Of a stretch of 64,000 nucleotides of DNA, positions 1 through 64,000 are shown in pieces. This DNA is from Bacteroidota bacterium (GTDB taxonomy: Bacteria > Bacteroidota > Bacteroidia > AKYH767-A > 2013-40CM-41-45). The notes under the pieces are model-generated. The model saw nothing but the letters and a program-made list of their open reading frames with translations. It ran no database searches and had not been told where the DNA came from. The stretch lies in the NCBI GenBank assembly GCA_003389385.1, contig QQVM01000012.1:124001-188000 (forward strand), given 5' to 3'. Each line of letters opens with the position of its first letter. Position 1 is the first letter of the stretch. The translations under genes were made by a program, and so were the position numbers.

Positions 1-2113
1 TCAAATAGCGTTTCCCTTCTGCACAATCAAAGGGGCCCGGGGCTGGATGATTCATGACATATCGAAGTTGGAAGTTGTCTTTGTTGGGAGTTTCCTGGAA
101 AATCAAATCCTGAGGGAAATTCTTCCTGTCATAACGAACATGAAGCCTGGTAATAAACAATTCACCTTCATAAGCACTGCCATTTCTTCCTGGAATTATC
201 CAGTCAGCACCGGCCATTTTAATGTCGGCATACACAGGAGGATTACCTGCACAGGGATCACACTTCACAAAGTTTCTTCCTGAAATGTCCCATGAATATT
301 CCAGGTAAACATTATTCTTTCCTTCCCTTTCAAAGGTTCTGTCAAAAACTGCTTTATAAAAGCCGCTGAAATCACTGGCGATAAACTCAGGGATGTTTCT
401 GTCTGTCGGAACTTTTACTGTCCTGTAGTTTACAGTTTCTACCCTTCCCTTTGAAGAAAGGGCATACACAATCATTTCCTGGCTTCCACTTGCATTGGCC
501 ATTCCAAGTCGAATAGGCAACATGAAGCGAGGAGAACTGAAAGATATTTGCAATGGACGTAAACTCCCCCTGCCTTCTGAGTTAAACTTTTCAAGATTAA
601 TCTTCACAACAAAAAACTTAAGATTATTCTTTACATAAGGTTCAAGCACCTCCTTTGCTTTCTCAGGGATTTTATATCCATGATCAGTCAGCCATCTTTC
701 CAGTCCGGAACTTTCTTCGGCGGATAAAATAAGAATGTCATATTCACCAACAGCATACTTTGCTTCGATTTTCACTTTATATGAATTCTCTTGTTTTATT
801 TCAGAGGTTGTTGTACGTGACTCTGATTTAAACATTGTTGGAAGAGCGTCTTCCTGAATTTCCAACCTGTCCCAACACGGATTTTGATCCCAATATTCAA
901 CCAGTCGAGGACCAGAATAAGCATCAAATGAATCGAACAACTTCTTCTCTACTATTTTTATGTCTGATTTTTTCAGCACAACTGGAACAGGCACTACCAT
1001 TGCGAAATGATTAGGCTCACCTGAATAATCGCTGCTCATTGTCACAACAGTTTTTTCTCCATCGCGTACGAGAATCACTTGTGATGCTTTATTGAACAGG
1101 GATGCGTCTGCTTTTGCTACATAAAATCCGCAAAATGCTTCAGATCGGGCAGGCAACATTAGAAAAGCTGTCAGCAAAATGAATGAGGGAACAATAAGTT
1201 TAAGAAATGCAGGAGTCTTAACCTTTGGCTTTAACAAACTCATTGCATGAAATGAATTCCATCTGAAAGGTTTTCCTGAAAATAGCTTATCAAGTAATGG
1301 AGTGAACAATGACAAGATAAACAAAGCATAAAGTGGTGCGCCATTAACCCAAAATTTAAATTGAAGAATGGCTGCGAACACTCCGGTTGTTGCAGCCCAC
1401 ACGATCCTGACAAACTTGTTAGACGGTGAACTGACAGGATCGGTGATCATGAAAAAAGTGAACAGCAAAAGAGTTCCGCTGCTGAACTGCTGAAAGAAAA
1501 AGTCGAGTGGCCAGCCTTGATAAATTATGGAACGAAAAAACATAACAGCTGAGAATGATAGCAGGAAAGCCATCGCTGTATCTACTCTTTTGACGTTTGC
1601 AAGGACAACAAATCCCAAAGTTCCGACAATGAAAATCCACATTCCATGACTTCCCCATTGTCCGGGCGATATCCAGGCATCACCGCTGAGCAGTACAGTG
1701 AGCACAATGCCGAAATTGGTCGGATTAAAAATGTGTTTTCCATTAATACGAAAAGCGAATTTACTTCCAATACTCAGAACAGAAGCCAATACAGCTGTTA
1801 GAGCGAAATTGCTCTTCATCATAAGGCAAATGCTCAAAGCTGAAATGAGCGCACTTTTAACTGATGAGTAATCTTTGTTGCTTAAAAGAGAAAGTAAAAG
1901 TTGTGTGCCAATGCATGCAAAAAAAGTGGCAGTAAAATTTAATGAATATTCAAACCAACCCAATCTGAAAAGTCCAAAAATTAAAAAGGACGACAGAAAA
2001 ATTATTTGATAATGTCTGCCATCCTTTTTCAGAAACACGATAACATGTTGAAGCCGAAGCGAATTTTTTTCTATCGCTGTTTGAACAGCGCTTCTTTGAA
2101 TTGCATTTTCCAT
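1..2113 (-). CDS. RnfD/NqrB-like membrane protein fused to DUF2330 (3' end outside window)
   Basis: The minus-strand frame is open from the start codon off the left edge, so the C-terminus is missing (704 codons visible). Residues about 30-290 are hydrophobic and resemble the NQR2/RnfD family: a FNPTNFGIV motif, then a GT-rich helix ending in FMITDP. A further hydrophobic stretch (about 300-320) ends at PARSEA and looks like an internal export signal. From about 321 the sequence matches DUF2330 (ECGF-like opening CGFYVAKAD, then VPVPVVL and SGPRLVEYWDQNPC). The SGAT motif that carries covalent FMN in RnfD/NqrB is absent from the membrane part, so redox activity is doubtful. I placed the start at ATG 2113 (MENAIQRS). 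The frame stays open to a stop at 2318-2320, and GTG 2257 would add 48 plausible residues. The family assignment is firm; the function is unknown. Confidence 0.8.
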   Translation of the reverse strand, partial: MENAIQRSAVQTAIEKNSLRLQHVIVFLKKDGRHYQIIFLSSFLIFGLFRLGWFEYSLNFTATFFACIGTQLLLSLLSNKDYSSVKSALISALSICLMMKSNFALTAVLASVLSIGSKFAFRINGKHIFNPTNFGIVLTVLLSGDAWISPGQWGSHGMWIFIVGTLGFVVLANVKRVDTAMAFLLSFSAVMFFRSIIYQGWPLDFFFQQFSSGTLLLFTFFMITDPVSSPSNKFVRIVWAATTGVFAAILQFKFWVNGAPLYALFILSLFTPLLDKLFSGKPFRWNSFHAMSLLKPKVKTPAFLKLIVPSFILLTAFLMLPARSEAFCGFYVAKADASLFNKASQVILVRDGEKTVVTMSSDYSGEPNHFAMVVPVPVVLKKSDIKIVEKKLFDSFDAYSGPRLVEYWDQNPCWDRLEIQEDALPTMFKSESRTTTSEIKQENSYKVKIEAKYAVGEYDILILSAEESSGLERWLTDHGYKIPEKAKEVLEPYVKNNLKFFVVKINLEKFNSEGRGSLRPLQISFSSPRFMLPIRLGMANASGSQEMIVYALSSKGRVETVNYRTVKVPTDRNIPEFIASDFSGFYKAVFDRTFEREGKNNVYLEYSWDISGRNFVKCDPCAGNPPVYADIKMAGADWIIPGRNGSAYEGELFITRLHVRYDRKNFPQDLIFQETPNKDNFQLRYVMNHPAPGPFDCAEGKRYL

Positions 2114-2320
2114 AAGTTTTGTGATTTGGCAGAATTGATGAACAAGACATCGAAATTCCACAAGCACTTCTCCTGTATACTGAAACAGCTTATCAAGAGC
2201 ATTCAAAGAAAGACTGGACCTAAAAAGTCTTCGTCCATCCCATTTGGCCGAAATCACTGATCTCTGATTGTTGAAAACTGAAACCTGAATTATGGCAAAT
2301 TCACCAAAGCCTCTGAGCTA

Positions 2321-2646
2321 TTGCACTGATTGTACGCTAGTTACAAACCAAATCCTGCAAAAATATAATCGGCAGTTATTGTGAATTTTAACTCCTTGAA
2401 ATGCAAACGATTATGTTAGCCATGATCATTGTGATAATCAGCATCTTGTAAGATAAATTGTGTTTTTAAACGAATTTTAGGCTTTTTCAAACTTCAAGGC
2501 ATCCAATATTACTTGTAATTCTGCAGGAATTCGCAAAGATTCTGGATATGTTCGTCAAATTCTACCATTATCTTTCTCAAAATGTATCTAAATTCAATGC
2601 CGGACCAGGTTTCTACTTTTTAACACAAAAACTCCTTTAAAAAAGC
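2321..2646. other. intergenic region between divergent genes
   Basis: AT-rich spacer between the RnfD-like gene (minus) and the CotH-domain gene (plus). It should hold both promoters. Apart from the possible -7 box on the minus strand I see no hairpin, repeat or convincing small gene. Confidence 0.5.
2358..2365 (-). promoter_or_regulatory. possible Bacteroidota -7 box
   Basis: Read on the minus strand this is TATTTTTG, a match to the Bacteroidota consensus TAnnTTTG, lying about 100-245 bases upstream of the two candidate starts of the RnfD-like gene. No TTG box is visible at the expected spacing, so this may be chance. Confidence 0.25.
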
Positions 2647-5600
2647 ATGAATTCACTTATCAAAAGATTCATTCCAAATGTCATCCCTTTAATTTTAATC
2701 TTAGTCGCACCCGAAGCATATTCACAGATTCTGATTAATGAAATTTGCTCTTCAAATATCAATTCTATTTTAAATGATGATGGAGACAATAATGACTGGA
2801 TAGAAATATGTAATGCAGGATCCAATGCGGTAAACCTTGGCGGCTATGGTCTTTCGGATGAGATAAGTAAGCCATACAAGTTCACATTTCCACCGATGAA
2901 TATTAATCCCGGGCAAAGAGTGTTAGTATTTGCATCCGGACGAGAGGGCAATCAGACTGGCACACGTTGGGAGACAGCAGTACATGCAGGAAACACATGG
3001 AGATATTTTGTCGGCAACTCACAACCAGACACAAACTGGAGAAATCTTTCATTCGATGATTCAGGTTGGTTGAGCGGGCCTGGCGGAATAGGATATGATG
3101 ATAATGATGATGCCACCGTTATTCCAAACTGTCTTTCAGTAATGATGAGAAAATCTTTTATTATCCCTGACACATCGGATATCCATGACGCAATATTCAA
3201 CATTGATTACGATGATGGTTTTGTAGCCTATTTAAACGGTGTTGAAATAGCACGTGCAAATGTCGGGAATCCGGGAGACAGGCCGGCGTTCAATGTACTT
3301 GCATCTTCATCACATGAAGCAAGAATGTACAATGGCCAGCTTCCTGATTCATTTTATATAGATGCCTGGACTTTAAAAAACATTATTGTTCCAGGCAACA
3401 ATGTGCTTGCTGTACAAGTTCACAATCGATCTGCTTCTTCTGACGATCTTTCTGCGATTCCTTTTCTCTCTTTCGGAATGCTCAGTGCCGTGAATACTTT
3501 TTCACCTGTTCCTTCATGGTTTCGCATTCCGGCCGGAGGATATCTGCAAGCGGATTTCAAATTGAGCAAATCAGGAGATGAGCTGTTGCTAACAGATGAT
3601 CTGGGCCTTACAATAGATCAGGTAATTGTCCCCGAACTTTTGCCCAATCATTCCTTCGGCAGATCTTCAGATGGCAGTTCCACATTTTGTGTCTTCAGAT
3701 CACCCACTCCGCTGAGTTCTAATTCAGGCTCTACATGTTATCCTGGATATGTGGCAAGTCCGGTGTTTTCACTTGCACCAGGCAAGTACACATCTACCCA
3801 AACAGTTACACTAAGCTGCAGCACTCCGGGAGCAGTCATCCGCTACACAACTAACGGCAATGAACCGGTTGGTACTTCTCCGCAATACAATGGACCGATT
3901 ACAGTTAATAAAACCCGGATATTAAAAGCGAGGGCATTCAAATCAGGATATCTCGACAGTCCGGTTATCACCAACTCCTATTTTATCAATGAAAATCACA
4001 GACTGCCTGTCTTTACAGTAAGCACAGACTCGCTGAATTTATGGGATTGGAATACCGGTATATATGTAATGGGGCCCAATGCCAGTTCCACACATCCTTA
4101 CAAGGGTGCAAATTTCTGGCAGGACTGGGAGAAGCCGGCGGTAATTGAATACTATGATAAAAACTGGAACCGTCAATTTCACTTCAATGCCGATATCGAA
4201 ATTTACGGTAACTACAGCCAGGCAAAACCACAGAAAAGTTTTGAAGTAAAGCTTAGCAAAGAAAAAGGGATGTCAGAACTTGAATATTCCTTATGGCCGG
4301 ACAAGCCATTCATCACGAAAACAGATAATTTCATTCTCAGAAACGCTGGTTCCGACTGGAACAAAGCGCATTTCCGTGACGCATTCATGGAGCGGGTAAT
4401 GAGGCCTACACATTCCGGTTATTTGTCAACCGACCTGGCAATTGTATATTTAAACGGTGATTACTGGGGAGTGTATTCAATTCATGAAAACCATGACCAG
4501 CACTGGGTAAAAAACAATTACGGATACGAGAAGAACGAAATTGATATGATGCTGATCGGATCTGATGTGGAAGTAAAATTTGGAGATGATATTGCATACA
4601 ACGAACTAGTGAACTATGCAAAAAGCCAAAATCCAAACAGCTCAACATTCTACAGCAACATCGACTCGAAGCTGGATCTGAAAAACTTTACTGATTATTT
4701 CATTGCTGAAACTTATTGGAATAATTTAGACTGGATGGGAAGTTATACAAACAACATCAAGTCCTGGAGACCGCGTGTTGGAGATGACAGAAAGGTCAGA
4801 TTTCTGCTGTATGATCTCGATATGGGATGCGCATATTCAGGAAGCAGCAGCAGTACAAATACCCTGTCAATTGCAGTTAATCCACAAAGCAAGAATTCAG
4901 CTTCTGACATACTCCAGTCAATTCTCAACAACAGCACTTATAAAACATATTTCATCAACAGATATGCAGATCTGATCAATACAATTTTCCAGCCTTCCAA
5001 GGTCACTCCAATCATGAATCAATTCAAGGATTCAATGAATTATGACATGCCCAGGCATTTTGACACATGGCCTTCTTTTAGAAATGACACCTACAGTATG
5101 AGCACCTGGAATTCCGTAATGAACAGCATGAACAGTTTCATAAGTGCCAGACCGGGAAATGTCAGAGGGCATATTCAAAGTCAGTTCAATCTCAACAAGC
5201 AGGTCACGCTGACCTTGAATGTAAGTCCCGCTGGCGCCGGAAGAATCCTCATCAGTACAATAGTTCCTGAATCATATCCATGGTCAGGAGTATACTTTCA
5301 GGGAAATCCTGTCACCATCACTGCCATTCCAAATCCCGGATACAGCTTTGACCGCTGGAGATCCAATGTGGTAATAAATTCAAACGACAGAAATCAAACT
5401 ACTACCTACAACTTCACTTCCACTGATCAGATAACAGCATATTTTACAGGAAGCCCTCAAACACCGGGCATTTCTATCAGTGAATTTAATTATCACTCAT
5501 CCGATGTGAATGATGCAGGAGACTGGATTGAACTGCATAACTATGGTAATATTGACATAGACATTTCACAGTGGAAAATTCAGGATGATGAAGATTATCA

Positions 5601-7119
5601 CAAATTCATATTTCCAGTGAATACAGTCATTCGTGCAGGAGAATACCTTGTTGTTGCAGAAGACTTGAGTAAGTTCCGGAATATACATCCGTCTGTTAAC
5701 AATGTGACTGGTCCTCTTGGATTCAGTCTCAGCAATAGCGGGGAGCTCATACGTTTATCAGATCATGCTGATGTTGTCAGAGTTTCATTCACATACAATG
5801 ACAGGTCGCCATGGCCAGTCAGCGCTGATGGAGAAGGGTATACATGTGAACTTCTGGACCCGAACGCAAACCTTAATGACGGAAGCAACTGGTTTGCTGG
5901 TTGTGCAGGAGGTTCACCGGGAAGGGCATTTAGCGCACCGAACGCCTCATTCAGCAGCAATGGAGTAGATTATTTCTGCAGCGGCAGCTCCCTTACATTG
6001 CAAGCTGTCACCGGAAGTGGGTATGAATATCAATGGTATCGAAATATGAATCCAGTTTCAGGTGCGGATCAGGCAACCTATGAAGCAGATCAACCAGGAA
6101 GCTACTCACTGGCAGTTAGCAGTCAGGGATGTACAATCATTTCGAGCAGTCTGGTGGTCACAGAATTGCAGACAGGAACTCTGCCACAAATTAATGACAC
6201 ATTGAAATGCGGGCCTGGCTCTCTTGATTTGCATGCAACTTCTAACGACACTATATACTGGTATGATGCAACGGTAACTAACTTACTTTCTGTAGGAAAT
6301 TATTACACGACTCCTGCGCTAAACCATGGGATCATATACTATCTCCAAACAGGAAAGCGATGTCCTGGTCCTTTAAAAGAACTGGTAATAGATGTTTATT
6401 CTTATCCAAGAGATCCGTTTGCGCAAAGTGTTTCTCATTGCGGTGAAGGAAGTCTGATGCTTACGGCAAACTCACATGATCCGGTTTATTGGTATGATGC
6501 TCCATCGGGCAATCTGCTTGGAGCAGGCAATACATTTTCTATTCCGCATCTCACTTCAAGTACAGTGTTCTATTGCGTAGCAGGAGATGTATGTCAAAGT
6601 AATTTTGTACCGGTTCATGCTATTATTTTGTCTGAGCCCTTTGTAAACCTAGGACCTGACACAAGCATTCTATCCGGACAAAATATTGTATTAGATGCCG
6701 GAGCCGGATTTAGATCATATTTATGGTCAACTGGAGCAAGCACTCAAACAATCACTGCAAACTCAGATGGATTGTACTCTGTAACAGTGGAGGACAGAAA
6801 CGGATGCATTGCATATGATGATATTCTCATTAGTATACTGAGCAGTGCAAATGAATTATCCAATATGAATGGAGCTTTTCGAGCATTCCCTGTTCCTGCA
6901 AGCGGACAATTGTCAATTTTACTTCCTGACAGTAAAAATGAAGATGGCATATTAGAATTATTTGCATCAGACGGAAGATTAATGAAGCTTCAGTCAGTCT
7001 TAGAGACAGAAAATAAAAAGAAGCTAGACTGGGATATCCGCGACTTTCCGTCAGGGATCTACTTCCTCAAATATTCCGATTCACAAAACAAAATGTCTAT
7101 AAAAATTCCGATTCGTTAA
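2647..7119 (+). CDS. CotH-kinase-domain surface protein with two lamin-tail domains, T9SS cargo
   Basis: Secreted 1490-residue protein. Order: signal peptide (1-27, ending AYSQ); lamin-tail domain (about 29-100, ILINEICSSN); beta-sandwich (about 118-278); chitobiase/hexosaminidase C-terminal-like domain (about 377-452, VIRYTTNGNEP); CotH-like kinase domain (about 508-782); beta-rich repeat (about 854-937, GYSFDRW); second lamin-tail domain (about 940-1062, DWIELHNYG); Ig-like modules; T9SS type A sorting domain (about 1411-1490, FPVPASGQ to SGIYFLKY). Within CotH, residues near 518 (EIYGNYSQAKPQKSF) and YDLDMG near 720 fit the catalytic core, the Asp pair being the likely metal ligand. CotH proteins are atypical protein kinases in spore coats and effectors; here the substrate is unknown, perhaps co-secreted matrix proteins. 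It is a single-gene unit ending at a shared bidirectional terminator. Confidence 0.87.
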   Translation: MNSLIKRFIPNVIPLILILVAPEAYSQILINEICSSNINSILNDDGDNNDWIEICNAGSNAVNLGGYGLSDEISKPYKFTFPPMNINPGQRVLVFASGREGNQTGTRWETAVHAGNTWRYFVGNSQPDTNWRNLSFDDSGWLSGPGGIGYDDNDDATVIPNCLSVMMRKSFIIPDTSDIHDAIFNIDYDDGFVAYLNGVEIARANVGNPGDRPAFNVLASSSHEARMYNGQLPDSFYIDAWTLKNIIVPGNNVLAVQVHNRSASSDDLSAIPFLSFGMLSAVNTFSPVPSWFRIPAGGYLQADFKLSKSGDELLLTDDLGLTIDQVIVPELLPNHSFGRSSDGSSTFCVFRSPTPLSSNSGSTCYPGYVASPVFSLAPGKYTSTQTVTLSCSTPGAVIRYTTNGNEPVGTSPQYNGPITVNKTRILKARAFKSGYLDSPVITNSYFINENHRLPVFTVSTDSLNLWDWNTGIYVMGPNASSTHPYKGANFWQDWEKPAVIEYYDKNWNRQFHFNADIEIYGNYSQAKPQKSFEVKLSKEKGMSELEYSLWPDKPFITKTDNFILRNAGSDWNKAHFRDAFMERVMRPTHSGYLSTDLAIVYLNGDYWGVYSIHENHDQHWVKNNYGYEKNEIDMMLIGSDVEVKFGDDIAYNELVNYAKSQNPNSSTFYSNIDSKLDLKNFTDYFIAETYWNNLDWMGSYTNNIKSWRPRVGDDRKVRFLLYDLDMGCAYSGSSSSTNTLSIAVNPQSKNSASDILQSILNNSTYKTYFINRYADLINTIFQPSKVTPIMNQFKDSMNYDMPRHFDTWPSFRNDTYSMSTWNSVMNSMNSFISARPGNVRGHIQSQFNLNKQVTLTLNVSPAGAGRILISTIVPESYPWSGVYFQGNPVTITAIPNPGYSFDRWRSNVVINSNDRNQTTTYNFTSTDQITAYFTGSPQTPGISISEFNYHSSDVNDAGDWIELHNYGNIDIDISQWKIQDDEDYHKFIFPVNTVIRAGEYLVVAEDLSKFRNIHPSVNNVTGPLGFSLSNSGELIRLSDHADVVRVSFTYNDRSPWPVSADGEGYTCELLDPNANLNDGSNWFAGCAGGSPGRAFSAPNASFSSNGVDYFCSGSSLTLQAVTGSGYEYQWYRNMNPVSGADQATYEADQPGSYSLAVSSQGCTIISSSLVVTELQTGTLPQINDTLKCGPGSLDLHATSNDTIYWYDATVTNLLSVGNYYTTPALNHGIIYYLQTGKRCPGPLKELVIDVYSYPRDPFAQSVSHCGEGSLMLTANSHDPVYWYDAPSGNLLGAGNTFSIPHLTSSTVFYCVAGDVCQSNFVPVHAIILSEPFVNLGPDTSILSGQNIVLDAGAGFRSYLWSTGASTQTITANSDGLYSVTVEDRNGCIAYDDILISILSSANELSNMNGAFRAFPVPASGQLSILLPDSKNEDGILELFASDGRLMKLQSVLETENKKKLDWDIRDFPSGIYFLKYSDSQNKMSIKIPIR

Positions 7120-7193
7120 AACAATTATTCCAGGCTCTGCATTCTGTAGTTCGGACACTTTTACTAAGAGCTTAGTAATTTAATTGTATAGAA

Positions 7194-7227
7194 TAAAAAA
7201 ACCCGGAGGAATTCCTCCGGGTTTTTC
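7194..7227. terminator. bidirectional intrinsic terminator
   Basis: A perfect 22-base palindrome (7201-7222, ACCCGGAGGAA and its complement) sits between an A-tract and a T-tract, so it terminates in both directions. It serves the convergent CotH-domain gene and the beta-propeller gene ending at 7246. Confidence 0.9.
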
Positions 7228-7245
7228 GTCAGACTATCAAATGGA

Positions 7246-9267
7246 TTATCTGACAATGGTTACTTTTTCAGTCAGGACTTTTGATCCGCTGATAAGCTTT
7301 ACAACGTACACGCCTTCTGCAAAGCGGTTGATGTCGATTTGACTGCTCATTTCAGGATTTTCTATGCGGAACATTTCTTTACCGCTGAGATCATACACTG
7401 AAATTATTGCGCCTTTATCAGCACCGGCAACTGAAACAAACAGTTTGCCTGACGCCGGATTAGGATATACAGAAAGTTCGGCATTGTTGTTCACTTTTGG
7501 AACATTCACTAATACAGGGTCCTGAACGTTCAGGCGAAGAATGTAAGTGAATCTGAAGTTTGCATCTTCGAGCAAAGTCCAGTTACCTGTAGAGAACTTG
7601 ATGAATGAAGTTCCTTCCTGAAAATTAAATGTAGTATAGGCCAGAGTTCTGTTAAGGTTATTTTGATTTACTCCAACAAAATAATTGCCGGGGCTGAGCT
7701 GTATTGGACCGCCAATGAAAGGCAAGGTAAGAAACACTCCGCTTACCGTATCTGCGGCAGTGAAAACATAATATCTTGTGGTAGCAATAACACCAAGAGG
7801 AGTTCCTGCAAAATTGTAGAGATCAACATTCACGCTGTCTCCCACTTTTGGAGAGCGAAGGAAGAATGAAACAGAGGAAGCGTAGGAAGCCGCAGGCGTG
7901 GTGAAGAGCTGGCCAAGAACTCCGGAAGAACCTGCCTGAAGTCCGAAGCTACCCTGAACCGTGTTATTATCGCGGCCCATGATAGAATCAGTGATGATCA
8001 TGTTATAACGAATGGTATCGTTGATATTCACCTGATCAGCCTGCACACCAGAATTAATATAACCAGTCACATTATAAACCCCATTGGATGTAGGAGTATA
8101 GTTACCTGAAATTGCCACATTGTCTGAAGTACCAGGAGCCATATTGAAGATCCTGCCTGTATCGGTATACAATGGATTGCCACCAGATTTCACATCAAGG
8201 ATGAAATTTACTGTATCAAGTGAACTTGTACCTCTGTTTGTGATATCCATGGCCCATGTGTAAGGCTGAATCATAAACAAAGGATGATAGGTATAAGCTG
8301 GAATGAAACGGATAGTGTCAGACGAGGCGTCATAAGCAGGAGGTATATAATCATTCAGTTCATAAGCGAAAAGACGATTTGATGGCACTCCTTGCAAGAG
8401 ACCAACTATGCTGCGATGACCAGAAGGATCCAATCCATATGTAATGCACAGTCCGCCTGCCAGTCCACTTGAAAGTCCTGATCCAATATCGGACATAACA
8501 TTGTGGATGATTGCATCCGGCATTCCTGTTGAAATTTTGATTCTAACCAGGTCGCTTTGTGTAGCACTGGTAGACTGATCGAATGCCCAGATATATGGGC
8601 CACCTGCTGTGTAAGGATCAAAAGCGATTCCATACATAGCTGTAAGACCATGGTTTGCGGCAGAAATCGAACTCAGTTGAGTACCGGTCATGGAAATCAG
8701 ACGGATGTCTGTACCGTAATCTGAAATCCAGAATCCACCTGCACCACCGTCAGCTGTAGAATCATATGCAATGCCTCTTACAACTGCGGGAGCTGTGAAT
8801 GTAGATACCAGAGTTTTGGTAACTGGATCGATTTTATATACAGTTGGAGAATTGGCTCCTGCATAGATGTGGGTACCATCCCAGGTCATTCCGCGAACAC
8901 CGCTATTGCTCGCACCCACTCCTGCAACCTTGAATCTGCCTGTAATAGTTCCTGCCTGGTTGAATGTGAACATTGAATCCACAGCCCACGCAGACACCCA
9001 GAACTCAGTTCCGGTCCAAACCACACCGGCCATTCCGCTGGTTCCTCTTTGCGCAGTGGCATTATAGTTAAACTGGATATCGAACAAAGTATTGACCTCA
9101 GGTGTCTGGGTCAGACCTCTTGAAATTTTATTCACCAGTGAAGAATGTGATAATTCGAAATCACCATTTCCAATGCCAGGCGCTTTGTCAGCTTGTGCAA
9201 AAGCGACTGAAGTGCCGCCTGCCCAGAGACAGATTACAGCAGTAATTTTTAGTAAGGATTTTCTCAT
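7246..9267 (-). CDS. secreted beta-propeller protein, T9SS cargo
   Basis: 673-residue exported protein. Start chosen at ATG 9267 because it gives a clean signal peptide (MRKSLLKITAVICLW...SVAFAQ); a longer frame to 9324 would put 19 atypical residues in front. Residues about 50-330 contain repeated short strands of NHL/YncE-like propeller type (GMTWDGTHIYAG, GIAYDSTADGG, GFWISDYG). A beta-rich middle region (about 350-590) follows. The last 75 or so residues are a T9SS type A sorting domain (LSVYPNPASGK, then EGVYVVKLISG). It probably binds or displays at the cell surface; no catalytic residues are recognisable. It stands alone, with terminators on both sides. A TAnnTTTG match on the minus strand at 9284-9291 lies very close to the start and is uncertain. 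Confidence 0.82.
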   Translation of the reverse strand: MRKSLLKITAVICLWAGGTSVAFAQADKAPGIGNGDFELSHSSLVNKISRGLTQTPEVNTLFDIQFNYNATAQRGTSGMAGVVWTGTEFWVSAWAVDSMFTFNQAGTITGRFKVAGVGASNSGVRGMTWDGTHIYAGANSPTVYKIDPVTKTLVSTFTAPAVVRGIAYDSTADGGAGGFWISDYGTDIRLISMTGTQLSSISAANHGLTAMYGIAFDPYTAGGPYIWAFDQSTSATQSDLVRIKISTGMPDAIIHNVMSDIGSGLSSGLAGGLCITYGLDPSGHRSIVGLLQGVPSNRLFAYELNDYIPPAYDASSDTIRFIPAYTYHPLFMIQPYTWAMDITNRGTSSLDTVNFILDVKSGGNPLYTDTGRIFNMAPGTSDNVAISGNYTPTSNGVYNVTGYINSGVQADQVNINDTIRYNMIITDSIMGRDNNTVQGSFGLQAGSSGVLGQLFTTPAASYASSVSFFLRSPKVGDSVNVDLYNFAGTPLGVIATTRYYVFTAADTVSGVFLTLPFIGGPIQLSPGNYFVGVNQNNLNRTLAYTTFNFQEGTSFIKFSTGNWTLLEDANFRFTYILRLNVQDPVLVNVPKVNNNAELSVYPNPASGKLFVSVAGADKGAIISVYDLSGKEMFRIENPEMSSQIDINRFAEGVYVVKLISGSKVLTEKVTIVR

Positions 9268-9413
9268 AATTTTAGATTTTCCCCAAATGTATAAAAAGAA
9301 CAAATTCATTTTCGTTAATATCAAAAGATTAGAAAAAGAAGCAGCAATTCACTTCAATGATGGTTTAAAAGTAATATTGACATTAAAAATCGATAAAATA
9401 CAAAGTCAGCAGA

Positions 9414-9448
9414 CATAAAAAAAGGGATCCTTTTAAGGGATCCCTTTT
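9414..9448 (-). terminator. intrinsic terminator of the 51-residue-repeat adhesin gene
   Basis: An 11-bp stem (AAAAGGGATCC paired with GGATCCCTTTT) with a 7-base loop. On the minus strand it is followed by a run of seven T, 19 bases past the stop codon of the adhesin gene. Confidence 0.88.
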
Positions 9449-9466
9449 GTACAGATAATAGCTGAA

Positions 9467-12400
9467 TTATTCAACCACCAGTCTGAGGGTTTGAGCAGGG
9501 TTACCTTCAGTCTGAACAGACAACAGGTACATTCCTTTAGCAAACTTATTCAGATTAATTTCATAATTATTCAAGCCTTTTCCTGCAGCAAACTCAGCAA
9601 CCATCACTTCATTTCCAAGAATGTCATGGAGCTTGATGAGGTAGTTTGCAGAAGAAGCAGCTTCGAAAGAAACAGTAGTTCTGTCGTTGGCAGGATTTGG
9701 ATAAATCTGAACCGTATTGGAAACAGAAGTAGATGCTTCACGGCAGGCAAGATTCACAGTTACTGTTCTCTTACCTGGCTGACTGAATCCGCAGGCATTC
9801 ACTGCATTCACTGTAATGACAGCTGTTGTAGAAGTTGCTGTTGTGAAATTGAAGTTCTGGCTTGTAGTTCCAATTGTTGAAGTTCCAGGGGTAGCTCCAC
9901 CACTGATGGACCAGAGGTAGTGTGTTGCACCAGGAACTGGAGGAATTGTATAAGTTGCAGCAGCATTTGTCTTACAAACTGAAGCAAGTCCGCTTGGAGA
10001 TGCAGGAGGCGCAGGTCTTGCAGTTACAGAATAGCAACGTGCTGAGCTGCTGCCGCAGGAATTATCTGCGGTTACACAAATATTTCCTGTACCTGTAAAG
10101 GCCGCTGTAAAATTCACTGTGATGGAAGTGCCAGTATTTGTAATGATGTTCACTCCCGATGGAACTGTCCATGTATAACCAGTAGCACCAGGAATTGCAG
10201 CGATGCTATAAGTTACGCCAGTCAAGTTGCAAAGATTTGTTCCAGGACCAGAGATACCACCTGGCATGAACGGAACAGAACGAATCGTATAGGTCTTGTC
10301 AAATGTTCCGCAGATATTATGGGTGGTTACTGTCAGAGTACCGGAAGTAAATCCAGGGCCAAAGTTGAGCATAACACTATTAGTATTGCTAGGAGCAGCA
10401 ACAATATCACCTGTAGTAGTCCAACTGTATGAAGATGCATTCAGGACAGGATCTATTGAATATGCAACGCCACTGGTGTTGGCACAAACTGAAAGCGGAC
10501 CATTGAGTGACATTGAGTGTGCCGGCTTACCGGTGATTACCATAGTACGGGTTGAAGTATTTCCTATACAGTTTTCACCTCGAACAGAAATAGTTCCCTG
10601 ACCGAAAGTGGTAGGAACAGAAATCTGTACGGATGGAGTTCCCTGACCAGACACAATCACGACACCACTTCCGGTTACAGACCAGAAATAATTTGTGGCA
10701 TTGGTCATTGCTGGAACAGAGAAGCTGAATACACCACCGCCGCAAAGCAGATTATTACCTATGATAAACCCTGGCTGTGCTGGCCTTACTGTGAGTACAG
10801 GCACATTCAGGCAGCTTTGGATTCCAAGGCCACAAGTATTTTCAGGAGTCACGCAAATGAATCCTCCTGCATAAGTGTTGCTGAAGCTAACTGTAATGCT
10901 GTTAGAAGTAGAAGAGCCTGTAGCGCCTATTGGAAGTGTCCATATGTATGAAGTAGCACCGGATACAGGAGGTACTGTGAATACCACTCCGGACTGGTTA
11001 CGGCATGCACCGGCAGGACCGGCAATCTGACCGGCAGGATCTGGCTGACCACCAACACCACCAACGGTAACAGTGGCAGTTCCTGTGCAATTGTCAGCAT
11101 CGGTTATAGTTACAGTATACACACCAGGTGCAAGTCCGGTAGCAGTAGAACCTGTTTGTCCGCCAGGAGACCACGAATATGAATAGCCGCCTGCACCACC
11201 AGTTGCAGTCACACTGGCAGAACCATCACTTGATCCGCAATTAGCAGGAGTAGATGCAGTACTGGAAGCCTCGACTTTTGTTGGCTCATTGATAGTAACC
11301 GTGCAAGTGGATGTGCAGCCGTTTACATCAGTTACCATGAAAGTATAAGTTCCCTGAGACAAACCGGTAGTTGTACCGCTAATAGTATATGGACCGGTTC
11401 CTCCTGTGGCCGTTACGGAAACTGCACCGTCAGATTCGCCAAAGCATGATACGTGATTTAGAACAGAACAACTTGCCACCGGAGAATCATGGATAACAAG
11501 ATTTAGTGTAGCCGTATGTGGACATCCAGCTGCGTTAGTCGTAATGTGAGTATATATTCCACCCACCGTGTAAGTAGTTCCGTTTGCAGCCCATGTATAA
11601 GAATCACAAGCTGTAGCTGACTCTGAAGAAGAAGTGCTCTGGTTGATGGTCAGGTTAAGGGTAGTTGTGTGAGGGCAACCTGCAGCATTTGTTCCTACGT
11701 GAGTGTAAGTTCCTCCTACGGTATAAGTCTGCCCGTTCACCGACCATGTATAAGAATCACAAGCTGTAGCTGACTCTGAAGAAGAAGTGCTCTGGTTGAT
11801 GGTCAGGTTCAAGGTAGTTGTGTGAGGGCAGCCTGCAGCATTTGTTCCTACGTGAGTGTAAGTTCCTCCTACGGTATAAGTCTGCCCGTTCACTGCCCAT
11901 GTGTACGAATCACAAGCTGAAGCTGACTCTGAAGAAGAAGTGCTCTGGTTGATGGTCAGATTCAGGGTAGTTGTATGAGGGCAACCTGCAGCATTTGTTC
12001 CTACGTGAGTGTAAGTTCCTCCTACGGTATAAGTCTGCCCGTTCACTGCCCATGTGTACGAATCACAAGCTGTAGCTGACTCTGAAGAAGAAGTGCTCTG
12101 GTTGATGGTCAGGTTCAAGGTAGTTGTGTGAGGGCAGCCTGCAGCATTTGTTCCTACGTGAGTGTAAGTTCCTCCTACGGTATAAGTCTGCCCGTTCACT
12201 GCCCATGTGTACGAATCACAAGCTGTAGCTGACTCTGAAGAAGAAGTACTTTGGTTTATTGTCAGATTGAGTGTGTAAGTGTGTGGGCAGGTACCTGAAT
12301 TGTCAACATGTGTATAAGTTCCGCCAACTGTATAGGTTTGCCCGTTCACTGCCCATGTATAAGAATCACAGGCTGTAGCTGACTCTGAGGATGAAGTGCT

Positions 12401-13627
12401 CTGGTTAATTGTCAGGTTCAGGGTAGATGTGTGAGGGCAGCCTGCAGCATTTGTTCCTACGTGAGTGTAAGTTCCTCCTACGGTATAAGTCTGCCCGTTC
12501 ACCGCCCATGTATAAGAATCACAAGCTGTAGCTGACTCAGTAGATGAAGTACTGTTATTGATTGTAAGGTTTAGAGTGAATGTATGTGGACAGCCGCCTA
12601 GAGTTCCATTATGAGTATATGTGCCACTCACGGAATAAGTCTGACCGTTCACTGGCCATGTATAAGAATCACATGCAGTTTGATTTTCGCTTGATGTACT
12701 TGGTCCAGGTTGAGAAATTGTGAATGTTTGAGTGGCAGTACATGGTGTTGATGAAGTGACTACTACTGAATAATTTCCAGCAGTGAGGCCGCTGATAGTA
12801 AAAGGATTGCTGCTAAAAGGAGTAGCAGGTCCGCTGTTCAGAGAATAAGTCCCTGAAGAAGTTGCGCCTGCTCCTGAAAGCGTCACTGATGCCGAACCAT
12901 CATTACCCCCATTACATGTAACAGATGAAGGAACGACTGTTGCGCTCATTGCGCAAGTTGCTGCGGGATTAAGTGTAGGATTTTGATCGCATCCAACACC
13001 TGCAGGAGAGCCAAAAGAAAAGTGGCTTGTTGCTCCTGCGGTAATATTTGTAGCTATACCATTTACATATGCTGAAACTATTGTGTTAGTTCTACCGCTT
13101 CCTGCGGCAGTACTAAATATATGCTTCATTGTAGAATTTGTTGTAAAAGGTACAGTATTAGACATTCTAAATCTGGCAATTCTAGATCCCTTGGAGGAGC
13201 ACCCCCCGTCCACGTTGCTGATTATAGAACCAAATCCAGAACCAGGGTTCGCCCTTGCAGCACAATTGAAATGTCGGTACTTAACACCGCCTATGTCATA
13301 TACAACTGAACCTGTAGGTGATGAGGTTGGAGCTTGAGCAGCATTCAAATCAGAAGTTCCGGCAATAATGGAATTGGTAATAACCCCACCATTCGTCACA
13401 GATGTGTCGTAACCCAATCCAAAAGAAACGTTGGCTAGTTCAAGTGTTAGTGAACCAGTTCGTAAAAGATATACATCAAACTCATAAACAGTTGGTGATA
13501 CTTGAACCTGATTAGTCACATACATTTGGTATGTCGGAATCTGAGCATAACTAAAAGTGCCGATGAGTCCTAGCAGACACATCAAAAGACTCTTGCGATA
13601 TTTCCTGAGTAAAGTTTTCATTTTCAT
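9467..13627 (-). CDS. giant repeat adhesin with SprB and eight 51-residue repeats, T9SS cargo
   Basis: 1386-residue surface protein. Order: signal peptide (about 1-29, ending FSYAQ); cohesin-like beta domain (about 32-205); SprB repeat (about 228-305); eight tandem repeats of 49-51 residues (310-714), each with ACDSYTW and CPHT motifs; two more SprB repeats (about 718-860, CFGESDGAVSV and CGSSDGSASV); about five PKD/Ig-like modules (about 870-1300); T9SS type A sorting domain (about 1308-1386, VQIYPNPAND to KGMYLLSV). Each 51-residue repeat has two Cys, likely one disulfide per unit. SprB is the gliding adhesin of Flavobacterium johnsoniae; these modules suggest adhesion or motility, which is inference. 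ATG 13627 and ATG 13621 (MKTLLRK) are equally good starts. Confidence 0.85.
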   Translation of the reverse strand: MKMKTLLRKYRKSLLMCLLGLIGTFSYAQIPTYQMYVTNQVQVSPTVYEFDVYLLRTGSLTLELANVSFGLGYDTSVTNGGVITNSIIAGTSDLNAAQAPTSSPTGSVVYDIGGVKYRHFNCAARANPGSGFGSIISNVDGGCSSKGSRIARFRMSNTVPFTTNSTMKHIFSTAAGSGRTNTIVSAYVNGIATNITAGATSHFSFGSPAGVGCDQNPTLNPAATCAMSATVVPSSVTCNGGNDGSASVTLSGAGATSSGTYSLNSGPATPFSSNPFTISGLTAGNYSVVVTSSTPCTATQTFTISQPGPSTSSENQTACDSYTWPVNGQTYSVSGTYTHNGTLGGCPHTFTLNLTINNSTSSTESATACDSYTWAVNGQTYTVGGTYTHVGTNAAGCPHTSTLNLTINQSTSSSESATACDSYTWAVNGQTYTVGGTYTHVDNSGTCPHTYTLNLTINQSTSSSESATACDSYTWAVNGQTYTVGGTYTHVGTNAAGCPHTTTLNLTINQSTSSSESATACDSYTWAVNGQTYTVGGTYTHVGTNAAGCPHTTTLNLTINQSTSSSESASACDSYTWAVNGQTYTVGGTYTHVGTNAAGCPHTTTLNLTINQSTSSSESATACDSYTWSVNGQTYTVGGTYTHVGTNAAGCPHTTTLNLTINQSTSSSESATACDSYTWAANGTTYTVGGIYTHITTNAAGCPHTATLNLVIHDSPVASCSVLNHVSCFGESDGAVSVTATGGTGPYTISGTTTGLSQGTYTFMVTDVNGCTSTCTVTINEPTKVEASSTASTPANCGSSDGSASVTATGGAGGYSYSWSPGGQTGSTATGLAPGVYTVTITDADNCTGTATVTVGGVGGQPDPAGQIAGPAGACRNQSGVVFTVPPVSGATSYIWTLPIGATGSSTSNSITVSFSNTYAGGFICVTPENTCGLGIQSCLNVPVLTVRPAQPGFIIGNNLLCGGGVFSFSVPAMTNATNYFWSVTGSGVVIVSGQGTPSVQISVPTTFGQGTISVRGENCIGNTSTRTMVITGKPAHSMSLNGPLSVCANTSGVAYSIDPVLNASSYSWTTTGDIVAAPSNTNSVMLNFGPGFTSGTLTVTTHNICGTFDKTYTIRSVPFMPGGISGPGTNLCNLTGVTYSIAAIPGATGYTWTVPSGVNIITNTGTSITVNFTAAFTGTGNICVTADNSCGSSSARCYSVTARPAPPASPSGLASVCKTNAAATYTIPPVPGATHYLWSISGGATPGTSTIGTTSQNFNFTTATSTTAVITVNAVNACGFSQPGKRTVTVNLACREASTSVSNTVQIYPNPANDRTTVSFEAASSANYLIKLHDILGNEVMVAEFAAGKGLNNYEINLNKFAKGMYLLSVQTEGNPAQTLRLVVE
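11486..12700 (-). repeat. eight tandem 153-bp coding repeats
   Basis: Eight copies with a period of 153 bp (first copy 147, third 150) encoding residues 310-714 of the adhesin. Copies 4 to 7 are almost identical in DNA, for example the block at 11784 repeats at 11937 and 12090. The outer copies are more diverged: copy 1 has WPVNGQTYSVSG and copy 8 WAANGTTYTVGG. This gradient fits recent expansion in the middle of the array by unequal recombination or slippage. Confidence 0.93.
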
Positions 13628-14274
13628 TCTGGTTGTTGTTATGTTGTTTTTAATTCTTTTCTGATTTATAAATTTCCGTATGCAAACACAATCTTGCTTG
13701 AGCTTACCTTGATTGATTAGCTGAGTCCGACGAAAAATTTCTTATATCTCTTTGTAATAATTTCCCGAAACCGGGAACCGCATCATTCTTCTGTATTTTA
13801 CAGGATGATAAAGATAAAGAAAAAAGCAAATCCTCCTAATCAGATTTGGTAAGATCCTTCAGATTTTACACTTAAACCATGTTGCAACATTTGACTGGTA
13901 TTGACTTTCCTGAACCGGTTGGATACTCTGAAAAGTAATTTTAACCCTGCCCAAGCTCATATTTTCGATAAAAAACTAGGGTTAGACCTGCATTTTGTCG
14001 AAAAGAGGATCATTTCTAAACGACATGCTTTCCGGAATCATTAAGATCTTGTAAAAAAGGAATTTGGCCAAACACATGTTTAGGATGGTGAAAAGTTGAT
14101 CATAACTGAGATGAAAGGCTAGTTGTAAGGATAAAATTGGCTTGAGGATGGCTGAAATAAGGCCCCATCAGCCACTTATGTCGATCACATGGAGAAGATG
14201 CATGTAGTTAAAACTATATTTATCTTGCGCGGTGTTAAAACTGTTTCCATCGAATCGTAATTATAGCCTTCCTT
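13628..14274. other. 647-bp intergenic region, divergent promoters expected
   Basis: No gene supported in any frame. It separates the adhesin (minus) from the TonB-like gene (plus), so it should carry both promoters. A 12-bp perfect palindrome, ATGTTGCAACAT, lies at 13879-13890 and could be an operator or chance. Confidence 0.45.
14221..14228 (+). promoter_or_regulatory. possible -7 box of the TonB-like gene
   Basis: TATCTTGC resembles the Bacteroidota -7 box TAnnTTTG and lies 46 bases before the first ATG. The identical octamer precedes the AbgT gene at 22513. No clear -33 box is seen. Confidence 0.3.
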
Positions 14275-15039
14275 ATGTTTCAAATGTATCAAATCAAAGT
14301 TTCATTAATTTCAACAATATTGTTCCTATCATCAGTTCAGGTTCATTGTCAAAAGAGTATACAAGATTCATTGATTAAAAAAGTCATGAATCAAAGTGTC
14401 TTTAATGAAGATGAAGGTTTGCAGTTAATCAGGCAGGGAAAATATGAAGAAGCGGGCAGTGTCCTGAATGAAGTGCTGAAGAGGAACGACTTGTCAAAAG
14501 ACGCCTACATGAAAAGAGGAATCGTCAACTGGCAGCTTCAAAATGCGGAAGGTGCTTGTCGTGACTGGAGCGCAGTGCTGGCGTTAGGCGATACCGCTAC
14601 CTTCAAACTTCTCGACAGTCAGTGCAACGGAAATATGCTTATCGGGGAAGACACAGTGAAAAAAGATGATTACAGAAAACTATTCGCCTCAAACTTCAAT
14701 AATGATAAAAGCAACGGTCCTGAGATTTCCAAGGTGAAAGCCGATGTGATGCCTCAGTTCAAAGGAGGAGACGAAGCACTTTACCGTTATCTGAAAGACA
14801 ACCTGAAAATGCCTGAAAGCGCAAAGCAGAAGAAAATTAACGGCAGGGTTTATATCAACTTTGTAATTGACAGCCAGGGTAAAGTGCAATTCCCTTACGT
14901 AGTCAGAGGATTAGGACACGGCTGCGACGATGAGGCCTTACGATTGGTGAAAAATATGCCTGCATGGACTCCTGGGAAAACTGCAGGGAAACCCGTTCTG
15001 GTAAGATACAACATTCCTGTAAAGTTCTCTAACCCTTAA
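14275..15039 (+). CDS. exported TPR-like protein with TonB C-terminal domain
   Basis: 254 residues. An N-terminal signal sequence (hydrophobic to about 22, ending VHCQ) is followed by a short TPR-like helical part (about 40-110, AYMKRGIVNWQLQNAEGAC) and a TonB C-terminal domain (about 165-254, PQFKGGDEALYRYL, GRVYINFVIDSQGKV, PVLVRYNIPVKF). TonB domains contact outer-membrane receptors. This one lacks the long Pro-rich linker and persistent membrane anchor of a canonical energy transducer, and no ExbB/ExbD genes are nearby, so it is more likely a periplasmic TonB-like protein. ATG 14284 is an alternative start with the same signal peptide. It is a single gene, convergent with the beta-helix gene. 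Confidence 0.8.
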   Translation: MFQMYQIKVSLISTILFLSSVQVHCQKSIQDSLIKKVMNQSVFNEDEGLQLIRQGKYEEAGSVLNEVLKRNDLSKDAYMKRGIVNWQLQNAEGACRDWSAVLALGDTATFKLLDSQCNGNMLIGEDTVKKDDYRKLFASNFNNDKSNGPEISKVKADVMPQFKGGDEALYRYLKDNLKMPESAKQKKINGRVYINFVIDSQGKVQFPYVVRGLGHGCDDEALRLVKNMPAWTPGKTAGKPVLVRYNIPVKFSNP

Positions 15040-15079
15040 TTTTTAAAAGGGAAAGTAAAAGAGCAGAGGAAGTATAAAC

Positions 15080-15111
15080 AAAAAACGACTGCCTCATTTG
15101 AGACAGCCGTT
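15080..15111 (-). terminator. intrinsic terminator of the beta-helix/HYR gene
   Basis: On the minus strand a 13-bp stem (AACGGCTGTCTCA paired with TGAGGCAGTCGTT, two G-U pairs) is followed by TTTTTGTTT. The plus-strand transcript would have A-C mismatches instead, so it works mainly for the minus-strand gene ending at 15129. Confidence 0.8.
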
Positions 15112-15128
15112 CAATCTTCCTGATAAGA

Positions 15129-18100
15129 TTATTGAATAATTATTCTGTCTGACAAAACCTTTTCCTCAGTGATAATTCTGACGTGATAAAGTCCTGAAGC
15201 CAGTTCTCCGAGATCCAGGGAATGTCTGCCACCTTTCAAGTGATTCCACTCTTTCACTTCTTCACCCAGGTGATTTAATAAAGATAGCTTTAAAATCTTG
15301 TTGAACGCTGTTAAATCAGCATTAACAATTCCTGATGATGGATTCGGATAAAATGCAAAAGAAGTCGAATTGTTCAAATACCCATATTCACTACTTGTGA
15401 CAATCACAGAGTAACATGCAGAAGTATCGGCACAAATTCCATTGCTGATTCGTACAGCATAGTCGCCACTGACTGCAGGCGAAAATGTAGCTGTATTCTG
15501 TCCGGGAACGAGAGAGAAACCTGCACTACAGTTGAGCCACTGGTAAGAGACAGAAGTCGCGCCAGACACCAGCGTGTTTCCATTTTGAGATACTGACAGA
15601 TCAAGACCGGTAATTATTACAGTCTGGTTTTGACTTACAGAGTTACCTGAAGCATCTTCGTAAATCCATGTGACATTATATTGTCCAGGTTCAGTGTATG
15701 ATATTGGATCTGAGCTTGTAGCAATGATGTTGCCGTTGCAATTATCACTCGCACCAGGAGGCGTCAAAGTCACGTTGCAAATTGCGCTTACGGCCGGCAA
15801 GGTATGGAGGTCAGGTACAGGGGCTATTTGATCAGTGATGATTACATTTTGAGTCTGACTAACGGAGTTTCCGTTACCGTCAGAATATATCCATTCTATC
15901 TGATAAGTTCCGGTTGTACCAAAAACAACAGGATCAGCAGTGTGTGCATTCACTGTACCAGCGCAATTGTCCATTGACTGAGGAGCAAGCGCCATGTAGC
16001 CGCATGAAGCATGTATATCAGGAAGTGAACTAACAACAGGTACAGGAGCCTGGTTATCTGTTATCACAATATTTTGTGACTGACCAGACTGATTTCCGTG
16101 CCCGTCATCATACACCCAATTTATTATATATGATCCAGGAGAATTGTAATACTGAGGATCAGATGTAGTCGCGATTACAGAGCCTGCGCAATTATCTGTA
16201 GCGGAGGGAGCTGCCACCTGCACACTGCAGTCAGCAGTGATTTGTGGAAGGCTTGCCACATCAGCTACCGGTGCAATATTGTCAGTCACTTCAACCTGTT
16301 GTGTTTGAGTACTGGTATTTCCATTTCCATCATTGTAAGTCCAGGTCACAGTATAGTTACCCGGAACTGAAAAAGTAGTTGGATCAGAGGTGCTGGCCAT
16401 CACAAGGCCTGAACAATTGTCGGTAGCGGTTGGCGGCACAAGTGACACGCTGCAAGATGAAGAAATCAGAGGCAATGAATTGACATCAGGCACTGGGGCG
16501 ATTGCGTCTGTGATCAGCACAGCCTGAACCTGCGTGAAAGAATTTCCGTTTCCATCAGAATAAATCCAGTTTACCTGATACGTTCCAGGAACCATGTATG
16601 TCACAGGATCGTTTGTGATGGCAGACAAAGTACCTGCGCAATTGTCATTGGCCAATGGTGCATTCAGAGTGACATAACAATCTGCCGTAATTTGCGGGAG
16701 AGAAGACAATTGTGGAACTGGCGCGATGGTGTCCTCAACGAATACATTTTGTGTTTGATAGCTGTTGTTTCCATTTGCATCTGAATAAGTCCAGTTGATT
16801 GCATATATACCAGGAGTACTGAAGTTAGTCGGATCACTTGTGATTCCGGTAATTGATCCTGAGCAGTTATCCGTCGCAGTAGGAGCCGACACAGCAGATC
16901 CGCATGAAACTACTATATCAGGCAGAGTAGCCACGTCGAATGCCGGAGGGGCGTTGTCCAATGTAAGAGTAGCAGTGTTGCTTAGCATGACTGCGCATGA
17001 CTTGGACAATACACAGTCGTATGTTGCTGCATCTGTAACTCCAGGTGAATTTATTGTCAAAACAGAAGATGTAGCTCCACGAATGGGGTTTCCGTTTTTC
17101 CTCCATTGAAACGACTCAGCATTAGATGATATGCTAAACACTGCAGGGGAACCTGAGCATGCGACAACTGGAGATGGATGAGCAGATACCGTAATGCTAC
17201 CGGGAACATTTAGAGCCGCATCGTATTCAAATGCGCCAATGTCTCGTGTTGTGGCAGACATATAACCTCGCTGGTCCTTGCATGGAATCGGAACTACTCC
17301 GTTCATACCGGAGGAGGTACCTGCATCAATTGCCACGCTACTCGCGTACAATGCAAGTGTAGGTGTTTCGAACAAGCTTCCGTTATCGAGCAAAACATTA
17401 TCAAGATCGAGATAAGTTTGCTGACCGGTTATGGTTCCAGAACCGGTAAATGTATAACCGGAGCTGCTTTCAACAATGTTATGACTCTCGACTACTGCAG
17501 CTCCACTAAGCAGGACGAAATCTGTTGAAGCATTATCAGCTACGATAGTATTTTTCATATATAGTGTGTTACCTCCCGCATAAGTCCAAATACCAGAAGA
17601 ACCATTGTTTGCTACGGTACAGTTCGTGATATAAGTGTTGGCAGATCGGTCAAGCGCTATTGCTGAAGAACCGGTATTCCCGAAAACAGTGACATTGGTA
17701 AGCTTCATGACGGTAGTAAAATATCCACTACAGATTCCACTTCCGTAATCTGCTCCTACATTATTGCAAACAGTTGAATTCGTTACGGTGAGATTTCCAT
17801 TAGCTCCAACCTGATAGTAGCTGTCATTGTAAATTCCTCCACCGGAAGAATTCGCATTGTTATTTCTGATGATACAATTATCTACTGTAAGAATACCATA
17901 GTTAAGAATGCCTCCGCCCCATTGCTGAGGATAACCCGAAGTCGCGGTTTTACCGTGACGTATAGTAAGGTTCTTCAACAGGACTGTTCTGTTGGCGTAT
18001 ACTGTAATTACCCTGCGGTTCGCTGTATTTTGCGAAGCTGCTGCCTGGATAATAGAAGTGGATGGACTCACTCCGAATATTGAAATGTTCTTATTGATAA

Positions 18101-18299
18101 TTATGCCTTCACCTGCCACACCTTCTCCGGTGATTGTACCAGAAAGCATGATGGTATCACCGCTCAGTGCAGCGCTGATTGCAGATGAAAGACTAGTGTA
18201 ATTCGCACCTCCGGCTGGATTTACTGTAATCACAGCAGCATTCATTTTAATCGTGCAAATGATAATGGAAATTGCTGACAGGTAAATTTTTCTTCTCAT
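15129..18299 (-). CDS. parallel beta-helix protein with six HYR-like repeats, T9SS cargo
   Basis: 1056-residue exported protein. Signal peptide (about 1-21, ending MNAA); right-handed parallel beta-helix (about 25-360) with rungs such as NLTIRHGKT, NCIIRNNNANSSGGGIYN and NCTVANNGSSGIW, ending in the AIDAGT / RDIGAFEYD pattern typical of such helices; Ig-like domain (about 375-450); six HYR-like repeats of about 75 residues (about 449-896), each with a conserved Cys, DNC and GNGN motif; Ig-like piece; T9SS type A sorting domain (about 980-1056, FAFYPNPSSG to SGLYHVRI). Beta-helix domains often bind or cleave polysaccharide, but no pectate-lyase catalytic residues can be picked out. Probable surface carbohydrate-binding or adhesion protein. 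Confidence 0.83.
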   Translation of the reverse strand: MRRKIYLSAISIIICTIKMNAAVITVNPAGGANYTSLSSAISAALSGDTIMLSGTITGEGVAGEGIIINKNISIFGVSPSTSIIQAAASQNTANRRVITVYANRTVLLKNLTIRHGKTATSGYPQQWGGGILNYGILTVDNCIIRNNNANSSGGGIYNDSYYQVGANGNLTVTNSTVCNNVGADYGSGICSGYFTTVMKLTNVTVFGNTGSSAIALDRSANTYITNCTVANNGSSGIWTYAGGNTLYMKNTIVADNASTDFVLLSGAAVVESHNIVESSSGYTFTGSGTITGQQTYLDLDNVLLDNGSLFETPTLALYASSVAIDAGTSSGMNGVVPIPCKDQRGYMSATTRDIGAFEYDAALNVPGSITVSAHPSPVVACSGSPAVFSISSNAESFQWRKNGNPIRGATSSVLTINSPGVTDAATYDCVLSKSCAVMLSNTATLTLDNAPPAFDVATLPDIVVSCGSAVSAPTATDNCSGSITGITSDPTNFSTPGIYAINWTYSDANGNNSYQTQNVFVEDTIAPVPQLSSLPQITADCYVTLNAPLANDNCAGTLSAITNDPVTYMVPGTYQVNWIYSDGNGNSFTQVQAVLITDAIAPVPDVNSLPLISSSCSVSLVPPTATDNCSGLVMASTSDPTTFSVPGNYTVTWTYNDGNGNTSTQTQQVEVTDNIAPVADVASLPQITADCSVQVAAPSATDNCAGSVIATTSDPQYYNSPGSYIINWVYDDGHGNQSGQSQNIVITDNQAPVPVVSSLPDIHASCGYMALAPQSMDNCAGTVNAHTADPVVFGTTGTYQIEWIYSDGNGNSVSQTQNVIITDQIAPVPDLHTLPAVSAICNVTLTPPGASDNCNGNIIATSSDPISYTEPGQYNVTWIYEDASGNSVSQNQTVIITGLDLSVSQNGNTLVSGATSVSYQWLNCSAGFSLVPGQNTATFSPAVSGDYAVRISNGICADTSACYSVIVTSSEYGYLNNSTSFAFYPNPSSGIVNADLTAFNKILKLSLLNHLGEEVKEWNHLKGGRHSLDLGELASGLYHVRIITEEKVLSDRIIIQ
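15612..16955 (-). repeat. six tandem HYR-like coding repeats
   Basis: Six copies of about 224 bp encode units opening with IAPVPxxxSLPxI and closing with TDN or a variant. Conserved positions are one Cys near residue 20, TDNCxG and DGNGN. Copies differ considerably in DNA, so this array is older and more stable than the 153-bp array at 11486-12700. Confidence 0.85.
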
Positions 18300-18715
18300 A
18301 ATAAATTTCGGTTTTATGGGTGGAACGTCAGAAGCGAATGTGAGTTACCCATAACTGTCTCACTTAAAAATATCGACTGTAATATTTATGTATGAAATCT
18401 GTTTCAATCAGCCTCTCAAAATAAATGATTACACATTCTGTTAAAAAATCAATGTTTATTTCGCAAGCTGTTCACTTACAACTTGAAATCATACTGTAAG
18501 ATGGCCGTTTATTTTTCTCATAATAGAAATTGACAAATGCAGATTGAGTACAGAATTAAACATCAAAATCAATCATAGAATCAGAAAGCTAAACTGAAAA
18601 ACGACCTGAGACTTACACTTTATAAAAGCTGTAAGAATCAATCCGTTTAATACCTCACTGCAGTCAGCCTCAGTTGTAGTTTTACATCTGACATTTTTAT
18701 AATAAACGGAAAAAC
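18300..18715. other. intergenic region between divergent T9SS cargo genes
   Basis: AT-rich, no gene in any frame. The plus-strand side ends in a possible -7 box (TAGTTTTAC, 18677-18685) 30 bases before the next ATG. No hairpin or repeat was noticed. Confidence 0.4.
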
Positions 18716-20035
18716 ATGAAACCCGTCACTAACAAAACGAAAGATAAAACAAGTGCAGAGAATCGCGCCTTGTCGTCAATCCTGCGTTTTGCATTTCAGA
18801 TTTTAATTTGTTCTACATTGCTTTTATCTGCCCGAGAAATCAATGCAAGCGGAGCAACTTCACTTCAGTTCAGCAACCCGGTATTGGAAAGCGGTACTGC
18901 CGGAGCTCTGAATGCAGAGTACAGGTTCTCTAATGTAACATCCGGCGTGGACGCATTGGCAAAAATCAATGCGATTTCAAATGGTGCTTCTGTCGCAACG
19001 GTTGACATACCATCAAGCACAACCGGGTACAACCCTGCCTTCCAGCCTGAAATCAACATAGCATCAGGAACAAGCGGCAGTCCGAAAACGTCTTATGTGG
19101 AATGGCTAATAAGATTTAAAAAGGCAGGGACAGGCACAGACACTACATTGTCTCAAATTTCCGCAACGGCCATCGACGTTGATGGCACAAGCAACTTACA
19201 AGAAATGGTAGAGGCACACACTCCGACCAGCTATTCTGTGAACTCGTCCACCAGCTTAAGCATTGTACCCGGAGCAGGCTATGTAAATGCATTAGGGCCC
19301 AATACAAATTACTCCGGCATAGATTCATCTGTAAAATCGGTGATGTTCCAATTGAATTTTTCAAACGTAAACAGTTTGAGATACAGAACCGGAGGAATCA
19401 ACAAAAGTTCATCGGCAGCCAGGCAATTCAGTATATATTTTATCACCTTCTTCAGCACAGCAACGACTTTGCCTGTAGAACTTATATCTTTCACAGCAAG
19501 GCCAGAAAATGATGGCAAAGTCAGATTGAACTGGGTCACTGCCAGCGAGCACAACAATGCTTACTTTATAGTTGAGAGAAGCAGTGACGGAAGAAGTTTT
19601 AATCCAGTAGCTACGATTAATGGCTCAGGAAGCAGTTCTCAAAGGCAAGAATATGTATGCATCGACAACTTCCCTTATAGTGGACAAAACTACTATCAGC
19701 TTGTTCAAGTAGATCATGATGGCAATACTCGAACATATCCACCTGTAAATATAAAAATAGATAAGCTCAAAGGTGAATTGGTCATACATAAAGTTTCATC
19801 AAATCCGTTCAGGGATAAAATATTCGTAAACTTAAGTGCGCCGGAATCCATGCCAATGAAGTTTTCGATAATGAACAGCAGCGGGACGGAAGTGAGAAGT
19901 GAAAATGCGGAAATCAGGCAAGGAAACAATTCAATGCTGATAAGCAATCTGGATGATCTGAATCCCGGCATTTACTACCTGCAGGTATCACAGAATAATT
20001 CAATTTCCAATAGTGTGAGAATAATTAAAAACTGA
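18716..20035 (+). CDS. T9SS-secreted protein of unknown function
   Basis: 439 residues. A long basic N-terminal stretch precedes the hydrophobic signal segment (about 24-40, FAFQILICSTLLLSA). Residues about 48-250 form a Ser/Thr-rich beta domain I do not recognise. About 253-350 is the fibronectin-like module common just before sorting domains in this phylum (LPVELISFTARPENDGK, NWVTASEHNNAYFIVERS, QNYYQLVQVDHDG). The final 80 residues are a T9SS type A sorting domain (VSSNPFRDKIFVNLS to PGIYYLQVSQ). It is transcribed alone, divergently from the beta-helix gene. It is surface-exposed or secreted; no enzymatic motif is visible. Confidence 0.8.
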   Translation: MKPVTNKTKDKTSAENRALSSILRFAFQILICSTLLLSAREINASGATSLQFSNPVLESGTAGALNAEYRFSNVTSGVDALAKINAISNGASVATVDIPSSTTGYNPAFQPEINIASGTSGSPKTSYVEWLIRFKKAGTGTDTTLSQISATAIDVDGTSNLQEMVEAHTPTSYSVNSSTSLSIVPGAGYVNALGPNTNYSGIDSSVKSVMFQLNFSNVNSLRYRTGGINKSSSAARQFSIYFITFFSTATTLPVELISFTARPENDGKVRLNWVTASEHNNAYFIVERSSDGRSFNPVATINGSGSSSQRQEYVCIDNFPYSGQNYYQLVQVDHDGNTRTYPPVNIKIDKLKGELVIHKVSSNPFRDKIFVNLSAPESMPMKFSIMNSSGTEVRSENAEIRQGNNSMLISNLDDLNPGIYYLQVSQNNSISNSVRIIKN

Positions 20036-20066
20036 AGCCGATTCAATATTAGAAATAAAGCGTCTA

Positions 20067-21624
20067 CTAGTCATGGTACATATAGGAAATATCAGATACC
20101 TTGCCAATATAACCGATGATTTGATTGCTAAGCGGGTCTTTTATACTTGTAGCATTTCCGGTAAGCCATTTGATGTCATTATCATTTCTTTCAACGCGGT
20201 AATTCAATTTAAAAATCAACTCCTTTGGCAACTGAAGAAGACCATTCTTTAAAAGTCTTCTCTTTATCATCAGGGTGTATGGCTTTCACCCAACCGTTGC
20301 CAATAGCTTCCTGTCGACTCATGCCTGAAAGTTCACACCATTTTTTATTAACATAAATGCAAGCTCCATCACAGTCTGTCCTGAAAATTCCCACCGGTGA
20401 ACTTTCTGCCAAAGTCCTGAATTCAATTTCACTGGTCATAAGTTCTTTTTGAGCCATCTTTAGCTCGGTGATTTCATTCCCTTACAACTACCACTCCTCT
20501 CACTTGTACATCAAGCAACACAGGTGCGAATGTGGAATAAAAATATCGTTCACATCCGTTAACAATAAATTCTCTTTCCACATTGGAAGCGATTCCATAG
20601 AGAGCTGAAAGATAATTCATCCTGACAATCTCGTAGTCCTCTGGAAATTTATCCGGAGGGATCATTTTGTAAATTGTCATTCCGGATTTTGTGCGGACTC
20701 CGAATATTTCTTTATGTAAACGTTCAAAAGCTTCATTAAAATGTTCAAGCTGCATGTTAGTATCAATGGACCAGATGCTGTCATTGATGGCATTCATGAT
20801 TTCGGAGAAACTTGACCTGGTTTTCTCGAGTTTTTTCTCCGTCTCGATCACCTCCGTCATGTCGTTGCCGATAAGCAGGACAGATACAACGTACTTTTCC
20901 TCATTCAGCAAAGGAATAGATATAGAACTAAGCCATCATACGTTACCTCTGGAACTTTCGACTCTGAAGGTGATGTTTTTCTTATGCCCTCTCCAGCTTG
21001 TCTGCAAACAATCACGTAAAGATTTGCTGTCCTGAATAAGAACCAAGTCAGACAAGCGTGCTTTTTTTAATAAGTTATCCGGACGAATCTGAAGAGTATC
21101 CCTTGCAGCAGCATTCAGACGAATCAATTCACCGTGCAGACCCAGTTCAAAAGTATATTCAAGACTGTTCTCTAATATTGACTGGGTTTTGTCCTCCTGA
21201 GTACGGGCCATTTCTTCTGCCAGAGCTTTTTACTTTCGACTCTCTTTCTTTCGATTGATTTGAGAATTGCACCAGGAAGCTGAAGCAATTCGAAATTAGA
21301 TTGCACTTCATCAATGCCGGATTCCAGATAAGCACTAACCGTAGCTTTATCCAGTTTCGAAGCAATCATAATCACCGGTCAATACAAATTTTGTTCTCTG
21401 GTAAAAGTGAGGCAATCCTGAAAGGACAATTTTGAAAAATGTTTACCGGAAATGATTACATCAGGCTTGAATCTGTTTACAATCCTGATGAACTCCTTTT
21501 CAGTTTTGACATTTTTTGATGAAAACTGAATACCCGCATCAGACAATATACTCTGTAGAATCATCATTTCAGATACAAGTTCTTCGAGAATAAGGATTCT
21601 TATATCATTGTCATTTGAGGGCAT
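20067..21624 (-). pseudogene. decayed receiver-PAS-PAS-PAS signalling protein
   Basis: Translation pieces align head to tail as one protein: response-regulator receiver domain (from MPSNDNDIRILIL), then three PAS/PAC domains, ending SDISYMYHD with no kinase or other output domain. I count five lesions: in-frame TGA at 21379-21381; one-base loss in the T-tract 21227-21231; in-frame TGA at 20936-20938; one-base gain in the CCC at 20479-20481; one-base gain in the A-tract 20211-20215. Both TGA codons would be CGA before a C-to-T change. The receiver also lacks its acidic pocket (LEELVSEM instead of the usual acidic pair) and phospho-acceptor (IISGKHFSK). It belonged to a signal-transduction system and is no longer functional. 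Three frameshifts lie in short homopolymers, so some could be sequencing errors; the two stops and the lost active site are not of that type. Confidence 0.82.
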
Positions 21625-21709
21625 GAAGGCAGTCCTGACTTAAATGATATAGATTTATAAATTCAAATCAATATTAATACACTGTACTTTCAAATTTTAT
21701 TTAAACATT

Positions 21710-22073
21710 TACCGGCACCACATTTATGTAAGATTCCAGTAATAATTGCCATAACTATTAATTTGATTAAGTGTATCTTCTTCTGCCCGCAAATTATTAT
21801 TATGGAAAACTCCAATATTGAAACAGTAACGGAAGCAGGACAGGAATTGAACACTATTGCTGCAACCAATTGCAAGGAAAATGAAATGTTCATTGTCGTA
21901 TATTCTGATAAAGGAGACGAAATGCTTTCATTCAGGAAAAGCTTTGTGGATGCGAAAAAGGTGATTCCATCGGAAATCATTTCCCTTCACCCGGGTGTTT
22001 ACATTGTGATGATTTACATAAACGGGAAGGGTTATTCTGAACGTATGTTGGTTGAGTAATAGTACCGGCACCA
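21710..22073. repeat. 11-bp direct repeats flanking the orphan sorting-domain gene
   Basis: TACCGGCACCA occurs at 21710-21720 and at 22063-22073, framing the 85-residue orphan gene. This could be the scar of an insertion or deletion, or coincidence. Confidence 0.35.
21802..22059 (+). CDS. small orphan protein resembling a T9SS sorting domain
   Basis: 85 residues if started at ATG 21802 (MENSNIETV); a start at 21763 would add 13 residues. There is no signal peptide. The second half (MFIVVYSDKGDEM, then HPGVYIVMIYINGKGYSERMLVE) follows the pattern of the type A sorting domain: a beta-strand with D-x-x-G turn, GVYIVxI strand and basic final strand. A sorting domain with no cargo and no export signal cannot be a normal T9SS substrate. 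It may be a remnant of a deleted cargo gene or a cytoplasmic mimic. It lies between a pseudogene and the AbgT gene. Confidence 0.55.
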   Translation: MENSNIETVTEAGQELNTIAATNCKENEMFIVVYSDKGDEMLSFRKSFVDAKKVIPSEIISLHPGVYIVMIYINGKGYSERMLVE

Positions 22074-22537
22074 GTAAAATTAAATTACTGATACTAATTT
22101 TTTAATTTCTGGTATCAATGATTTGTTCTCAGTAATGAATGTTTTTATTAGTGTCAATAACAATTGGTCCAATTTTTTAACAAGAACGATTCAGAAAAAA
22201 CAATTAAATCTTGAATTATGGCATTAGCCACTTTAAGATGGAATCATCAGATTTTAGTTTGGTGAAAATCATCCCTTGAATGTCTGCAAACAATCAGTAA
22301 TCAAACACTTCTGTCAAATACAAGCTTATATCAGAAATTCGGCTCCGGGCGGACCAGGTATTCCAGGATCCTTAGATCAGTCAATTTCTCTGACTAATTC
22401 AATCACATTGAGATAATAAATAATGATCCCGGCAATCTCTATTTTGATTCACATCAAGTTTTTTCATTGAGTCCTGGAATTTGCGAGTAGGTGTGGTTCT
22501 ACTCAAATTTTTTATCTTGCCGGACAATCAAATTTAG
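22074..22537. other. intergenic region upstream of the AbgT gene
   Basis: No gene supported. A weak hairpin (TGATAC ... GTATCA, roughly 22088-22116) follows the orphan gene without a T-tract. A possible -7 box for the transporter lies at the right end. Confidence 0.4.
22513..22520 (+). promoter_or_regulatory. possible -7 box of the AbgT transporter gene
   Basis: TATCTTGC resembles the Bacteroidota -7 consensus TAnnTTTG and ends 17 bases before the ATG at 22538. It is the same octamer as at 14221. The -33 box is not evident. Confidence 0.35.
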
Positions 22538-24076
22538 ATGAACAGTCCTGCCTCAAAAGCCTCCAAATCATTTTCTGCAAGAATTCTCACTTTCATTGAA
22601 AGAGTGGGAAATGCACTCCCTCACCCTGCTACACTTTTCGCGATCCTGGCCTTCCTGGTAATACTCGGTTCCTGGCTTTTCAGTCTGGCCGGAATCAGTG
22701 TAATCCATCCCGGAACAGGAGACGTTGTAAAGCCTGTCAATTTATTATCCGTCGAAGGCCTCCACAAGATTATGGTGATGATGATAAAAAACTTCACCGA
22801 CTTTGCTCCATTGGGCACGGTGCTAGTGGCATTGCTGGGTATAGGGATTGCGGAAGGCAGCGGACTTATCGGAACCAGCCTGCGTTTACTTGTGATTAAA
22901 GCGCCGCGTAAAATGCTCACTTTTGTGATTGTTTTTTCGGGCGTACTTTCCAATACTGCAAGCGAAGTTGGATACGTTTTGCTTGTACCACTCTCCGCTA
23001 TCATATTCCTTGCAATTGGAAGACATCCTATAGCCGGTCTGGCTGCGGCATTCGCAGGAGTTTCCGGGGGATATAGTGCGAATCTGCTTTTGGGAACCAT
23101 TGATCCATTGCTGGCCGGAATCTCAGAAGAAGCTGCCAGAATTATTCAACCCGGATACCAGGTTAATCCTGCCTGCAATTATTATTTCATGTTTGTTTCC
23201 ACATTCCTGATTGCCGGACTTGGCACCTGGGTTACAGAAAAAATTGTTGTGCCCAGGCTCGGAGAATACAAAGGGACTGAAAAAGCTGAAGAGATAAAAC
23301 CGATCAGTAAGGAAGAAAAGAAAGGCTTGATCTATGCAACGGTTATTTCACTTGTAATTGGAGCACTTACTTTGTGGGGAACAGTTCCTGCTGATGGATT
23401 TCTCCGGGATATTGAAACAGGTAGCTTGCTAAAGTCTCCCTTCCTGAAAGGAATTGTAGCATTTATTTTCATCACATCTGCAGCTGCAGGTATCGCTTAC
23501 GGCATCGGCGCCAAGACAATAAAAAATGATTCTGATGTGATGAGCGGCATGGCTAAATCCATGCAAACACTTGGTTCGTATATAGTGCTGGTCTTTTTCG
23601 CAGCGCAATTTGTCGCTTACTTTAATTGGACTAATATCGGAATCATCACAGCTGTCAAGGGGGCGGAAACTTTGCGTTCGAGCGGATTTGGTCCTATCCC
23701 ATTGATGATCAGTTTTGTTGTAGTATCTGCAATAATCAATTTATTCATGGGCAGTGCAAGCGCGAAGTGGGCAATTATGGCTCCGGTGTTCATCCCGATG
23801 TTCATGCTTTTGGGCTACTCTCCTGAATACGTTCAGGTGGCATACCGCATTGGTGACAGCGTAACTAACATTATCTCGCCAATGATGTCATATTTCGCAC
23901 TCATTATCGCATTTGTCCAGAGGTATGACAAAGAAGCCGGAATTGGCACACTCATCGCTACAATGATTCCATATTCATTCTTCTTCCTCATTGGCTGGAT
24001 AATTCTGTTCGTTTGCTGGATACTCTTCGCGTTGCCTGTCGGACCGGGTGCCGGCATGTTACTTCCGGGAAACTGA
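22538..24076 (+). CDS. AbgT-family transporter
   Basis: 512-residue inner-membrane protein of the AbgT family (p-aminobenzoyl-glutamate uptake or sulfonamide/folate-precursor export). Evidence: the opening [14 protein letters not shown], the G-rich helix [19 protein letters not shown], the conserved [19 protein letters not shown] segment and the C-terminal [15 protein letters not shown] motif, all characteristic of this family, plus 10 or more hydrophobic helices. The length matches the family (about 500-520). The helix-loop between about 238 and 265 is charged and cytoplasmic. No abgA/abgB hydrolase genes are adjacent, which fits the related family members reported as efflux pumps better than a catabolic uptake role. 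The substrate is not certain. Confidence 0.9.
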
Positions 24077-24092
24077 GTATGGGGACTGACAT

Positions 24093-24124
24093 GAATCAGG
24101 AATTCTTGTAATTATTCCTGATTC
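24093..24124 (+). terminator. hairpin after the AbgT gene
   Basis: An 11-bp perfect stem (GAATCAGGAAT with ATTCCTGATTC, 10-base loop) starts 17 bases after the stop codon. It is not followed directly by a T-tract; the nearest is T9 at about 24151. It may act as a terminator or mRNA-stabilising hairpin. Confidence 0.5.
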
Positions 24125-24239
24125 ACCCATAAAAACGAGAGACATTCTTATTTTTTTTTAATTTGGCGTCCCGCCTTAAAGGCAGTGCTATGGACTTAGC
24201 TCTATACATCAATTTAAAACCTACCCTAAAATTTAAACC

Positions 24240-27200
24240 ATGAGAACAGGAATCATCACAATCTTGATTCTATTAAGCGTTTTGTTTAAAGCAAGCGGTC
24301 AAACCAATGCACAAAATGAAATGACCCAGAACACATATCGTGAAATTATTCAGACTTATATTAACGAACATGCTGATACATGGGGAATGAATAAGAATGA
24401 CCTTCAAAACTGGCAGGTCAGCGATCAGTACACATCCTCACGAAACGGCTTCACTTATGTTTATTTGAATCAGACAGTGAATGATGTAAGGATCTTCAAC
24501 TATGTGAGCGCAGTTGCAATCAGAAACAACAAAGTATTGTCGATAGGAAAAAAGTTTTTCCCAAATGCAGAAAATTCTGTGAACACCCTATCACCCGCGA
24601 TCACTCCAGAAGTCGCAGTTCAGAAAGCAGCAGAACATCTTGAACTTAATTTGGATGAAGCACTCACGTTGATTGAATCTGAATCAGGATCAAAAAAATA
24701 CAAATTCAGTTCCGCAGGAATATCCAGAAACGAAATCACAGTTGAACAGTATTACCTTCCTTCCGGAAACGGCCTGCGTCTTTGCTGGAATGTAATTATT
24801 CAATTAATAAATAAACCTAACTGGTGGAATATAAGGATTGATGCAGTTACAGGTGAATTTCTTCAGAAAAACGACTGGAATGTTTCATGTGACTTCGGGG
24901 CACATGAAAATTGTTCATCACACGGAACAGAGGTAAGTTCGGTGTCTTCGACACAGTCATCCTCCTCTCTTATTCCCAGCTACAGAGTATATCCGCTTCC
25001 TTTGGAGAATCCGAATTCCGGTCCATCTTCTTTGCTTAGTGATCCGTCAGACATCACTGCTTCTCCTTACGGCTGGCATGATACCGATGGCAATGCAGGT
25101 GCAGAATATACCATTACCAGAGGGAACAATGTTTTTGCATATGATGATATCGCGAACAACAATACACCAGGACTATCACCTGACGGTACAGCATCCCTGA
25201 CATTTGACTTCCCGGTAAATTTCACTCAACAGCCCGGCACTTATTTGGAAGCATCTACAACAAACCTGTTTTACATGAACAATATCATTCATGACATACT
25301 ATACCATTATGGGTTTGATGAGCAGGGAGGAAATTTTCAGGCTAACAACTACGGAAGAGGAGGTTTAGGAAATGATTACGTAGAAGCAGAGGCACAGGAC
25401 GGCGGAGGAACCAACAACGCAAACTTTGCCACCCCACCGGATGGAAGCAATGGCAGGATGCAAATGTATTTATGGAGGGGAGCTACACAGTCCTTCATGA
25501 CAATAAACAGTCCGCCTTCGATTGCGGGATCTTATGCAGCTGTAGCTGCGGGATTTGGTCCTGCAGTGACTTCTACCATCACTGCTGATATTATTCCAGT
25601 TGATGACGGCAACGGAAATACTAATGACGCATGCGATCCCATTCAAAATGCAGCCGCATTACCCGGAAAGATTGCACTCATCACAAGAGGCAGCTGCAAT
25701 TTTGTCGACAAGGTTCTTGCAGCTCAAAATGCCGGAGCAGTTGGAGTAATAATGATGAACAATACAAGCGGAGCTCCATTTGCAATGGGTGACAATGGAA
25801 ACGGATCGAGTGTAACTATTCCGTCTGTGATGATTTCACTCGCCGACGGTAATCTTATCACAGGCACCATCAATGGTGGATCCACTGTGAACGGATCTCT
25901 CAATCCACCATCATCAGGCAGTGTTGACCGAGACGGCTCACTGGATAACGGTATCATCATTCATGAATATGGCCACGGAGTATCAAACCGTCTTACAGGA
26001 GGTCCATCAAACTCCAATTGTCTTGGCAGCGGAGAACGCGGCGGTGAAGGATGGAGCGATTATCTGAGTCTGCTCTTCACTATTGAACCGGGAGATGTGG
26101 GAACTGACTCACGCGGCATCGGCACATTTGCTCTCGGACAATTGCCTTCCGGCTCCGGCATTCGCAGGTTTCCGTATTCCACGAACATGAGCATCAATGC
26201 CCAGACATACGGTGATCTTGCACTCAGTGGACAAGTCCATGACATTGGCGAAATCTGGTGTTCCGCACTTTGGGACATGACCTGGGGATTGATTGACCAG
26301 TACGGTTTCGATAATAACTGGTACAGCGGAACAGGAGGAAACAACATTGCACTTCAGCTTGTGATAGAAGGAATGAAGCTTCAGCCTTGTGCCCCTGGAT
26401 TCCTTGACGCGAGAGATGCCATTTTACAGGCAGACATGAACTTATATAATGGACTTTACAGATGTATCATCTGGGAAGCATTTGCACGTCGTGGAATGGG
26501 TGCGAATGCATTGCAGGGATCTGCAGGATCAACGGGTGACGAGACTGAAGACTTTTCACTTCCGACAATTTGTCTCTCACCTACTGCACCGCCTGTAGCG
26601 AATTTCAACAGTGATGTCACCTCCACATGTTACGGTACTGTGAGATTCAATGATCTTTCCACAGATATTCCTCAATTTTGGACATGGGATTTCGGTGACG
26701 GTAATACATCAAGCCTGCAACATCCGCAACATACCTATCAGGCTTCCGGAACCTATACGGTAACATTGATCGTTAGCAATACACTTGGAGCTGATACACT
26801 GGCACGAATCTCGTACATCACGGTCAATTATCCTGCAGCGCCTGCATTCAGCGGAAACGGAAATACAATATGTCCGGGAGACAGCATTACGCTCACTGCT
26901 GTTCCCTCCGGCAGTAATACCATTGAGTGGCTTGACTCTACAGGTACTGCGGTTCTGTCAGTCGATCCTGTATTTACAACTCCGGCTTTGTCTGCATCCA
27001 ACACGTATCTCGTAAGGCAGCTTACACCAGCAACACCTGTGAATGTAGGGCCTGCAGATAACAGCATCGGGGCTGGAGGATATCATTCTTCAAGTTTCGA
27101 AGGAAGATTGATGTTCAATACAAGTTCGCCCGTGCGCATAATATCCATTTGGACAGATGCATCCGGTGCAGGGAACAGAAATGTACGATTGTATTCCGGT

Positions 27201-27983
27201 ACAGGAACTTTACTTCAAACAATACCTGTCTTTATTCCTGCCGGACAAAGCCGTGTGCAGCTCAACATAGAAATTCCGACACCTGGAAATTACCAGCTTG
27301 GCGTTGCGGCAGGATCAAACCTTTACAGGAATACAGCCGGAGCGTCTTATCCATACAGTATCGGAGGAATGATCAGCATTACATCTTCTAACTCAACCAC
27401 AAATCCTACAGCTTTTTATTACTACCTGTATGATTGGGAGGTATCAGAATTGCCTTGCAAGAGTGTACCGGTACCAGTGAATGTGAATGTAGGTCTCAAT
27501 CCTACCAGCGCGTTTACTTATACCCCGAGCGGATTATCTCTTCAGTTTAATGATAACTCAAGCGCCAATGCTATATCATGGACTTGGGATTTCGGAGATG
27601 GAAACACTTCGAACATGCAAAACCCGGCACATACTTATTCTGTTCCCGGGACATATCAGATTTCATTGACTGTAAGCACAAGTGACGGGTGCGAACACAC
27701 ATCTACACAATCCATCACTGTGGTGATTTCAGCATTGGATGAAGCAGATACAAGAGAAACGATGATTCACGTATTAAATAATGAAATCAGAATTAGGTAT
27801 TCTTTACCTGTGAATAATGCAACGGTGGTTGTACGAGATATCACTGCACGTGAAATTGCACGATGGGAAGGCATTAATGGAATTGCGTCAAAACACCAAT
27901 TGGTAAATATTGCCGGAGGCTGTGTACTCGTTCAGGTAATCACTGATCAATCTAATACGATCAGAAGAGTGTTTCTGAAATAA
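24240..27983 (+). CDS. M36 (fungalysin-type) zinc metalloprotease, secreted
   Basis: 1247 residues. Signal peptide (1-20, ending ASGQ); FTP-type propeptide (about 50-215, with GFTYVYLNQTVNDVRIFN); M36 catalytic domain (about 270-790) interrupted by a PA domain (about 440-545, KIALITRGSCNFVDKV); zinc motif HEYGH at 575-579 with the third ligand Glu603 in GEGWSD; two PKD domains (about 783-864 and 1087-1164, each with WTWDFGDG) flanking Ig-like and beta-sandwich regions; C-terminal 75 residues resembling a T9SS sorting domain but without a YPNP motif. The propeptide should keep it latent until export. Likely a secreted or surface protease that degrades proteins for nutrition. It stands alone and ends in a strong terminator. 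Confidence 0.9.
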   Translation: MRTGIITILILLSVLFKASGQTNAQNEMTQNTYREIIQTYINEHADTWGMNKNDLQNWQVSDQYTSSRNGFTYVYLNQTVNDVRIFNYVSAVAIRNNKVLSIGKKFFPNAENSVNTLSPAITPEVAVQKAAEHLELNLDEALTLIESESGSKKYKFSSAGISRNEITVEQYYLPSGNGLRLCWNVIIQLINKPNWWNIRIDAVTGEFLQKNDWNVSCDFGAHENCSSHGTEVSSVSSTQSSSSLIPSYRVYPLPLENPNSGPSSLLSDPSDITASPYGWHDTDGNAGAEYTITRGNNVFAYDDIANNNTPGLSPDGTASLTFDFPVNFTQQPGTYLEASTTNLFYMNNIIHDILYHYGFDEQGGNFQANNYGRGGLGNDYVEAEAQDGGGTNNANFATPPDGSNGRMQMYLWRGATQSFMTINSPPSIAGSYAAVAAGFGPAVTSTITADIIPVDDGNGNTNDACDPIQNAAALPGKIALITRGSCNFVDKVLAAQNAGAVGVIMMNNTSGAPFAMGDNGNGSSVTIPSVMISLADGNLITGTINGGSTVNGSLNPPSSGSVDRDGSLDNGIIIHEYGHGVSNRLTGGPSNSNCLGSGERGGEGWSDYLSLLFTIEPGDVGTDSRGIGTFALGQLPSGSGIRRFPYSTNMSINAQTYGDLALSGQVHDIGEIWCSALWDMTWGLIDQYGFDNNWYSGTGGNNIALQLVIEGMKLQPCAPGFLDARDAILQADMNLYNGLYRCIIWEAFARRGMGANALQGSAGSTGDETEDFSLPTICLSPTAPPVANFNSDVTSTCYGTVRFNDLSTDIPQFWTWDFGDGNTSSLQHPQHTYQASGTYTVTLIVSNTLGADTLARISYITVNYPAAPAFSGNGNTICPGDSITLTAVPSGSNTIEWLDSTGTAVLSVDPVFTTPALSASNTYLVRQLTPATPVNVGPADNSIGAGGYHSSSFEGRLMFNTSSPVRIISIWTDASGAGNRNVRLYSGTGTLLQTIPVFIPAGQSRVQLNIEIPTPGNYQLGVAAGSNLYRNTAGASYPYSIGGMISITSSNSTTNPTAFYYYLYDWEVSELPCKSVPVPVNVNVGLNPTSAFTYTPSGLSLQFNDNSSANAISWTWDFGDGNTSNMQNPAHTYSVPGTYQISLTVSTSDGCEHTSTQSITVVISALDEADTRETMIHVLNNEIRIRYSLPVNNATVVVRDITAREIARWEGINGIASKHQLVNIAGGCVLVQVITDQSNTIRRVFLK

Positions 27984-28004
27984 TCAATTTCATTTCCATT
28001 TTGA

Positions 28005-28034
28005 AGGGCCATTGAATTCAATGGCCTTTTTTTA
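28005..28034 (+). terminator. intrinsic terminator of the M36 protease gene
   Basis: A 20-base perfect palindrome (28007-28026, GGCCATTGAA and complement) followed by seven T, 21 bases past the protease stop codon. The minus-strand side lacks a T-tract, so the convergent gene at 28042 is not clearly served. Confidence 0.9.
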
Positions 28035-28041
28035 TACAACA

Positions 28042-31000
28042 TCACGGTCTTGAGATGATGATATTCAAAACAGCATTTTTCTCAAGTAGACTAAAATCTG
28101 CTGATTCGGCAAGTCCATCACCCGTCAGGTCAGAAATTAGGTAGCCGGAAGATTGATTCAACATGACGGATTCAAAAAAATCAATATCATATTGATCAAT
28201 CCTGCCATCCTGCTCACCAGCAATCAGTCCGCTGATATCTCCCGAATAAATTGCCCATATTCCAGGCATTACTTCTGCGAGATTATTTCCAAATGCGCTA
28301 CCGGAAGAATGCTTTAAGCTGTAATAAGATTCAGCTGAAAAAAGCACAGGCACTGAAGACCATGTTTCGAGAGAATTTCTATGAATAATTTTTAGGTAAT
28401 ATGCTTTCCCAAGAGATACAGAATCAAAGTCCAATGTCAGGAGTCCATTAGTTTTGATTATTCCGCATTTCATTTGAAACTCTATCGATGTGGCCAAATC
28501 GAAAAGGCTTAGGCACACTGTGTCACAATCGTCGGCATTCGCAGAAAGATTATTTTCATACAATACTGCAGACAATGAACCGCCCTCATAAAAACCCTGA
28601 ATCCACAATGATAAAAAAAGCCTTGCTACACAGGTCGACTCATCAATGGTTCCATTGCAATTATCGTCAATTCCATTACAGGCTTCGAATGCACCGGGAT
28701 AAACTTGCGGGTTTGAATCATTGCAATCAGTATTGGACAACACGAATCCGGCCGGTGCTTCACAGGATAATAAAGCAGATCCTGCATCACCAAATCCGTC
28801 ACCGTCGGCATCTGCATACCAAGTTTGCGGAGTTGTCACTGTAAAAGGAATGAAAGAACTGCTAACCGGATTGATTGAGGGGCAGGGGAAAGATGAAGTC
28901 ATCACACATGATATCTGATCTCCATCATTCAAATTATTCATTGAAATATTATCTACGCCTGAAGCTATACTTTGATTATTCAGCCGCCAATCGTAAAGCG
29001 GATTTACTCCTCCGTTTACAGGACTTGCAGTCAAGACCACGGTTTCGCCTTGGCACAGAGAATCACCCGGGCTTGCTGAAATAGATACTGATGGTGTTAA
29101 TGTGGCATTTGCCACCCCGACATTCAACGAGTGAACAGTGAGACACAAGGCACTGTCCCTGATATCAATCAAATAACTCCCGGGAGATAATCCACTCTGC
29201 TGAGAAGAAGTTGAATTATTCAAATGCCACCGGAATGAATATGGTGGGCCAGCGCCTCCACTTACAGATAATATTTCTGCTTCACCATCGCTCGACCATG
29301 TGCAAGTGGCGGGATTTGTAGCATTGACCACAGATATATTTGAAAAAGTTTCAATTTGCGGAGGAACGTTAAGAATTACCGTACATGAATTGGCATCGGT
29401 GATGGAAACCGAATATGAGCCTGCCGGCAGATTCTGAATTGTATGGATCCCCGGATAGAGTCCGTTCATACTCCCAGATACCGGCCCAGACCAATTAAGT
29501 ACGTATGGTGAAGCCCCTGCATACATTCTCAGTGACAAAGAACCTCCGGAAGTTCCCTGACAAGTATTTGTTTTGCTAACTAAATCCAACACAGCTTTCT
29601 GATAATTGTAGGTAGCCGTTGAAGAACATCCATTGACAGTTGCAGTGACGGAACACAAGCCTCCAAAACTTGTAGTATAGGTTGAAGAAGTGCTTCCATC
29701 ATGCCACTTGTATGCAGCGCCTGCAGGATTTGCCCTGAGGGTGATAGAACATCCGTTTAAATTAATCGAAGTTATAGAGGCGGAGGGATAAGCATTGATC
29801 GTCACAGGTATCGCATTAGTGAGGTTTGCAGAGCATGAGCCCGGACTGCCTGTAATCTTGCAACTGTAATTTTTCATCCCTGCTACTGCAGGAGGAGCAA
29901 AGTCTGCGGAAGTCGCTCCACTGATTGGACTTGATCCGTCATACCACTGATAGTTTCCTGAGCCATTGGAAGCCTGACTGGCCTTGAGATAAACTGGATT
30001 ACCCATGCATGTGACAGTTGGAGTCAACGCAATAATTCTTCCTGAATTCACCACACTTACTCTTTGAGGCGGAGCAGTATACACAGAACAGGGAAAAACA
30101 CATGCAGAGCATGCAGAAGCAAATCTTAATTCAAGATGAGCATCATATTCTCCTACAGGAAGCGAGCATGATCCAAGCGCGGCATTCAGATTTATGGAAG
30201 ATTGAGAAACCGGATCATAAGCAGGCCAGGGGAATGAGGCCGTTGATCCGCAACGAACAACAGAGCTGCCTGCATCAGTAATATAAAATTTGAAGGTGCT
30301 GCCTCTCTCCGCAGGACCCTGATAATTGAATGATAAATTTCCATTCTGTCCGGAAGGAACGCATACCGGAGAATTCGAAGTAAAGAGCACAGGGTTGTTT
30401 ACATGTCCGTTCAGCTGATTGGATGTAAACCATAAGACCGCTCCTGGAGAAACAGCATTTCCATGCTGGGTATGGCCTACTAAATTCGGACTATAATTTA
30501 CAGCATCGTCATACCAGTCGTTATACCAAAACTTTTCTGCTGTGAAAATATTATTAGCGACATTTTTATTGAACCAGGATCCAAGAAAATTATTTCCTGC
30601 TCCCCATGCTGTATTCTCGGCGCTCATGAGAGGCAATATATTGGTCTTTTCATTTGTTCCAGGCTGACAAAAATCCAGAAATCTGGTATTATAATACCCT
30701 TGAAAATTCCATCCCGAACTGGTTCTGCTATACATTTTTGCGGGATCACTGGCATAATAATGAAGACTGAAACGGTCAACCCTTCGTTTGCCATTGTACG
30801 AACCGTCGAGCCAGTCAGCGATTGATTGATGTTGGTAAATTGTATTTTGATTCAGAAACCCGAGATATGCTTCCACAAAAATTGAATGACCGGTAATCTG
30901 ATTATTATAATTATCTCTGATGGCATCCATGCTTGTAATCATTGTTTGAAATCGCTCATATTTCTGGTCTCTGGTGGCTGCATCTCCTGTACAATTGTCT

Positions 31001-31602
31001 GCCCCTGAATTCCAAAACTCATACTCTGTGACGAGTACATCAATTTTGTAGTTGCAGGCAGTATTAAACTCAGCCGCACGTAAATTTAATTTTATCGCTT
31101 CAGAGAAATAAAACATGGAGTCTCCGGGCTGGTAGTCTTCAGACAGAAGTTGAAATAAAGAATCAAGTTCAGGGGAGTATGAAAGGGATGAAGAGTTCCT
31201 GCCAGACAAATCCATTGGCTCCGAACCTCCTTCTACTACAGAATTGTATATGCTGGCGCAGGAACTTGCAGCACCGAAGTATTCTATGCAATATTCTGTC
31301 CTGGCTTTCTGAATGAAGTTGCACAGATAACTTTCAAATAACGGATTTCCCAGCACACGGTGAAGGTCATACAAGATCAGGTATGTAAAATGATTGTCTT
31401 TCGCATACTGTAATAAATCATTTTCTTTTTGAGTGACGCTGAGAACAGATAGATTCTGGTCGACAATCAGGGATCCTGATGGGCTGTTTGTTGATCTGAA
31501 AAATTTATCTACATACAATCCCCTTCCTGAATGAGGCAGTTGTCCGAATAACAACACGGACTTTAATATCAGATACACAAAGACAAAAAATATTTTATTC
31601 AT
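28042..31602 (-). CDS. large secreted protein with glycosidase-like N-terminal domain and MopE-type metal-binding motif
   Basis: 1186 residues. Signal peptide (1-20, ending LLFGQ). Residues about 25-430 resemble a TIM-barrel hydrolase-like fold: YLILYDLHRVLG, VLVTEYEFWNSG (Glu at a strand end), FSLHYYASDP, LPLMSAENTAWG (second candidate Glu). The catalytic assignment is inference. Then come beta modules, an Ig-like domain (about 520-620), SprB-like segments (about 670-850), and a MopE-type motif (about 934-990: DADGDGFGD, DCNDSNPQVYPGA, CNGIDDNCNG) known from copper-binding and Myxococcus proteins. The C-terminus has an EF-hand/dockerin-like DLTGDGLAESADF segment instead of a T9SS type A sorting domain. 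The exact function is not recognised. It may be held by another protein through its C-terminus. Confidence 0.72.
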   Translation of the reverse strand: MNKIFFVFVYLILKSVLLFGQLPHSGRGLYVDKFFRSTNSPSGSLIVDQNLSVLSVTQKENDLLQYAKDNHFTYLILYDLHRVLGNPLFESYLCNFIQKARTEYCIEYFGAASSCASIYNSVVEGGSEPMDLSGRNSSSLSYSPELDSLFQLLSEDYQPGDSMFYFSEAIKLNLRAAEFNTACNYKIDVLVTEYEFWNSGADNCTGDAATRDQKYERFQTMITSMDAIRDNYNNQITGHSIFVEAYLGFLNQNTIYQHQSIADWLDGSYNGKRRVDRFSLHYYASDPAKMYSRTSSGWNFQGYYNTRFLDFCQPGTNEKTNILPLMSAENTAWGAGNNFLGSWFNKNVANNIFTAEKFWYNDWYDDAVNYSPNLVGHTQHGNAVSPGAVLWFTSNQLNGHVNNPVLFTSNSPVCVPSGQNGNLSFNYQGPAERGSTFKFYITDAGSSVVRCGSTASFPWPAYDPVSQSSINLNAALGSCSLPVGEYDAHLELRFASACSACVFPCSVYTAPPQRVSVVNSGRIIALTPTVTCMGNPVYLKASQASNGSGNYQWYDGSSPISGATSADFAPPAVAGMKNYSCKITGSPGSCSANLTNAIPVTINAYPSASITSINLNGCSITLRANPAGAAYKWHDGSTSSTYTTSFGGLCSVTATVNGCSSTATYNYQKAVLDLVSKTNTCQGTSGGSLSLRMYAGASPYVLNWSGPVSGSMNGLYPGIHTIQNLPAGSYSVSITDANSCTVILNVPPQIETFSNISVVNATNPATCTWSSDGEAEILSVSGGAGPPYSFRWHLNNSTSSQQSGLSPGSYLIDIRDSALCLTVHSLNVGVANATLTPSVSISASPGDSLCQGETVVLTASPVNGGVNPLYDWRLNNQSIASGVDNISMNNLNDGDQISCVMTSSFPCPSINPVSSSFIPFTVTTPQTWYADADGDGFGDAGSALLSCEAPAGFVLSNTDCNDSNPQVYPGAFEACNGIDDNCNGTIDESTCVARLFLSLWIQGFYEGGSLSAVLYENNLSANADDCDTVCLSLFDLATSIEFQMKCGIIKTNGLLTLDFDSVSLGKAYYLKIIHRNSLETWSSVPVLFSAESYYSLKHSSGSAFGNNLAEVMPGIWAIYSGDISGLIAGEQDGRIDQYDIDFFESVMLNQSSGYLISDLTGDGLAESADFSLLEKNAVLNIIISRP

Positions 31603-31647
31603 TACTTCAAATGCAAGTCAACAAAACTTATTAAATGATTAACCGGA

Positions 31648-31675
31648 AAGCCGCATCAATACACGCAAGCGGCTT
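31648..31675 (-). terminator. weak hairpin downstream of the SLC13-RCK gene
   Basis: A 7-bp stem (AAGCCGC with GCGGCTT) with a 14-base loop, 173 bases beyond the stop of the SLC13-RCK gene. No good T-tract follows, so its role is uncertain. Confidence 0.3.
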
Positions 31676-31847
31676 AATAAACTCTTTCCACCCAGACCAG
31701 ACAACTGATTAAATATAATGAAAATTTACCGGGAACAGAGGATTTGAGGACTCATTCAATACAAAATACACCAAAAGGTTGAAGTGATTCAATTCGAAAA
31801 GTTTAAAATCCGGATGTTCAGAATAAAAATTTGTTACTAGTCAAAGT

Positions 31848-33632
31848 CTAGAAGGGATACATGATCGGGATCAAAATTGTGGCTAAAATCCAGAATATGA
31901 TATCAAGTGGAAGTCCTATCCTTGTGAAATCAGTGAAGCGATATCTTCCCGGCACATAAATCATTGTGTTGGTTTGATAACCCACAGGGGTAATCAGGCT
32001 CAACGATGCTGCGAATGTGACGGCCATTAGAAAAGGCCGTGCACTAAGACCCAATGCTTCAGCCGTGATGATGGCGATAGGAGCCAGCAGCGCCGCTGTT
32101 GCATTGTTCGACATGAAGTTTGTAAAGATCAGGGTGAGAAGAAAAAACGCAGAAACCAACGCTCGATTTCCCAATTGTCCGACTGTGCTGATCATTAAGT
32201 CCGAAATTAAAGTTGCAGCTCCAGACCTTTCCAGCGCCACACCCATTGAAAGAACACCTGCGAGAAGGAAAATCACTTTCCATTCCACTGCTTTATAGCA
32301 TTCTTCAATCTTTATGCATTTGGTGATAATGAGCATAATGCATCCAAGTATTGAGCCTGGAAGGATTGAAAGAATTCCTGATGCAGCCATCAGTACAACA
32401 CTGAATACGATTATGAAGGCTATCAGAATTTTATTCTTTCTGAATGAGGGTAAACCAGGATCAGATATGATCACAAAATCCTGACTTTCCTTAAGGCGTC
32501 TTAATGTGGATTCTGAGCAACTGATCAATAACGCATCTCCTGCATTCAATTTTACATGGCCAAGCTTTTCATGAAGTATTTCCTCTCTTTGCTTGATAGC
32601 AAGAACGGTTGACCCGTATGAGTTTCTGAAATCGATTTTCTTGATGGTTGTTCCAACAAGATCCGAGCTGGGAGAAATCACTGCTTCCACAAGTTTATTT
32701 TTCCCCTGCTGCATATCCTTGTCGTGCAGCTGGATGTCAGATTTGAGCCTGATTCCTTGTCTTTCCTGCAACTCCTGAATTTTTCCGGCGTCGCCTCTGA
32801 TTCTGAGTACATCACCTTCTTCAAGCACGGTGTCTGAGCCGGGAAAACGAAGCACCAGATTAGAATCTTTTTTCCTGATTTCAATGATGTCAATATCCAA
32901 TTCACGTACCAGGGGAGCATTGCCAATTGTTGAACCGATTGACACGGAATCTTCCAGCAGAACAATTTCAGTAAGATATTCTCCCATTCCGAATTCTTCG
33001 GTGAGATCTTTGTCCTGTCCGCGGTCTGGTATCCACTTTTTCGCTGCGATGATCATATAGATGGTACCTGACACAAATACAACCAGTCCGAATGGAGCCA
33101 TTTCAAACATCGAAAACTCTTCCTGGCCACGCGTTGCTGCAATAGAGGAAACAAGCAGGTTGGTGGATGTTCCGATTAAAGTGCAGACACCTCCAAACAG
33201 AGCAGAAAAAGAAAGAGGCATTAGTAATTTGCTTGGACTGATTTTAGTTTGCCGCGCGACCTTGAGCACTACTGGCATCAAAAGAGCTACAACTGCAGTG
33301 TCATTGATAAATGCAGACATCGCTCCGGCCATGAAAGTCAGAAGGATAAGAAACAGCCAGTCGCTCTTTCCGTGAGCGCGGAATAGCATCAATCCAACGA
33401 AATTGAGGGCCCCCGTTCGAAACAAACCCGCACTGAGTACAAACATGGCTCCAACAGTAACTGTAGCAGGATTACTGAAACCGGAAACTCCTTCCTCAGG
33501 TGTAATCACACCGGAAACAATGAGCAGACCCATTACAATCATAGCAGTCAGCTCAACGGCAATTACCTCAGTGAAAAAGAGAATGACTGCCAGGAGAATT
33601 ACAGCAAGTGTGATGATAACATCTGCATTCAT
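31848..33632 (-). CDS. SLC13/DASS-type permease with two RCK_C (TrkA_C) domains
   Basis: 594-residue inner-membrane transporter. N-terminal helices and the first signature hairpin (FINDTAVVALLMPVV) lie before about 205; two cytoplasmic TrkA_C domains follow (about 205-295, VSIGSTIGNAPLVRELDI and EEGDVLRIRGD; about 305-380, SDLVGTTIKKIDFRN and NAGDALLISC); the second half carries the matching signature (MSNNATAALLAPIAI). These paired N-(D/N)-T-type motifs bind sodium and substrate in the DASS family, which carries dicarboxylates, sulfate and related anions. The RCK_C domains are probable ligand sensors, as in potassium channels. It is transcribed divergently from the MscS-like operon, about 240 bases away. 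The substrate cannot be read from the sequence. Confidence 0.87.
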   Translation of the reverse strand: MNADVIITLAVILLAVILFFTEVIAVELTAMIVMGLLIVSGVITPEEGVSGFSNPATVTVGAMFVLSAGLFRTGALNFVGLMLFRAHGKSDWLFLILLTFMAGAMSAFINDTAVVALLMPVVLKVARQTKISPSKLLMPLSFSALFGGVCTLIGTSTNLLVSSIAATRGQEEFSMFEMAPFGLVVFVSGTIYMIIAAKKWIPDRGQDKDLTEEFGMGEYLTEIVLLEDSVSIGSTIGNAPLVRELDIDIIEIRKKDSNLVLRFPGSDTVLEEGDVLRIRGDAGKIQELQERQGIRLKSDIQLHDKDMQQGKNKLVEAVISPSSDLVGTTIKKIDFRNSYGSTVLAIKQREEILHEKLGHVKLNAGDALLISCSESTLRRLKESQDFVIISDPGLPSFRKNKILIAFIIVFSVVLMAASGILSILPGSILGCIMLIITKCIKIEECYKAVEWKVIFLLAGVLSMGVALERSGAATLISDLMISTVGQLGNRALVSAFFLLTLIFTNFMSNNATAALLAPIAIITAEALGLSARPFLMAVTFAASLSLITPVGYQTNTMIYVPGRYRFTDFTRIGLPLDIIFWILATILIPIMYPF

Positions 33633-33871
33633 TGTGGTTAAAGATAAAATAAAATTAAATTAAACCTGTGGCATTCCTTATTGAATTAATAATTGAAACA
33701 CTCAGGACAACTTGAATTCTGAAGTATTAATCGATTCAAACATATAATCAAATCATGGTTGTCTGAACATTATTATTCCACGGAATAAATTGCAATTATT
33801 TTATAAATTTATTGATCAGTAGGAACAAGGCATCCGTTCAAACTCTACGAAAACAAAAAACTAATTTACCA

Positions 33872-34705
33872 ATGATACAATTTGAAAAAGACTATCTCGC
33901 TTCTGTATTCAACAAGGTGATGCAGGATATTTCCATGTGGATTCCATCTGCACTGGGAATAATTCTGATTCTTTTCATCGGCTGGATAATTGCCTGGCTT
34001 TTCAGATGGCTGGTATCTTTTCTATTAAAAAAAGCAGGACTTGACCTCCTCACTGAAAAGTCTGGCGCACAAAAAGTACTTCATTCCTGGGGAATTAAAA
34101 AGCCTCTGTCAAAACTTGCAGGCCGTCTCTTTTATTGGGTGGTGTTGATACTGTTCATTCTGGTCGCTGTCGAAAGTATGGGCTTAAACATCGTAGCCGG
34201 ACTGTTTAAAACTGTGATCGGATATGTACCTCATATCATCGGTGCTCTTCTCATCATACTTGCAGGAGGATTCCTTGCAAACATCATCGGCGACACTGTC
34301 GCAGCCATGGGAGAAAAATCCGGTGTGGTCAGAAAATCAATTCTGGGCCAGGCGGTAAAGTATGTTCTTATAATATTTACGATCATAATTGCCATGCAGG
34401 AGCTTGGCGTTGAAACCTTGTTGCTTTCATCTGTTGTGATTGTGCTGGTAGCAGGGCTTGCCATTGCACTCAGCATTGGTTTCGGCCTTGGCAGTCGTGA
34501 GCTTGCAAGAAACATCATGGCAGGATTTCATGCCAGAGAAAGTTTCGCTCCTGGCATTAGATTAAAAGTCGGAACTCATGAAGGAGTGTTAATCAGAATC
34601 GGAACATACAAATTCATACTGGACACGGGCAATGCCAGCATTTCTCTGCCAAATCATTTGCTAACGGAGCATGAAGTTTTAATAATGAATCACGGACAAA
34701 AATAA
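33872..34705 (+). CDS. MscS-like mechanosensitive channel protein
   Basis: 277 residues from ATG 33872 (MIQFEKDYLASV); a longer version would need a TTG start at 33812, and the extra 20 residues are not membrane-like. Features: conserved TM-helix repeats (IPSALGIILILFIGWIIAWL at about 21-40, and GYVPHIIGALLIILAGGFLANIIG), several more helices, a pore-helix-like segment rich in Gly/Ala (GLAIALSIGFGLGSRELARNIM), and a short beta domain (GIRLKVGTHEGVLIRIGTYK) ending ISLPNHLL. It lacks the C-terminal alpha/beta domain of E. coli MscS. It probably releases small osmolytes or ions under membrane tension. It is the first gene of a three-gene operon, 2 bases before the SLC13 permease gene. Confidence 0.82.
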   Translation: MIQFEKDYLASVFNKVMQDISMWIPSALGIILILFIGWIIAWLFRWLVSFLLKKAGLDLLTEKSGAQKVLHSWGIKKPLSKLAGRLFYWVVLILFILVAVESMGLNIVAGLFKTVIGYVPHIIGALLIILAGGFLANIIGDTVAAMGEKSGVVRKSILGQAVKYVLIIFTIIIAMQELGVETLLLSSVVIVLVAGLAIALSIGFGLGSRELARNIMAGFHARESFAPGIRLKVGTHEGVLIRIGTYKFILDTGNASISLPNHLLTEHEVLIMNHGQK

Positions 34706-34707
34706 AT

Positions 34708-36429
34708 ATGGAAGGAAGACACATCAATCCGGAGCTTTATTTTAAAAAGCTGCACCTGGGAGAATCCGTAGCCGAGGAACGTGAGCACATCAGCACATGC
34801 GAGACATGCCGGAAGAATGTGGAGAAACTGACAGAACGAAAAATCAATCCCGATCAAGGGGTCAGTTCATACAGTTATGTCAGATTTCTTGAAAACCTGA
34901 TCCGCTCCGGAATGTCGCTTATGATACCTTCGTTCAGGAAAAATCTTTCACGAAGCGAGATTCAATCAGCGGAGCCGGTCGAGGAAAAATTTCCCGAACC
35001 GCTCAGGGTATTGTTACCAAGAAGCCTCGCATTTTTCCAAACAAGTGCCGGCAAGTTCCTGATCATATTCGCTCTCACATCGCTCACACTTCTCATTCCG
35101 ATGCCGGAGGGATTAAGTTCAGAAGGGCAAAGAGCAATTGCAGGCTTTGTTTTTACCGCAAGCATACTTGCATTGCAACCGGTTTCACTTCCGCTTGCGG
35201 CGCTGATGGTTCCCTTGATGCTTGTACTGCTGAATGTCGCGAGCGCGGGAGAGGGCTTTGAGACTTTTTCCAGACCGGTTGTATTCCTGATACTTGCCAG
35301 CCTTTTTCTCGCTGAAGCACTGAATAAATACGGTCTTACCAAAAGACTTGCGCTCTACACCATAGTGTCCACCAAAGGAAATATTAAAAAACTACTTTGG
35401 GGAATCATGGGTATATCCGCATTCCTTTCCATGTGGGTTGAAAACACAGCAACTGCCGCAGTTCTGATACCTGTTGCGCTTACTATTTCACGTGAAGTGA
35501 AAGATCAGAAGGAAGCAAGAAAGATTCTTGTATTGCTTGTGCTTGGGATAGCTTACAGCGCAAGTCTTGGCGGTATGGTTACCATCATGGGTTCTGCATC
35601 CAATGCAGTCGCTTCCGGATTCCTGGCAAACATCCGACCCTGGACATTCATCGACTGGCTGCAATACGGCTTACCGCCTTTCTTGCTCATTTTTCCTCTG
35701 ACATTTTTCATTCTCATCAGGATGCTTCCGGTTAATATCGAAGAGCTGAACATTGATCAGGTAAAAAAAAGTCTGGAAGGAATGGGCAAAATGAAATCCA
35801 GAGAAGTGGAAGTCCTGCTTACAATGAGCTTTGCAGCTATACTATGGATCGCAGGATCATACATTGAAACTTCACTGAATCTTCCGGCTACATTGATGTC
35901 AAGCGCTGTGATTGCAGTGGGAGCGGTCTTATACCTTGCCGGACGACAGTTAATTTCCTGGGATGATATCAAGGATGTGAGCTGGGGAATATTTTTCATC
36001 ATAGGGGCGGGCCTCTCTTTGGGAGAAGCATTGAACAGGACCGGTGTGACTGAATGGTTTGCAGTGATAGTTTCACCACTTGTCACTGAACCTCCGTTCT
36101 GGATGACACTGCTTCTGCTGGTGCTGATTTCATCCTTGCTGACTAATGTCCTTAACAATACAACCATCGCTGCGGTTCTGGTTCCGGTATTCATCAGTGT
36201 GGCCGCTTCAAACCCAGGCATTGATGCCGTACAGCTTGTCTTGCCTGTTACATTAGCCACCACCTTCGGATACTCACTTCCGTCTGCCTCGGGAAGAATG
36301 GCGCTGATTGGTGCAAGCGGTATTGTTTCTTCACAGGAAATGATGCGTTATGGCTTAGTGGTGACATTCTTCAGTTCAATAGTGCTTGCAGCGGTATTTT
36401 ATGTATTCACCTTGTTAAACCTGATTTAA
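34708..36429 (+). CDS. SLC13-type permease with N-terminal anti-sigma-like zinc finger
   Basis: 573-residue inner-membrane protein. The N-terminus (about 1-45) carries H27-x3-C31-x2-C34, the zinc-finger pattern of cytoplasmic anti-sigma factors (zf-HC2 type). A hydrophilic linker reaches about residue 110, then 11 or more helices of SLC13/DASS type follow, with signature hairpins WVENTATAAVLIPVAL and VLNNTTIAAVLVPVFI. Unlike the SLC13 gene on the other strand it has no RCK_C domains between its halves. The gene starts 2 bases after the MscS-like gene and is followed after 11 bases by a Rossmann-fold gene, so the three are very probably co-transcribed. Likely an anion or dicarboxylate transporter whose zinc finger could sense redox or bind a regulator; this role is inference. 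Confidence 0.82.
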   Translation: MEGRHINPELYFKKLHLGESVAEEREHISTCETCRKNVEKLTERKINPDQGVSSYSYVRFLENLIRSGMSLMIPSFRKNLSRSEIQSAEPVEEKFPEPLRVLLPRSLAFFQTSAGKFLIIFALTSLTLLIPMPEGLSSEGQRAIAGFVFTASILALQPVSLPLAALMVPLMLVLLNVASAGEGFETFSRPVVFLILASLFLAEALNKYGLTKRLALYTIVSTKGNIKKLLWGIMGISAFLSMWVENTATAAVLIPVALTISREVKDQKEARKILVLLVLGIAYSASLGGMVTIMGSASNAVASGFLANIRPWTFIDWLQYGLPPFLLIFPLTFFILIRMLPVNIEELNIDQVKKSLEGMGKMKSREVEVLLTMSFAAILWIAGSYIETSLNLPATLMSSAVIAVGAVLYLAGRQLISWDDIKDVSWGIFFIIGAGLSLGEALNRTGVTEWFAVIVSPLVTEPPFWMTLLLLVLISSLLTNVLNNTTIAAVLVPVFISVAASNPGIDAVQLVLPVTLATTFGYSLPSASGRMALIGASGIVSSQEMMRYGLVVTFFSSIVLAAVFYVFTLLNLI

Positions 36430-36440
36430 ATTCCATTCAT

Positions 36441-36773
36441 ATGAAAATACTTGTAGCAGGAGCGGGAGAACGCGGCAGCAGAGTGATTCAGCAGCTTTTA
36501 AAAAATAAAAGCATTGAAATCATCGTGCTTGACCCTCGTGAAGAAACTTATGCAGTAAAAAATAAGATTATCGGGAAGGTAGATTTAAAGGAAAGCCTGA
36601 CCCCATTAACGCTGGACTACATCCTGAACAAATGCAATCCTGACCTGATCATTCTTGCGTCCCATTCGCTTGATCTAGGACTTGGCAATATCGGAAGCTC
36701 ACATCTGCTAAGCAGATCTATACGCGAGGAACTGGCAGCCATTTCACCAGTTCCGGTCATTGAGGTTGATTAG
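36441..36773 (+). CDS. stand-alone Rossmann-fold (TrkA-N-like) nucleotide-binding protein
   Basis: 110 residues. The opening MKILVAGAGERGSRVIQQLL is a textbook nucleotide-binding beta-alpha-beta unit with GxGxxG at 7-12, and the second strand ends in an Asp (IIVLDPREE), as in NAD-binding TrkA-N/RCK_N domains. It ends after the fourth strand, so it is shorter than a complete RCK unit and has no RCK_C part. Position (third gene of the operon, 11 bases after the SLC13 gene) suggests it binds the neighbouring transporter or channel. Its stop codon overlaps the stop of the convergent OmpA gene by 3 bases. Alternative: a dehydrogenase fragment, but the frame is clean and has its own start. Confidence 0.72.
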   Translation: MKILVAGAGERGSRVIQQLLKNKSIEIIVLDPREETYAVKNKIIGKVDLKESLTPLTLDYILNKCNPDLIILASHSLDLGLGNIGSSHLLSRSIREELAAISPVPVIEVD

Positions 36774-38821
36774 TTGTCGATCTCAATGACCAACACCTCC
36801 ACTCTTCTGTCGAGAGGATCTGCAGGGTCCTTTGAGAATTTTTCTCCAAAGTACTCAGTAATTATTCTTGATTGTTTCACTCCGCGCTTACGTAGGTACA
36901 ATGCTACTGATTCTGCTCTTCTCTTACTGAGCTGAAGATTGAACGCTGCATTCCCGCTTCTGTCGGAATGTCCGCTGACTTTTACAAGCAAATTTTTATC
37001 AGCATTCAGAGTTCTGGCAATCTCATTCAGGTCATTGACACTTTCCACAGGAACAGCGGTGGAGCTGGTTTTGAAAAACACCTTTGCTGAAGTCATGCGG
37101 ACTTTATCCCTTTCCTTCAAGGTGCTTTTCCGGATCACTCCCTTAAGGGCTTCTATGCTGTCCTGGAGTGCATCAATTCCTGTGGTTGGCGGAGCATCTT
37201 TTACAATGGACGCCGATTTTCTCATGCTGTCGAGTTCAAGATGTATATCCGACAATTTCCTGAATAAGCTGTCAGTTTTAAGTGACTGTTCCTTCAATTG
37301 CCGCTGAATCACATCAGTCTGATCATCCGGAGAATAGTAAACGGATGGTGTTTCTTCCTGTTCAAGAGTATCTTCTAGTTCCAACTGACTTTCCAGCATT
37401 TGCTTCAACGCTTCATTTTGCTCCTGAAGATCCTGCATATATGCTTTTAACTCATTCCAGGGAATTGTATCACTTGCACCGCTGATTTCATCCGGACGAA
37501 CTGCGATGATGTAACCACCAGAAATTTCACGAGGAACTGAGGTTGATTCGTGTTTATATCTTTCATTCACTGTTCCTCTTGAATCCGGTTCCCTCCTGAC
37601 TCTGCTTTCATCAAAATCCTGTCGACCCTCTTCCCTCTTATCTTCAACAATAATTATTTGAGGCTGCCTGTCAGAAACAGTTTCCCGCAACATTACTGTA
37701 TCTCTCTTCTGTTTTATCTCACTTTGCTGAAATTTTCTTTCACTTTCAATTGAAAGAGTATCTGAGTGATCTGCCGCTTCCTGCATATGAATTAATGCTC
37801 CTTTCTGAAAAACAGAGTCGCTGAACACCACTGAGTCCTTAGCAGGTTTTATTCTTTTTCGTTCAACCGTACGATCCAGTGAATCTTCTTTGATTTGCAT
37901 TCCTTGTTCAAGTTCTAAAGTATCTCTCTGAACAATTAATTTTTCAATACTCAAAGTATCCGCATCAACACTGTCTTGTACAATTTTCAACTCTTTTTTC
38001 ACCATCCATGATTTCTGTTTCTGAACAGAATCCGGCAATGCGATTTTAAGTGAATCTTTAAATACAAGCTCCTCTTTTATCACATCTTTTCCAGTTATCT
38101 TCTTCGGTATGACTTCTATTTTAACAGGATCCTTTTCTTTCAGTCTCATCTCAGGCTTTTTAGTCTGATGCTCGCCGACAAACAACCGCGGTGCAGTGAA
38201 AGTGGATTTTCTGAACCCAAAATTGTATCCCAGGCTTAGGCCTATATGAGCATACGCTTTTGTAGGACTGTCAAAAAGCGGAATCGGATTGCGCAGATGA
38301 GATTCAGTATTGTACACTACTTCTGAATGCAAGTTCAGATTCAGCCGGTCATTCAAACGGATTTTTAATCCTGCACCGAAGGGAACAGCAAGAGAAGTGC
38401 CGGAAGTAATTCGGAATATTCTGTAAGGGGTTTCATTTTCAGAAAGACCCAGTCCTGCGAAGAGATAAGGTGAAATAACTGATGATGACTTCAGGATAAA
38501 GTCATTGTCGGTATGATAATAAACACGTAAGGAGGCCATTTTTGTTTCAGTAAAGAATTCTCTTTTGAAAAAATCAAGTCCGCGTATTTTACCAAATGTC
38601 GAACTGACTGAAAACGCAAATCCCATAGGTGTGTTTTTTACCAACTCGAGGCGGTAAAGATTATTCTCACCCGAGTAAGTATATTCTCCACTATCATAGT
38701 TTTCATTCAGGTAATGTGCTGCTGACGTATACGCTTGCACTTTCCATTTATACAGGTCGTGCTGAGCGCTCAGTTCAAGCGATACGAGAATAATCAGTAA
38801 AAGCAGAAAAAGCCTGTTCAT
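36770..38821 (-). CDS. OmpA-family outer-membrane protein with long charged linker
   Basis: 683 residues. Signal peptide (1-19, ending LSAQ); N-terminal eight-strand-like beta-barrel (about 20-205); a very long hydrophilic, Glu/Lys/Ser-rich linker (about 210-560) with coiled-coil-like stretches (LKAYMQDLQEQNEALKQML); OmpA peptidoglycan-binding domain (about 575-683) with VKVSGHSDRSGN and the diaminopimelate-binding Arg region LSKRRAESVALYL. It anchors the outer membrane to peptidoglycan. It follows the 392-residue gene by 2 bases (stop at 38824-38826, ATG at 38821), so the two are co-transcribed. The linker is unusually long for the family. Confidence 0.87.
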   Translation of the reverse strand: MNRLFLLLLIILVSLELSAQHDLYKWKVQAYTSAAHYLNENYDSGEYTYSGENNLYRLELVKNTPMGFAFSVSSTFGKIRGLDFFKREFFTETKMASLRVYYHTDNDFILKSSSVISPYLFAGLGLSENETPYRIFRITSGTSLAVPFGAGLKIRLNDRLNLNLHSEVVYNTESHLRNPIPLFDSPTKAYAHIGLSLGYNFGFRKSTFTAPRLFVGEHQTKKPEMRLKEKDPVKIEVIPKKITGKDVIKEELVFKDSLKIALPDSVQKQKSWMVKKELKIVQDSVDADTLSIEKLIVQRDTLELEQGMQIKEDSLDRTVERKRIKPAKDSVVFSDSVFQKGALIHMQEAADHSDTLSIESERKFQQSEIKQKRDTVMLRETVSDRQPQIIIVEDKREEGRQDFDESRVRREPDSRGTVNERYKHESTSVPREISGGYIIAVRPDEISGASDTIPWNELKAYMQDLQEQNEALKQMLESQLELEDTLEQEETPSVYYSPDDQTDVIQRQLKEQSLKTDSLFRKLSDIHLELDSMRKSASIVKDAPPTTGIDALQDSIEALKGVIRKSTLKERDKVRMTSAKVFFKTSSTAVPVESVNDLNEIARTLNADKNLLVKVSGHSDRSGNAAFNLQLSKRRAESVALYLRKRGVKQSRIITEYFGEKFSKDPADPLDRRVEVLVIEIDN

Positions 38822-38823
38822 GA

Positions 38824-40002
38824 TTATTTATTTAGTCCTATCCAAAGATCAAATTCCAAACTCAATCCGACGAAAGGGCGTAAGTAAACTTTGTCAAAGT
38901 CAGAGAATGAACTTCCGGCAGAAGGACTTTGCAAGACAGCCATACCCGCATTCAGGCGAATGAAAGGAAGCGCTTTATAACCCAAACCGAAATACAAAGG
39001 CCTGTCTACAATCGGTCCAGTTGCAATATCATTCTTTGAAAACTCAAGATTATCAATGAACACACCGACAGAAATACTAGTCTTTGACCAAAAGGGCGAA
39101 GTGAAAGCTGCCTTTCCGAGGGGCAATGAAACACCCGCGAAAAGCCCACCGGCAGATGAGAAATCATCCACATTGCCTTCATTGTAGACTCCGGCATATC
39201 CCAAGTTTACAGAAAGTACATTCCTGGTTTTCTCAGTAGCATAATCAGAAACTTTTCTGCTGTCTGCGACTACAAGCAAATTCATGTTGGCGTACTGGGA
39301 AATTTCCTTGTGGATTAATTCCTTCAGCACTTCCAGCTGTTCTCTTGCATAACGCAGTTTAAGATTTTCCGGATCAGAATCTTTTTTTGAAAAAACATTG
39401 AAACGTGCTTTTTTCAGATTAAGGGTGCGAATTTGATAAAGCTTATCCAGCACTATGTCGGACAAGCCATGGTATTCGAAATTGATTCTGTTCCTGTAAA
39501 AATACAGGCCTTCGTTAATTATGCTGTTAAGATCTGAGGCCATCATACGCGGATGCTTCCGCATGGTCATTTCTGTTTTTTCAATGATGAATGACTGGTC
39601 TACATATGCATTGATTGTCTCGCTGAGCTGACTAAGCAGACTTTCCTGAGCCTTTGCAGAAGCTGGCTTATAGTAATTAATCAGGAAGGTGTATTTCTCA
39701 TTCCCTCTCAGCGAGTAGTTCACAGGAATGGTAAATGTATTCCTTGTATTGGAGGGATGCCTCTTCCAGAGAGCAGAGTGAACAGGACGGGAATTGATGT
39801 CATCTGTTTGAAAAATCTTTAGTTCCACAATTTGAACATCCCTAGGAATTTCTCCAGTAACCATGAATTTTTGCTCAGCAGGAAGCAGCCTTCCTTCATT
39901 GAAATAAGATTTATCGTAGTTAAACACAACCGTTTCATATTGGCCCAAAGCATTCAGATGCAAGACAGTCATAGCTGCGAGCAGGAGTAATTTTATTCTC
40001 AT
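38824..40002 (-). CDS. exported protein of unknown function with C-terminal beta-barrel-like region
   Basis: 392 residues from ATG 40002 (MRIKLLLLAAMTVLHLNALGQ, a clean signal peptide); the frame extends 13 codons upstream without one. The first half is helical and charged (about 130-250), with a beta-rich part before it. The last 130 residues alternate aromatic/hydrophobic and polar positions in short strands (LSVNLGYAGVY, GLFAGVSLPLG, LRPFVGLSLEFDLW), as in outer-membrane barrels, and end in an aromatic-containing strand. First gene of a two-gene operon with the OmpA-family gene. I do not recognise the family; a role in envelope organisation with the OmpA protein is inference. Confidence 0.7.
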   Translation of the reverse strand: MRIKLLLLAAMTVLHLNALGQYETVVFNYDKSYFNEGRLLPAEQKFMVTGEIPRDVQIVELKIFQTDDINSRPVHSALWKRHPSNTRNTFTIPVNYSLRGNEKYTFLINYYKPASAKAQESLLSQLSETINAYVDQSFIIEKTEMTMRKHPRMMASDLNSIINEGLYFYRNRINFEYHGLSDIVLDKLYQIRTLNLKKARFNVFSKKDSDPENLKLRYAREQLEVLKELIHKEISQYANMNLLVVADSRKVSDYATEKTRNVLSVNLGYAGVYNEGNVDDFSSAGGLFAGVSLPLGKAAFTSPFWSKTSISVGVFIDNLEFSKNDIATGPIVDRPLYFGLGYKALPFIRLNAGMAVLQSPSAGSSFSDFDKVYLRPFVGLSLEFDLWIGLNK

Positions 40003-40174
40003 AAATTCAATTTTAGGTATTGGTGTTAAGTGGAAAATCACATGTGAAAATCAATGATTAAATTCTAACAATTCAAACAATACATCATCAGTATCACTGA
40101 TCATTTACTACCAGTAATATAATAAAAAAATGTGATAATTACACTATATTCAGATTCGGGATCTGAAAATCAAC

Positions 40175-40927
40175 TTAGGATTTCAATTCCGACCGCTTAG
40201 CTTTTCTGGAACGCATGCGCATGTTCAGTGCTTCCACAAGCATCGAGAAAGCCATCGATGTATAAATATATGCTTTCGGAACTTCTACATGGAATGCATC
40301 CAGTATCAATACCATTCCTATCATCAGGAGAAATGACAATGCTAAAACCTGAATGGTTGGATGCTTATTTATAAAATTGCTCACAGCTTCAGCGAAGACG
40401 AGCATTATAATCATGGAAATCACTACAGCGAGTATCATTATTAGAATATTGGACACCAGCCCCACTGCTGTTAAAATTGAATCGAATGCAAAGACAACAT
40501 CTAACAATACGATTTGCGTGATGACTACCTTGAGCACAGCTTCTTTTACGTTCACTCTTCTTTCTTCTTCAACACCTTCCACCTTATGATGAATCTCAAG
40601 GGTGGCCTTAACGAGCAAAAACAAACCACCTGCAAACAATATCAGATCCTTCCCGGTGAATTCTATCCCTCCTATTCCGAAAAGTGGTTTTGTAAATCCG
40701 ATAATCCAGGTAATGCTGAAAAGCAGCAGAACTCTCATGATGAGAGCAAGCGATAGTCCAATAACTCTGGCTTTTCTTTGTTCTCCAGGATCCGGTAGCT
40801 TTCCAGCAACAATAGAAATGAAAATAATGTTGTCGATGCCGAGTACGATTTCAAGCACAGTCAGAGTAAGAAGACTTACTAGTGATGCTGCTGTGAAGAG
40901 GTCAGAAATGTTTTGTTCAAAATCCAT
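40175..40927 (-). CDS. TerC-family integral membrane protein
   Basis: 250 residues, the usual TerC length. Diagnostic motifs: LEIVLGIDNIIFISI near residue 25 and VVFAFDSILTAVG near 150, whose acidic residues in membrane helices are thought to carry metal ions. Helices continue to about 230 and end in a basic tail (RMRSRKAKRSELKS). TerC-family proteins are linked to tellurite resistance and manganese export during secretion. With so many exported proteins nearby, a manganese-export role is possible but is inference. Single gene. Confidence 0.88.
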   Translation of the reverse strand: MDFEQNISDLFTAASLVSLLTLTVLEIVLGIDNIIFISIVAGKLPDPGEQRKARVIGLSLALIMRVLLLFSITWIIGFTKPLFGIGGIEFTGKDLILFAGGLFLLVKATLEIHHKVEGVEEERRVNVKEAVLKVVITQIVLLDVVFAFDSILTAVGLVSNILIMILAVVISMIIMLVFAEAVSNFINKHPTIQVLALSFLLMIGMVLILDAFHVEVPKAYIYTSMAFSMLVEALNMRMRSRKAKRSELKS

Positions 40928-40959
40928 GTGCGCAAAATTATATAAATCCTGTCCCCTTT

Positions 40960-41340
40960 TTAAACTATCCGATTTTTCTTCTTAAAGTCCCTGAAATTCC
41001 AAGCAATGCTTAGAACTAAAGAGAATACAAAAACCAGTACCACGACCAGATCAGTGATTTGAGGCGAAATCTGAATACCCGTCAGTTTTACCACCAAAAA
41101 CTGAATGTAAGAGTTGTAAAACTCTGTATATCCAAGTTCGCGCCTTACCTGCCAGTGCCAGTCTGTGCATGGGCAATAACCTATTCCATACCAGATTCCG
41201 AGCACAAACCAAGAGAGTCCTGTAAGTATAAGCGTAAGCAAATTCCATTTTCTGAACTTTTTAAAAAAGTACCCGGTGATATTGAATAAAATCAGTCCGG
41301 TATGAAACACAAAGAAAAAAATGTCCAGAGTCTTGAGCAT
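40960..41340 (-). CDS. DUF2784-family membrane protein
   Basis: 126 residues with three or four hydrophobic helices. The central CPCTDWHWQVRRELGYT is the hallmark of DUF2784. It sits 32 bases upstream of the TerC gene on the same strand, so they may be co-transcribed. Function unknown; small inner-membrane protein. Confidence 0.78.
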   Translation of the reverse strand: MLKTLDIFFFVFHTGLILFNITGYFFKKFRKWNLLTLILTGLSWFVLGIWYGIGYCPCTDWHWQVRRELGYTEFYNSYIQFLVVKLTGIQISPQITDLVVVLVFVFSLVLSIAWNFRDFKKKNRIV

Positions 41341-41360
41341 CCTGATTAAATCAGTTCAAA

Positions 41361-41396
41361 AATAAAAAACGGGCCTGCATTTATTTGCAGACCCGT
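41361..41396 (-). terminator. intrinsic terminator of the fibronectin III gene
   Basis: An 11-bp stem with one mismatch (ACGGGcCTGCA with TGCAGaCCCGT, 6-base loop), followed on the minus strand by TTTTTTATTTTT, 30 bases beyond the stop of the fibronectin III gene. Confidence 0.85.
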
Positions 41397-41425
41397 AATG
41401 TGATTTGTTCAAATTAATAAATTTA

Positions 41426-43603
41426 TCAGTCCTGACCACCAGGTTGACCTGAAGGTCTTACAGGCGACAACATGAGTGTTGTAAAAGAATCAGCATTTGA
41501 CCAAGGACTCATTACTGCAAAAGCTGAACTATGTGCGCAAATGCCTCTCACCTGCCACTCGTAAGTCATATTAGGATGCAAACCGCTAAGAGTAACGGAA
41601 TTAGTTGCTGAAGAAGCATTCATCCAAAGGTTTGTATTTGCAATCCTATAACGTACATGATACCTGTAAGCACCGGTAGAAGTCCAGCTAAGGTCGGCAC
41701 CTGAAGAAGTTACATTTGCAGATGCAAGTCCTGACGGAGCAGGACAATTAGTTTGCGGACATGATAGTGTAGTAAACTGTTCTACCGGCGCGAATGGACC
41801 ACCGGCATTTATTGTTCCTGCATTTGACGGTCCGCAAATTGCCTGAACGGTCCATTCATACATTGTATTGCAGAACAAATTGCCCAGGTTGGCAGAGTTG
41901 GTCTGTACCGTAACAGTTCTCCAAGCGTGTGTGACTGTCGGTGATGTCACAGGGCGGAAGCGCACCACATAAAAAACAGCACCGGAAACAGCATCCCAGG
42001 ACACTTGTGCCGAATTCATTCCTATAGCAGAAGAAACAAGATTTGTTGGAGCCGGACAGATGACTGGACAAGGAGGTGTTATGAAATGCTCTGTAGGAGA
42101 AAAAACACTTACAGCAGTAGTGTGGTTTCCACAAATTGACTGCACTCTCCATTCATATGTTACACCGCAATGCAAATGTGAAATCGTCAGAGTGGTTGCC
42201 TGTGTATTCACTGAGGTCCACAGGGTATTTGCACTGCTTATCGGTCTGTACTGAACCACATACGCTATCGCGCCAGGTGCGGCTGTCCATGCAAGTGTGG
42301 CGGTACCGTTTGAGTTTACATTTGAAGTTAAGGCTGTAGGCGGAACACATGTGGTTGGACATGCCAGTGTAGTAAAGAATCCGCTGGAAGAAAACGGGCT
42401 TGTCGAATTGATTGTTCCCGAAGGAGAACATACTGCCTGCACCTGCCATTCGTACTGCGTATTGCATAGAAGATTGTGAAGAGAAGCCGAGTTGGTCTGA
42501 ACTGTCATTAATTGCCAGGCGGAATTGGGAGAATTTGCAGGACGGTAGCGAACTACATAAGCCACGGCGCCAGCAGATGCAGTCCAGGAAAGATCCGCAG
42601 ACTGCTGCAAGATATTGGCGCTGGCAAGGCCTGCAGGAGTAGGACACTGTATCGGGCATGGAGGTGTTGTGAATTGAGGACCACTCACAAACACACTTGC
42701 CTGGTTACTGGAAGTTCCGCAGAGAGCCTGTACCTGCCATTCAAAAGTTGTATTACATGGAAGGTTTGCAATAGTGAAAGAATTCGTCTGTGAAGTGGCG
42801 CCTTGCCATTGACCTGGGAGAGAAGACACAGGCCTCCACTGAATATGATACATCACTGCACCGCTCACTGCATTCCAATGCAATGCAACAGAACCGCTTG
42901 CACTCACAGTAGCCGTAAGGTTTGAAGGCGCAGGACAAAGTGTCGGGCAAGCAAGCGTATTGAAAGATACGCTTGAAGAGAATGGGCTTGCGCTGTGCAC
43001 GGTTCCTGCAGGTGAACACAAAGCCTGAACCTGCCACTCGTATTGTGTATTGCAAAGTAAATTATTCAAGGCTGCAGAATTGGATTGGACAGTCAGAGTG
43101 ATCCATGCCGCATTCGGAGCATTTGCAGAGCGATAACGCACGGTATAAGCGACTGCGCCAGTAACTGAACTCCATGAAGTCTGTGCGCTATTTGCGGTGA
43201 TTGAACTCGTGCTCAGTCCAGCCGGGGTAGGACATGTCTGAGTGCAAGGACCGGTTGTAAATGTTGCAATGTTTGAAAATGCACTGAGCCCGATTGAAAC
43301 GTTACCACATACAGACTGTACTCTCCACTCATAGGTAGTGTTGCATAATAAATTTGCAAGAGTAATAGTATTCGACTGAGAAACCATCGATAACCATTGT
43401 ACAGGATTTGAAGACAAGGGTCGGTACTGAACATTGTAATATGTTGCTCCGGCTGCCGGAGTCCAATTCAGTACCGCGGTTGTGGATCCTGAAACTGAAG
43501 ATGTAAGTGTGGCCGGTGGCACACAGTTGGTGGTTTGTGCGACCGCTCCTTCAAAAGAAAGAATCAGAAGGCAAATAAGCCAGGTGTAGAAATTAACTCT
43601 CAT
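41426..43603 (-). CDS. secreted protein of seven fibronectin type III domains, no T9SS sorting domain
   Basis: 725 residues from ATG 43603 (MRVNFYTWLICLLILSFEGAVAQ, a signal peptide); the open frame runs on to 43873 but the extra 90 residues are not protein-like. Seven fibronectin III domains of about 95 residues follow, each opening CPxPxxL and carrying LCNTTYEWRVQSVC in the penultimate strand, with conserved Cys at both ends. Domains 1, 3 and 5 resemble each other more than 2 and 4, which suggests growth by duplication of a pair. The protein stops after the seventh domain with SGQPGGQD and lacks the type A sorting domain of its neighbours, so its export or attachment route is unclear. Likely adhesive. 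Confidence 0.82.
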   Translation of the reverse strand: MRVNFYTWLICLLILSFEGAVAQTTNCVPPATLTSSVSGSTTAVLNWTPAAGATYYNVQYRPLSSNPVQWLSMVSQSNTITLANLLCNTTYEWRVQSVCGNVSIGLSAFSNIATFTTGPCTQTCPTPAGLSTSSITANSAQTSWSSVTGAVAYTVRYRSANAPNAAWITLTVQSNSAALNNLLCNTQYEWQVQALCSPAGTVHSASPFSSSVSFNTLACPTLCPAPSNLTATVSASGSVALHWNAVSGAVMYHIQWRPVSSLPGQWQGATSQTNSFTIANLPCNTTFEWQVQALCGTSSNQASVFVSGPQFTTPPCPIQCPTPAGLASANILQQSADLSWTASAGAVAYVVRYRPANSPNSAWQLMTVQTNSASLHNLLCNTQYEWQVQAVCSPSGTINSTSPFSSSGFFTTLACPTTCVPPTALTSNVNSNGTATLAWTAAPGAIAYVVQYRPISSANTLWTSVNTQATTLTISHLHCGVTYEWRVQSICGNHTTAVSVFSPTEHFITPPCPVICPAPTNLVSSAIGMNSAQVSWDAVSGAVFYVVRFRPVTSPTVTHAWRTVTVQTNSANLGNLFCNTMYEWTVQAICGPSNAGTINAGGPFAPVEQFTTLSCPQTNCPAPSGLASANVTSSGADLSWTSTGAYRYHVRYRIANTNLWMNASSATNSVTLSGLHPNMTYEWQVRGICAHSSAFAVMSPWSNADSFTTLMLSPVRPSGQPGGQD

Positions 43604-43993
43604 GACTATATGAATTTTTGATTGGATTAAAGAAAGAAAAAATAAATAAAAATTACAACAAGATTTAATAATAGTAATCATTGAAATTACCCCAAAAAGC
43701 ACGATTAAATTCAATTTCAGTCCCCCCCTTTCAAAGTTTGACCTTACTACAAGGGTGTAAATACTACCACTTTTTTGTCTGTTTGAATGAAATCTGATTG
43801 AAGGCAGTAATGGAAGCATACCATTCGATTTTAGATCATTGCGAAAGTTGAATCTTAATATCTCACATGCCATTTCAAATACAATACAAAGGAAAATTCA
43901 ATTCGATGACGCTGAATTTTAAACTGTTCACCAATTAAAATTGATAGTTAGTGGCTGTAAAATTCATATTGCCCAAACCTAAACAAAAACAAT
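43604..43993. other. intergenic region with a C7 run
   Basis: AT-rich spacer between divergent genes. It holds a run of seven C near 43725 and no supported gene. The plus-strand side ends in a TTGATA-like element followed about 20 bases later by CATATTGC, a weak promoter candidate for the SprB-type gene. Confidence 0.35.
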
Positions 43994-45868
43994 ATGACGA
44001 GAAGTTACAACACTTATGCACTAATATTACTTTTTACTGCCATGTTCGGATTCACTGTAAGCTTCACTGAATCGCATGCAACTACTATTAAAAAATCCAA
44101 CAAAGCGACTCAACCTGTTGATGTTCCGTTTCAGATCAGGATCAACGTAGACAGAGCCCTTTCATCTACACGAGCCACAGATGGCGCAATGACTGTGCTT
44201 ATTGAAGGCGGAAAAGCACCTTACTCAGTTTATTGGTCTACCGGATCCACTGAGTCTTTCATTAACGGACTTGCACCGGGAAATTATTCAGTAATCGTTA
44301 AAGATGCTTCCGGAAAATCTTTAAGTGCCACCTCGCAAATTGCTCAATTCAATTGTGGCACCAGTCAATGCCAATACCGTACGCAGACTCAAGGAGGATG
44401 GGGAAGCAATCCTAGCGGCAATAACCCTGGCGTGTATGTACAGAACAATTTTTCAAATGCATTTCCCAATGGCCTGGTAGTAGGCTGTACAAATACCCTT
44501 ACTCTGACATCTGCATTAGCAGTACGAAACTTTCTTCCTTCTGGCTCAACTCCTTCAGCTTTGCCTTCTGGAAACATGACAAATCCAGGATCTGGATACA
44601 ACAATGTTCTGGCGGGACAGGTTGTAGCACTGACCCTCAGCGTAACATTCGACATGTATGATGCTTCCTTCGCAACTCCTGCAGGAAACCTGAAAGACCT
44701 GACAATTGCTTCCGGAACATTTGCCGGATGGACAGTACAGCAGGCCCTCAACGAAGCAAACAAAGCTTTAGGCGGATGTGCAACATCTTATTCGCTTTCA
44801 CAACTGAATAGTGTAATCTCATCTATCAATGAAAGTTTTGTTGACGGGACGATTAATACAGGATTCCTGAACTGTCAGAATTCGAGTTATAATCTTAATG
44901 TAAACGCAATCAAAACAAATGAGAAGTGCTTTCAGGCTTGTGACGGAACAGCATCGGTAAGTTACGGTGGCGGAATCGCACCTTACAGCATACTTTGGTC
45001 AAATAACAGTACATCTCAAAATCTGACAGGACTATGTCCGGGTACTTATACTGTACATGTAGAGGACAACCTTGGATGTGCCGGAATGAGTTCAGTAAAT
45101 ATCGCAGCGGCAAATCGAATGATAGTAAGTGCAAGCAGTACAGACATTACCTGCCTTGGTTCTCAGAACGGCACTGCGAGCGTATCTGCAAGTGGAGGAG
45201 CGGGCAGCTTTAGCTATTCCTGGAATCCGGGCGGAAGCACCAGTACGCAACTCACAGGATTGTTGGCAGGCAGCTATACAGTAACAGTAACTGATGCAAA
45301 CAATTGCACAGCAACAGCAAGCACTCAAGTGAATGATGGTTCAAACATTCAAATAAGCGTGCTGTCGGATGCAGATGAAACATGTCCGGGCTCAAGGGAC
45401 GGTTCCGCCTATGTGAGCGCATCAGGAGGTACATCACCGTACACTTATACCTGGACACCGAATGTGAGCAATACATCCAGCGCAAGCAACCTATCAGAAG
45501 GAATGTATACAGTCAGGGTACAGGATAATGCAGGATGCTCTGCTTCTACGCAGATTTATATCGGACTGCAGGAGCCATATTGCGGACAAGCAGAAAATCT
45601 TAACCGGAAATCCCAAATAAATGAGAACACAAGATTATATCCCAATCCGGCAAATACTGTAATCAACTTATCAAACGCAGCGTTTAAAGGCTCGGCTATG
45701 GAACTCGAAATTTCAGATTTGTCAGGGAAATTGTTGCGAAAAATGTCGTGGACCGAATCAGAAAGCAGCTCTTTATCCATCAACATTGAAAATTTGAGCA
45801 AGGGAGTTTATTTTATTAAACTCCAGTTCAACAACAAAGTGGAGACAATTCGATTCAATAAAGAGTAA
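43994..45868 (+). CDS. SprB-repeat T9SS cargo protein, paralogue A
   Basis: 624 residues. Signal peptide (about 1-30, ending SHATT); SprB-like repeat (about 50-115); a distinct domain of about 170 residues (about 123-295) opening YRTQTQGGWGS, with GCTNTLTL, FLPSG and ALTLSVTFD and closing FVDGTINTGFLNC; three SprB repeats (about 300-525, each with CxGxxDGTASVS and GLxxGTYTVxVTD patterns); T9SS type A sorting domain (about 545-624, RLYPNPANT to KGVYFIKLQF). SprB repeats are known from gliding and adhesion proteins; the middle domain has no name I know. It forms a tandem pair with the next gene, separated by a terminator. Surface-exposed. Confidence 0.84.
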   Translation: MTRSYNTYALILLFTAMFGFTVSFTESHATTIKKSNKATQPVDVPFQIRINVDRALSSTRATDGAMTVLIEGGKAPYSVYWSTGSTESFINGLAPGNYSVIVKDASGKSLSATSQIAQFNCGTSQCQYRTQTQGGWGSNPSGNNPGVYVQNNFSNAFPNGLVVGCTNTLTLTSALAVRNFLPSGSTPSALPSGNMTNPGSGYNNVLAGQVVALTLSVTFDMYDASFATPAGNLKDLTIASGTFAGWTVQQALNEANKALGGCATSYSLSQLNSVISSINESFVDGTINTGFLNCQNSSYNLNVNAIKTNEKCFQACDGTASVSYGGGIAPYSILWSNNSTSQNLTGLCPGTYTVHVEDNLGCAGMSSVNIAAANRMIVSASSTDITCLGSQNGTASVSASGGAGSFSYSWNPGGSTSTQLTGLLAGSYTVTVTDANNCTATASTQVNDGSNIQISVLSDADETCPGSRDGSAYVSASGGTSPYTYTWTPNVSNTSSASNLSEGMYTVRVQDNAGCSASTQIYIGLQEPYCGQAENLNRKSQINENTRLYPNPANTVINLSNAAFKGSAMELEISDLSGKLLRKMSWTESESSSLSINIENLSKGVYFIKLQFNNKVETIRFNKE

Positions 45869-45888
45869 AATCAAGAACATTTAACTTA

Positions 45889-45915
45889 CAAAAGGGGGCA
45901 ATGCCCCTTTTTTTG
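45889..45915 (+). terminator. intrinsic terminator between the two SprB paralogues
   Basis: Stem AAAGGGG/CCCCTTT with loop GCAATG, followed by TTTTTTTG, about 20 bases after the stop of paralogue A. The paralogues are therefore separate transcription units. Confidence 0.9.
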
Positions 45916-46060
45916 TGATTATAAAAATTTGAATGCCCATTAAAAGCTTTCATTAACCAATTTATCAGAGCCATTCACCAAGAAGTGTAAGATTCGATAC
46001 GAAATTTTCGAATTCCGGAATTGATACAAAGCCATATTGACCTTGCATATCCCTAAAAAA

Positions 46061-48166
46061 ATGAAAATTAAAAAACACAGGAAAAATTTAAGCTATTGTA
46101 TGATTTGGGCACTGAGTGTAATATTCATACTTGTATTTACTGGCAATACTGCGGCAAGAAACCCTAAAAAGCACGAACCAAGTCATCCTTCAAAAGAAGG
46201 CAAATTAAACATCAGGATAAATATTGACAGGCATTTATCAAAGCCAGGTTCATCAGACGCAATAATCAGTGCTGAAATAATGGGGGGCACGGCGCCATAC
46301 CAGTTAAACTGGTCTAACGGATCGACTACTGCATCCATCGAAAACCTCTCTTCGGGTTTATATACAGTTACCGTAACTGACACGAGAGGACTGAGTGCAA
46401 GGACGAGTATTGATTTGAGGTCGATCCCTTGCGGTGAAGGAGATTGCCGTTTTCGCACTCAAACTCAGGGAGGATGGGGTTCTAAACCAAATGGAAACAA
46501 TCCAGGTCAATACCTTCAGCGAAATTTCAATTCGGCCTTTCCAGACGGACTCACAATCGGCTGTACGAATAAATTATACCTCTCATCTGCTGATCAAATT
46601 CGTCAGTTCTTGCCATCAGGCACAACACCTTCCGTACTGCCATCTGGAATTTTATCAGACCCCGGATCCGGATATAAAAATGTTCTTGCCGGACAAATTG
46701 TGGCTTTGACTCTGAGCGTAGGCTTTGACAATTTTGATGCAGACTTTTCTGCATCCAATTCCAGGTTGGAAAATCTTGTTGTTAAATCCGGGCTCTTCAG
46801 CGGCAAAACAGTGAAGCAAATTTTATCCGAGGCAAATAAAGCTATCGGAGGCTGCTCTTCAGCTTACACCTTATCACAATTGAATGCCGTGTTGTCTGCC
46901 ATCAATGAAAACTTTGTTGATGGGCAAATCAACAATGGATTTCTTGAATGCAACATTACCAATATGTCAATTGCCGTTAATTCGACCAATGAATCCTGTC
47001 TGGGCGCATGTGATGGCAGAGCTTCGCTGATAATAAATGGAGGGACATCACCATACTTCATACAATGGTCTGACAATAGTGATGCGCAGAATCTGAGCGG
47101 ATTGTGTCATGGAGAATATTCTGTTACAATTCAGGATCAGCTTGGATGCAGCGCCAGCACAAGTTTTGTTATCTCATCCAATTCAAGCTTAAACATTAAT
47201 GCCACATCCACAGACATTTCCTGCCACGGCTTATCAGATGGCGTGGCTGAAGCAACGATTGAAAGTCCCAACCAGACTTACCATTATCAGTGGAGTCCGG
47301 GCGGACAAAGAACCAGGATGATAAGCAATCTGTCAAGGGGAACATATACTGTGAGAGTCACAGACATGAATGATTGTTCAGCAACAGCCAGTGTAACTGT
47401 AAACGAACCATTGCCATTAAGCCAGAGTTTTCATGTTACAAATGCGAGCTGTCATGACAGCAACGGCTCGATTACTGCAGTTGCTTCCGGAGGTACAGCA
47501 CCATATACTTATTACTGGGTTAATGAGCAGACAACAGGAAGCACACTCAGCAACAAGCCTGCAGGATTTTATCCGGTTTTAATATCAGATTCCAGAGGAT
47601 GTACGTCTTCAAAAGAATCAATTATTCAGGGAAACGATGTGCAACTTAGTGTAAATGCAATTATTCACACAAATTGTCCTTATGAAGAAAACGGTGAAAT
47701 AAACATTTCAGCAACTGGAGGCATCGGACCGTATTCATATACATGGTATCCTTACGGAGGAATTGGCCCGCACGCTGACAATCTTATTGCCGGCCATTAC
47801 ATTATCCGTGTGGATGATGCAAATGGATGTCCTGCATATATTTCAGCAACAGTGGAATCAATGAGTGATCATTGTTATCCCAATTATCAATACAGAATCA
47901 AAAAGAACGTCGCCACTAATCAGTCAATCAGCTTGAGTCCAAACCCTGCTGAAACATACACGACAATTATCCTCAATGGCCTGAGCCATGAGTTTCCAGA
48001 AATAACTGTTTATGATTCAAGCGGAAGGTTGCTGGAAAACTCTGAGGTAAAAAGTATTGCCGGAAACTCTTACATACTGAATACAGCGAACTTTTCCTCA
48101 GGTATTTATTTCATCAAAGTTACTACTATTCAAAAATCAGAAATGCTAAAATTGATCCGGCAGTAA
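46061..48166 (+). CDS. SprB-repeat T9SS cargo protein, paralogue B
   Basis: 701 residues from ATG 46061 (MKIKKHRKN); a TTG 24 bases upstream is in frame but unneeded. Signal anchor/peptide about 15-33. Same order as paralogue A: SprB-like repeat (about 50-120), the RTQTQGGWGS domain (about 131-305, closing FVDGQINNGFLEC), then four SprB repeats (one more than A) and a T9SS type A sorting domain (SLSPNPAET to SGIYFIKVT). Identity to A is obvious across the middle domain but DNA divergence is substantial, so the duplication is not recent. Surface protein; the ligand is unknown. Confidence 0.84.
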   Translation: MKIKKHRKNLSYCMIWALSVIFILVFTGNTAARNPKKHEPSHPSKEGKLNIRINIDRHLSKPGSSDAIISAEIMGGTAPYQLNWSNGSTTASIENLSSGLYTVTVTDTRGLSARTSIDLRSIPCGEGDCRFRTQTQGGWGSKPNGNNPGQYLQRNFNSAFPDGLTIGCTNKLYLSSADQIRQFLPSGTTPSVLPSGILSDPGSGYKNVLAGQIVALTLSVGFDNFDADFSASNSRLENLVVKSGLFSGKTVKQILSEANKAIGGCSSAYTLSQLNAVLSAINENFVDGQINNGFLECNITNMSIAVNSTNESCLGACDGRASLIINGGTSPYFIQWSDNSDAQNLSGLCHGEYSVTIQDQLGCSASTSFVISSNSSLNINATSTDISCHGLSDGVAEATIESPNQTYHYQWSPGGQRTRMISNLSRGTYTVRVTDMNDCSATASVTVNEPLPLSQSFHVTNASCHDSNGSITAVASGGTAPYTYYWVNEQTTGSTLSNKPAGFYPVLISDSRGCTSSKESIIQGNDVQLSVNAIIHTNCPYEENGEINISATGGIGPYSYTWYPYGGIGPHADNLIAGHYIIRVDDANGCPAYISATVESMSDHCYPNYQYRIKKNVATNQSISLSPNPAETYTTIILNGLSHEFPEITVYDSSGRLLENSEVKSIAGNSYILNTANFSSGIYFIKVTTIQKSEMLKLIRQ

Positions 48167-48182
48167 GATAAAATTCCTTTCA

Positions 48183-48227
48183 AAACCATGGAGACTGTTT
48201 ATTATTACAGTTTCCATGGTTTATTTC
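48183..48227 (+). terminator. intrinsic terminator after paralogue B
   Basis: Stem AAACCATGGAgACTGT with ACAGTtTCCATGGTTT (one G-U pair) and an 8-base loop, followed by TTTATTT, just after the stop of paralogue B. It may also stop minus-strand transcription from the small gene at 48239. Confidence 0.82.
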
Positions 48228-48238
48228 AAAATATATAA

Positions 48239-48490
48239 TCACACACCACTCTCAAGCACTTTTTCAATATCCGCGAGTTCCACATGTTCGCCGGCAGCTA
48301 ACATGTGATTATCTTTCAGATAAATCAGGGCTTTCTCAGGATCATCTTCATTGCGTTTAAGCGCGAAACTGATTCGTTCTTCCATTGGTGAGCCAGCTAG
48401 TTTTCTGATCATGGCCTGTTCCATCATTTTGGCATCATGCATCTTCATTTCCGCTTCTGCCTTGTTATTAAAATCGTCGTTAATTGACAT
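48239..48490 (-). CDS. small charged protein of unknown function
   Basis: 83 residues, mostly helical and rich in Glu, Lys and Met (AEAEMKMHDAKMMEQAMIRKL). No signal peptide or membrane helix, so cytoplasmic. It has a proper ATG (48490), a natural stop and plausible amino-acid composition, and does not overlap another gene. The family is not recognised. It is convergent with paralogue B. Confidence 0.62.
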   Translation of the reverse strand: MSINDDFNNKAEAEMKMHDAKMMEQAMIRKLAGSPMEERISFALKRNEDDPEKALIYLKDNHMLAAGEHVELADIEKVLESGV

Positions 48491-49038
48491 CGTTATTTTT
48501 ATTAGTAGAAATAAAACAATTATTACGAGTGAAAATACAATTTTTTCGGTTCAAATCAAAAAATTTTGCTTTGAGTTCATTCCTCATGAACTAAAGTAGA
48601 ATATCCGACAGAATTCAGCATTGAAAATTACTTGGGGATCATCCGGTAAAAGCTATTTGTACTTATTATTTGAATTAGGCAGACCAACTCACAATATTCC
48701 TAAAAAGCTTAGACGCACTTGTAAGAATATATTATTTAGTCAGATAATGGTGAGTTTTTTGAAATATGCACAAAGCCTCAAATTGCTCATTTTAAACTAT
48801 TTATATTTATCCTGCTTTATGTTTTTTTCAGTCTGATCAAAGAAATTGAAGGAAATCATATATCCAAACCTAAAAATTGGAATAGAGGCTTTGTAAGAAA
48901 CACGTTAAGTCTTTCCATCTTTTTTATCCTTTAGTCGTAATTAAGTTTTAAATAGAATTATTGTTGAATCATCTAATGATATAGATTCTTCAAACCTGAA
49001 TTTATAGATGAATTAAAAATTTTGAAGTAATCAAGAAA
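48491..49038. other. 548-bp intergenic region
   Basis: Very AT-rich. Short open frames (for example around 48621-48836) lack a good start or protein-like composition. It should contain the divergent promoters of the small charged gene and the histidine kinase. Nothing else is visible. Confidence 0.45.
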
Positions 49039-50970
49039 ATGAGTATTGAGCACAGAATTTATCTAAGTTTTATTCTTTTGGCAATGCTGTTTTCTATAAA
49101 CGGTTTCATCACCATTTCCACCCTAAAGGATAATAAAAGAATGTCGGATGAAATAAGTAACAGTATCGAACCCGCACTTGACAGAATTTCTAATTGGCGG
49201 GAAATGATCATGAAATCCAAAATGTATGCAACAAACTGGGTTTACCTCAAAACAAATAAGGAAGATAAAATTGAACTCATCAAAATACATAAAATTGAAT
49301 TCCCTGTACTAAGAGAGAAAATTTCAGCTAAGTTCAATGAGTTTCCCAATGCACAGATAAAAGAAAAAGTTCAGGAAAGCATTGTTGAATACCAACATCT
49401 GCAGGAGCTTGAGAACTCAATTATCATTTCACTGGCCTCCATTGAGGACTACTCTGATCCGGAGAAATTCATGACAGCACAAGAAACTCTGGAAAACGAA
49501 ATTCTGATCATGTCGGATTACATTCTTGCAACACTGACGGGTTTAGAATCCGACATACAGAAAATCAGAAACCATAAGCACTATCAGCTTGTGGCATCAA
49601 GCACAAGATTGTCAAATATGATACTCGGACAAATGCTGATTATCATTTTGCTTGCCACTTTTCTGGCCACATACATGGTTTGGGTGATTACCAATCCGAT
49701 AAATAATATCAAAAAAATCATCGCGGATCTTGGAAATGGCATCATCAGGAAGGTCAATTACAAAGCCGGAAATGATGAGATCGGACAAATGATCCGATAT
49801 GTAAACGATCACGTTGATAACCTGCTTGCATCCGCCAAGTTTGCCAAATCAGTAGGAGACCGGAAATTCAACACTGAGTTTAAACCACTAAGTGAACATG
49901 ACGTGCTTGGTAAATCTCTGCTATCCATGAGGGACAACCTTAAACAGAGTGATGAACGCTTAAACGAATCTCAGCAAATTGCCAAGCTGGGAAACTGGTG
50001 GTGGAGCCAAACAGGAAAATTCCAGATTTGGAGTGACGAAGTGTATCGCATATTCGGAATCGCACCAGAATCAATTATTCCAACAGACTCATTTCTATTT
50101 AAGATGATAGGAGAAGAGAACGCCAGACAATTGAAGGAACTCCGAGAAAATTGCATGGTGAAAGGAGAACAATTCTCAATTGAGTGTGAAGTGAAAATCA
50201 CAGATAATAACAGCAAGCATCTGTTGATACAAGGTAAGAAAGTGAGCAACGACAGTCTTTACGGTGACGATATTATATCAGGTATTATACAGGATGTAAC
50301 AGAGCTGAAAATGTATGAGCGCACACTGGTAGAGAACAATACAAACCTGACTCGAGTAAACAAGGAGCTGGACAAGTTTGTATACAGTGTTTCGCATGAC
50401 CTCCGAGCTCCGCTTTCTTCCATGGCTGGTGTTCTTGAAATAATGAAGGATGACACAGAAGATGAAACAATTCTGGAAAATATAAATCTCCTTGAAAATT
50501 CCGTGAACAGGCTTGACCGCTTCATTGCTGACATCCTGGATTACTCGAGAAATTCAAGAACAGATGCCAAATGTGAGGAAATCAATTTCCGGGATCTGCT
50601 TAATGAAGTGAAAGGTAACCTGAAATACATGGGAGACGGGACACGTCAGGTCATGATCAACGAGCAGCTGAATGAAAGCGGAACATTCCATTCAGACCGA
50701 ACCAGAATTAATGTGGTATTAAACAATCTGATATCGAATGCGATCAGGTATCAAAAGAAAGAATCTAACGTAGCGCTTGTCGATGTTAAAATCGATCTTT
50801 CAGACACTGAAGCAGACATTGTGGTGAAAGATTATGGAATCGGTATTAGCAGAGAAAACCAGGATAAGATTTTCGACATGTTTTTTAGGGTAGCAAAGGA
50901 TTCCATCGGATCCGGCTTGGGGCTGTACATTGTAAAGGAAACGATTGAAAAACTGCAAGGAAAAATTTAA
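49039..50970 (+). CDS. sensor histidine kinase, truncated by an in-frame stop
   Basis: 643 residues. TM1 (about 8-28), four-helix-bundle sensor (about 30-185), TM2 (about 195-218), HAMP (about 219-270), PAS (about 310-430), HisKA with His453 in SVSHDLRAP, HATPase_c with N box (NNLISNAIRYQ), G1 (DYGIGIS), F (IFDMFFR) and G2 (GSGLGLYIVKE) boxes. The frame stops at TAA 50968-50970 after LQGKI, but the same frame continues for 21 codons (IESEPGVGTEF...KLPN) to a second TAA at 51034-51036. That tail is the expected last strands of the ATPase fold. The gene has therefore probably suffered a nonsense mutation and lost its final beta strands; residual activity is uncertain. Membrane-bound; its partner regulator is not adjacent. 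It lies just upstream of the phosphate-transport pair. Confidence 0.85.
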   Translation: MSIEHRIYLSFILLAMLFSINGFITISTLKDNKRMSDEISNSIEPALDRISNWREMIMKSKMYATNWVYLKTNKEDKIELIKIHKIEFPVLREKISAKFNEFPNAQIKEKVQESIVEYQHLQELENSIIISLASIEDYSDPEKFMTAQETLENEILIMSDYILATLTGLESDIQKIRNHKHYQLVASSTRLSNMILGQMLIIILLATFLATYMVWVITNPINNIKKIIADLGNGIIRKVNYKAGNDEIGQMIRYVNDHVDNLLASAKFAKSVGDRKFNTEFKPLSEHDVLGKSLLSMRDNLKQSDERLNESQQIAKLGNWWWSQTGKFQIWSDEVYRIFGIAPESIIPTDSFLFKMIGEENARQLKELRENCMVKGEQFSIECEVKITDNNSKHLLIQGKKVSNDSLYGDDIISGIIQDVTELKMYERTLVENNTNLTRVNKELDKFVYSVSHDLRAPLSSMAGVLEIMKDDTEDETILENINLLENSVNRLDRFIADILDYSRNSRTDAKCEEINFRDLLNEVKGNLKYMGDGTRQVMINEQLNESGTFHSDRTRINVVLNNLISNAIRYQKKESNVALVDVKIDLSDTEADIVVKDYGIGISRENQDKIFDMFFRVAKDSIGSGLGLYIVKETIEKLQGKI

Positions 50971-51119
50971 ATAGAAAGTGAGCCTGGTGTAGGAACTGAA
51001 TTCCGCATAAAGCTGCCGAACATCAGGACCCAATAATGTAACTACCCAAACAAGCTGAATCTGCTATTGGACCATTTACTTATCTCAAAAACGAATATTT
51101 TAAAATCTTAAAAAAGCAT

Positions 51120-51128
51120 TACTTTAGC
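51120..51128 (+). promoter_or_regulatory. possible -7 box of the DUF47-Pit operon
   Basis: TACTTTAGC resembles TAnnTTTG and ends 17 bases before the ATG at 51146, the same spacing as the AbgT candidate. A separate promoter would fit the lack of a terminator after the kinase. Tentative. Confidence 0.3.
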
Positions 51129-51145
51129 CATCAAACAAAATCGTT

Positions 51146-51787
51146 ATGGCTAACTTCCTCAGTTTTTTAGTTCCTCAAGATAAAAAATTCTTCCCTCTTT
51201 TTGAATCTGCTTCCGGAAATCTGCTTCAAATAAGCAAAGTGCTTGTTGAAATGGTTAACTCTTCTGATGTTAACAGAAGACGTGAACTAATAAAAGAAAT
51301 CGAACGCCTTGAACATGTGGGCGATTCCACTACACATGATATTTTCAGCGAACTAAATAAAACTTTCATCACACCTTTCGACAGGGAGGACATTCACCGA
51401 CTCACTACTGCAATTGATGATATCGTTGATTATATTCATGGCTCAGAAAAAAGAATAGAGTTGTATAAAATCCATGAATACAACGAAGCCATCAGCAAAC
51501 TTGCAGAATTGAACAACCAGGCTGCTCATGAAATTCACTCAGCCATGAGCAATCTGAGAAGCATGAAAAATGCTAATCGTATACAGGAAGCATGCATCAA
51601 AATCAACAGCATTGAGAATCATGCTGATGATATATTCGATATGACTATTGCAAAGCTTTTCGAGGAAGAAAAAGATGCCATTAATTTATTCAAGATGAAA
51701 GAAGTGCTTTCTGCACTGGAAACCGCCACCGATAAATGTGAAGATGTGGCGAATGTTTTGGAAACAATCATCCTCAAATCCAATTGA
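51146..51787 (+). CDS. DUF47-family PhoU-like protein
   Basis: 213 residues, all-helical, with the PhoU-like pattern of this family: REDIHRLTTAIDDIVDYIHGSEKRIELY near residues 82-110 and ATDKCEDVANVLETIILK at the C-terminus, where acidic residues bind metal. DUF47 proteins regulate or assist Pit-type phosphate transporters. The gene ends 3 bases before the Pit gene, so they form an operon. Cytoplasmic. Confidence 0.9.
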   Translation: MANFLSFLVPQDKKFFPLFESASGNLLQISKVLVEMVNSSDVNRRRELIKEIERLEHVGDSTTHDIFSELNKTFITPFDREDIHRLTTAIDDIVDYIHGSEKRIELYKIHEYNEAISKLAELNNQAAHEIHSAMSNLRSMKNANRIQEACIKINSIENHADDIFDMTIAKLFEEEKDAINLFKMKEVLSALETATDKCEDVANVLETIILKSN

Positions 51788-51790
51788 TCC

Positions 51791-52792
51791 ATGACTTTAT
51801 TCGTCATCATCATCATAGGCATTGCTCTATTGTATGATTTTTTGAACGGAATGAACGATGCCGCCAACAGCATCGCAACAGTGGTATCCACGCGGGTTCT
51901 CACACCTTTTCAGGCCGTACTTTGGGCTGCCTTTTTCAATTATTCAGCAATTTGGTTCTTCGGCACTGAGGTAGCTAATACGATCGGAAAGATAATTCGC
52001 CCCGACCTGGTGAATGAATATATAGTGTTAGGCGGATTGCTTGGAGCAGGTACCTGGGTATTGGTATGCACACTGTTCGGACTCCCGATCAGCGTATCTC
52101 ACTCCCTTATAGGAGGAATCATCGGTCCGGCCCTAATTCAATACGGGGTATATGACAACGGCGAATTAGTTTTTCACGGAGAAAAACTTCTTAAAACTTG
52201 TCTCTTCATATTCCTGGCACCCATTATCGGACTTGTTACGGGGTATTTGCTGATTATAATCACCTATTGGGTATGCAGAAAAATGAACCCACGCAGAGTT
52301 GATGTAGCCTTCAGGGCATTGCAGCTTGCTTCATCAGCCGCTTTCAGCATTGGACACGGATCAAATGACGCTCAAAAAACAATGGGTATTATCATGGTAC
52401 TTTTATTTGCCACGGGAAACATAGACCACATGGGAGAGGTACCCGAATGGGTGAAAGTTTCATGTTATCTAATGATTTCACTTGGAACAATGATCGGTGG
52501 CTGGAGGGTAATCAAAACTATGGGCATGAGACTCACGCACCTGAAGCCAGTGGGAGGTTTCAGTGCAGAAACGGCGGGTGCTTTTACCTTGTTCGGAACA
52601 GCAATCGCAGGAATCCCTGCCAGTACTACCCATACCATCACCGGAGCTATCATGGGTGTTGGTATGAGCCGCAGATTTTCAGCAGTAAAATGGGGTGTGG
52701 CTGGAAACATCATGGCGGCATGGATCCTTACCATACCCGCCTCCTGTGTGATGGCAATGCTTTGCTATCTGGTGGTCAGAATGTTCAGCTAA
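51791..52792 (+). CDS. pit: Pit-family inorganic phosphate transporter
   Basis: 333-residue inner-membrane protein (PiT/SLC20 family) that moves phosphate with a cation, commonly as a metal-phosphate complex. Both inverted-repeat signatures are present: LYDFLNGMNDAANSIATVVSTR near 15-36 and FSIGHGSNDAQKTMGIIMVLL near 182-202, each with the GxNDxxN/Q core, plus GIPASTTHTITGAIMGVG near 275. Ten or so helices; the length is typical of short bacterial members. Translationally close to the DUF47 gene. Confidence 0.93.
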   Translation: MTLFVIIIIGIALLYDFLNGMNDAANSIATVVSTRVLTPFQAVLWAAFFNYSAIWFFGTEVANTIGKIIRPDLVNEYIVLGGLLGAGTWVLVCTLFGLPISVSHSLIGGIIGPALIQYGVYDNGELVFHGEKLLKTCLFIFLAPIIGLVTGYLLIIITYWVCRKMNPRRVDVAFRALQLASSAAFSIGHGSNDAQKTMGIIMVLLFATGNIDHMGEVPEWVKVSCYLMISLGTMIGGWRVIKTMGMRLTHLKPVGGFSAETAGAFTLFGTAIAGIPASTTHTITGAIMGVGMSRRFSAVKWGVAGNIMAAWILTIPASCVMAMLCYLVVRMFS

Positions 52793-52904
52793 GGCTTTTT
52801 TTCAGCTTAATTGTATTCAGGAATTTCAATTCCGTATGAATTCGTGGACAAAAATGTCAGAGTGCTGAATATGATTTCACAAAAATCATGAAATTTGTCT
52901 GAGG

Positions 52905-52913
52905 TAATTTTAC
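52905..52913 (+). promoter_or_regulatory. possible -7 box of the lipoprotein gene
   Basis: TAATTTTAC, a loose match to TAnnTTTG similar to that at 18677, lies 53 bases before the lipoprotein ATG. Weak support. Confidence 0.25.
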
Positions 52914-52966
52914 ACAATCAATATCACATCGCCAAAATCGTTATCAAACCGATACAAATCAATCAA

Positions 52967-53938
52967 ATGAAATTCAACAATAAGATTATCCTGGCAATCC
53001 TGTTTTTTGCAGCAACTGTTTTTATCTCTTGTAAAAAGGAAAAAGAAGAACCTCAAAAGCTTGACGAACAAACAAGTCAGTTCAATTCAGATGCCAACTT
53101 TTATAAATCGGAATCGGATCAGGCTGACAATGATATCAACAACTCCCTTTCAGAAATTCCGGCATTTGGCAAAGTTCGCAGCGAGGCATCCATACTTTCG
53201 AGCCCCCTATGCGGAGTGACAATTGACTCAAGTGAAATCTCCCAAAAAATCCTGTATTACAATTTCGACGGGACAACTCCATGCTTCAGTCCGTCCAGGA
53301 CAAGATCAGGACAAATCAAAGTTCAATTGACAGAAGGAGCAAGGTGGAGTGATTCGGGCGCTGTTTTGACTCTCACGTATGTTAACTTCAAAGTGACAAG
53401 GCTCTTTGACAGTAAATCCATCATGTTTAACGGAGTCAAAACACTGAAGAACCTGAACGGAAACAACTGGCTTGGCTTTCTCACCGGTACATCTACTTTA
53501 AGGTATCAGGCAAGAGCATTGAATATGGACGTGCGGTTCGACAACAGCTGGAGTGCTGTGTGGAATGCTGCCCGTATTACTGAATGGCAATATATTCCTG
53601 CGGGATCAAGTCAATTTATTCCTTACAGTCATATCAAATTTACCGCTTCAGGAGACACTACAATCAATGGACAAAGCAATATTGACAGCTGGGGTGTAAA
53701 CCGTTTCGGAAGTTCATTTGTAACACGATACTACAGCCCGCTGGTTTCCAATACATATTGCGGCCTGTGGAGATTCACTTCCGGCGAACTTGTGCACAAT
53801 GTAAACTCAAAAAATTACACCCTCACTATGGGTGTGGATCAAACCGGAAATCCAACTCCGTATGCATGCGCTTATGGCTTTAAAGTAACTTGGATAGCAG
53901 CTAATAATACAGTGCAAACAATTGTGCTCAGTTATTAA
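52967..53938 (+). CDS. putative lipoprotein of unknown function
   Basis: 323 residues from ATG 52967 (MKFNNKIILAILFFAATVFISC); an upstream start would bury the signal sequence. The hydrophobic stretch ends at Cys22 followed by KKEKEEP, typical of a Bacteroidota lipoprotein with a charged tether. The rest is Ser/Thr-rich and beta-like, with no recognised domain (GRVRSGQIKVQL-like beta strands, TLTYVNFKVTRLFDSK, two aromatic-rich strands). Not T9SS cargo: no sorting domain. Probably anchored in the inner or outer membrane. Single gene, convergent with the next minus-strand gene. Confidence 0.72.
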   Translation: MKFNNKIILAILFFAATVFISCKKEKEEPQKLDEQTSQFNSDANFYKSESDQADNDINNSLSEIPAFGKVRSEASILSSPLCGVTIDSSEISQKILYYNFDGTTPCFSPSRTRSGQIKVQLTEGARWSDSGAVLTLTYVNFKVTRLFDSKSIMFNGVKTLKNLNGNNWLGFLTGTSTLRYQARALNMDVRFDNSWSAVWNAARITEWQYIPAGSSQFIPYSHIKFTASGDTTINGQSNIDSWGVNRFGSSFVTRYYSPLVSNTYCGLWRFTSGELVHNVNSKNYTLTMGVDQTGNPTPYACAYGFKVTWIAANNTVQTIVLSY

Positions 53939-53983
53939 TCCGCTTTTAGCCGGCAAAACCGGGTTTTATATTAGGTAAAGAAA

Positions 53984-55600
53984 CTACTCTAGAATAAATT
54001 TTCCAGAATAAAGTTCTGTGCCATTGATGATCTGGAAAAAGTAAGTTCCATTCTGCAATTCATTATGTATGGAGACAGTGTTGCTGCCTCGTTTTACTGC
54101 TTGTGCAGATTCATGTACAAGAAGTCCTGTTGCATTGTAAACCTTCAACATACATTCACCTTTCACCTCGGCCTGGAAACGGATTTTTACTGCACCTTCT
54201 GAAGGATTAGGAAAAGCCAGTGCTGAACCGGAAGAATTGCCAAACCTAACAGCAATAGTTTCGCTTACATTAGCAGCACCGTCATAGTCAACCTGGACAA
54301 GCCGGTAGTAATTGATTCCCATAAAAGGGGTCATGTCCACAAACGAGTATTGACTTAATGTGCTTGTATTTCCTGCACCATTAATCTTTCCTGCATATTC
54401 GAATTCAATGCCATCTGCAGATTTTTCTATCAGGAAAAAATGATTGTTCACCTCACTGGCTGTAGTCCAAAATAGATTTATTTTCTCTCCCATTCTTTCT
54501 CCCTCAAATGAAATCAGCTCTACGGGTAAAGGCACCGCACCTACAAAGTAAGGATAGTGAGCAGTATGATAGCAGTCTGATGGAACAGTAAAACTGTAAC
54601 AATATGTATACTGAGTTCCTGGATTCAGTCCATTGAAAGTAAGGTTGCTCAGATTACCCGACTGTATAGGACTTCCACAAGAGGAGGACTGGAATAAGTT
54701 CCAGCTGAAGTTTGTGACATTGCCTCCGCTGCAGGTGGAATTGAGAATGACATTAAAGGAGACAGTACTATTGTTGGCAGTGAAGGTATAACATTGGGTA
54801 TCCTGCACAGCTCCTTCAAGATAAGGATATTGTCGGAATGCGGGGCATGTGGAAGTTACTTGTGCAACGGTTGGATTGCTGGTGAACCCGCATGCGGCTC
54901 CGCAAGGCGATGAGCAGGTATTGCAAACAGGACTGAACTGATCACCGACGCGGATGCAAAAATCTGGTATTCTGTTTACACCCTGACCGGTGCGGTAACC
55001 TATCTGCACAAGATAGGTTTGTCCGGGCGTAAGTCCGTTGAGCATATTCTCCATGATGTAATCACCGTTGCCTACACTGTTGGAATTTTGGCAAGAGATA
55101 ATCGATGACGCTGAAGGTAGACAAGAAGTAGAATTGTAAACAGCAGAAGCCCATGCAGCGGGCCCCCAGGTAGTACCATTACCGCTGAAAGTGGTTACCT
55201 CTGTTTGCACCCACATTCTTGAGGCTGTGGCCGTGAACCTATACCAAACGGTTTGATTGAAGGCAGATGTGACACAAGATGGTGTCAAGGCCTCACCCGA
55301 TTGCGTTCCAGCAGCATCAGTGGTGCCGTTCACACAAGCACTGTTCACAGTAAGGACTGTAGCATTCGCGCAATTATCATTTGCAGGAGGAACGCTTTTA
55401 GAAGATGCCACTGAATTCAGTCTTAAATTCCTAATTGGATCATGTATGTTCTGAAGCACTCTTTCTTTCAATATGGACTCATGCATTTCTTTCTCAAGCG
55501 CAGGTGATAGAAGCATACCTGTCTGTGCATATAATCCACCATATATGCACATGAAATACACCAGGAAAATTGAATTATTATATAATGATAGCAGTTTCAT
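53984..55600 (-). CDS. T9SS-secreted protein with a choice-of-anchor-type beta domain
   Basis: 538 residues. Signal peptide (about 1-25, ending GGLYAQ). Residues about 70-210 match the widespread Bacteroidota beta domain opening PPANDNCANATVL with VWYRFTATASRMWVQ. A second beta domain (about 240-355) is Cys-rich. A fibronectin-like pre-sorting module follows (about 360-455, LPVELISFEGERMGEK, FWTTASEVNNHFFLIEKS), then the T9SS type A sorting domain (about 462-538, LAFPNPSEGAVK to NGTYFFQIING). Likely a surface or secreted binding protein; no catalytic motif was found. Confidence 0.82.
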   Translation of the reverse strand: MKLLSLYNNSIFLVYFMCIYGGLYAQTGMLLSPALEKEMHESILKERVLQNIHDPIRNLRLNSVASSKSVPPANDNCANATVLTVNSACVNGTTDAAGTQSGEALTPSCVTSAFNQTVWYRFTATASRMWVQTEVTTFSGNGTTWGPAAWASAVYNSTSCLPSASSIISCQNSNSVGNGDYIMENMLNGLTPGQTYLVQIGYRTGQGVNRIPDFCIRVGDQFSPVCNTCSSPCGAACGFTSNPTVAQVTSTCPAFRQYPYLEGAVQDTQCYTFTANNSTVSFNVILNSTCSGGNVTNFSWNLFQSSSCGSPIQSGNLSNLTFNGLNPGTQYTYCYSFTVPSDCYHTAHYPYFVGAVPLPVELISFEGERMGEKINLFWTTASEVNNHFFLIEKSADGIEFEYAGKINGAGNTSTLSQYSFVDMTPFMGINYYRLVQVDYDGAANVSETIAVRFGNSSGSALAFPNPSEGAVKIRFQAEVKGECMLKVYNATGLLVHESAQAVKRGSNTVSIHNELQNGTYFFQIINGTELYSGKFILE

Positions 55601-55740
55601 ATAAAGGTAAACACCTCAAAACTGAGGTGCATGGCTTAATTTAGCGATATTCCCTGAAATAGACTAATTTATTTGGTAAAATAAATAAAAGAATTAAAAA
55701 AATAAAAGAAACTTCCGGAGATGGCTCCAATAAAGGATAA

Positions 55741-55781
55741 GAGATATAAATAAGCAAAGCCGGAGACTAGTCCGGCTTTGC
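55741..55781 (-). terminator. intrinsic terminator of the SprB-repeat gene ending at 55803
   Basis: An 11-bp perfect stem (GCAAAGCCGGA with TCCGGCTTTGC, 6-base loop), followed on the minus strand by TTATTTAT. It begins about 20 bases after the stop of the gene. Confidence 0.82.
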
Positions 55782-55802
55782 AATTTTAACTTTGCACTTA
55801 TT

Positions 55803-58574
55803 TTAATTTGCCTTAAGGAATTTTGAAACACTAATCAGTTCATCATTTTCATATGACATGATGAAGTAAATTCCACCATCAAAGGAGCTGACATCAAATT
55901 CCGTGATGAATTGATTTCCGAAATCAAATTCGCGATCGATGATTACAGATCCTTTCAAATCCTTGATCAGTATCCTGTGAACTTCACTTTCGGGGCTTTT
56001 GAAATCATATTGAATCCTGTCAGTGGATGGATTAGGATAGACAAAAATTTCAGTTTCATCCAAACCAGGTGCAATCATGCGGGATTGATTAGGAGGGGCG
56101 CAATTGGAGCGACATTTTCCAAGATACGACCCTGTATTCAACATTTGTGACATGGTAGGACTGTTTTCAGAAACACAAATAGTCTGGCAATTTTGAGGGT
56201 TTGCAGGTGGGCGATGACAAACTTTTACTTTAACTGAATTGGAATTATTCGAACAATTGATGTTTACATATTCAACATTCACAGAAGCACTTGCTGTACA
56301 CCCATAAAAATCAGTCACAGTTACATTATAAGTAATAGTTGTCTCACTTGTATTGCAAACATTGAGTACAGATGCTGAAGAACTGACTCCAACAGGCACA
56401 CTAGACCAGGAATAAGTAAAAGGTGATTGACCATAAGTAATCGTTGGTGTAATTGATGTGCAGCCGTTATATGTACTTGTACCGTAAAGTACATATCGGT
56501 CGGATCCAAGTGAAACAGAAAGATCGCATGCAATGAAGCTTACATTTTCACACACGGTTATTGAGCAAGAATTGGCGTCTGTAATTGTAAAGCAGTAGGA
56601 TCCCGGCAAGAGACCAGTTTGAGTGTATGCCGGTGAAACAACATATGGTGCAGTACCGCCTGACACAGATGTAATTTCAACCGAACCATTAGGACAAGTC
56701 GGACATGTTGCATTGACCACATTTGTTGTTGCTGACAGTGGCATCGGTTCAGTAATTGTAATGCTGCAACTAGCTGTGCAACCATTGGCATCAGTCACAT
56801 AAACCGAGTAAGTGCCTGCGTTAAGTCCAGATATGCTTTGTCCCGGCTGTCCGTTGGACCATAACACCTGGAAAGGTCCGGTACCACCGGAAATCGCCAC
56901 TTCAATTTCACCGTCACTGCCCCCATTACATGTTACATTCCTGATAATTTTACAATCGAGTAAAAGCTCGGCAGGACCTTCGACATTGGCATAACATGTT
57001 GCAGAACAACCTGCACCATCACTCACCATCACGGTATAAGTTCCTACACTTAGCCCTGATAGTGATGATGCAAATGAACCGTCAGACCATAAATATGAAT
57101 AGGCACCATCTCCACCTGTTACTGATACAGATGCACTACCATCAGAAGCACCGTAACATGATACATCACTGGAACTACATACAGCAATGAGTTCTTCCGG
57201 AGATGAAACTGTAATTGTTCTAATTACAAAACAACCATTGGCAATATCATCTACACGAACGTTATAATTACCCGAAGACAAAGCGGAAACATCTTCAGTG
57301 GTAGCAGAAAATCCTCCCGGCCCAGACCATAGAAATCTTAAATTAGATTGGTTAGAAGCATTATTAACTGTAATATCAATTGCCCCATTGGCATCCCCAT
57401 AGCAAGTAACATTTGTTACGCTTTCAGAAACCGACAGAGGGCAAAGAACATTAATTCGTACTGTTCGGAATGACTGAATGCCTACATTATCCTGAGCTAC
57501 AAAATTGAGCAAATAGGTTCCAACCTGAGCAGCTGTGGGTGTCCAACTGAAAGTTGAACTAATTGGACCGCCTATGGGTCCAGTCACCGGTAAAGATGGC
57601 GACATGCTAGCGCCCAATGGCAAAGGAATGGAATTAAGTGTAGTGGTTTGATTTGCATCCGGATCCACTGCAGAAACAATAAAATTTACAGGTACGCCGG
57701 GAGGTGTTACATTAAATGTAAAATTATTTGCAGGAGTTGGCGATATAAACTGAGGAGGCTGGGACTGTCCTACCATTTGAATTAAAAAATCAACAGGGAT
57801 TCTTGTTTTACCGTCCATCACCATTATCTGCATACTGAACAACTGACCTATTGATCTGCCGACTGTATTCATAGTAGCAACTCCTGCTGATGTCAGGCTG
57901 AATCCAGCTGGCGAAATGGTTGGCATACCGGATTCTGTCGTTGTTGCCAAACGAAAAGTGAGAGGATCATTGTCAGGGTCTGTAGCCGGAACAGTAAATG
58001 TCGCGGCAATGGCATTGATCGGAAGATTCACAATCCTGGGGAGCGTTGACACCGGAGCGTTGTTAAAAGGAGGACCTCCTACATTTACGGTTGTTTGCAA
58101 TCTGTAGTCTTTGTCGTTGTTGTTATCAAGCAGTGTACTGATGCGACAACAAGAATTGAGCGCTGAAACATTATAATTTCCCGGAGCTGCATAAGTCTTC
58201 GTGAATGTCCAAGTCATAAAGATGATGTCATTTGCTATATCCACAGCATTGACAGTCGCAATCACAGAAGCGCTGGTGGCATCACCAAATGTGATATTAC
58301 CGATATTATTCGTCCCACCGATAGCTCGTGTGGACCAGGAAAATCCATACCTCCAGGTTGTATTCATGGTAAAGGTTATGGAATTACCTCCAGCTTGCTG
58401 CCAGTTAAGGTTCCCTCCTCTAAAGTGTGTGGCATGCAATTCAGTCATTGAAGAAAACAGGAAAAAATAAAAGAGAATAAAGCCATAAATAAATCGCAAA
58501 ACAGTTGAACTGGAATTGTTCTTTTTACTACGGGTCTGAACATCTGAAGCCCGGGGACTTAAATTAGTTTTCAT
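55803..58574 (-). CDS. large SprB-repeat T9SS cargo protein with cadherin/Ig-like domains
   Basis: 923 residues. A long N-region precedes the signal segment (about 26-48, IYGFILFYFFLFSSM), cut before HATHFRGG. Residues about 50-170 form a beta domain seen in Bacteroidota surface proteins (THFRGGNLNW). Two cadherin/Ig-like modules follow (about 175-380, ATDPDNDPLTFRLATT and AVDPDANQTTTLN), four SprB repeats (about 385-680, with CYGxxxGxxxxxV and GLxxGTYSVxVTDANGC patterns), a Cys-rich beta region (about 690-830) and the T9SS type A sorting domain (about 845-923, FVYPNPSTD to GGIYFIMSY). SprB repeats suggest a gliding or surface-adhesion role, as in F. johnsoniae; this is inference. Confidence 0.84.
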   Translation of the reverse strand: MKTNLSPRASDVQTRSKKNNSSSTVLRFIYGFILFYFFLFSSMTELHATHFRGGNLNWQQAGGNSITFTMNTTWRYGFSWSTRAIGGTNNIGNITFGDATSASVIATVNAVDIANDIIFMTWTFTKTYAAPGNYNVSALNSCCRISTLLDNNNDKDYRLQTTVNVGGPPFNNAPVSTLPRIVNLPINAIAATFTVPATDPDNDPLTFRLATTTESGMPTISPAGFSLTSAGVATMNTVGRSIGQLFSMQIMVMDGKTRIPVDFLIQMVGQSQPPQFISPTPANNFTFNVTPPGVPVNFIVSAVDPDANQTTTLNSIPLPLGASMSPSLPVTGPIGGPISSTFSWTPTAAQVGTYLLNFVAQDNVGIQSFRTVRINVLCPLSVSESVTNVTCYGDANGAIDITVNNASNQSNLRFLWSGPGGFSATTEDVSALSSGNYNVRVDDIANGCFVIRTITVSSPEELIAVCSSSDVSCYGASDGSASVSVTGGDGAYSYLWSDGSFASSLSGLSVGTYTVMVSDGAGCSATCYANVEGPAELLLDCKIIRNVTCNGGSDGEIEVAISGGTGPFQVLWSNGQPGQSISGLNAGTYSVYVTDANGCTASCSITITEPMPLSATTNVVNATCPTCPNGSVEITSVSGGTAPYVVSPAYTQTGLLPGSYCFTITDANSCSITVCENVSFIACDLSVSLGSDRYVLYGTSTYNGCTSITPTITYGQSPFTYSWSSVPVGVSSSASVLNVCNTSETTITYNVTVTDFYGCTASASVNVEYVNINCSNNSNSVKVKVCHRPPANPQNCQTICVSENSPTMSQMLNTGSYLGKCRSNCAPPNQSRMIAPGLDETEIFVYPNPSTDRIQYDFKSPESEVHRILIKDLKGSVIIDREFDFGNQFITEFDVSSFDGGIYFIMSYENDELISVSKFLKAN

Positions 58575-59087
58575 GGTAGTTTTTGTTTAATGGTTTGACA
58601 ATAAAAATTCTGGAATCATATCAGTGTGTTGATATTTCAATGAACAAATTGAAAACTCAGACCAGAAATTAAGTCGTCATTAAAAGGTCTGAGAAAATGG
58701 AAACAATATTCCTGTTAAAAACAATCAGACAATGTAATCGAAATCCAAAAACCGGAACTTAATTCTTAATTCTAATAACCCAAACAAGCAGGGAAATCAA
58801 ATCCTATATGCAACTAAAACTTCAACTTAATTTTGAATCAAAATTATTATTAAATCAATTCAAAATACTTTTTAATTAAAAAATATTCTAATTAATGTCA
58901 ATTTCAACTCAAATCGATCAAAGAACCTCAAATTAAGGGATTTATGCTTATTTATCAATTCAAAATCGGGATTTTAAAACAATTAATTCAATTTTTGAAA
59001 AAATTAAACATTTCACAAACATTCTTCCAGATATTATAATTACCAACTTTGCCTTTCAGTGGGTAAAAAACAACTAACTTAAAAAGG
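58575..59087. other. very AT-rich intergenic region
   Basis: 513 bases, strongly A/T (poly-A and poly-T tracts around 58850-59000), no gene in any frame. It separates two minus-strand T9SS cargo genes and should hold the promoter of the SprB gene. No hairpin terminator for that gene's neighbour is obvious. Confidence 0.45.
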
Positions 59088-61151
59088 CTATTTTATGATA
59101 AGCAATCGGGATTTATTACCAGTTGCTGTTTGAACTCTGCAAGTATACATTCCGGCAGGTAGTAAGCTAAGATCAAATTGCAGCAGACTTTCATCACCTT
59201 GAATCAAATCCTGCTTTACAATCTTACCTAAGGCATTGAGAATTGAAACTTTTACGACATCATTTGAATAAGCCGACATCCTTATATTAATATACTTATC
59301 AGTAGGATTAGGATAGATAACAAATGTTGTTTTATCATCAATATCGGCTCTATCGGTAAAAATTCCGTCGAGTCTCATTACCTGATTCGTGCTTGCATTC
59401 ACGTACCATATTTTTCCGTCAGGTCCAATTTTAACTCCCATGATGCCAGGAGTACCGGTGACAATTCTTCCGAGCTCAACTCCGGGGGAAGAACTGTTAT
59501 CATAAATAATAATATCACCTGTAGCGTAATCAGAAACGATCACTCTGTTACCTATTACATCCACGCCGCTGGGGGTGACAAGTCCGCTTGACGCAAATAC
59601 ACTCCAGGTAAAATTCGTGTAGCGTGAATATTCTGCGACGGTTTCATATGGTGTAAGAGTTGCGGCGAATGAACCGGTATTAATGTCCATTTTTATTACT
59701 CTGTCATTTCCGGTATCCACGATATACAACATCCCAGTTTCCTTCTGTAGTACAAGGTGGCTGGGTACATGATATGTCGGATCTGGATCCAGGTTCATGC
59801 CACTGTACCTTCTGATAATCGCGTCGCTGTGATCGGAGTTACCAGGCCCATGATCCTCTTTGAAATCATATCGAACCACATCGCCTGAGTTTCCGTCATA
59901 TAACCAAAAAACATTATCCACCTCATGGCAAATGCCCATTGAATAAGGGCTTTCATGCAGCATGTCGAGATGGCTGCCGTTTCCTCCACTTGGCTGCGCA
60001 TAAATCAAAGGATCGCTCGACCAAAGAGCAGGCCCTGTGAAAGGCGCACCACCATTGTGATTGGCATCATACACACCGGGCGAGGTGGCAAAATTTGTAT
60101 TATCACTGAAAGCGATCCCTGTTGGTAAAGACATGAAGTGCCATGCATTTCCATCAATCTGAACCAGCTCCGTTTGCGTAGGTCTTCCTGCATCCGAAAT
60201 TTTAACCGTCTTCCCTCCTATGTTCTCTGTACTTTTCAGGATTACCCACAATTCGTTGCGTGTAAGAATAGGATGAAAGTCCAAATCCCTTGGAACCTGC
60301 ACACCCTGAATGATGTTTGCTATTTCAGTTTGTATTGGAGTGATGCCTATATAATCATCAATGATATTGGGAATGCCCGGGCCTGTATGAATAGTTTTTA
60401 CAGCAGTGTCATTTGATAAGTCCATATCAATGTTTCCATTGAGATTCGAGGCCCACATCTTCACTTCGCTAACTCCGGTACCACTCACTGACCAGGCAAT
60501 CGGATGCGTTAGAGAAATATGTGTAAAAGGGAATACTGAAATTGAATTTACAGTAGAAGAAACCGGACTGCCATTATCAATCGTATAGTTAAGTATAAGC
60601 GAAGTAATGGTATCAGTTCCGGTATTAAAAAACTCACCTCTGATATTTACATTACCGCTTGTGACATACACTGGCGTACTGATTTTTTCTCCGATCATGT
60701 CAAATGCGAAAGGAGCTCTGGCAGTGAAAGTGAATCTGCTGCCGGGTGCATTCCCGGATCCTGTCAGATTGCTGTAAAGAGGAAAACCATTGATGAACAC
60801 AGTGAACAGTGCACCTCCGTCGGCATAATCATCAGTGTACAGAATGTCATAATTACTTCCTTCAGTCAGGCACCAGGGGCCAGCATTAATGGTTGCATTA
60901 TTGGCATACCCACCTGACGGAGAATTTTGCTGTCCTCCGCCATTACATCCAACTAAATTATTTCCACCGGCGAAAACAGTTCCGGAACCGCATGCATTAC
61001 CTGAAGGCAAAAGCTGCCAGTAAATTTCACCTCCGTAAGCATCCGTTTTAATTTGAATGCTCACTTCAACCTGACCGGCAGGACACTGGGCATAGGAAAC
61101 TATGGAGCTGACTAAAGTCAGCGTTAATAAGGCTGATAAATACTTTTTCAT
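59088..61151 (-). CDS. secreted beta-propeller protein, T9SS cargo
   Basis: 687 residues from ATG 61151 (MKKYLSALLTLTLVSSIVSYAQ, a signal peptide); the frame continues 8 codons upstream without one. Residues about 22-145 are a Cys-containing beta domain (CPAGQVEVSIQIKTDAYGGE, GPWCLTEGSNYDILYTDDYADGG) often found in T9SS cargo. A fibronectin-like module follows (about 150-260). About 270-600 carry NHL/SMP-30-like propeller repeats (LDFHPILTRNELWVI, LYIVDTGNDRVIKMD, GVKIGPDGKIWYVN). The last 75 or so residues are a T9SS type A sorting domain (FVIYPNPTDK to AGMYTCRVQT). It is similar in plan to the propeller protein at 7246-9267. The ligand is unknown. Confidence 0.82.
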   Translation of the reverse strand: MKKYLSALLTLTLVSSIVSYAQCPAGQVEVSIQIKTDAYGGEIYWQLLPSGNACGSGTVFAGGNNLVGCNGGGQQNSPSGGYANNATINAGPWCLTEGSNYDILYTDDYADGGALFTVFINGFPLYSNLTGSGNAPGSRFTFTARAPFAFDMIGEKISTPVYVTSGNVNIRGEFFNTGTDTITSLILNYTIDNGSPVSSTVNSISVFPFTHISLTHPIAWSVSGTGVSEVKMWASNLNGNIDMDLSNDTAVKTIHTGPGIPNIIDDYIGITPIQTEIANIIQGVQVPRDLDFHPILTRNELWVILKSTENIGGKTVKISDAGRPTQTELVQIDGNAWHFMSLPTGIAFSDNTNFATSPGVYDANHNGGAPFTGPALWSSDPLIYAQPSGGNGSHLDMLHESPYSMGICHEVDNVFWLYDGNSGDVVRYDFKEDHGPGNSDHSDAIIRRYSGMNLDPDPTYHVPSHLVLQKETGMLYIVDTGNDRVIKMDINTGSFAATLTPYETVAEYSRYTNFTWSVFASSGLVTPSGVDVIGNRVIVSDYATGDIIIYDNSSSPGVELGRIVTGTPGIMGVKIGPDGKIWYVNASTNQVMRLDGIFTDRADIDDKTTFVIYPNPTDKYINIRMSAYSNDVVKVSILNALGKIVKQDLIQGDESLLQFDLSLLPAGMYTCRVQTATGNKSRLLIIK

Positions 61152-61390
61152 GCTGGTGTTATAATGGTTCAACAATCAATGCACAGAATGCTGTTAACCT
61201 TGGTATATAAAACACTTTTGAACGTAAGAATTAAATTTCTCTCACTTCAGAGAGGATAAAAGTAAACAAACCGAGAGGATTATTTTTATGCATGATAATA
61301 ATGCAAAACAATCTTTGAATAATATGACAAAAAAGAGAAAGTCATTTTTCTTAAATGACTGATTGTTTCAAATAGAATCAGAAAATAAAT

Positions 61391-61420
61391 AAAAAGAAAA
61401 AGGCTGCCTTCCGACAACCT
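61391..61420 (-). terminator. intrinsic terminator of the last T9SS cargo gene
   Basis: On the minus strand AGGTTGTC pairs with GGCAGCCT around a GGAA loop (two G-U pairs) and is followed by TTTTTCTTTTT, 27 bases past the stop at 61448. Confidence 0.8.
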
Positions 61421-61447
61421 CCTTCAGATGTTTTTATTTTATAGCTT

Positions 61448-64000
61448 TTACCGCTTCATTGCCTTCTTAAAGTCACTGCCGTTCGGTGAAGTAATGCGGA
61501 TAAAATAAGGACCCGGAGGAATAAATGAGAGATCCGTGATATTCGCTTCATTTATTCCCTCAAAGGCACGTACAGTAACTGACTTCACTATATTACCTGT
61601 ATGAGAGATTATCCTGACAGATACAGCACAATCCTGATCAAGAGTATAACGAAGTGTCAGCTCTGAGCTAAATGGGCTTGGACTCACACTGTGCAGGACA
61701 ACCGGTTCAGCTGGTTTGGAATTATTCCTGACTGTCTGCGGTTCAGATACTGTGCTTGTTCCGTCATAATCTGTTTGTCTGAGACGATAATAGATAAGTC
61801 CCTGCGGAGGATAGGCGTCTTCTGCAGCATAATTTCTTTTCACCGTGGAATTACCTGCTCCCTGCACTCTTGCGATTTCTATATAATTCTGATTATCCTC
61901 TGATCTTTCAAGGGAGAAGTATTCATTGTTAACTTCTGTGGCAGTTACCCATGTAGCCTGCACTTTGCCCTGATGACTCTTTACCCTGAATTCACTCAGT
62001 GTGATGGGAAGTACATTCACAATACCGGAAGTGATTCCGAAATGACCGAAGACATTTGGACCAAGGCCTGTCCTATTTGCCACAGGCGCAACATTGCTTC
62101 CTGAGCCGGCTAGGTGAGTACCTGGATTTGTCCAGGCTGCATCGGCACCGGTTCTTCTCAAGATGTGAAGCGCGGTGAAATCAGACACCATCGGGAAACC
62201 GTTTGCAAGAAGGTTTAAACTGTATACTCCGTTGTTCAGACCGTTTCCGGATGTGAGACTCCAGTAACCGTAACCCACATTGACACAATTGTCACCGTCA
62301 TCCATAAGGGGAAGCCCGAGTGATCCCGGATTAGTTGGAATGAAACTGGCGGTTATAGTACCGTAAGTACTCGGATTGGTAGTGTATCGAATGATAGCCG
62401 CATTATAAAATGCCATGGTACCGACAGGGAAATTCATGTTTGTTGAAGAGATTGCACTGCTCACCCATCTTCTCAAGTTTCCAACCACATGCCCGCTGGT
62501 ACGGCTGATGCTGCCTACTGTCGAAGTATTGATTCCTACAGTAAGGACATTTGAATTAGTGATGAAATTTCCGGAAATAAAATTCAGTGTGGAGTTAACT
62601 GAAGTTGAATATTCAAGAGTTACGTGCGAAGGGTTCTGAATGGTCAGATTCCTCACTTGTGAAGGAAGACCGTCTCCGCTTACCTGTGCGACTGTGCCTC
62701 TGTATGTATAGTCAGCATTTGAATTAAAATTCCTGCCACCTGTATTCTGCACATTTCCTTTTGGTTGGTTCAATGTGATTCCGTCGCTTGATCCGATGAT
62801 CAGACCGGCCGTGGAACTGAGTGTGAAATCTCCGTTTCCTGTAAACACGTTATCAGCCATGTCCAGCGTCACATTTGGATTCACAGTCACATCAACCCTG
62901 TTTGTGATATTTCCATTGGATATAAACAGTGATGTTCCAGCAGGCTTGTTAAAGAAAACTTGTCCGCGGGAAACAGAGGATGCTTCTGTCAATAAGCCAG
63001 AACCTGAAATAACCAAGTTCCCTTTGATATTCAATATACCTATTCCTTTATTAGACTGACTGCTGTTATAGTTACTTAAAACCATTGATCCCCCGCTGAT
63101 ATTTACATTTCCGTCAACATTCATTGTACCTGACTGATTTCCGTAGGCCGTACCGCCGGTTTTATTGAAATTCAGGCTTCCTCCGGTCACATTCACATCA
63201 CCCTGAACATTCACGGTGGCACTTCCGTTTACACAAATGAACAAGTTTCCTCCTTCAACATTCAGGTTACCGTTAATCTGTTGAGTGGTGTTATTTCCCT
63301 GCTGGTCAAAGAACAAGCTGGCATTACCAAGGTTTCTAATTATTAAATCACCCTGCACTGTTCCCATGCTGTTTCCTAAGTTGATATCTCCGGTCATCCC
63401 TGGAGAATTCCAGACCAGACTTTTGAACTGCTGAGATATATTTCCCGGGATTGAAGAGACAACTCCGGTTATTTCGCAGATAGCTCCGTTTTGCCAGGCC
63501 GCCTGAGGTAGCGAGCTGCCATCCATTGCGTGTTCAAAGACACCTCCTGTTCTCACATTAAACAGACCCGAAGTAACAGGCATGCTGCCGCCTTCCCTTT
63601 TAAATCTTCCCCAAACCCAGATGGAGGCAGAATTATTCACCACTGCTCCTGTATTTTTAAGATTTGTCACACCAAATACTTCGAGCCGTGACAGTGATCT
63701 AAGGTCAAGGGTTGAAAAAATATTCAGCGTTCCTTTCACTATGAGGTCGCTGCCGGAAGGATTATCCACAATGGTCAGTGTACCAGCCTGTACATTCAAG
63801 GTAGCATCCGTGTCAACAATCACCTCATCCAAAGTGATGTTTGAATTGATGGTTACTGTGTGCCCACTTGAAATGATAATAGTACTGTTTGATGCAGAGG
63901 GCACATTGCTGCTGGCAATCCAGGCCGCGCCATTGCTGCTTTCCCAGATGGCAGGATTGTCAAAAGACCCTGATTCTTTGGTTCTGTATATGTAGTTGCT
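61448..64000 (-). CDS. large T9SS cargo protein with repetitive beta-helix-like N-terminal part (5' end outside window)
   Basis: The frame is open to the right edge, so the N-terminus and any signal peptide are missing (850 codons visible). The visible part opens with YIYRTKESGSFDNPAIWESS and SSGHTVTINSNITLDEVIV, a pattern common at the start of T9SS beta-helix proteins, possibly G8-like. Short beta rungs continue for about 400 residues (GNLNVEGGNLFICVNG, GDVNVTGGSLNFNK, GNVNISGGSMVLSN). A fibronectin-like pre-sorting module (VLPITLSEFRVKSHQGKVQ, WVTATEVNNEYFSLERS) is followed by a sorting domain (HSVSPSPFSSELTLRY to PGPYFIRITSP). Likely surface adhesin or coat protein. Confidence 0.82.
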   Translation of the reverse strand, partial: SNYIYRTKESGSFDNPAIWESSNGAAWIASSNVPSASNSTIIISSGHTVTINSNITLDEVIVDTDATLNVQAGTLTIVDNPSGSDLIVKGTLNIFSTLDLRSLSRLEVFGVTNLKNTGAVVNNSASIWVWGRFKREGGSMPVTSGLFNVRTGGVFEHAMDGSSLPQAAWQNGAICEITGVVSSIPGNISQQFKSLVWNSPGMTGDINLGNSMGTVQGDLIIRNLGNASLFFDQQGNNTTQQINGNLNVEGGNLFICVNGSATVNVQGDVNVTGGSLNFNKTGGTAYGNQSGTMNVDGNVNISGGSMVLSNYNSSQSNKGIGILNIKGNLVISGSGLLTEASSVSRGQVFFNKPAGTSLFISNGNITNRVDVTVNPNVTLDMADNVFTGNGDFTLSSTAGLIIGSSDGITLNQPKGNVQNTGGRNFNSNADYTYRGTVAQVSGDGLPSQVRNLTIQNPSHVTLEYSTSVNSTLNFISGNFITNSNVLTVGINTSTVGSISRTSGHVVGNLRRWVSSAISSTNMNFPVGTMAFYNAAIIRYTTNPSTYGTITASFIPTNPGSLGLPLMDDGDNCVNVGYGYWSLTSGNGLNNGVYSLNLLANGFPMVSDFTALHILRRTGADAAWTNPGTHLAGSGSNVAPVANRTGLGPNVFGHFGITSGIVNVLPITLSEFRVKSHQGKVQATWVTATEVNNEYFSLERSEDNQNYIEIARVQGAGNSTVKRNYAAEDAYPPQGLIYYRLRQTDYDGTSTVSEPQTVRNNSKPAEPVVLHSVSPSPFSSELTLRYTLDQDCAVSVRIISHTGNIVKSVTVRAFEGINEANITDLSFIPPGPYFIRITSPNGSDFKKAMKR

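Follow-up and report, generated by a model that had tools for sequence, protein, structure and literature searches.

The window, the whole 64,000-nucleotide stretch analysed, contains three closely packed co-directional genes, referred to here as the cassette, and a divergent gene that lies beside them. The features are, by position in the window:

31848..33632, minus strand: P0004, divergent SLC13 protein of 594 aa with two TrkA_C (RCK_C) domains (Pfam), a probable looser partner of the cassette.
33872..34705, plus strand: P0001, MscS-like channel of 277 aa (open reading frame, PF05552, family profile).
34708..36429, plus strand: P0002, zf-HC2-type zinc finger fused to a DASS/SLC13 permease, 573 aa (TIGR00785, VcINDY homology).
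34708..34995, plus strand: N-terminal zinc-finger region of P0002 (H5, H27, C31 and C34, then a helix; zf-HC2 above cut-off in the orthologues L035, L036 and L039).
35440..35448, plus strand: first SNT motif of P0002, altered (E245-N246-T247; ENT in 6/6 close members).
36154..36162, plus strand: second SNT motif of P0002, altered (N483-N484-T485; alignment).
36441..36773, plus strand: P0003, stand-alone Rossmann protein of 110 aa (GxGxxG, structure model).

The open reading frames are exact, with 2 bases between the stop of P0001 (34705) and the start of P0002 (34708) and 11 bases between the stop of P0002 (36429) and the start of P0003 (36441). At its 3′ end P0003 is convergent with an OmpA-like gene, which it overlaps by 4 bases. 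No Rfam element was found in the window between 31000 and 37500, and promoter and terminator scans of the locus gave results at or below shuffled expectation and are uninformative. The cassette genes have a GC content of 0.43–0.46, slightly above that of the window (0.42), a difference that we did not count toward transfer. In the flanking region, positions 28042–31602 encode a 1186-aa protein with a signal-like N-terminus, a metal-binding motif of the MopE type and a weak Ig-like match.

P0001 matches PF05552 at 51.6 bits, and the profile of its family (A2) aligns with residues 23–178 of MscS (E = 1e-11), a region that includes the pore and transmembrane (TM) part and the beta-domain. Extra N-terminal TM helices precede this region, and P0001 has no match to the C-terminal cytosolic cage (MS_channel_3rd, PF21082); the protein stops where the beta-domain ends. 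Foldseek also matched the structural model of P0001 to MscS (E = 9e-7), but the model is of low confidence (pLDDT 69.6, pTM 0.39), and we therefore relied on the sequence match alone.

P0002 is a DASS/SLC13 protein (TIGR00785, 255 bits against a cut-off of 198.6) and shares homology with VcINDY across its transport region (E = 3e-50). Its N-terminus carries an H-x3-C-x2-C motif (H27, C31, C34) that is invariant, and the amphipathic helix behind the finger is also conserved. The orthologues L035, L036 and L039 exceed the Pfam cut-off for zf-HC2, whereas P0002 of the window falls below it. The zf-HC2 fold is that of zinc-containing anti-sigma factors.

The two Ser-Asn-Thr motifs, which in VcINDY bind substrate carboxylates and contribute to the Na+ sites (PMC7553777), are both altered. 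The first reads Glu-Asn-Thr in all six close members, none of which has the canonical SNT there; the second reads Asn-Asn-Thr, except in L037, where it is Asn-Asn-Ala. In a more distant group of relatives the two sites are Leu-Asn-Thr and Asn-Asn-Val, respectively. VcINDY has SNT, and nearly all ordinary SLC13 relatives retain Ser at both sites. Because Ser is replaced in both motifs, the substrate or the coupling ion has likely changed in this clade. Judged by its sequence, P0002 is a member of the superfamily but not a canonical symporter.

The G-x-G-x-x-G motif of P0003 is invariant, and its model (pLDDT 83.6) is a small, complete Rossmann unit. In structure comparison the model scores Z = 11.3 against threonine dehydrogenases (TDH), 10.0–10.7 against KtrA/KTN over ~95 residues and 10.2 against KefC (VIA). 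The fold is thus KTN-like and equally near NAD-dependent sugar epimerase/TDH domains. P0003 does not reach the TrkA_N cut-off (19.2 bits versus 23.8), and its 110 residues contain no TrkA_C match that would mark an RCK_C half. A PDB sequence search with P0003 returned only marginal, generic Rossmann matches, and the Foldseek matches were just as generic. We do not claim KTN membership for P0003, as TDH scores slightly above KtrA and KefC and fold alone is no proof of KTN function. P0004, for its part, has two TrkA_C (RCK_C) domains and no KTN domain by Pfam, and its residues 228–287 show a weak sequence match to KhtT (E = 0.004). In its description of the parts the original prediction thus holds: it had proposed a tight three-gene array, a zinc finger on the SLC13 permease, a lone Rossmann protein and RCK_C domains on the divergent SLC13 protein.

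The resemblance of P0003 to dehydrogenase and epimerase NAD domains, together with the DASS membership of P0002, would suit plain metabolic uptake. The SLC13 protein would import a dicarboxylate or a sulfate-like anion, the Rossmann protein would be a small enzyme or fragment acting on that anion, and the MscS-like protein would be a passenger or a safety valve. However, at 110 aa P0003 is too small for a catalytic domain, the SNT motifs of P0002 are altered, and the neighbourhood of the related locus L036, described below, has a signalling and osmotic character, not a catabolic one. We consider this reading unlikely, though deserving of some weight.

A search with P0002 in a contig set of 84,980 species recovered five relatives at 56–61% identity. 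In four of the five, an MscS-like gene lies directly upstream of the SLC13 gene and a Rossmann gene of 114–115 aa directly downstream, so that the full trio occurs in the same order in L035 (Deltaproteobacteria), L036 and L039 (both Anaerolineales) and L038 (Chloroflexi). Identity to the window proteins is 47–53% for the Rossmann protein, 40–43% for the channel and 56–61% for the SLC13 protein. In L038 the junction between channel and SLC13 genes reads N, and the zinc finger there cannot be judged. The fifth relative, L037 (Hermodarchaeota, on a 4.4-kb contig that is possibly misbinned), has the SLC13 and Rossmann genes without finger or MscS gene. A profile of P0003 (A1) run against 200 relatives of the L036 genome found the genome of L039 and four more distant members, L051–L054, whose loci likewise comprise SLC13 and Rossmann genes without finger or MscS gene. 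In the SLC13 tree the close members form one clade with a support of 0.996 (1.0 with the distant group), and the paralogues of the window genome's relatives fall outside it. The cassette members are mostly metagenome assemblies, their numbers are small, and membership as obtained from the pattern scan of genome contigs is a minimum. At three of the distant loci, from Chloroflexi relatives (L052:6835-12476, L053 and L054), the SLC13–Rossmann pair adjoins a TPR gene and an AAA/NB-ARC-TPR (ATPase-TPR) gene, with GroEL close by.

The Rossmann gene is paired with an SLC13 gene of the P0002-type clade in all ten genomes that have it. SLC13 and Rossmann genes are thus the constant core in ten genomes, and the MscS gene and the zinc finger, missing from half of the loci, are an added layer; in this small sample the finger is confined to loci that also carry the MscS gene. 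One could suppose that the genes are independent neighbours, linked by chance on a mobile region and without joint function, given that the cassette is sporadic and that channel and finger are absent from half of the loci. Order, strand and mostly tight spacing are nevertheless kept across phyla, and since protein identity there is only 40–61% with the order kept, the linkage is old. The recurrence of the order in four other genomes at this identity is confirmed as more than chance, and we regard independent neighbours as very improbable.

Because its pairing with P0003 is constant in 10/10 genomes, P0002 is the likeliest partner of the Rossmann protein. The original prediction had instead treated P0003 as the missing nucleotide-binding half of P0004, giving an NAD(H)-gated complex. 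Such a complex would accord with the domain content of P0004, which has two RCK_C domains and no KTN, and with L036, where a P0004-type gene lies directly behind the Rossmann gene. In the available sequence, however, an SLC13-RCK_C gene adjoins the cassette in just the window and L036, and the other eight of the ten genomes show none beside it; P0004-type matches occur in 30 of 61 genomes, and are thus common without any Rossmann gene, whereas P0003 occurs in 1 of 149. The RCK_C transporter is therefore the less likely partner, and we give this complex little credence. Two further elements of the original prediction are affected by these data. Synteny confined to a single strain would have told against it, and the co-directional cassette instead recurs in L035, L036, L038 and L039. 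Its proposal of a joint transport module gains from this conserved cassette and loses its Rossmann–RCK_C pairing, which is disfavoured.

Among the relatives of the window genome the cassette is very rare. P0003 is absent from the 148 other genomes (1/149 overall), P0001 is nearly absent, and relatives of P0002 reach identities of only 24–34%. Among 345 Bacteroidota, the phylum of the window, the P0003 profile matched no genome other than the window's own, and it matched only the centre genome among 400 genomes of the L036 phylum, 345 of the L035 phylum and 195 of the L037 phylum. A search of all genome contigs with the single P0003 sequence returned nothing, its relatives having been reached only via P0002. 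The clade spans the window's phylum, Chloroflexi, Deltaproteobacteria and an archaeal bin, yet it is missing from nearly all relatives, and for this reason the cassette looks horizontally transferred. No P0003 relative was found on plasmids and no cassette genes on viral contigs, and thus no carrier element was identified. Haloarchaeal plasmid matches to P0002 proved to be ordinary SLC13 proteins without the cassette.

Two features go beyond the original prediction: the altered SNT motifs and a link to enzymes of c-di-AMP metabolism. Upstream of the cassette in L036 lie, in order, genes for an ECF sigma factor, a small finger protein, an MscS paralogue, a second MscS-helix protein, another MscS protein and a DacZ-type diadenylate cyclase (DAC); downstream follow an SLC13-RCK_C gene, a decayed SLC13-RCK_C copy, a DHH phosphoesterase gene and a further SLC13-RCK_C gene. 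In L038 a DHH/DHHA1 phosphoesterase gene is divergent upstream of the cassette, and another contig of the same genome carries a DacZ cyclase (62% identical to that of L036), an SLC13 protein with four TrkA_C stretches and an MscS protein (62% identical to an L036 one). Of the ten genomes, L036 (DAC and DHH) and L038 (DHH) alone were seen to have cyclase or phosphoesterase neighbours; no c-di-AMP enzyme was seen adjoining the cassette in the window, L035, L037, L039 or L051–L054. The window genome's own diadenylate cyclase is on another contig, and no DAC was found in the genomes G480 or G482, both of which are possibly incomplete. Binding of c-di-AMP is an established property of RCK_C domains (PMC10243994), and in haloarchaea dacZ and mscS2 form an operon, deletion of mscS2 having a phenotype at low salt (PMC6741144). 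For the RCK_C transporter, c-di-AMP appears to be a better-supported signal than NAD(H). A glycosyltransferase gene with a weak mannosylglycerate-synthase match adjoins L039 and may hint at compatible-solute synthesis.

P0004-type genes also occur apart from the cassette. Among ~33 such loci in relatives of the window genome, MscS is an immediate neighbour in three besides the window (G024, G045 and G031). In three relatives of the window genome, at L124:3181-8252, L092:5962-8618 and L095:6058-9047, an MscS-type gene adjoins an SLC13-RCK_C gene, with same-strand overlap in L092. In G004, which belongs to the same family as the window genome, a CdaA-type diadenylate cyclase gene lies ~2.4 kb from an SLC13-RCK_C gene (L102:3582-8572). 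In the L036 genome, L128:3851-8176 contains an intact SLC13-RCK_C gene, a broken copy and a third copy with 70% identity, a pattern that suggests duplication and decay within the locus. At the head of the gene run upstream of the L036 cassette (L127:11881-13692), the ECF sigma gene overlaps the gene for the small finger protein (112 aa, H-x3-C-x2-C, no Pfam match), and the latter overlaps the gene for an MscS-like protein; the three could form a sigma/anti-sigma/channel operon.

The finger of P0002 raises a different possibility, namely that the carrier is a transceptor in which the zf-HC2 domain has an anti-sigma role, keeping an ECF sigma factor membrane-bound and freeing it according to transport or to metal or redox state, with the Rossmann protein and the channel serving signalling. 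Several observations would fit: zf-HC2 is a known anti-sigma fold, the finger of P0002 and the amphipathic helix that follows it are conserved, and the L036/L127 gene run is headed by an ECF sigma gene, a stand-alone H-x3-C-x2-C finger protein gene and an MscS paralogue. The sigma gene in L127 is already paired with its own finger protein, however; no ECF sigma gene was present among the tested genes flanking the window cassette, and the evidence in P0002 is a zinc motif rather than a full anti-sigma domain. We judge this improbable.

The explanation we favour, tentatively and at somewhat less than an even chance, is that the trio works as a single transport module, acquired by horizontal transfer and serving osmotic adjustment, in which the Rossmann protein is a KTN-like subunit of the SLC13 carrier and the MscS-like channel is a release path. 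In this module P0002 would transport an organic or inorganic anion, with altered substrate or cation coupling. P0003 would be its cytosolic nucleotide-binding regulatory subunit, as KtrA/KTN is with KtrB, but without the RCK_C half. The zinc finger of P0002 may be a cytosolic contact or a redox- or metal-sensing surface; it could link carrier and channel, respond to metal or redox conditions, or tether a sigma factor. The short channel P0001 would let solute out as membrane tension rises, P0004 would be a parallel anion carrier under c-di-AMP control, and the whole locus would set anion content against osmotic state. In a bolder version, which we regard as improbable and put a shade lower than the transceptor above, P0002 would be a transceptor with an anti-sigma-type finger and a detachable KTN-like nucleotide sensor, and would inform transcription about transport or metabolic state; it would stand beside a tension-gated channel in a portable osmotic-control cassette that spreads between bacteria and archaea.

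Confirmation of this module would mean that KTN-type gating, known from K+ transport, also operates on anion carriers, and would add an experimentally tractable case of osmotic anion control to the well-studied c-di-AMP control of K+. In the open-licence full texts searched, no SLC13 carrier was described as having a fused zinc finger or a nucleotide-binding regulator as a separate subunit. The altered SNT motifs offer a clean test of the role of those residues in substrate and cation selection.

Each component resembles a known system in part. P0002 shares the transport region of DASS/SLC13 symporters such as VcINDY, but differs from them in its ENT/NNT rather than SNT/SNT motifs, its N-terminal zinc finger and its dedicated Rossmann partner gene. 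Like the zf-HC2 (ZAS-type) anti-sigma factors, it is a membrane protein whose cytosolic N-terminus carries an H-x3-C-x2-C motif; here, however, the finger is fused to a secondary transporter and the window has no adjacent sigma gene. P0001 is like MscS-type mechanosensitive channels in its TM region and beta-domain (E = 1e-11) and unlike them in its added N-terminal TM helices and lack of a C-terminal cage. As in the KtrAB and TrkAH potassium transporters, a gene for a small cytosolic Rossmann protein adjoins a transporter gene, and P0003 matches the KtrA fold (Z ~10); in contrast to those systems, the transporter is an SLC13 protein rather than a K+ channel-like protein, and P0003 is without the RCK_C half and under the TrkA_N cut-off. 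Compared with the dacZ–mscS2 operon of haloarchaea, the set here adds SLC13–Rossmann and SLC13-RCK_C genes, and the cyclase is found only in L036 (adjacent) and G481 (on another contig), not beside the window copy; what the two share is the linkage of MscS genes with a DacZ-type cyclase in an osmotic context.
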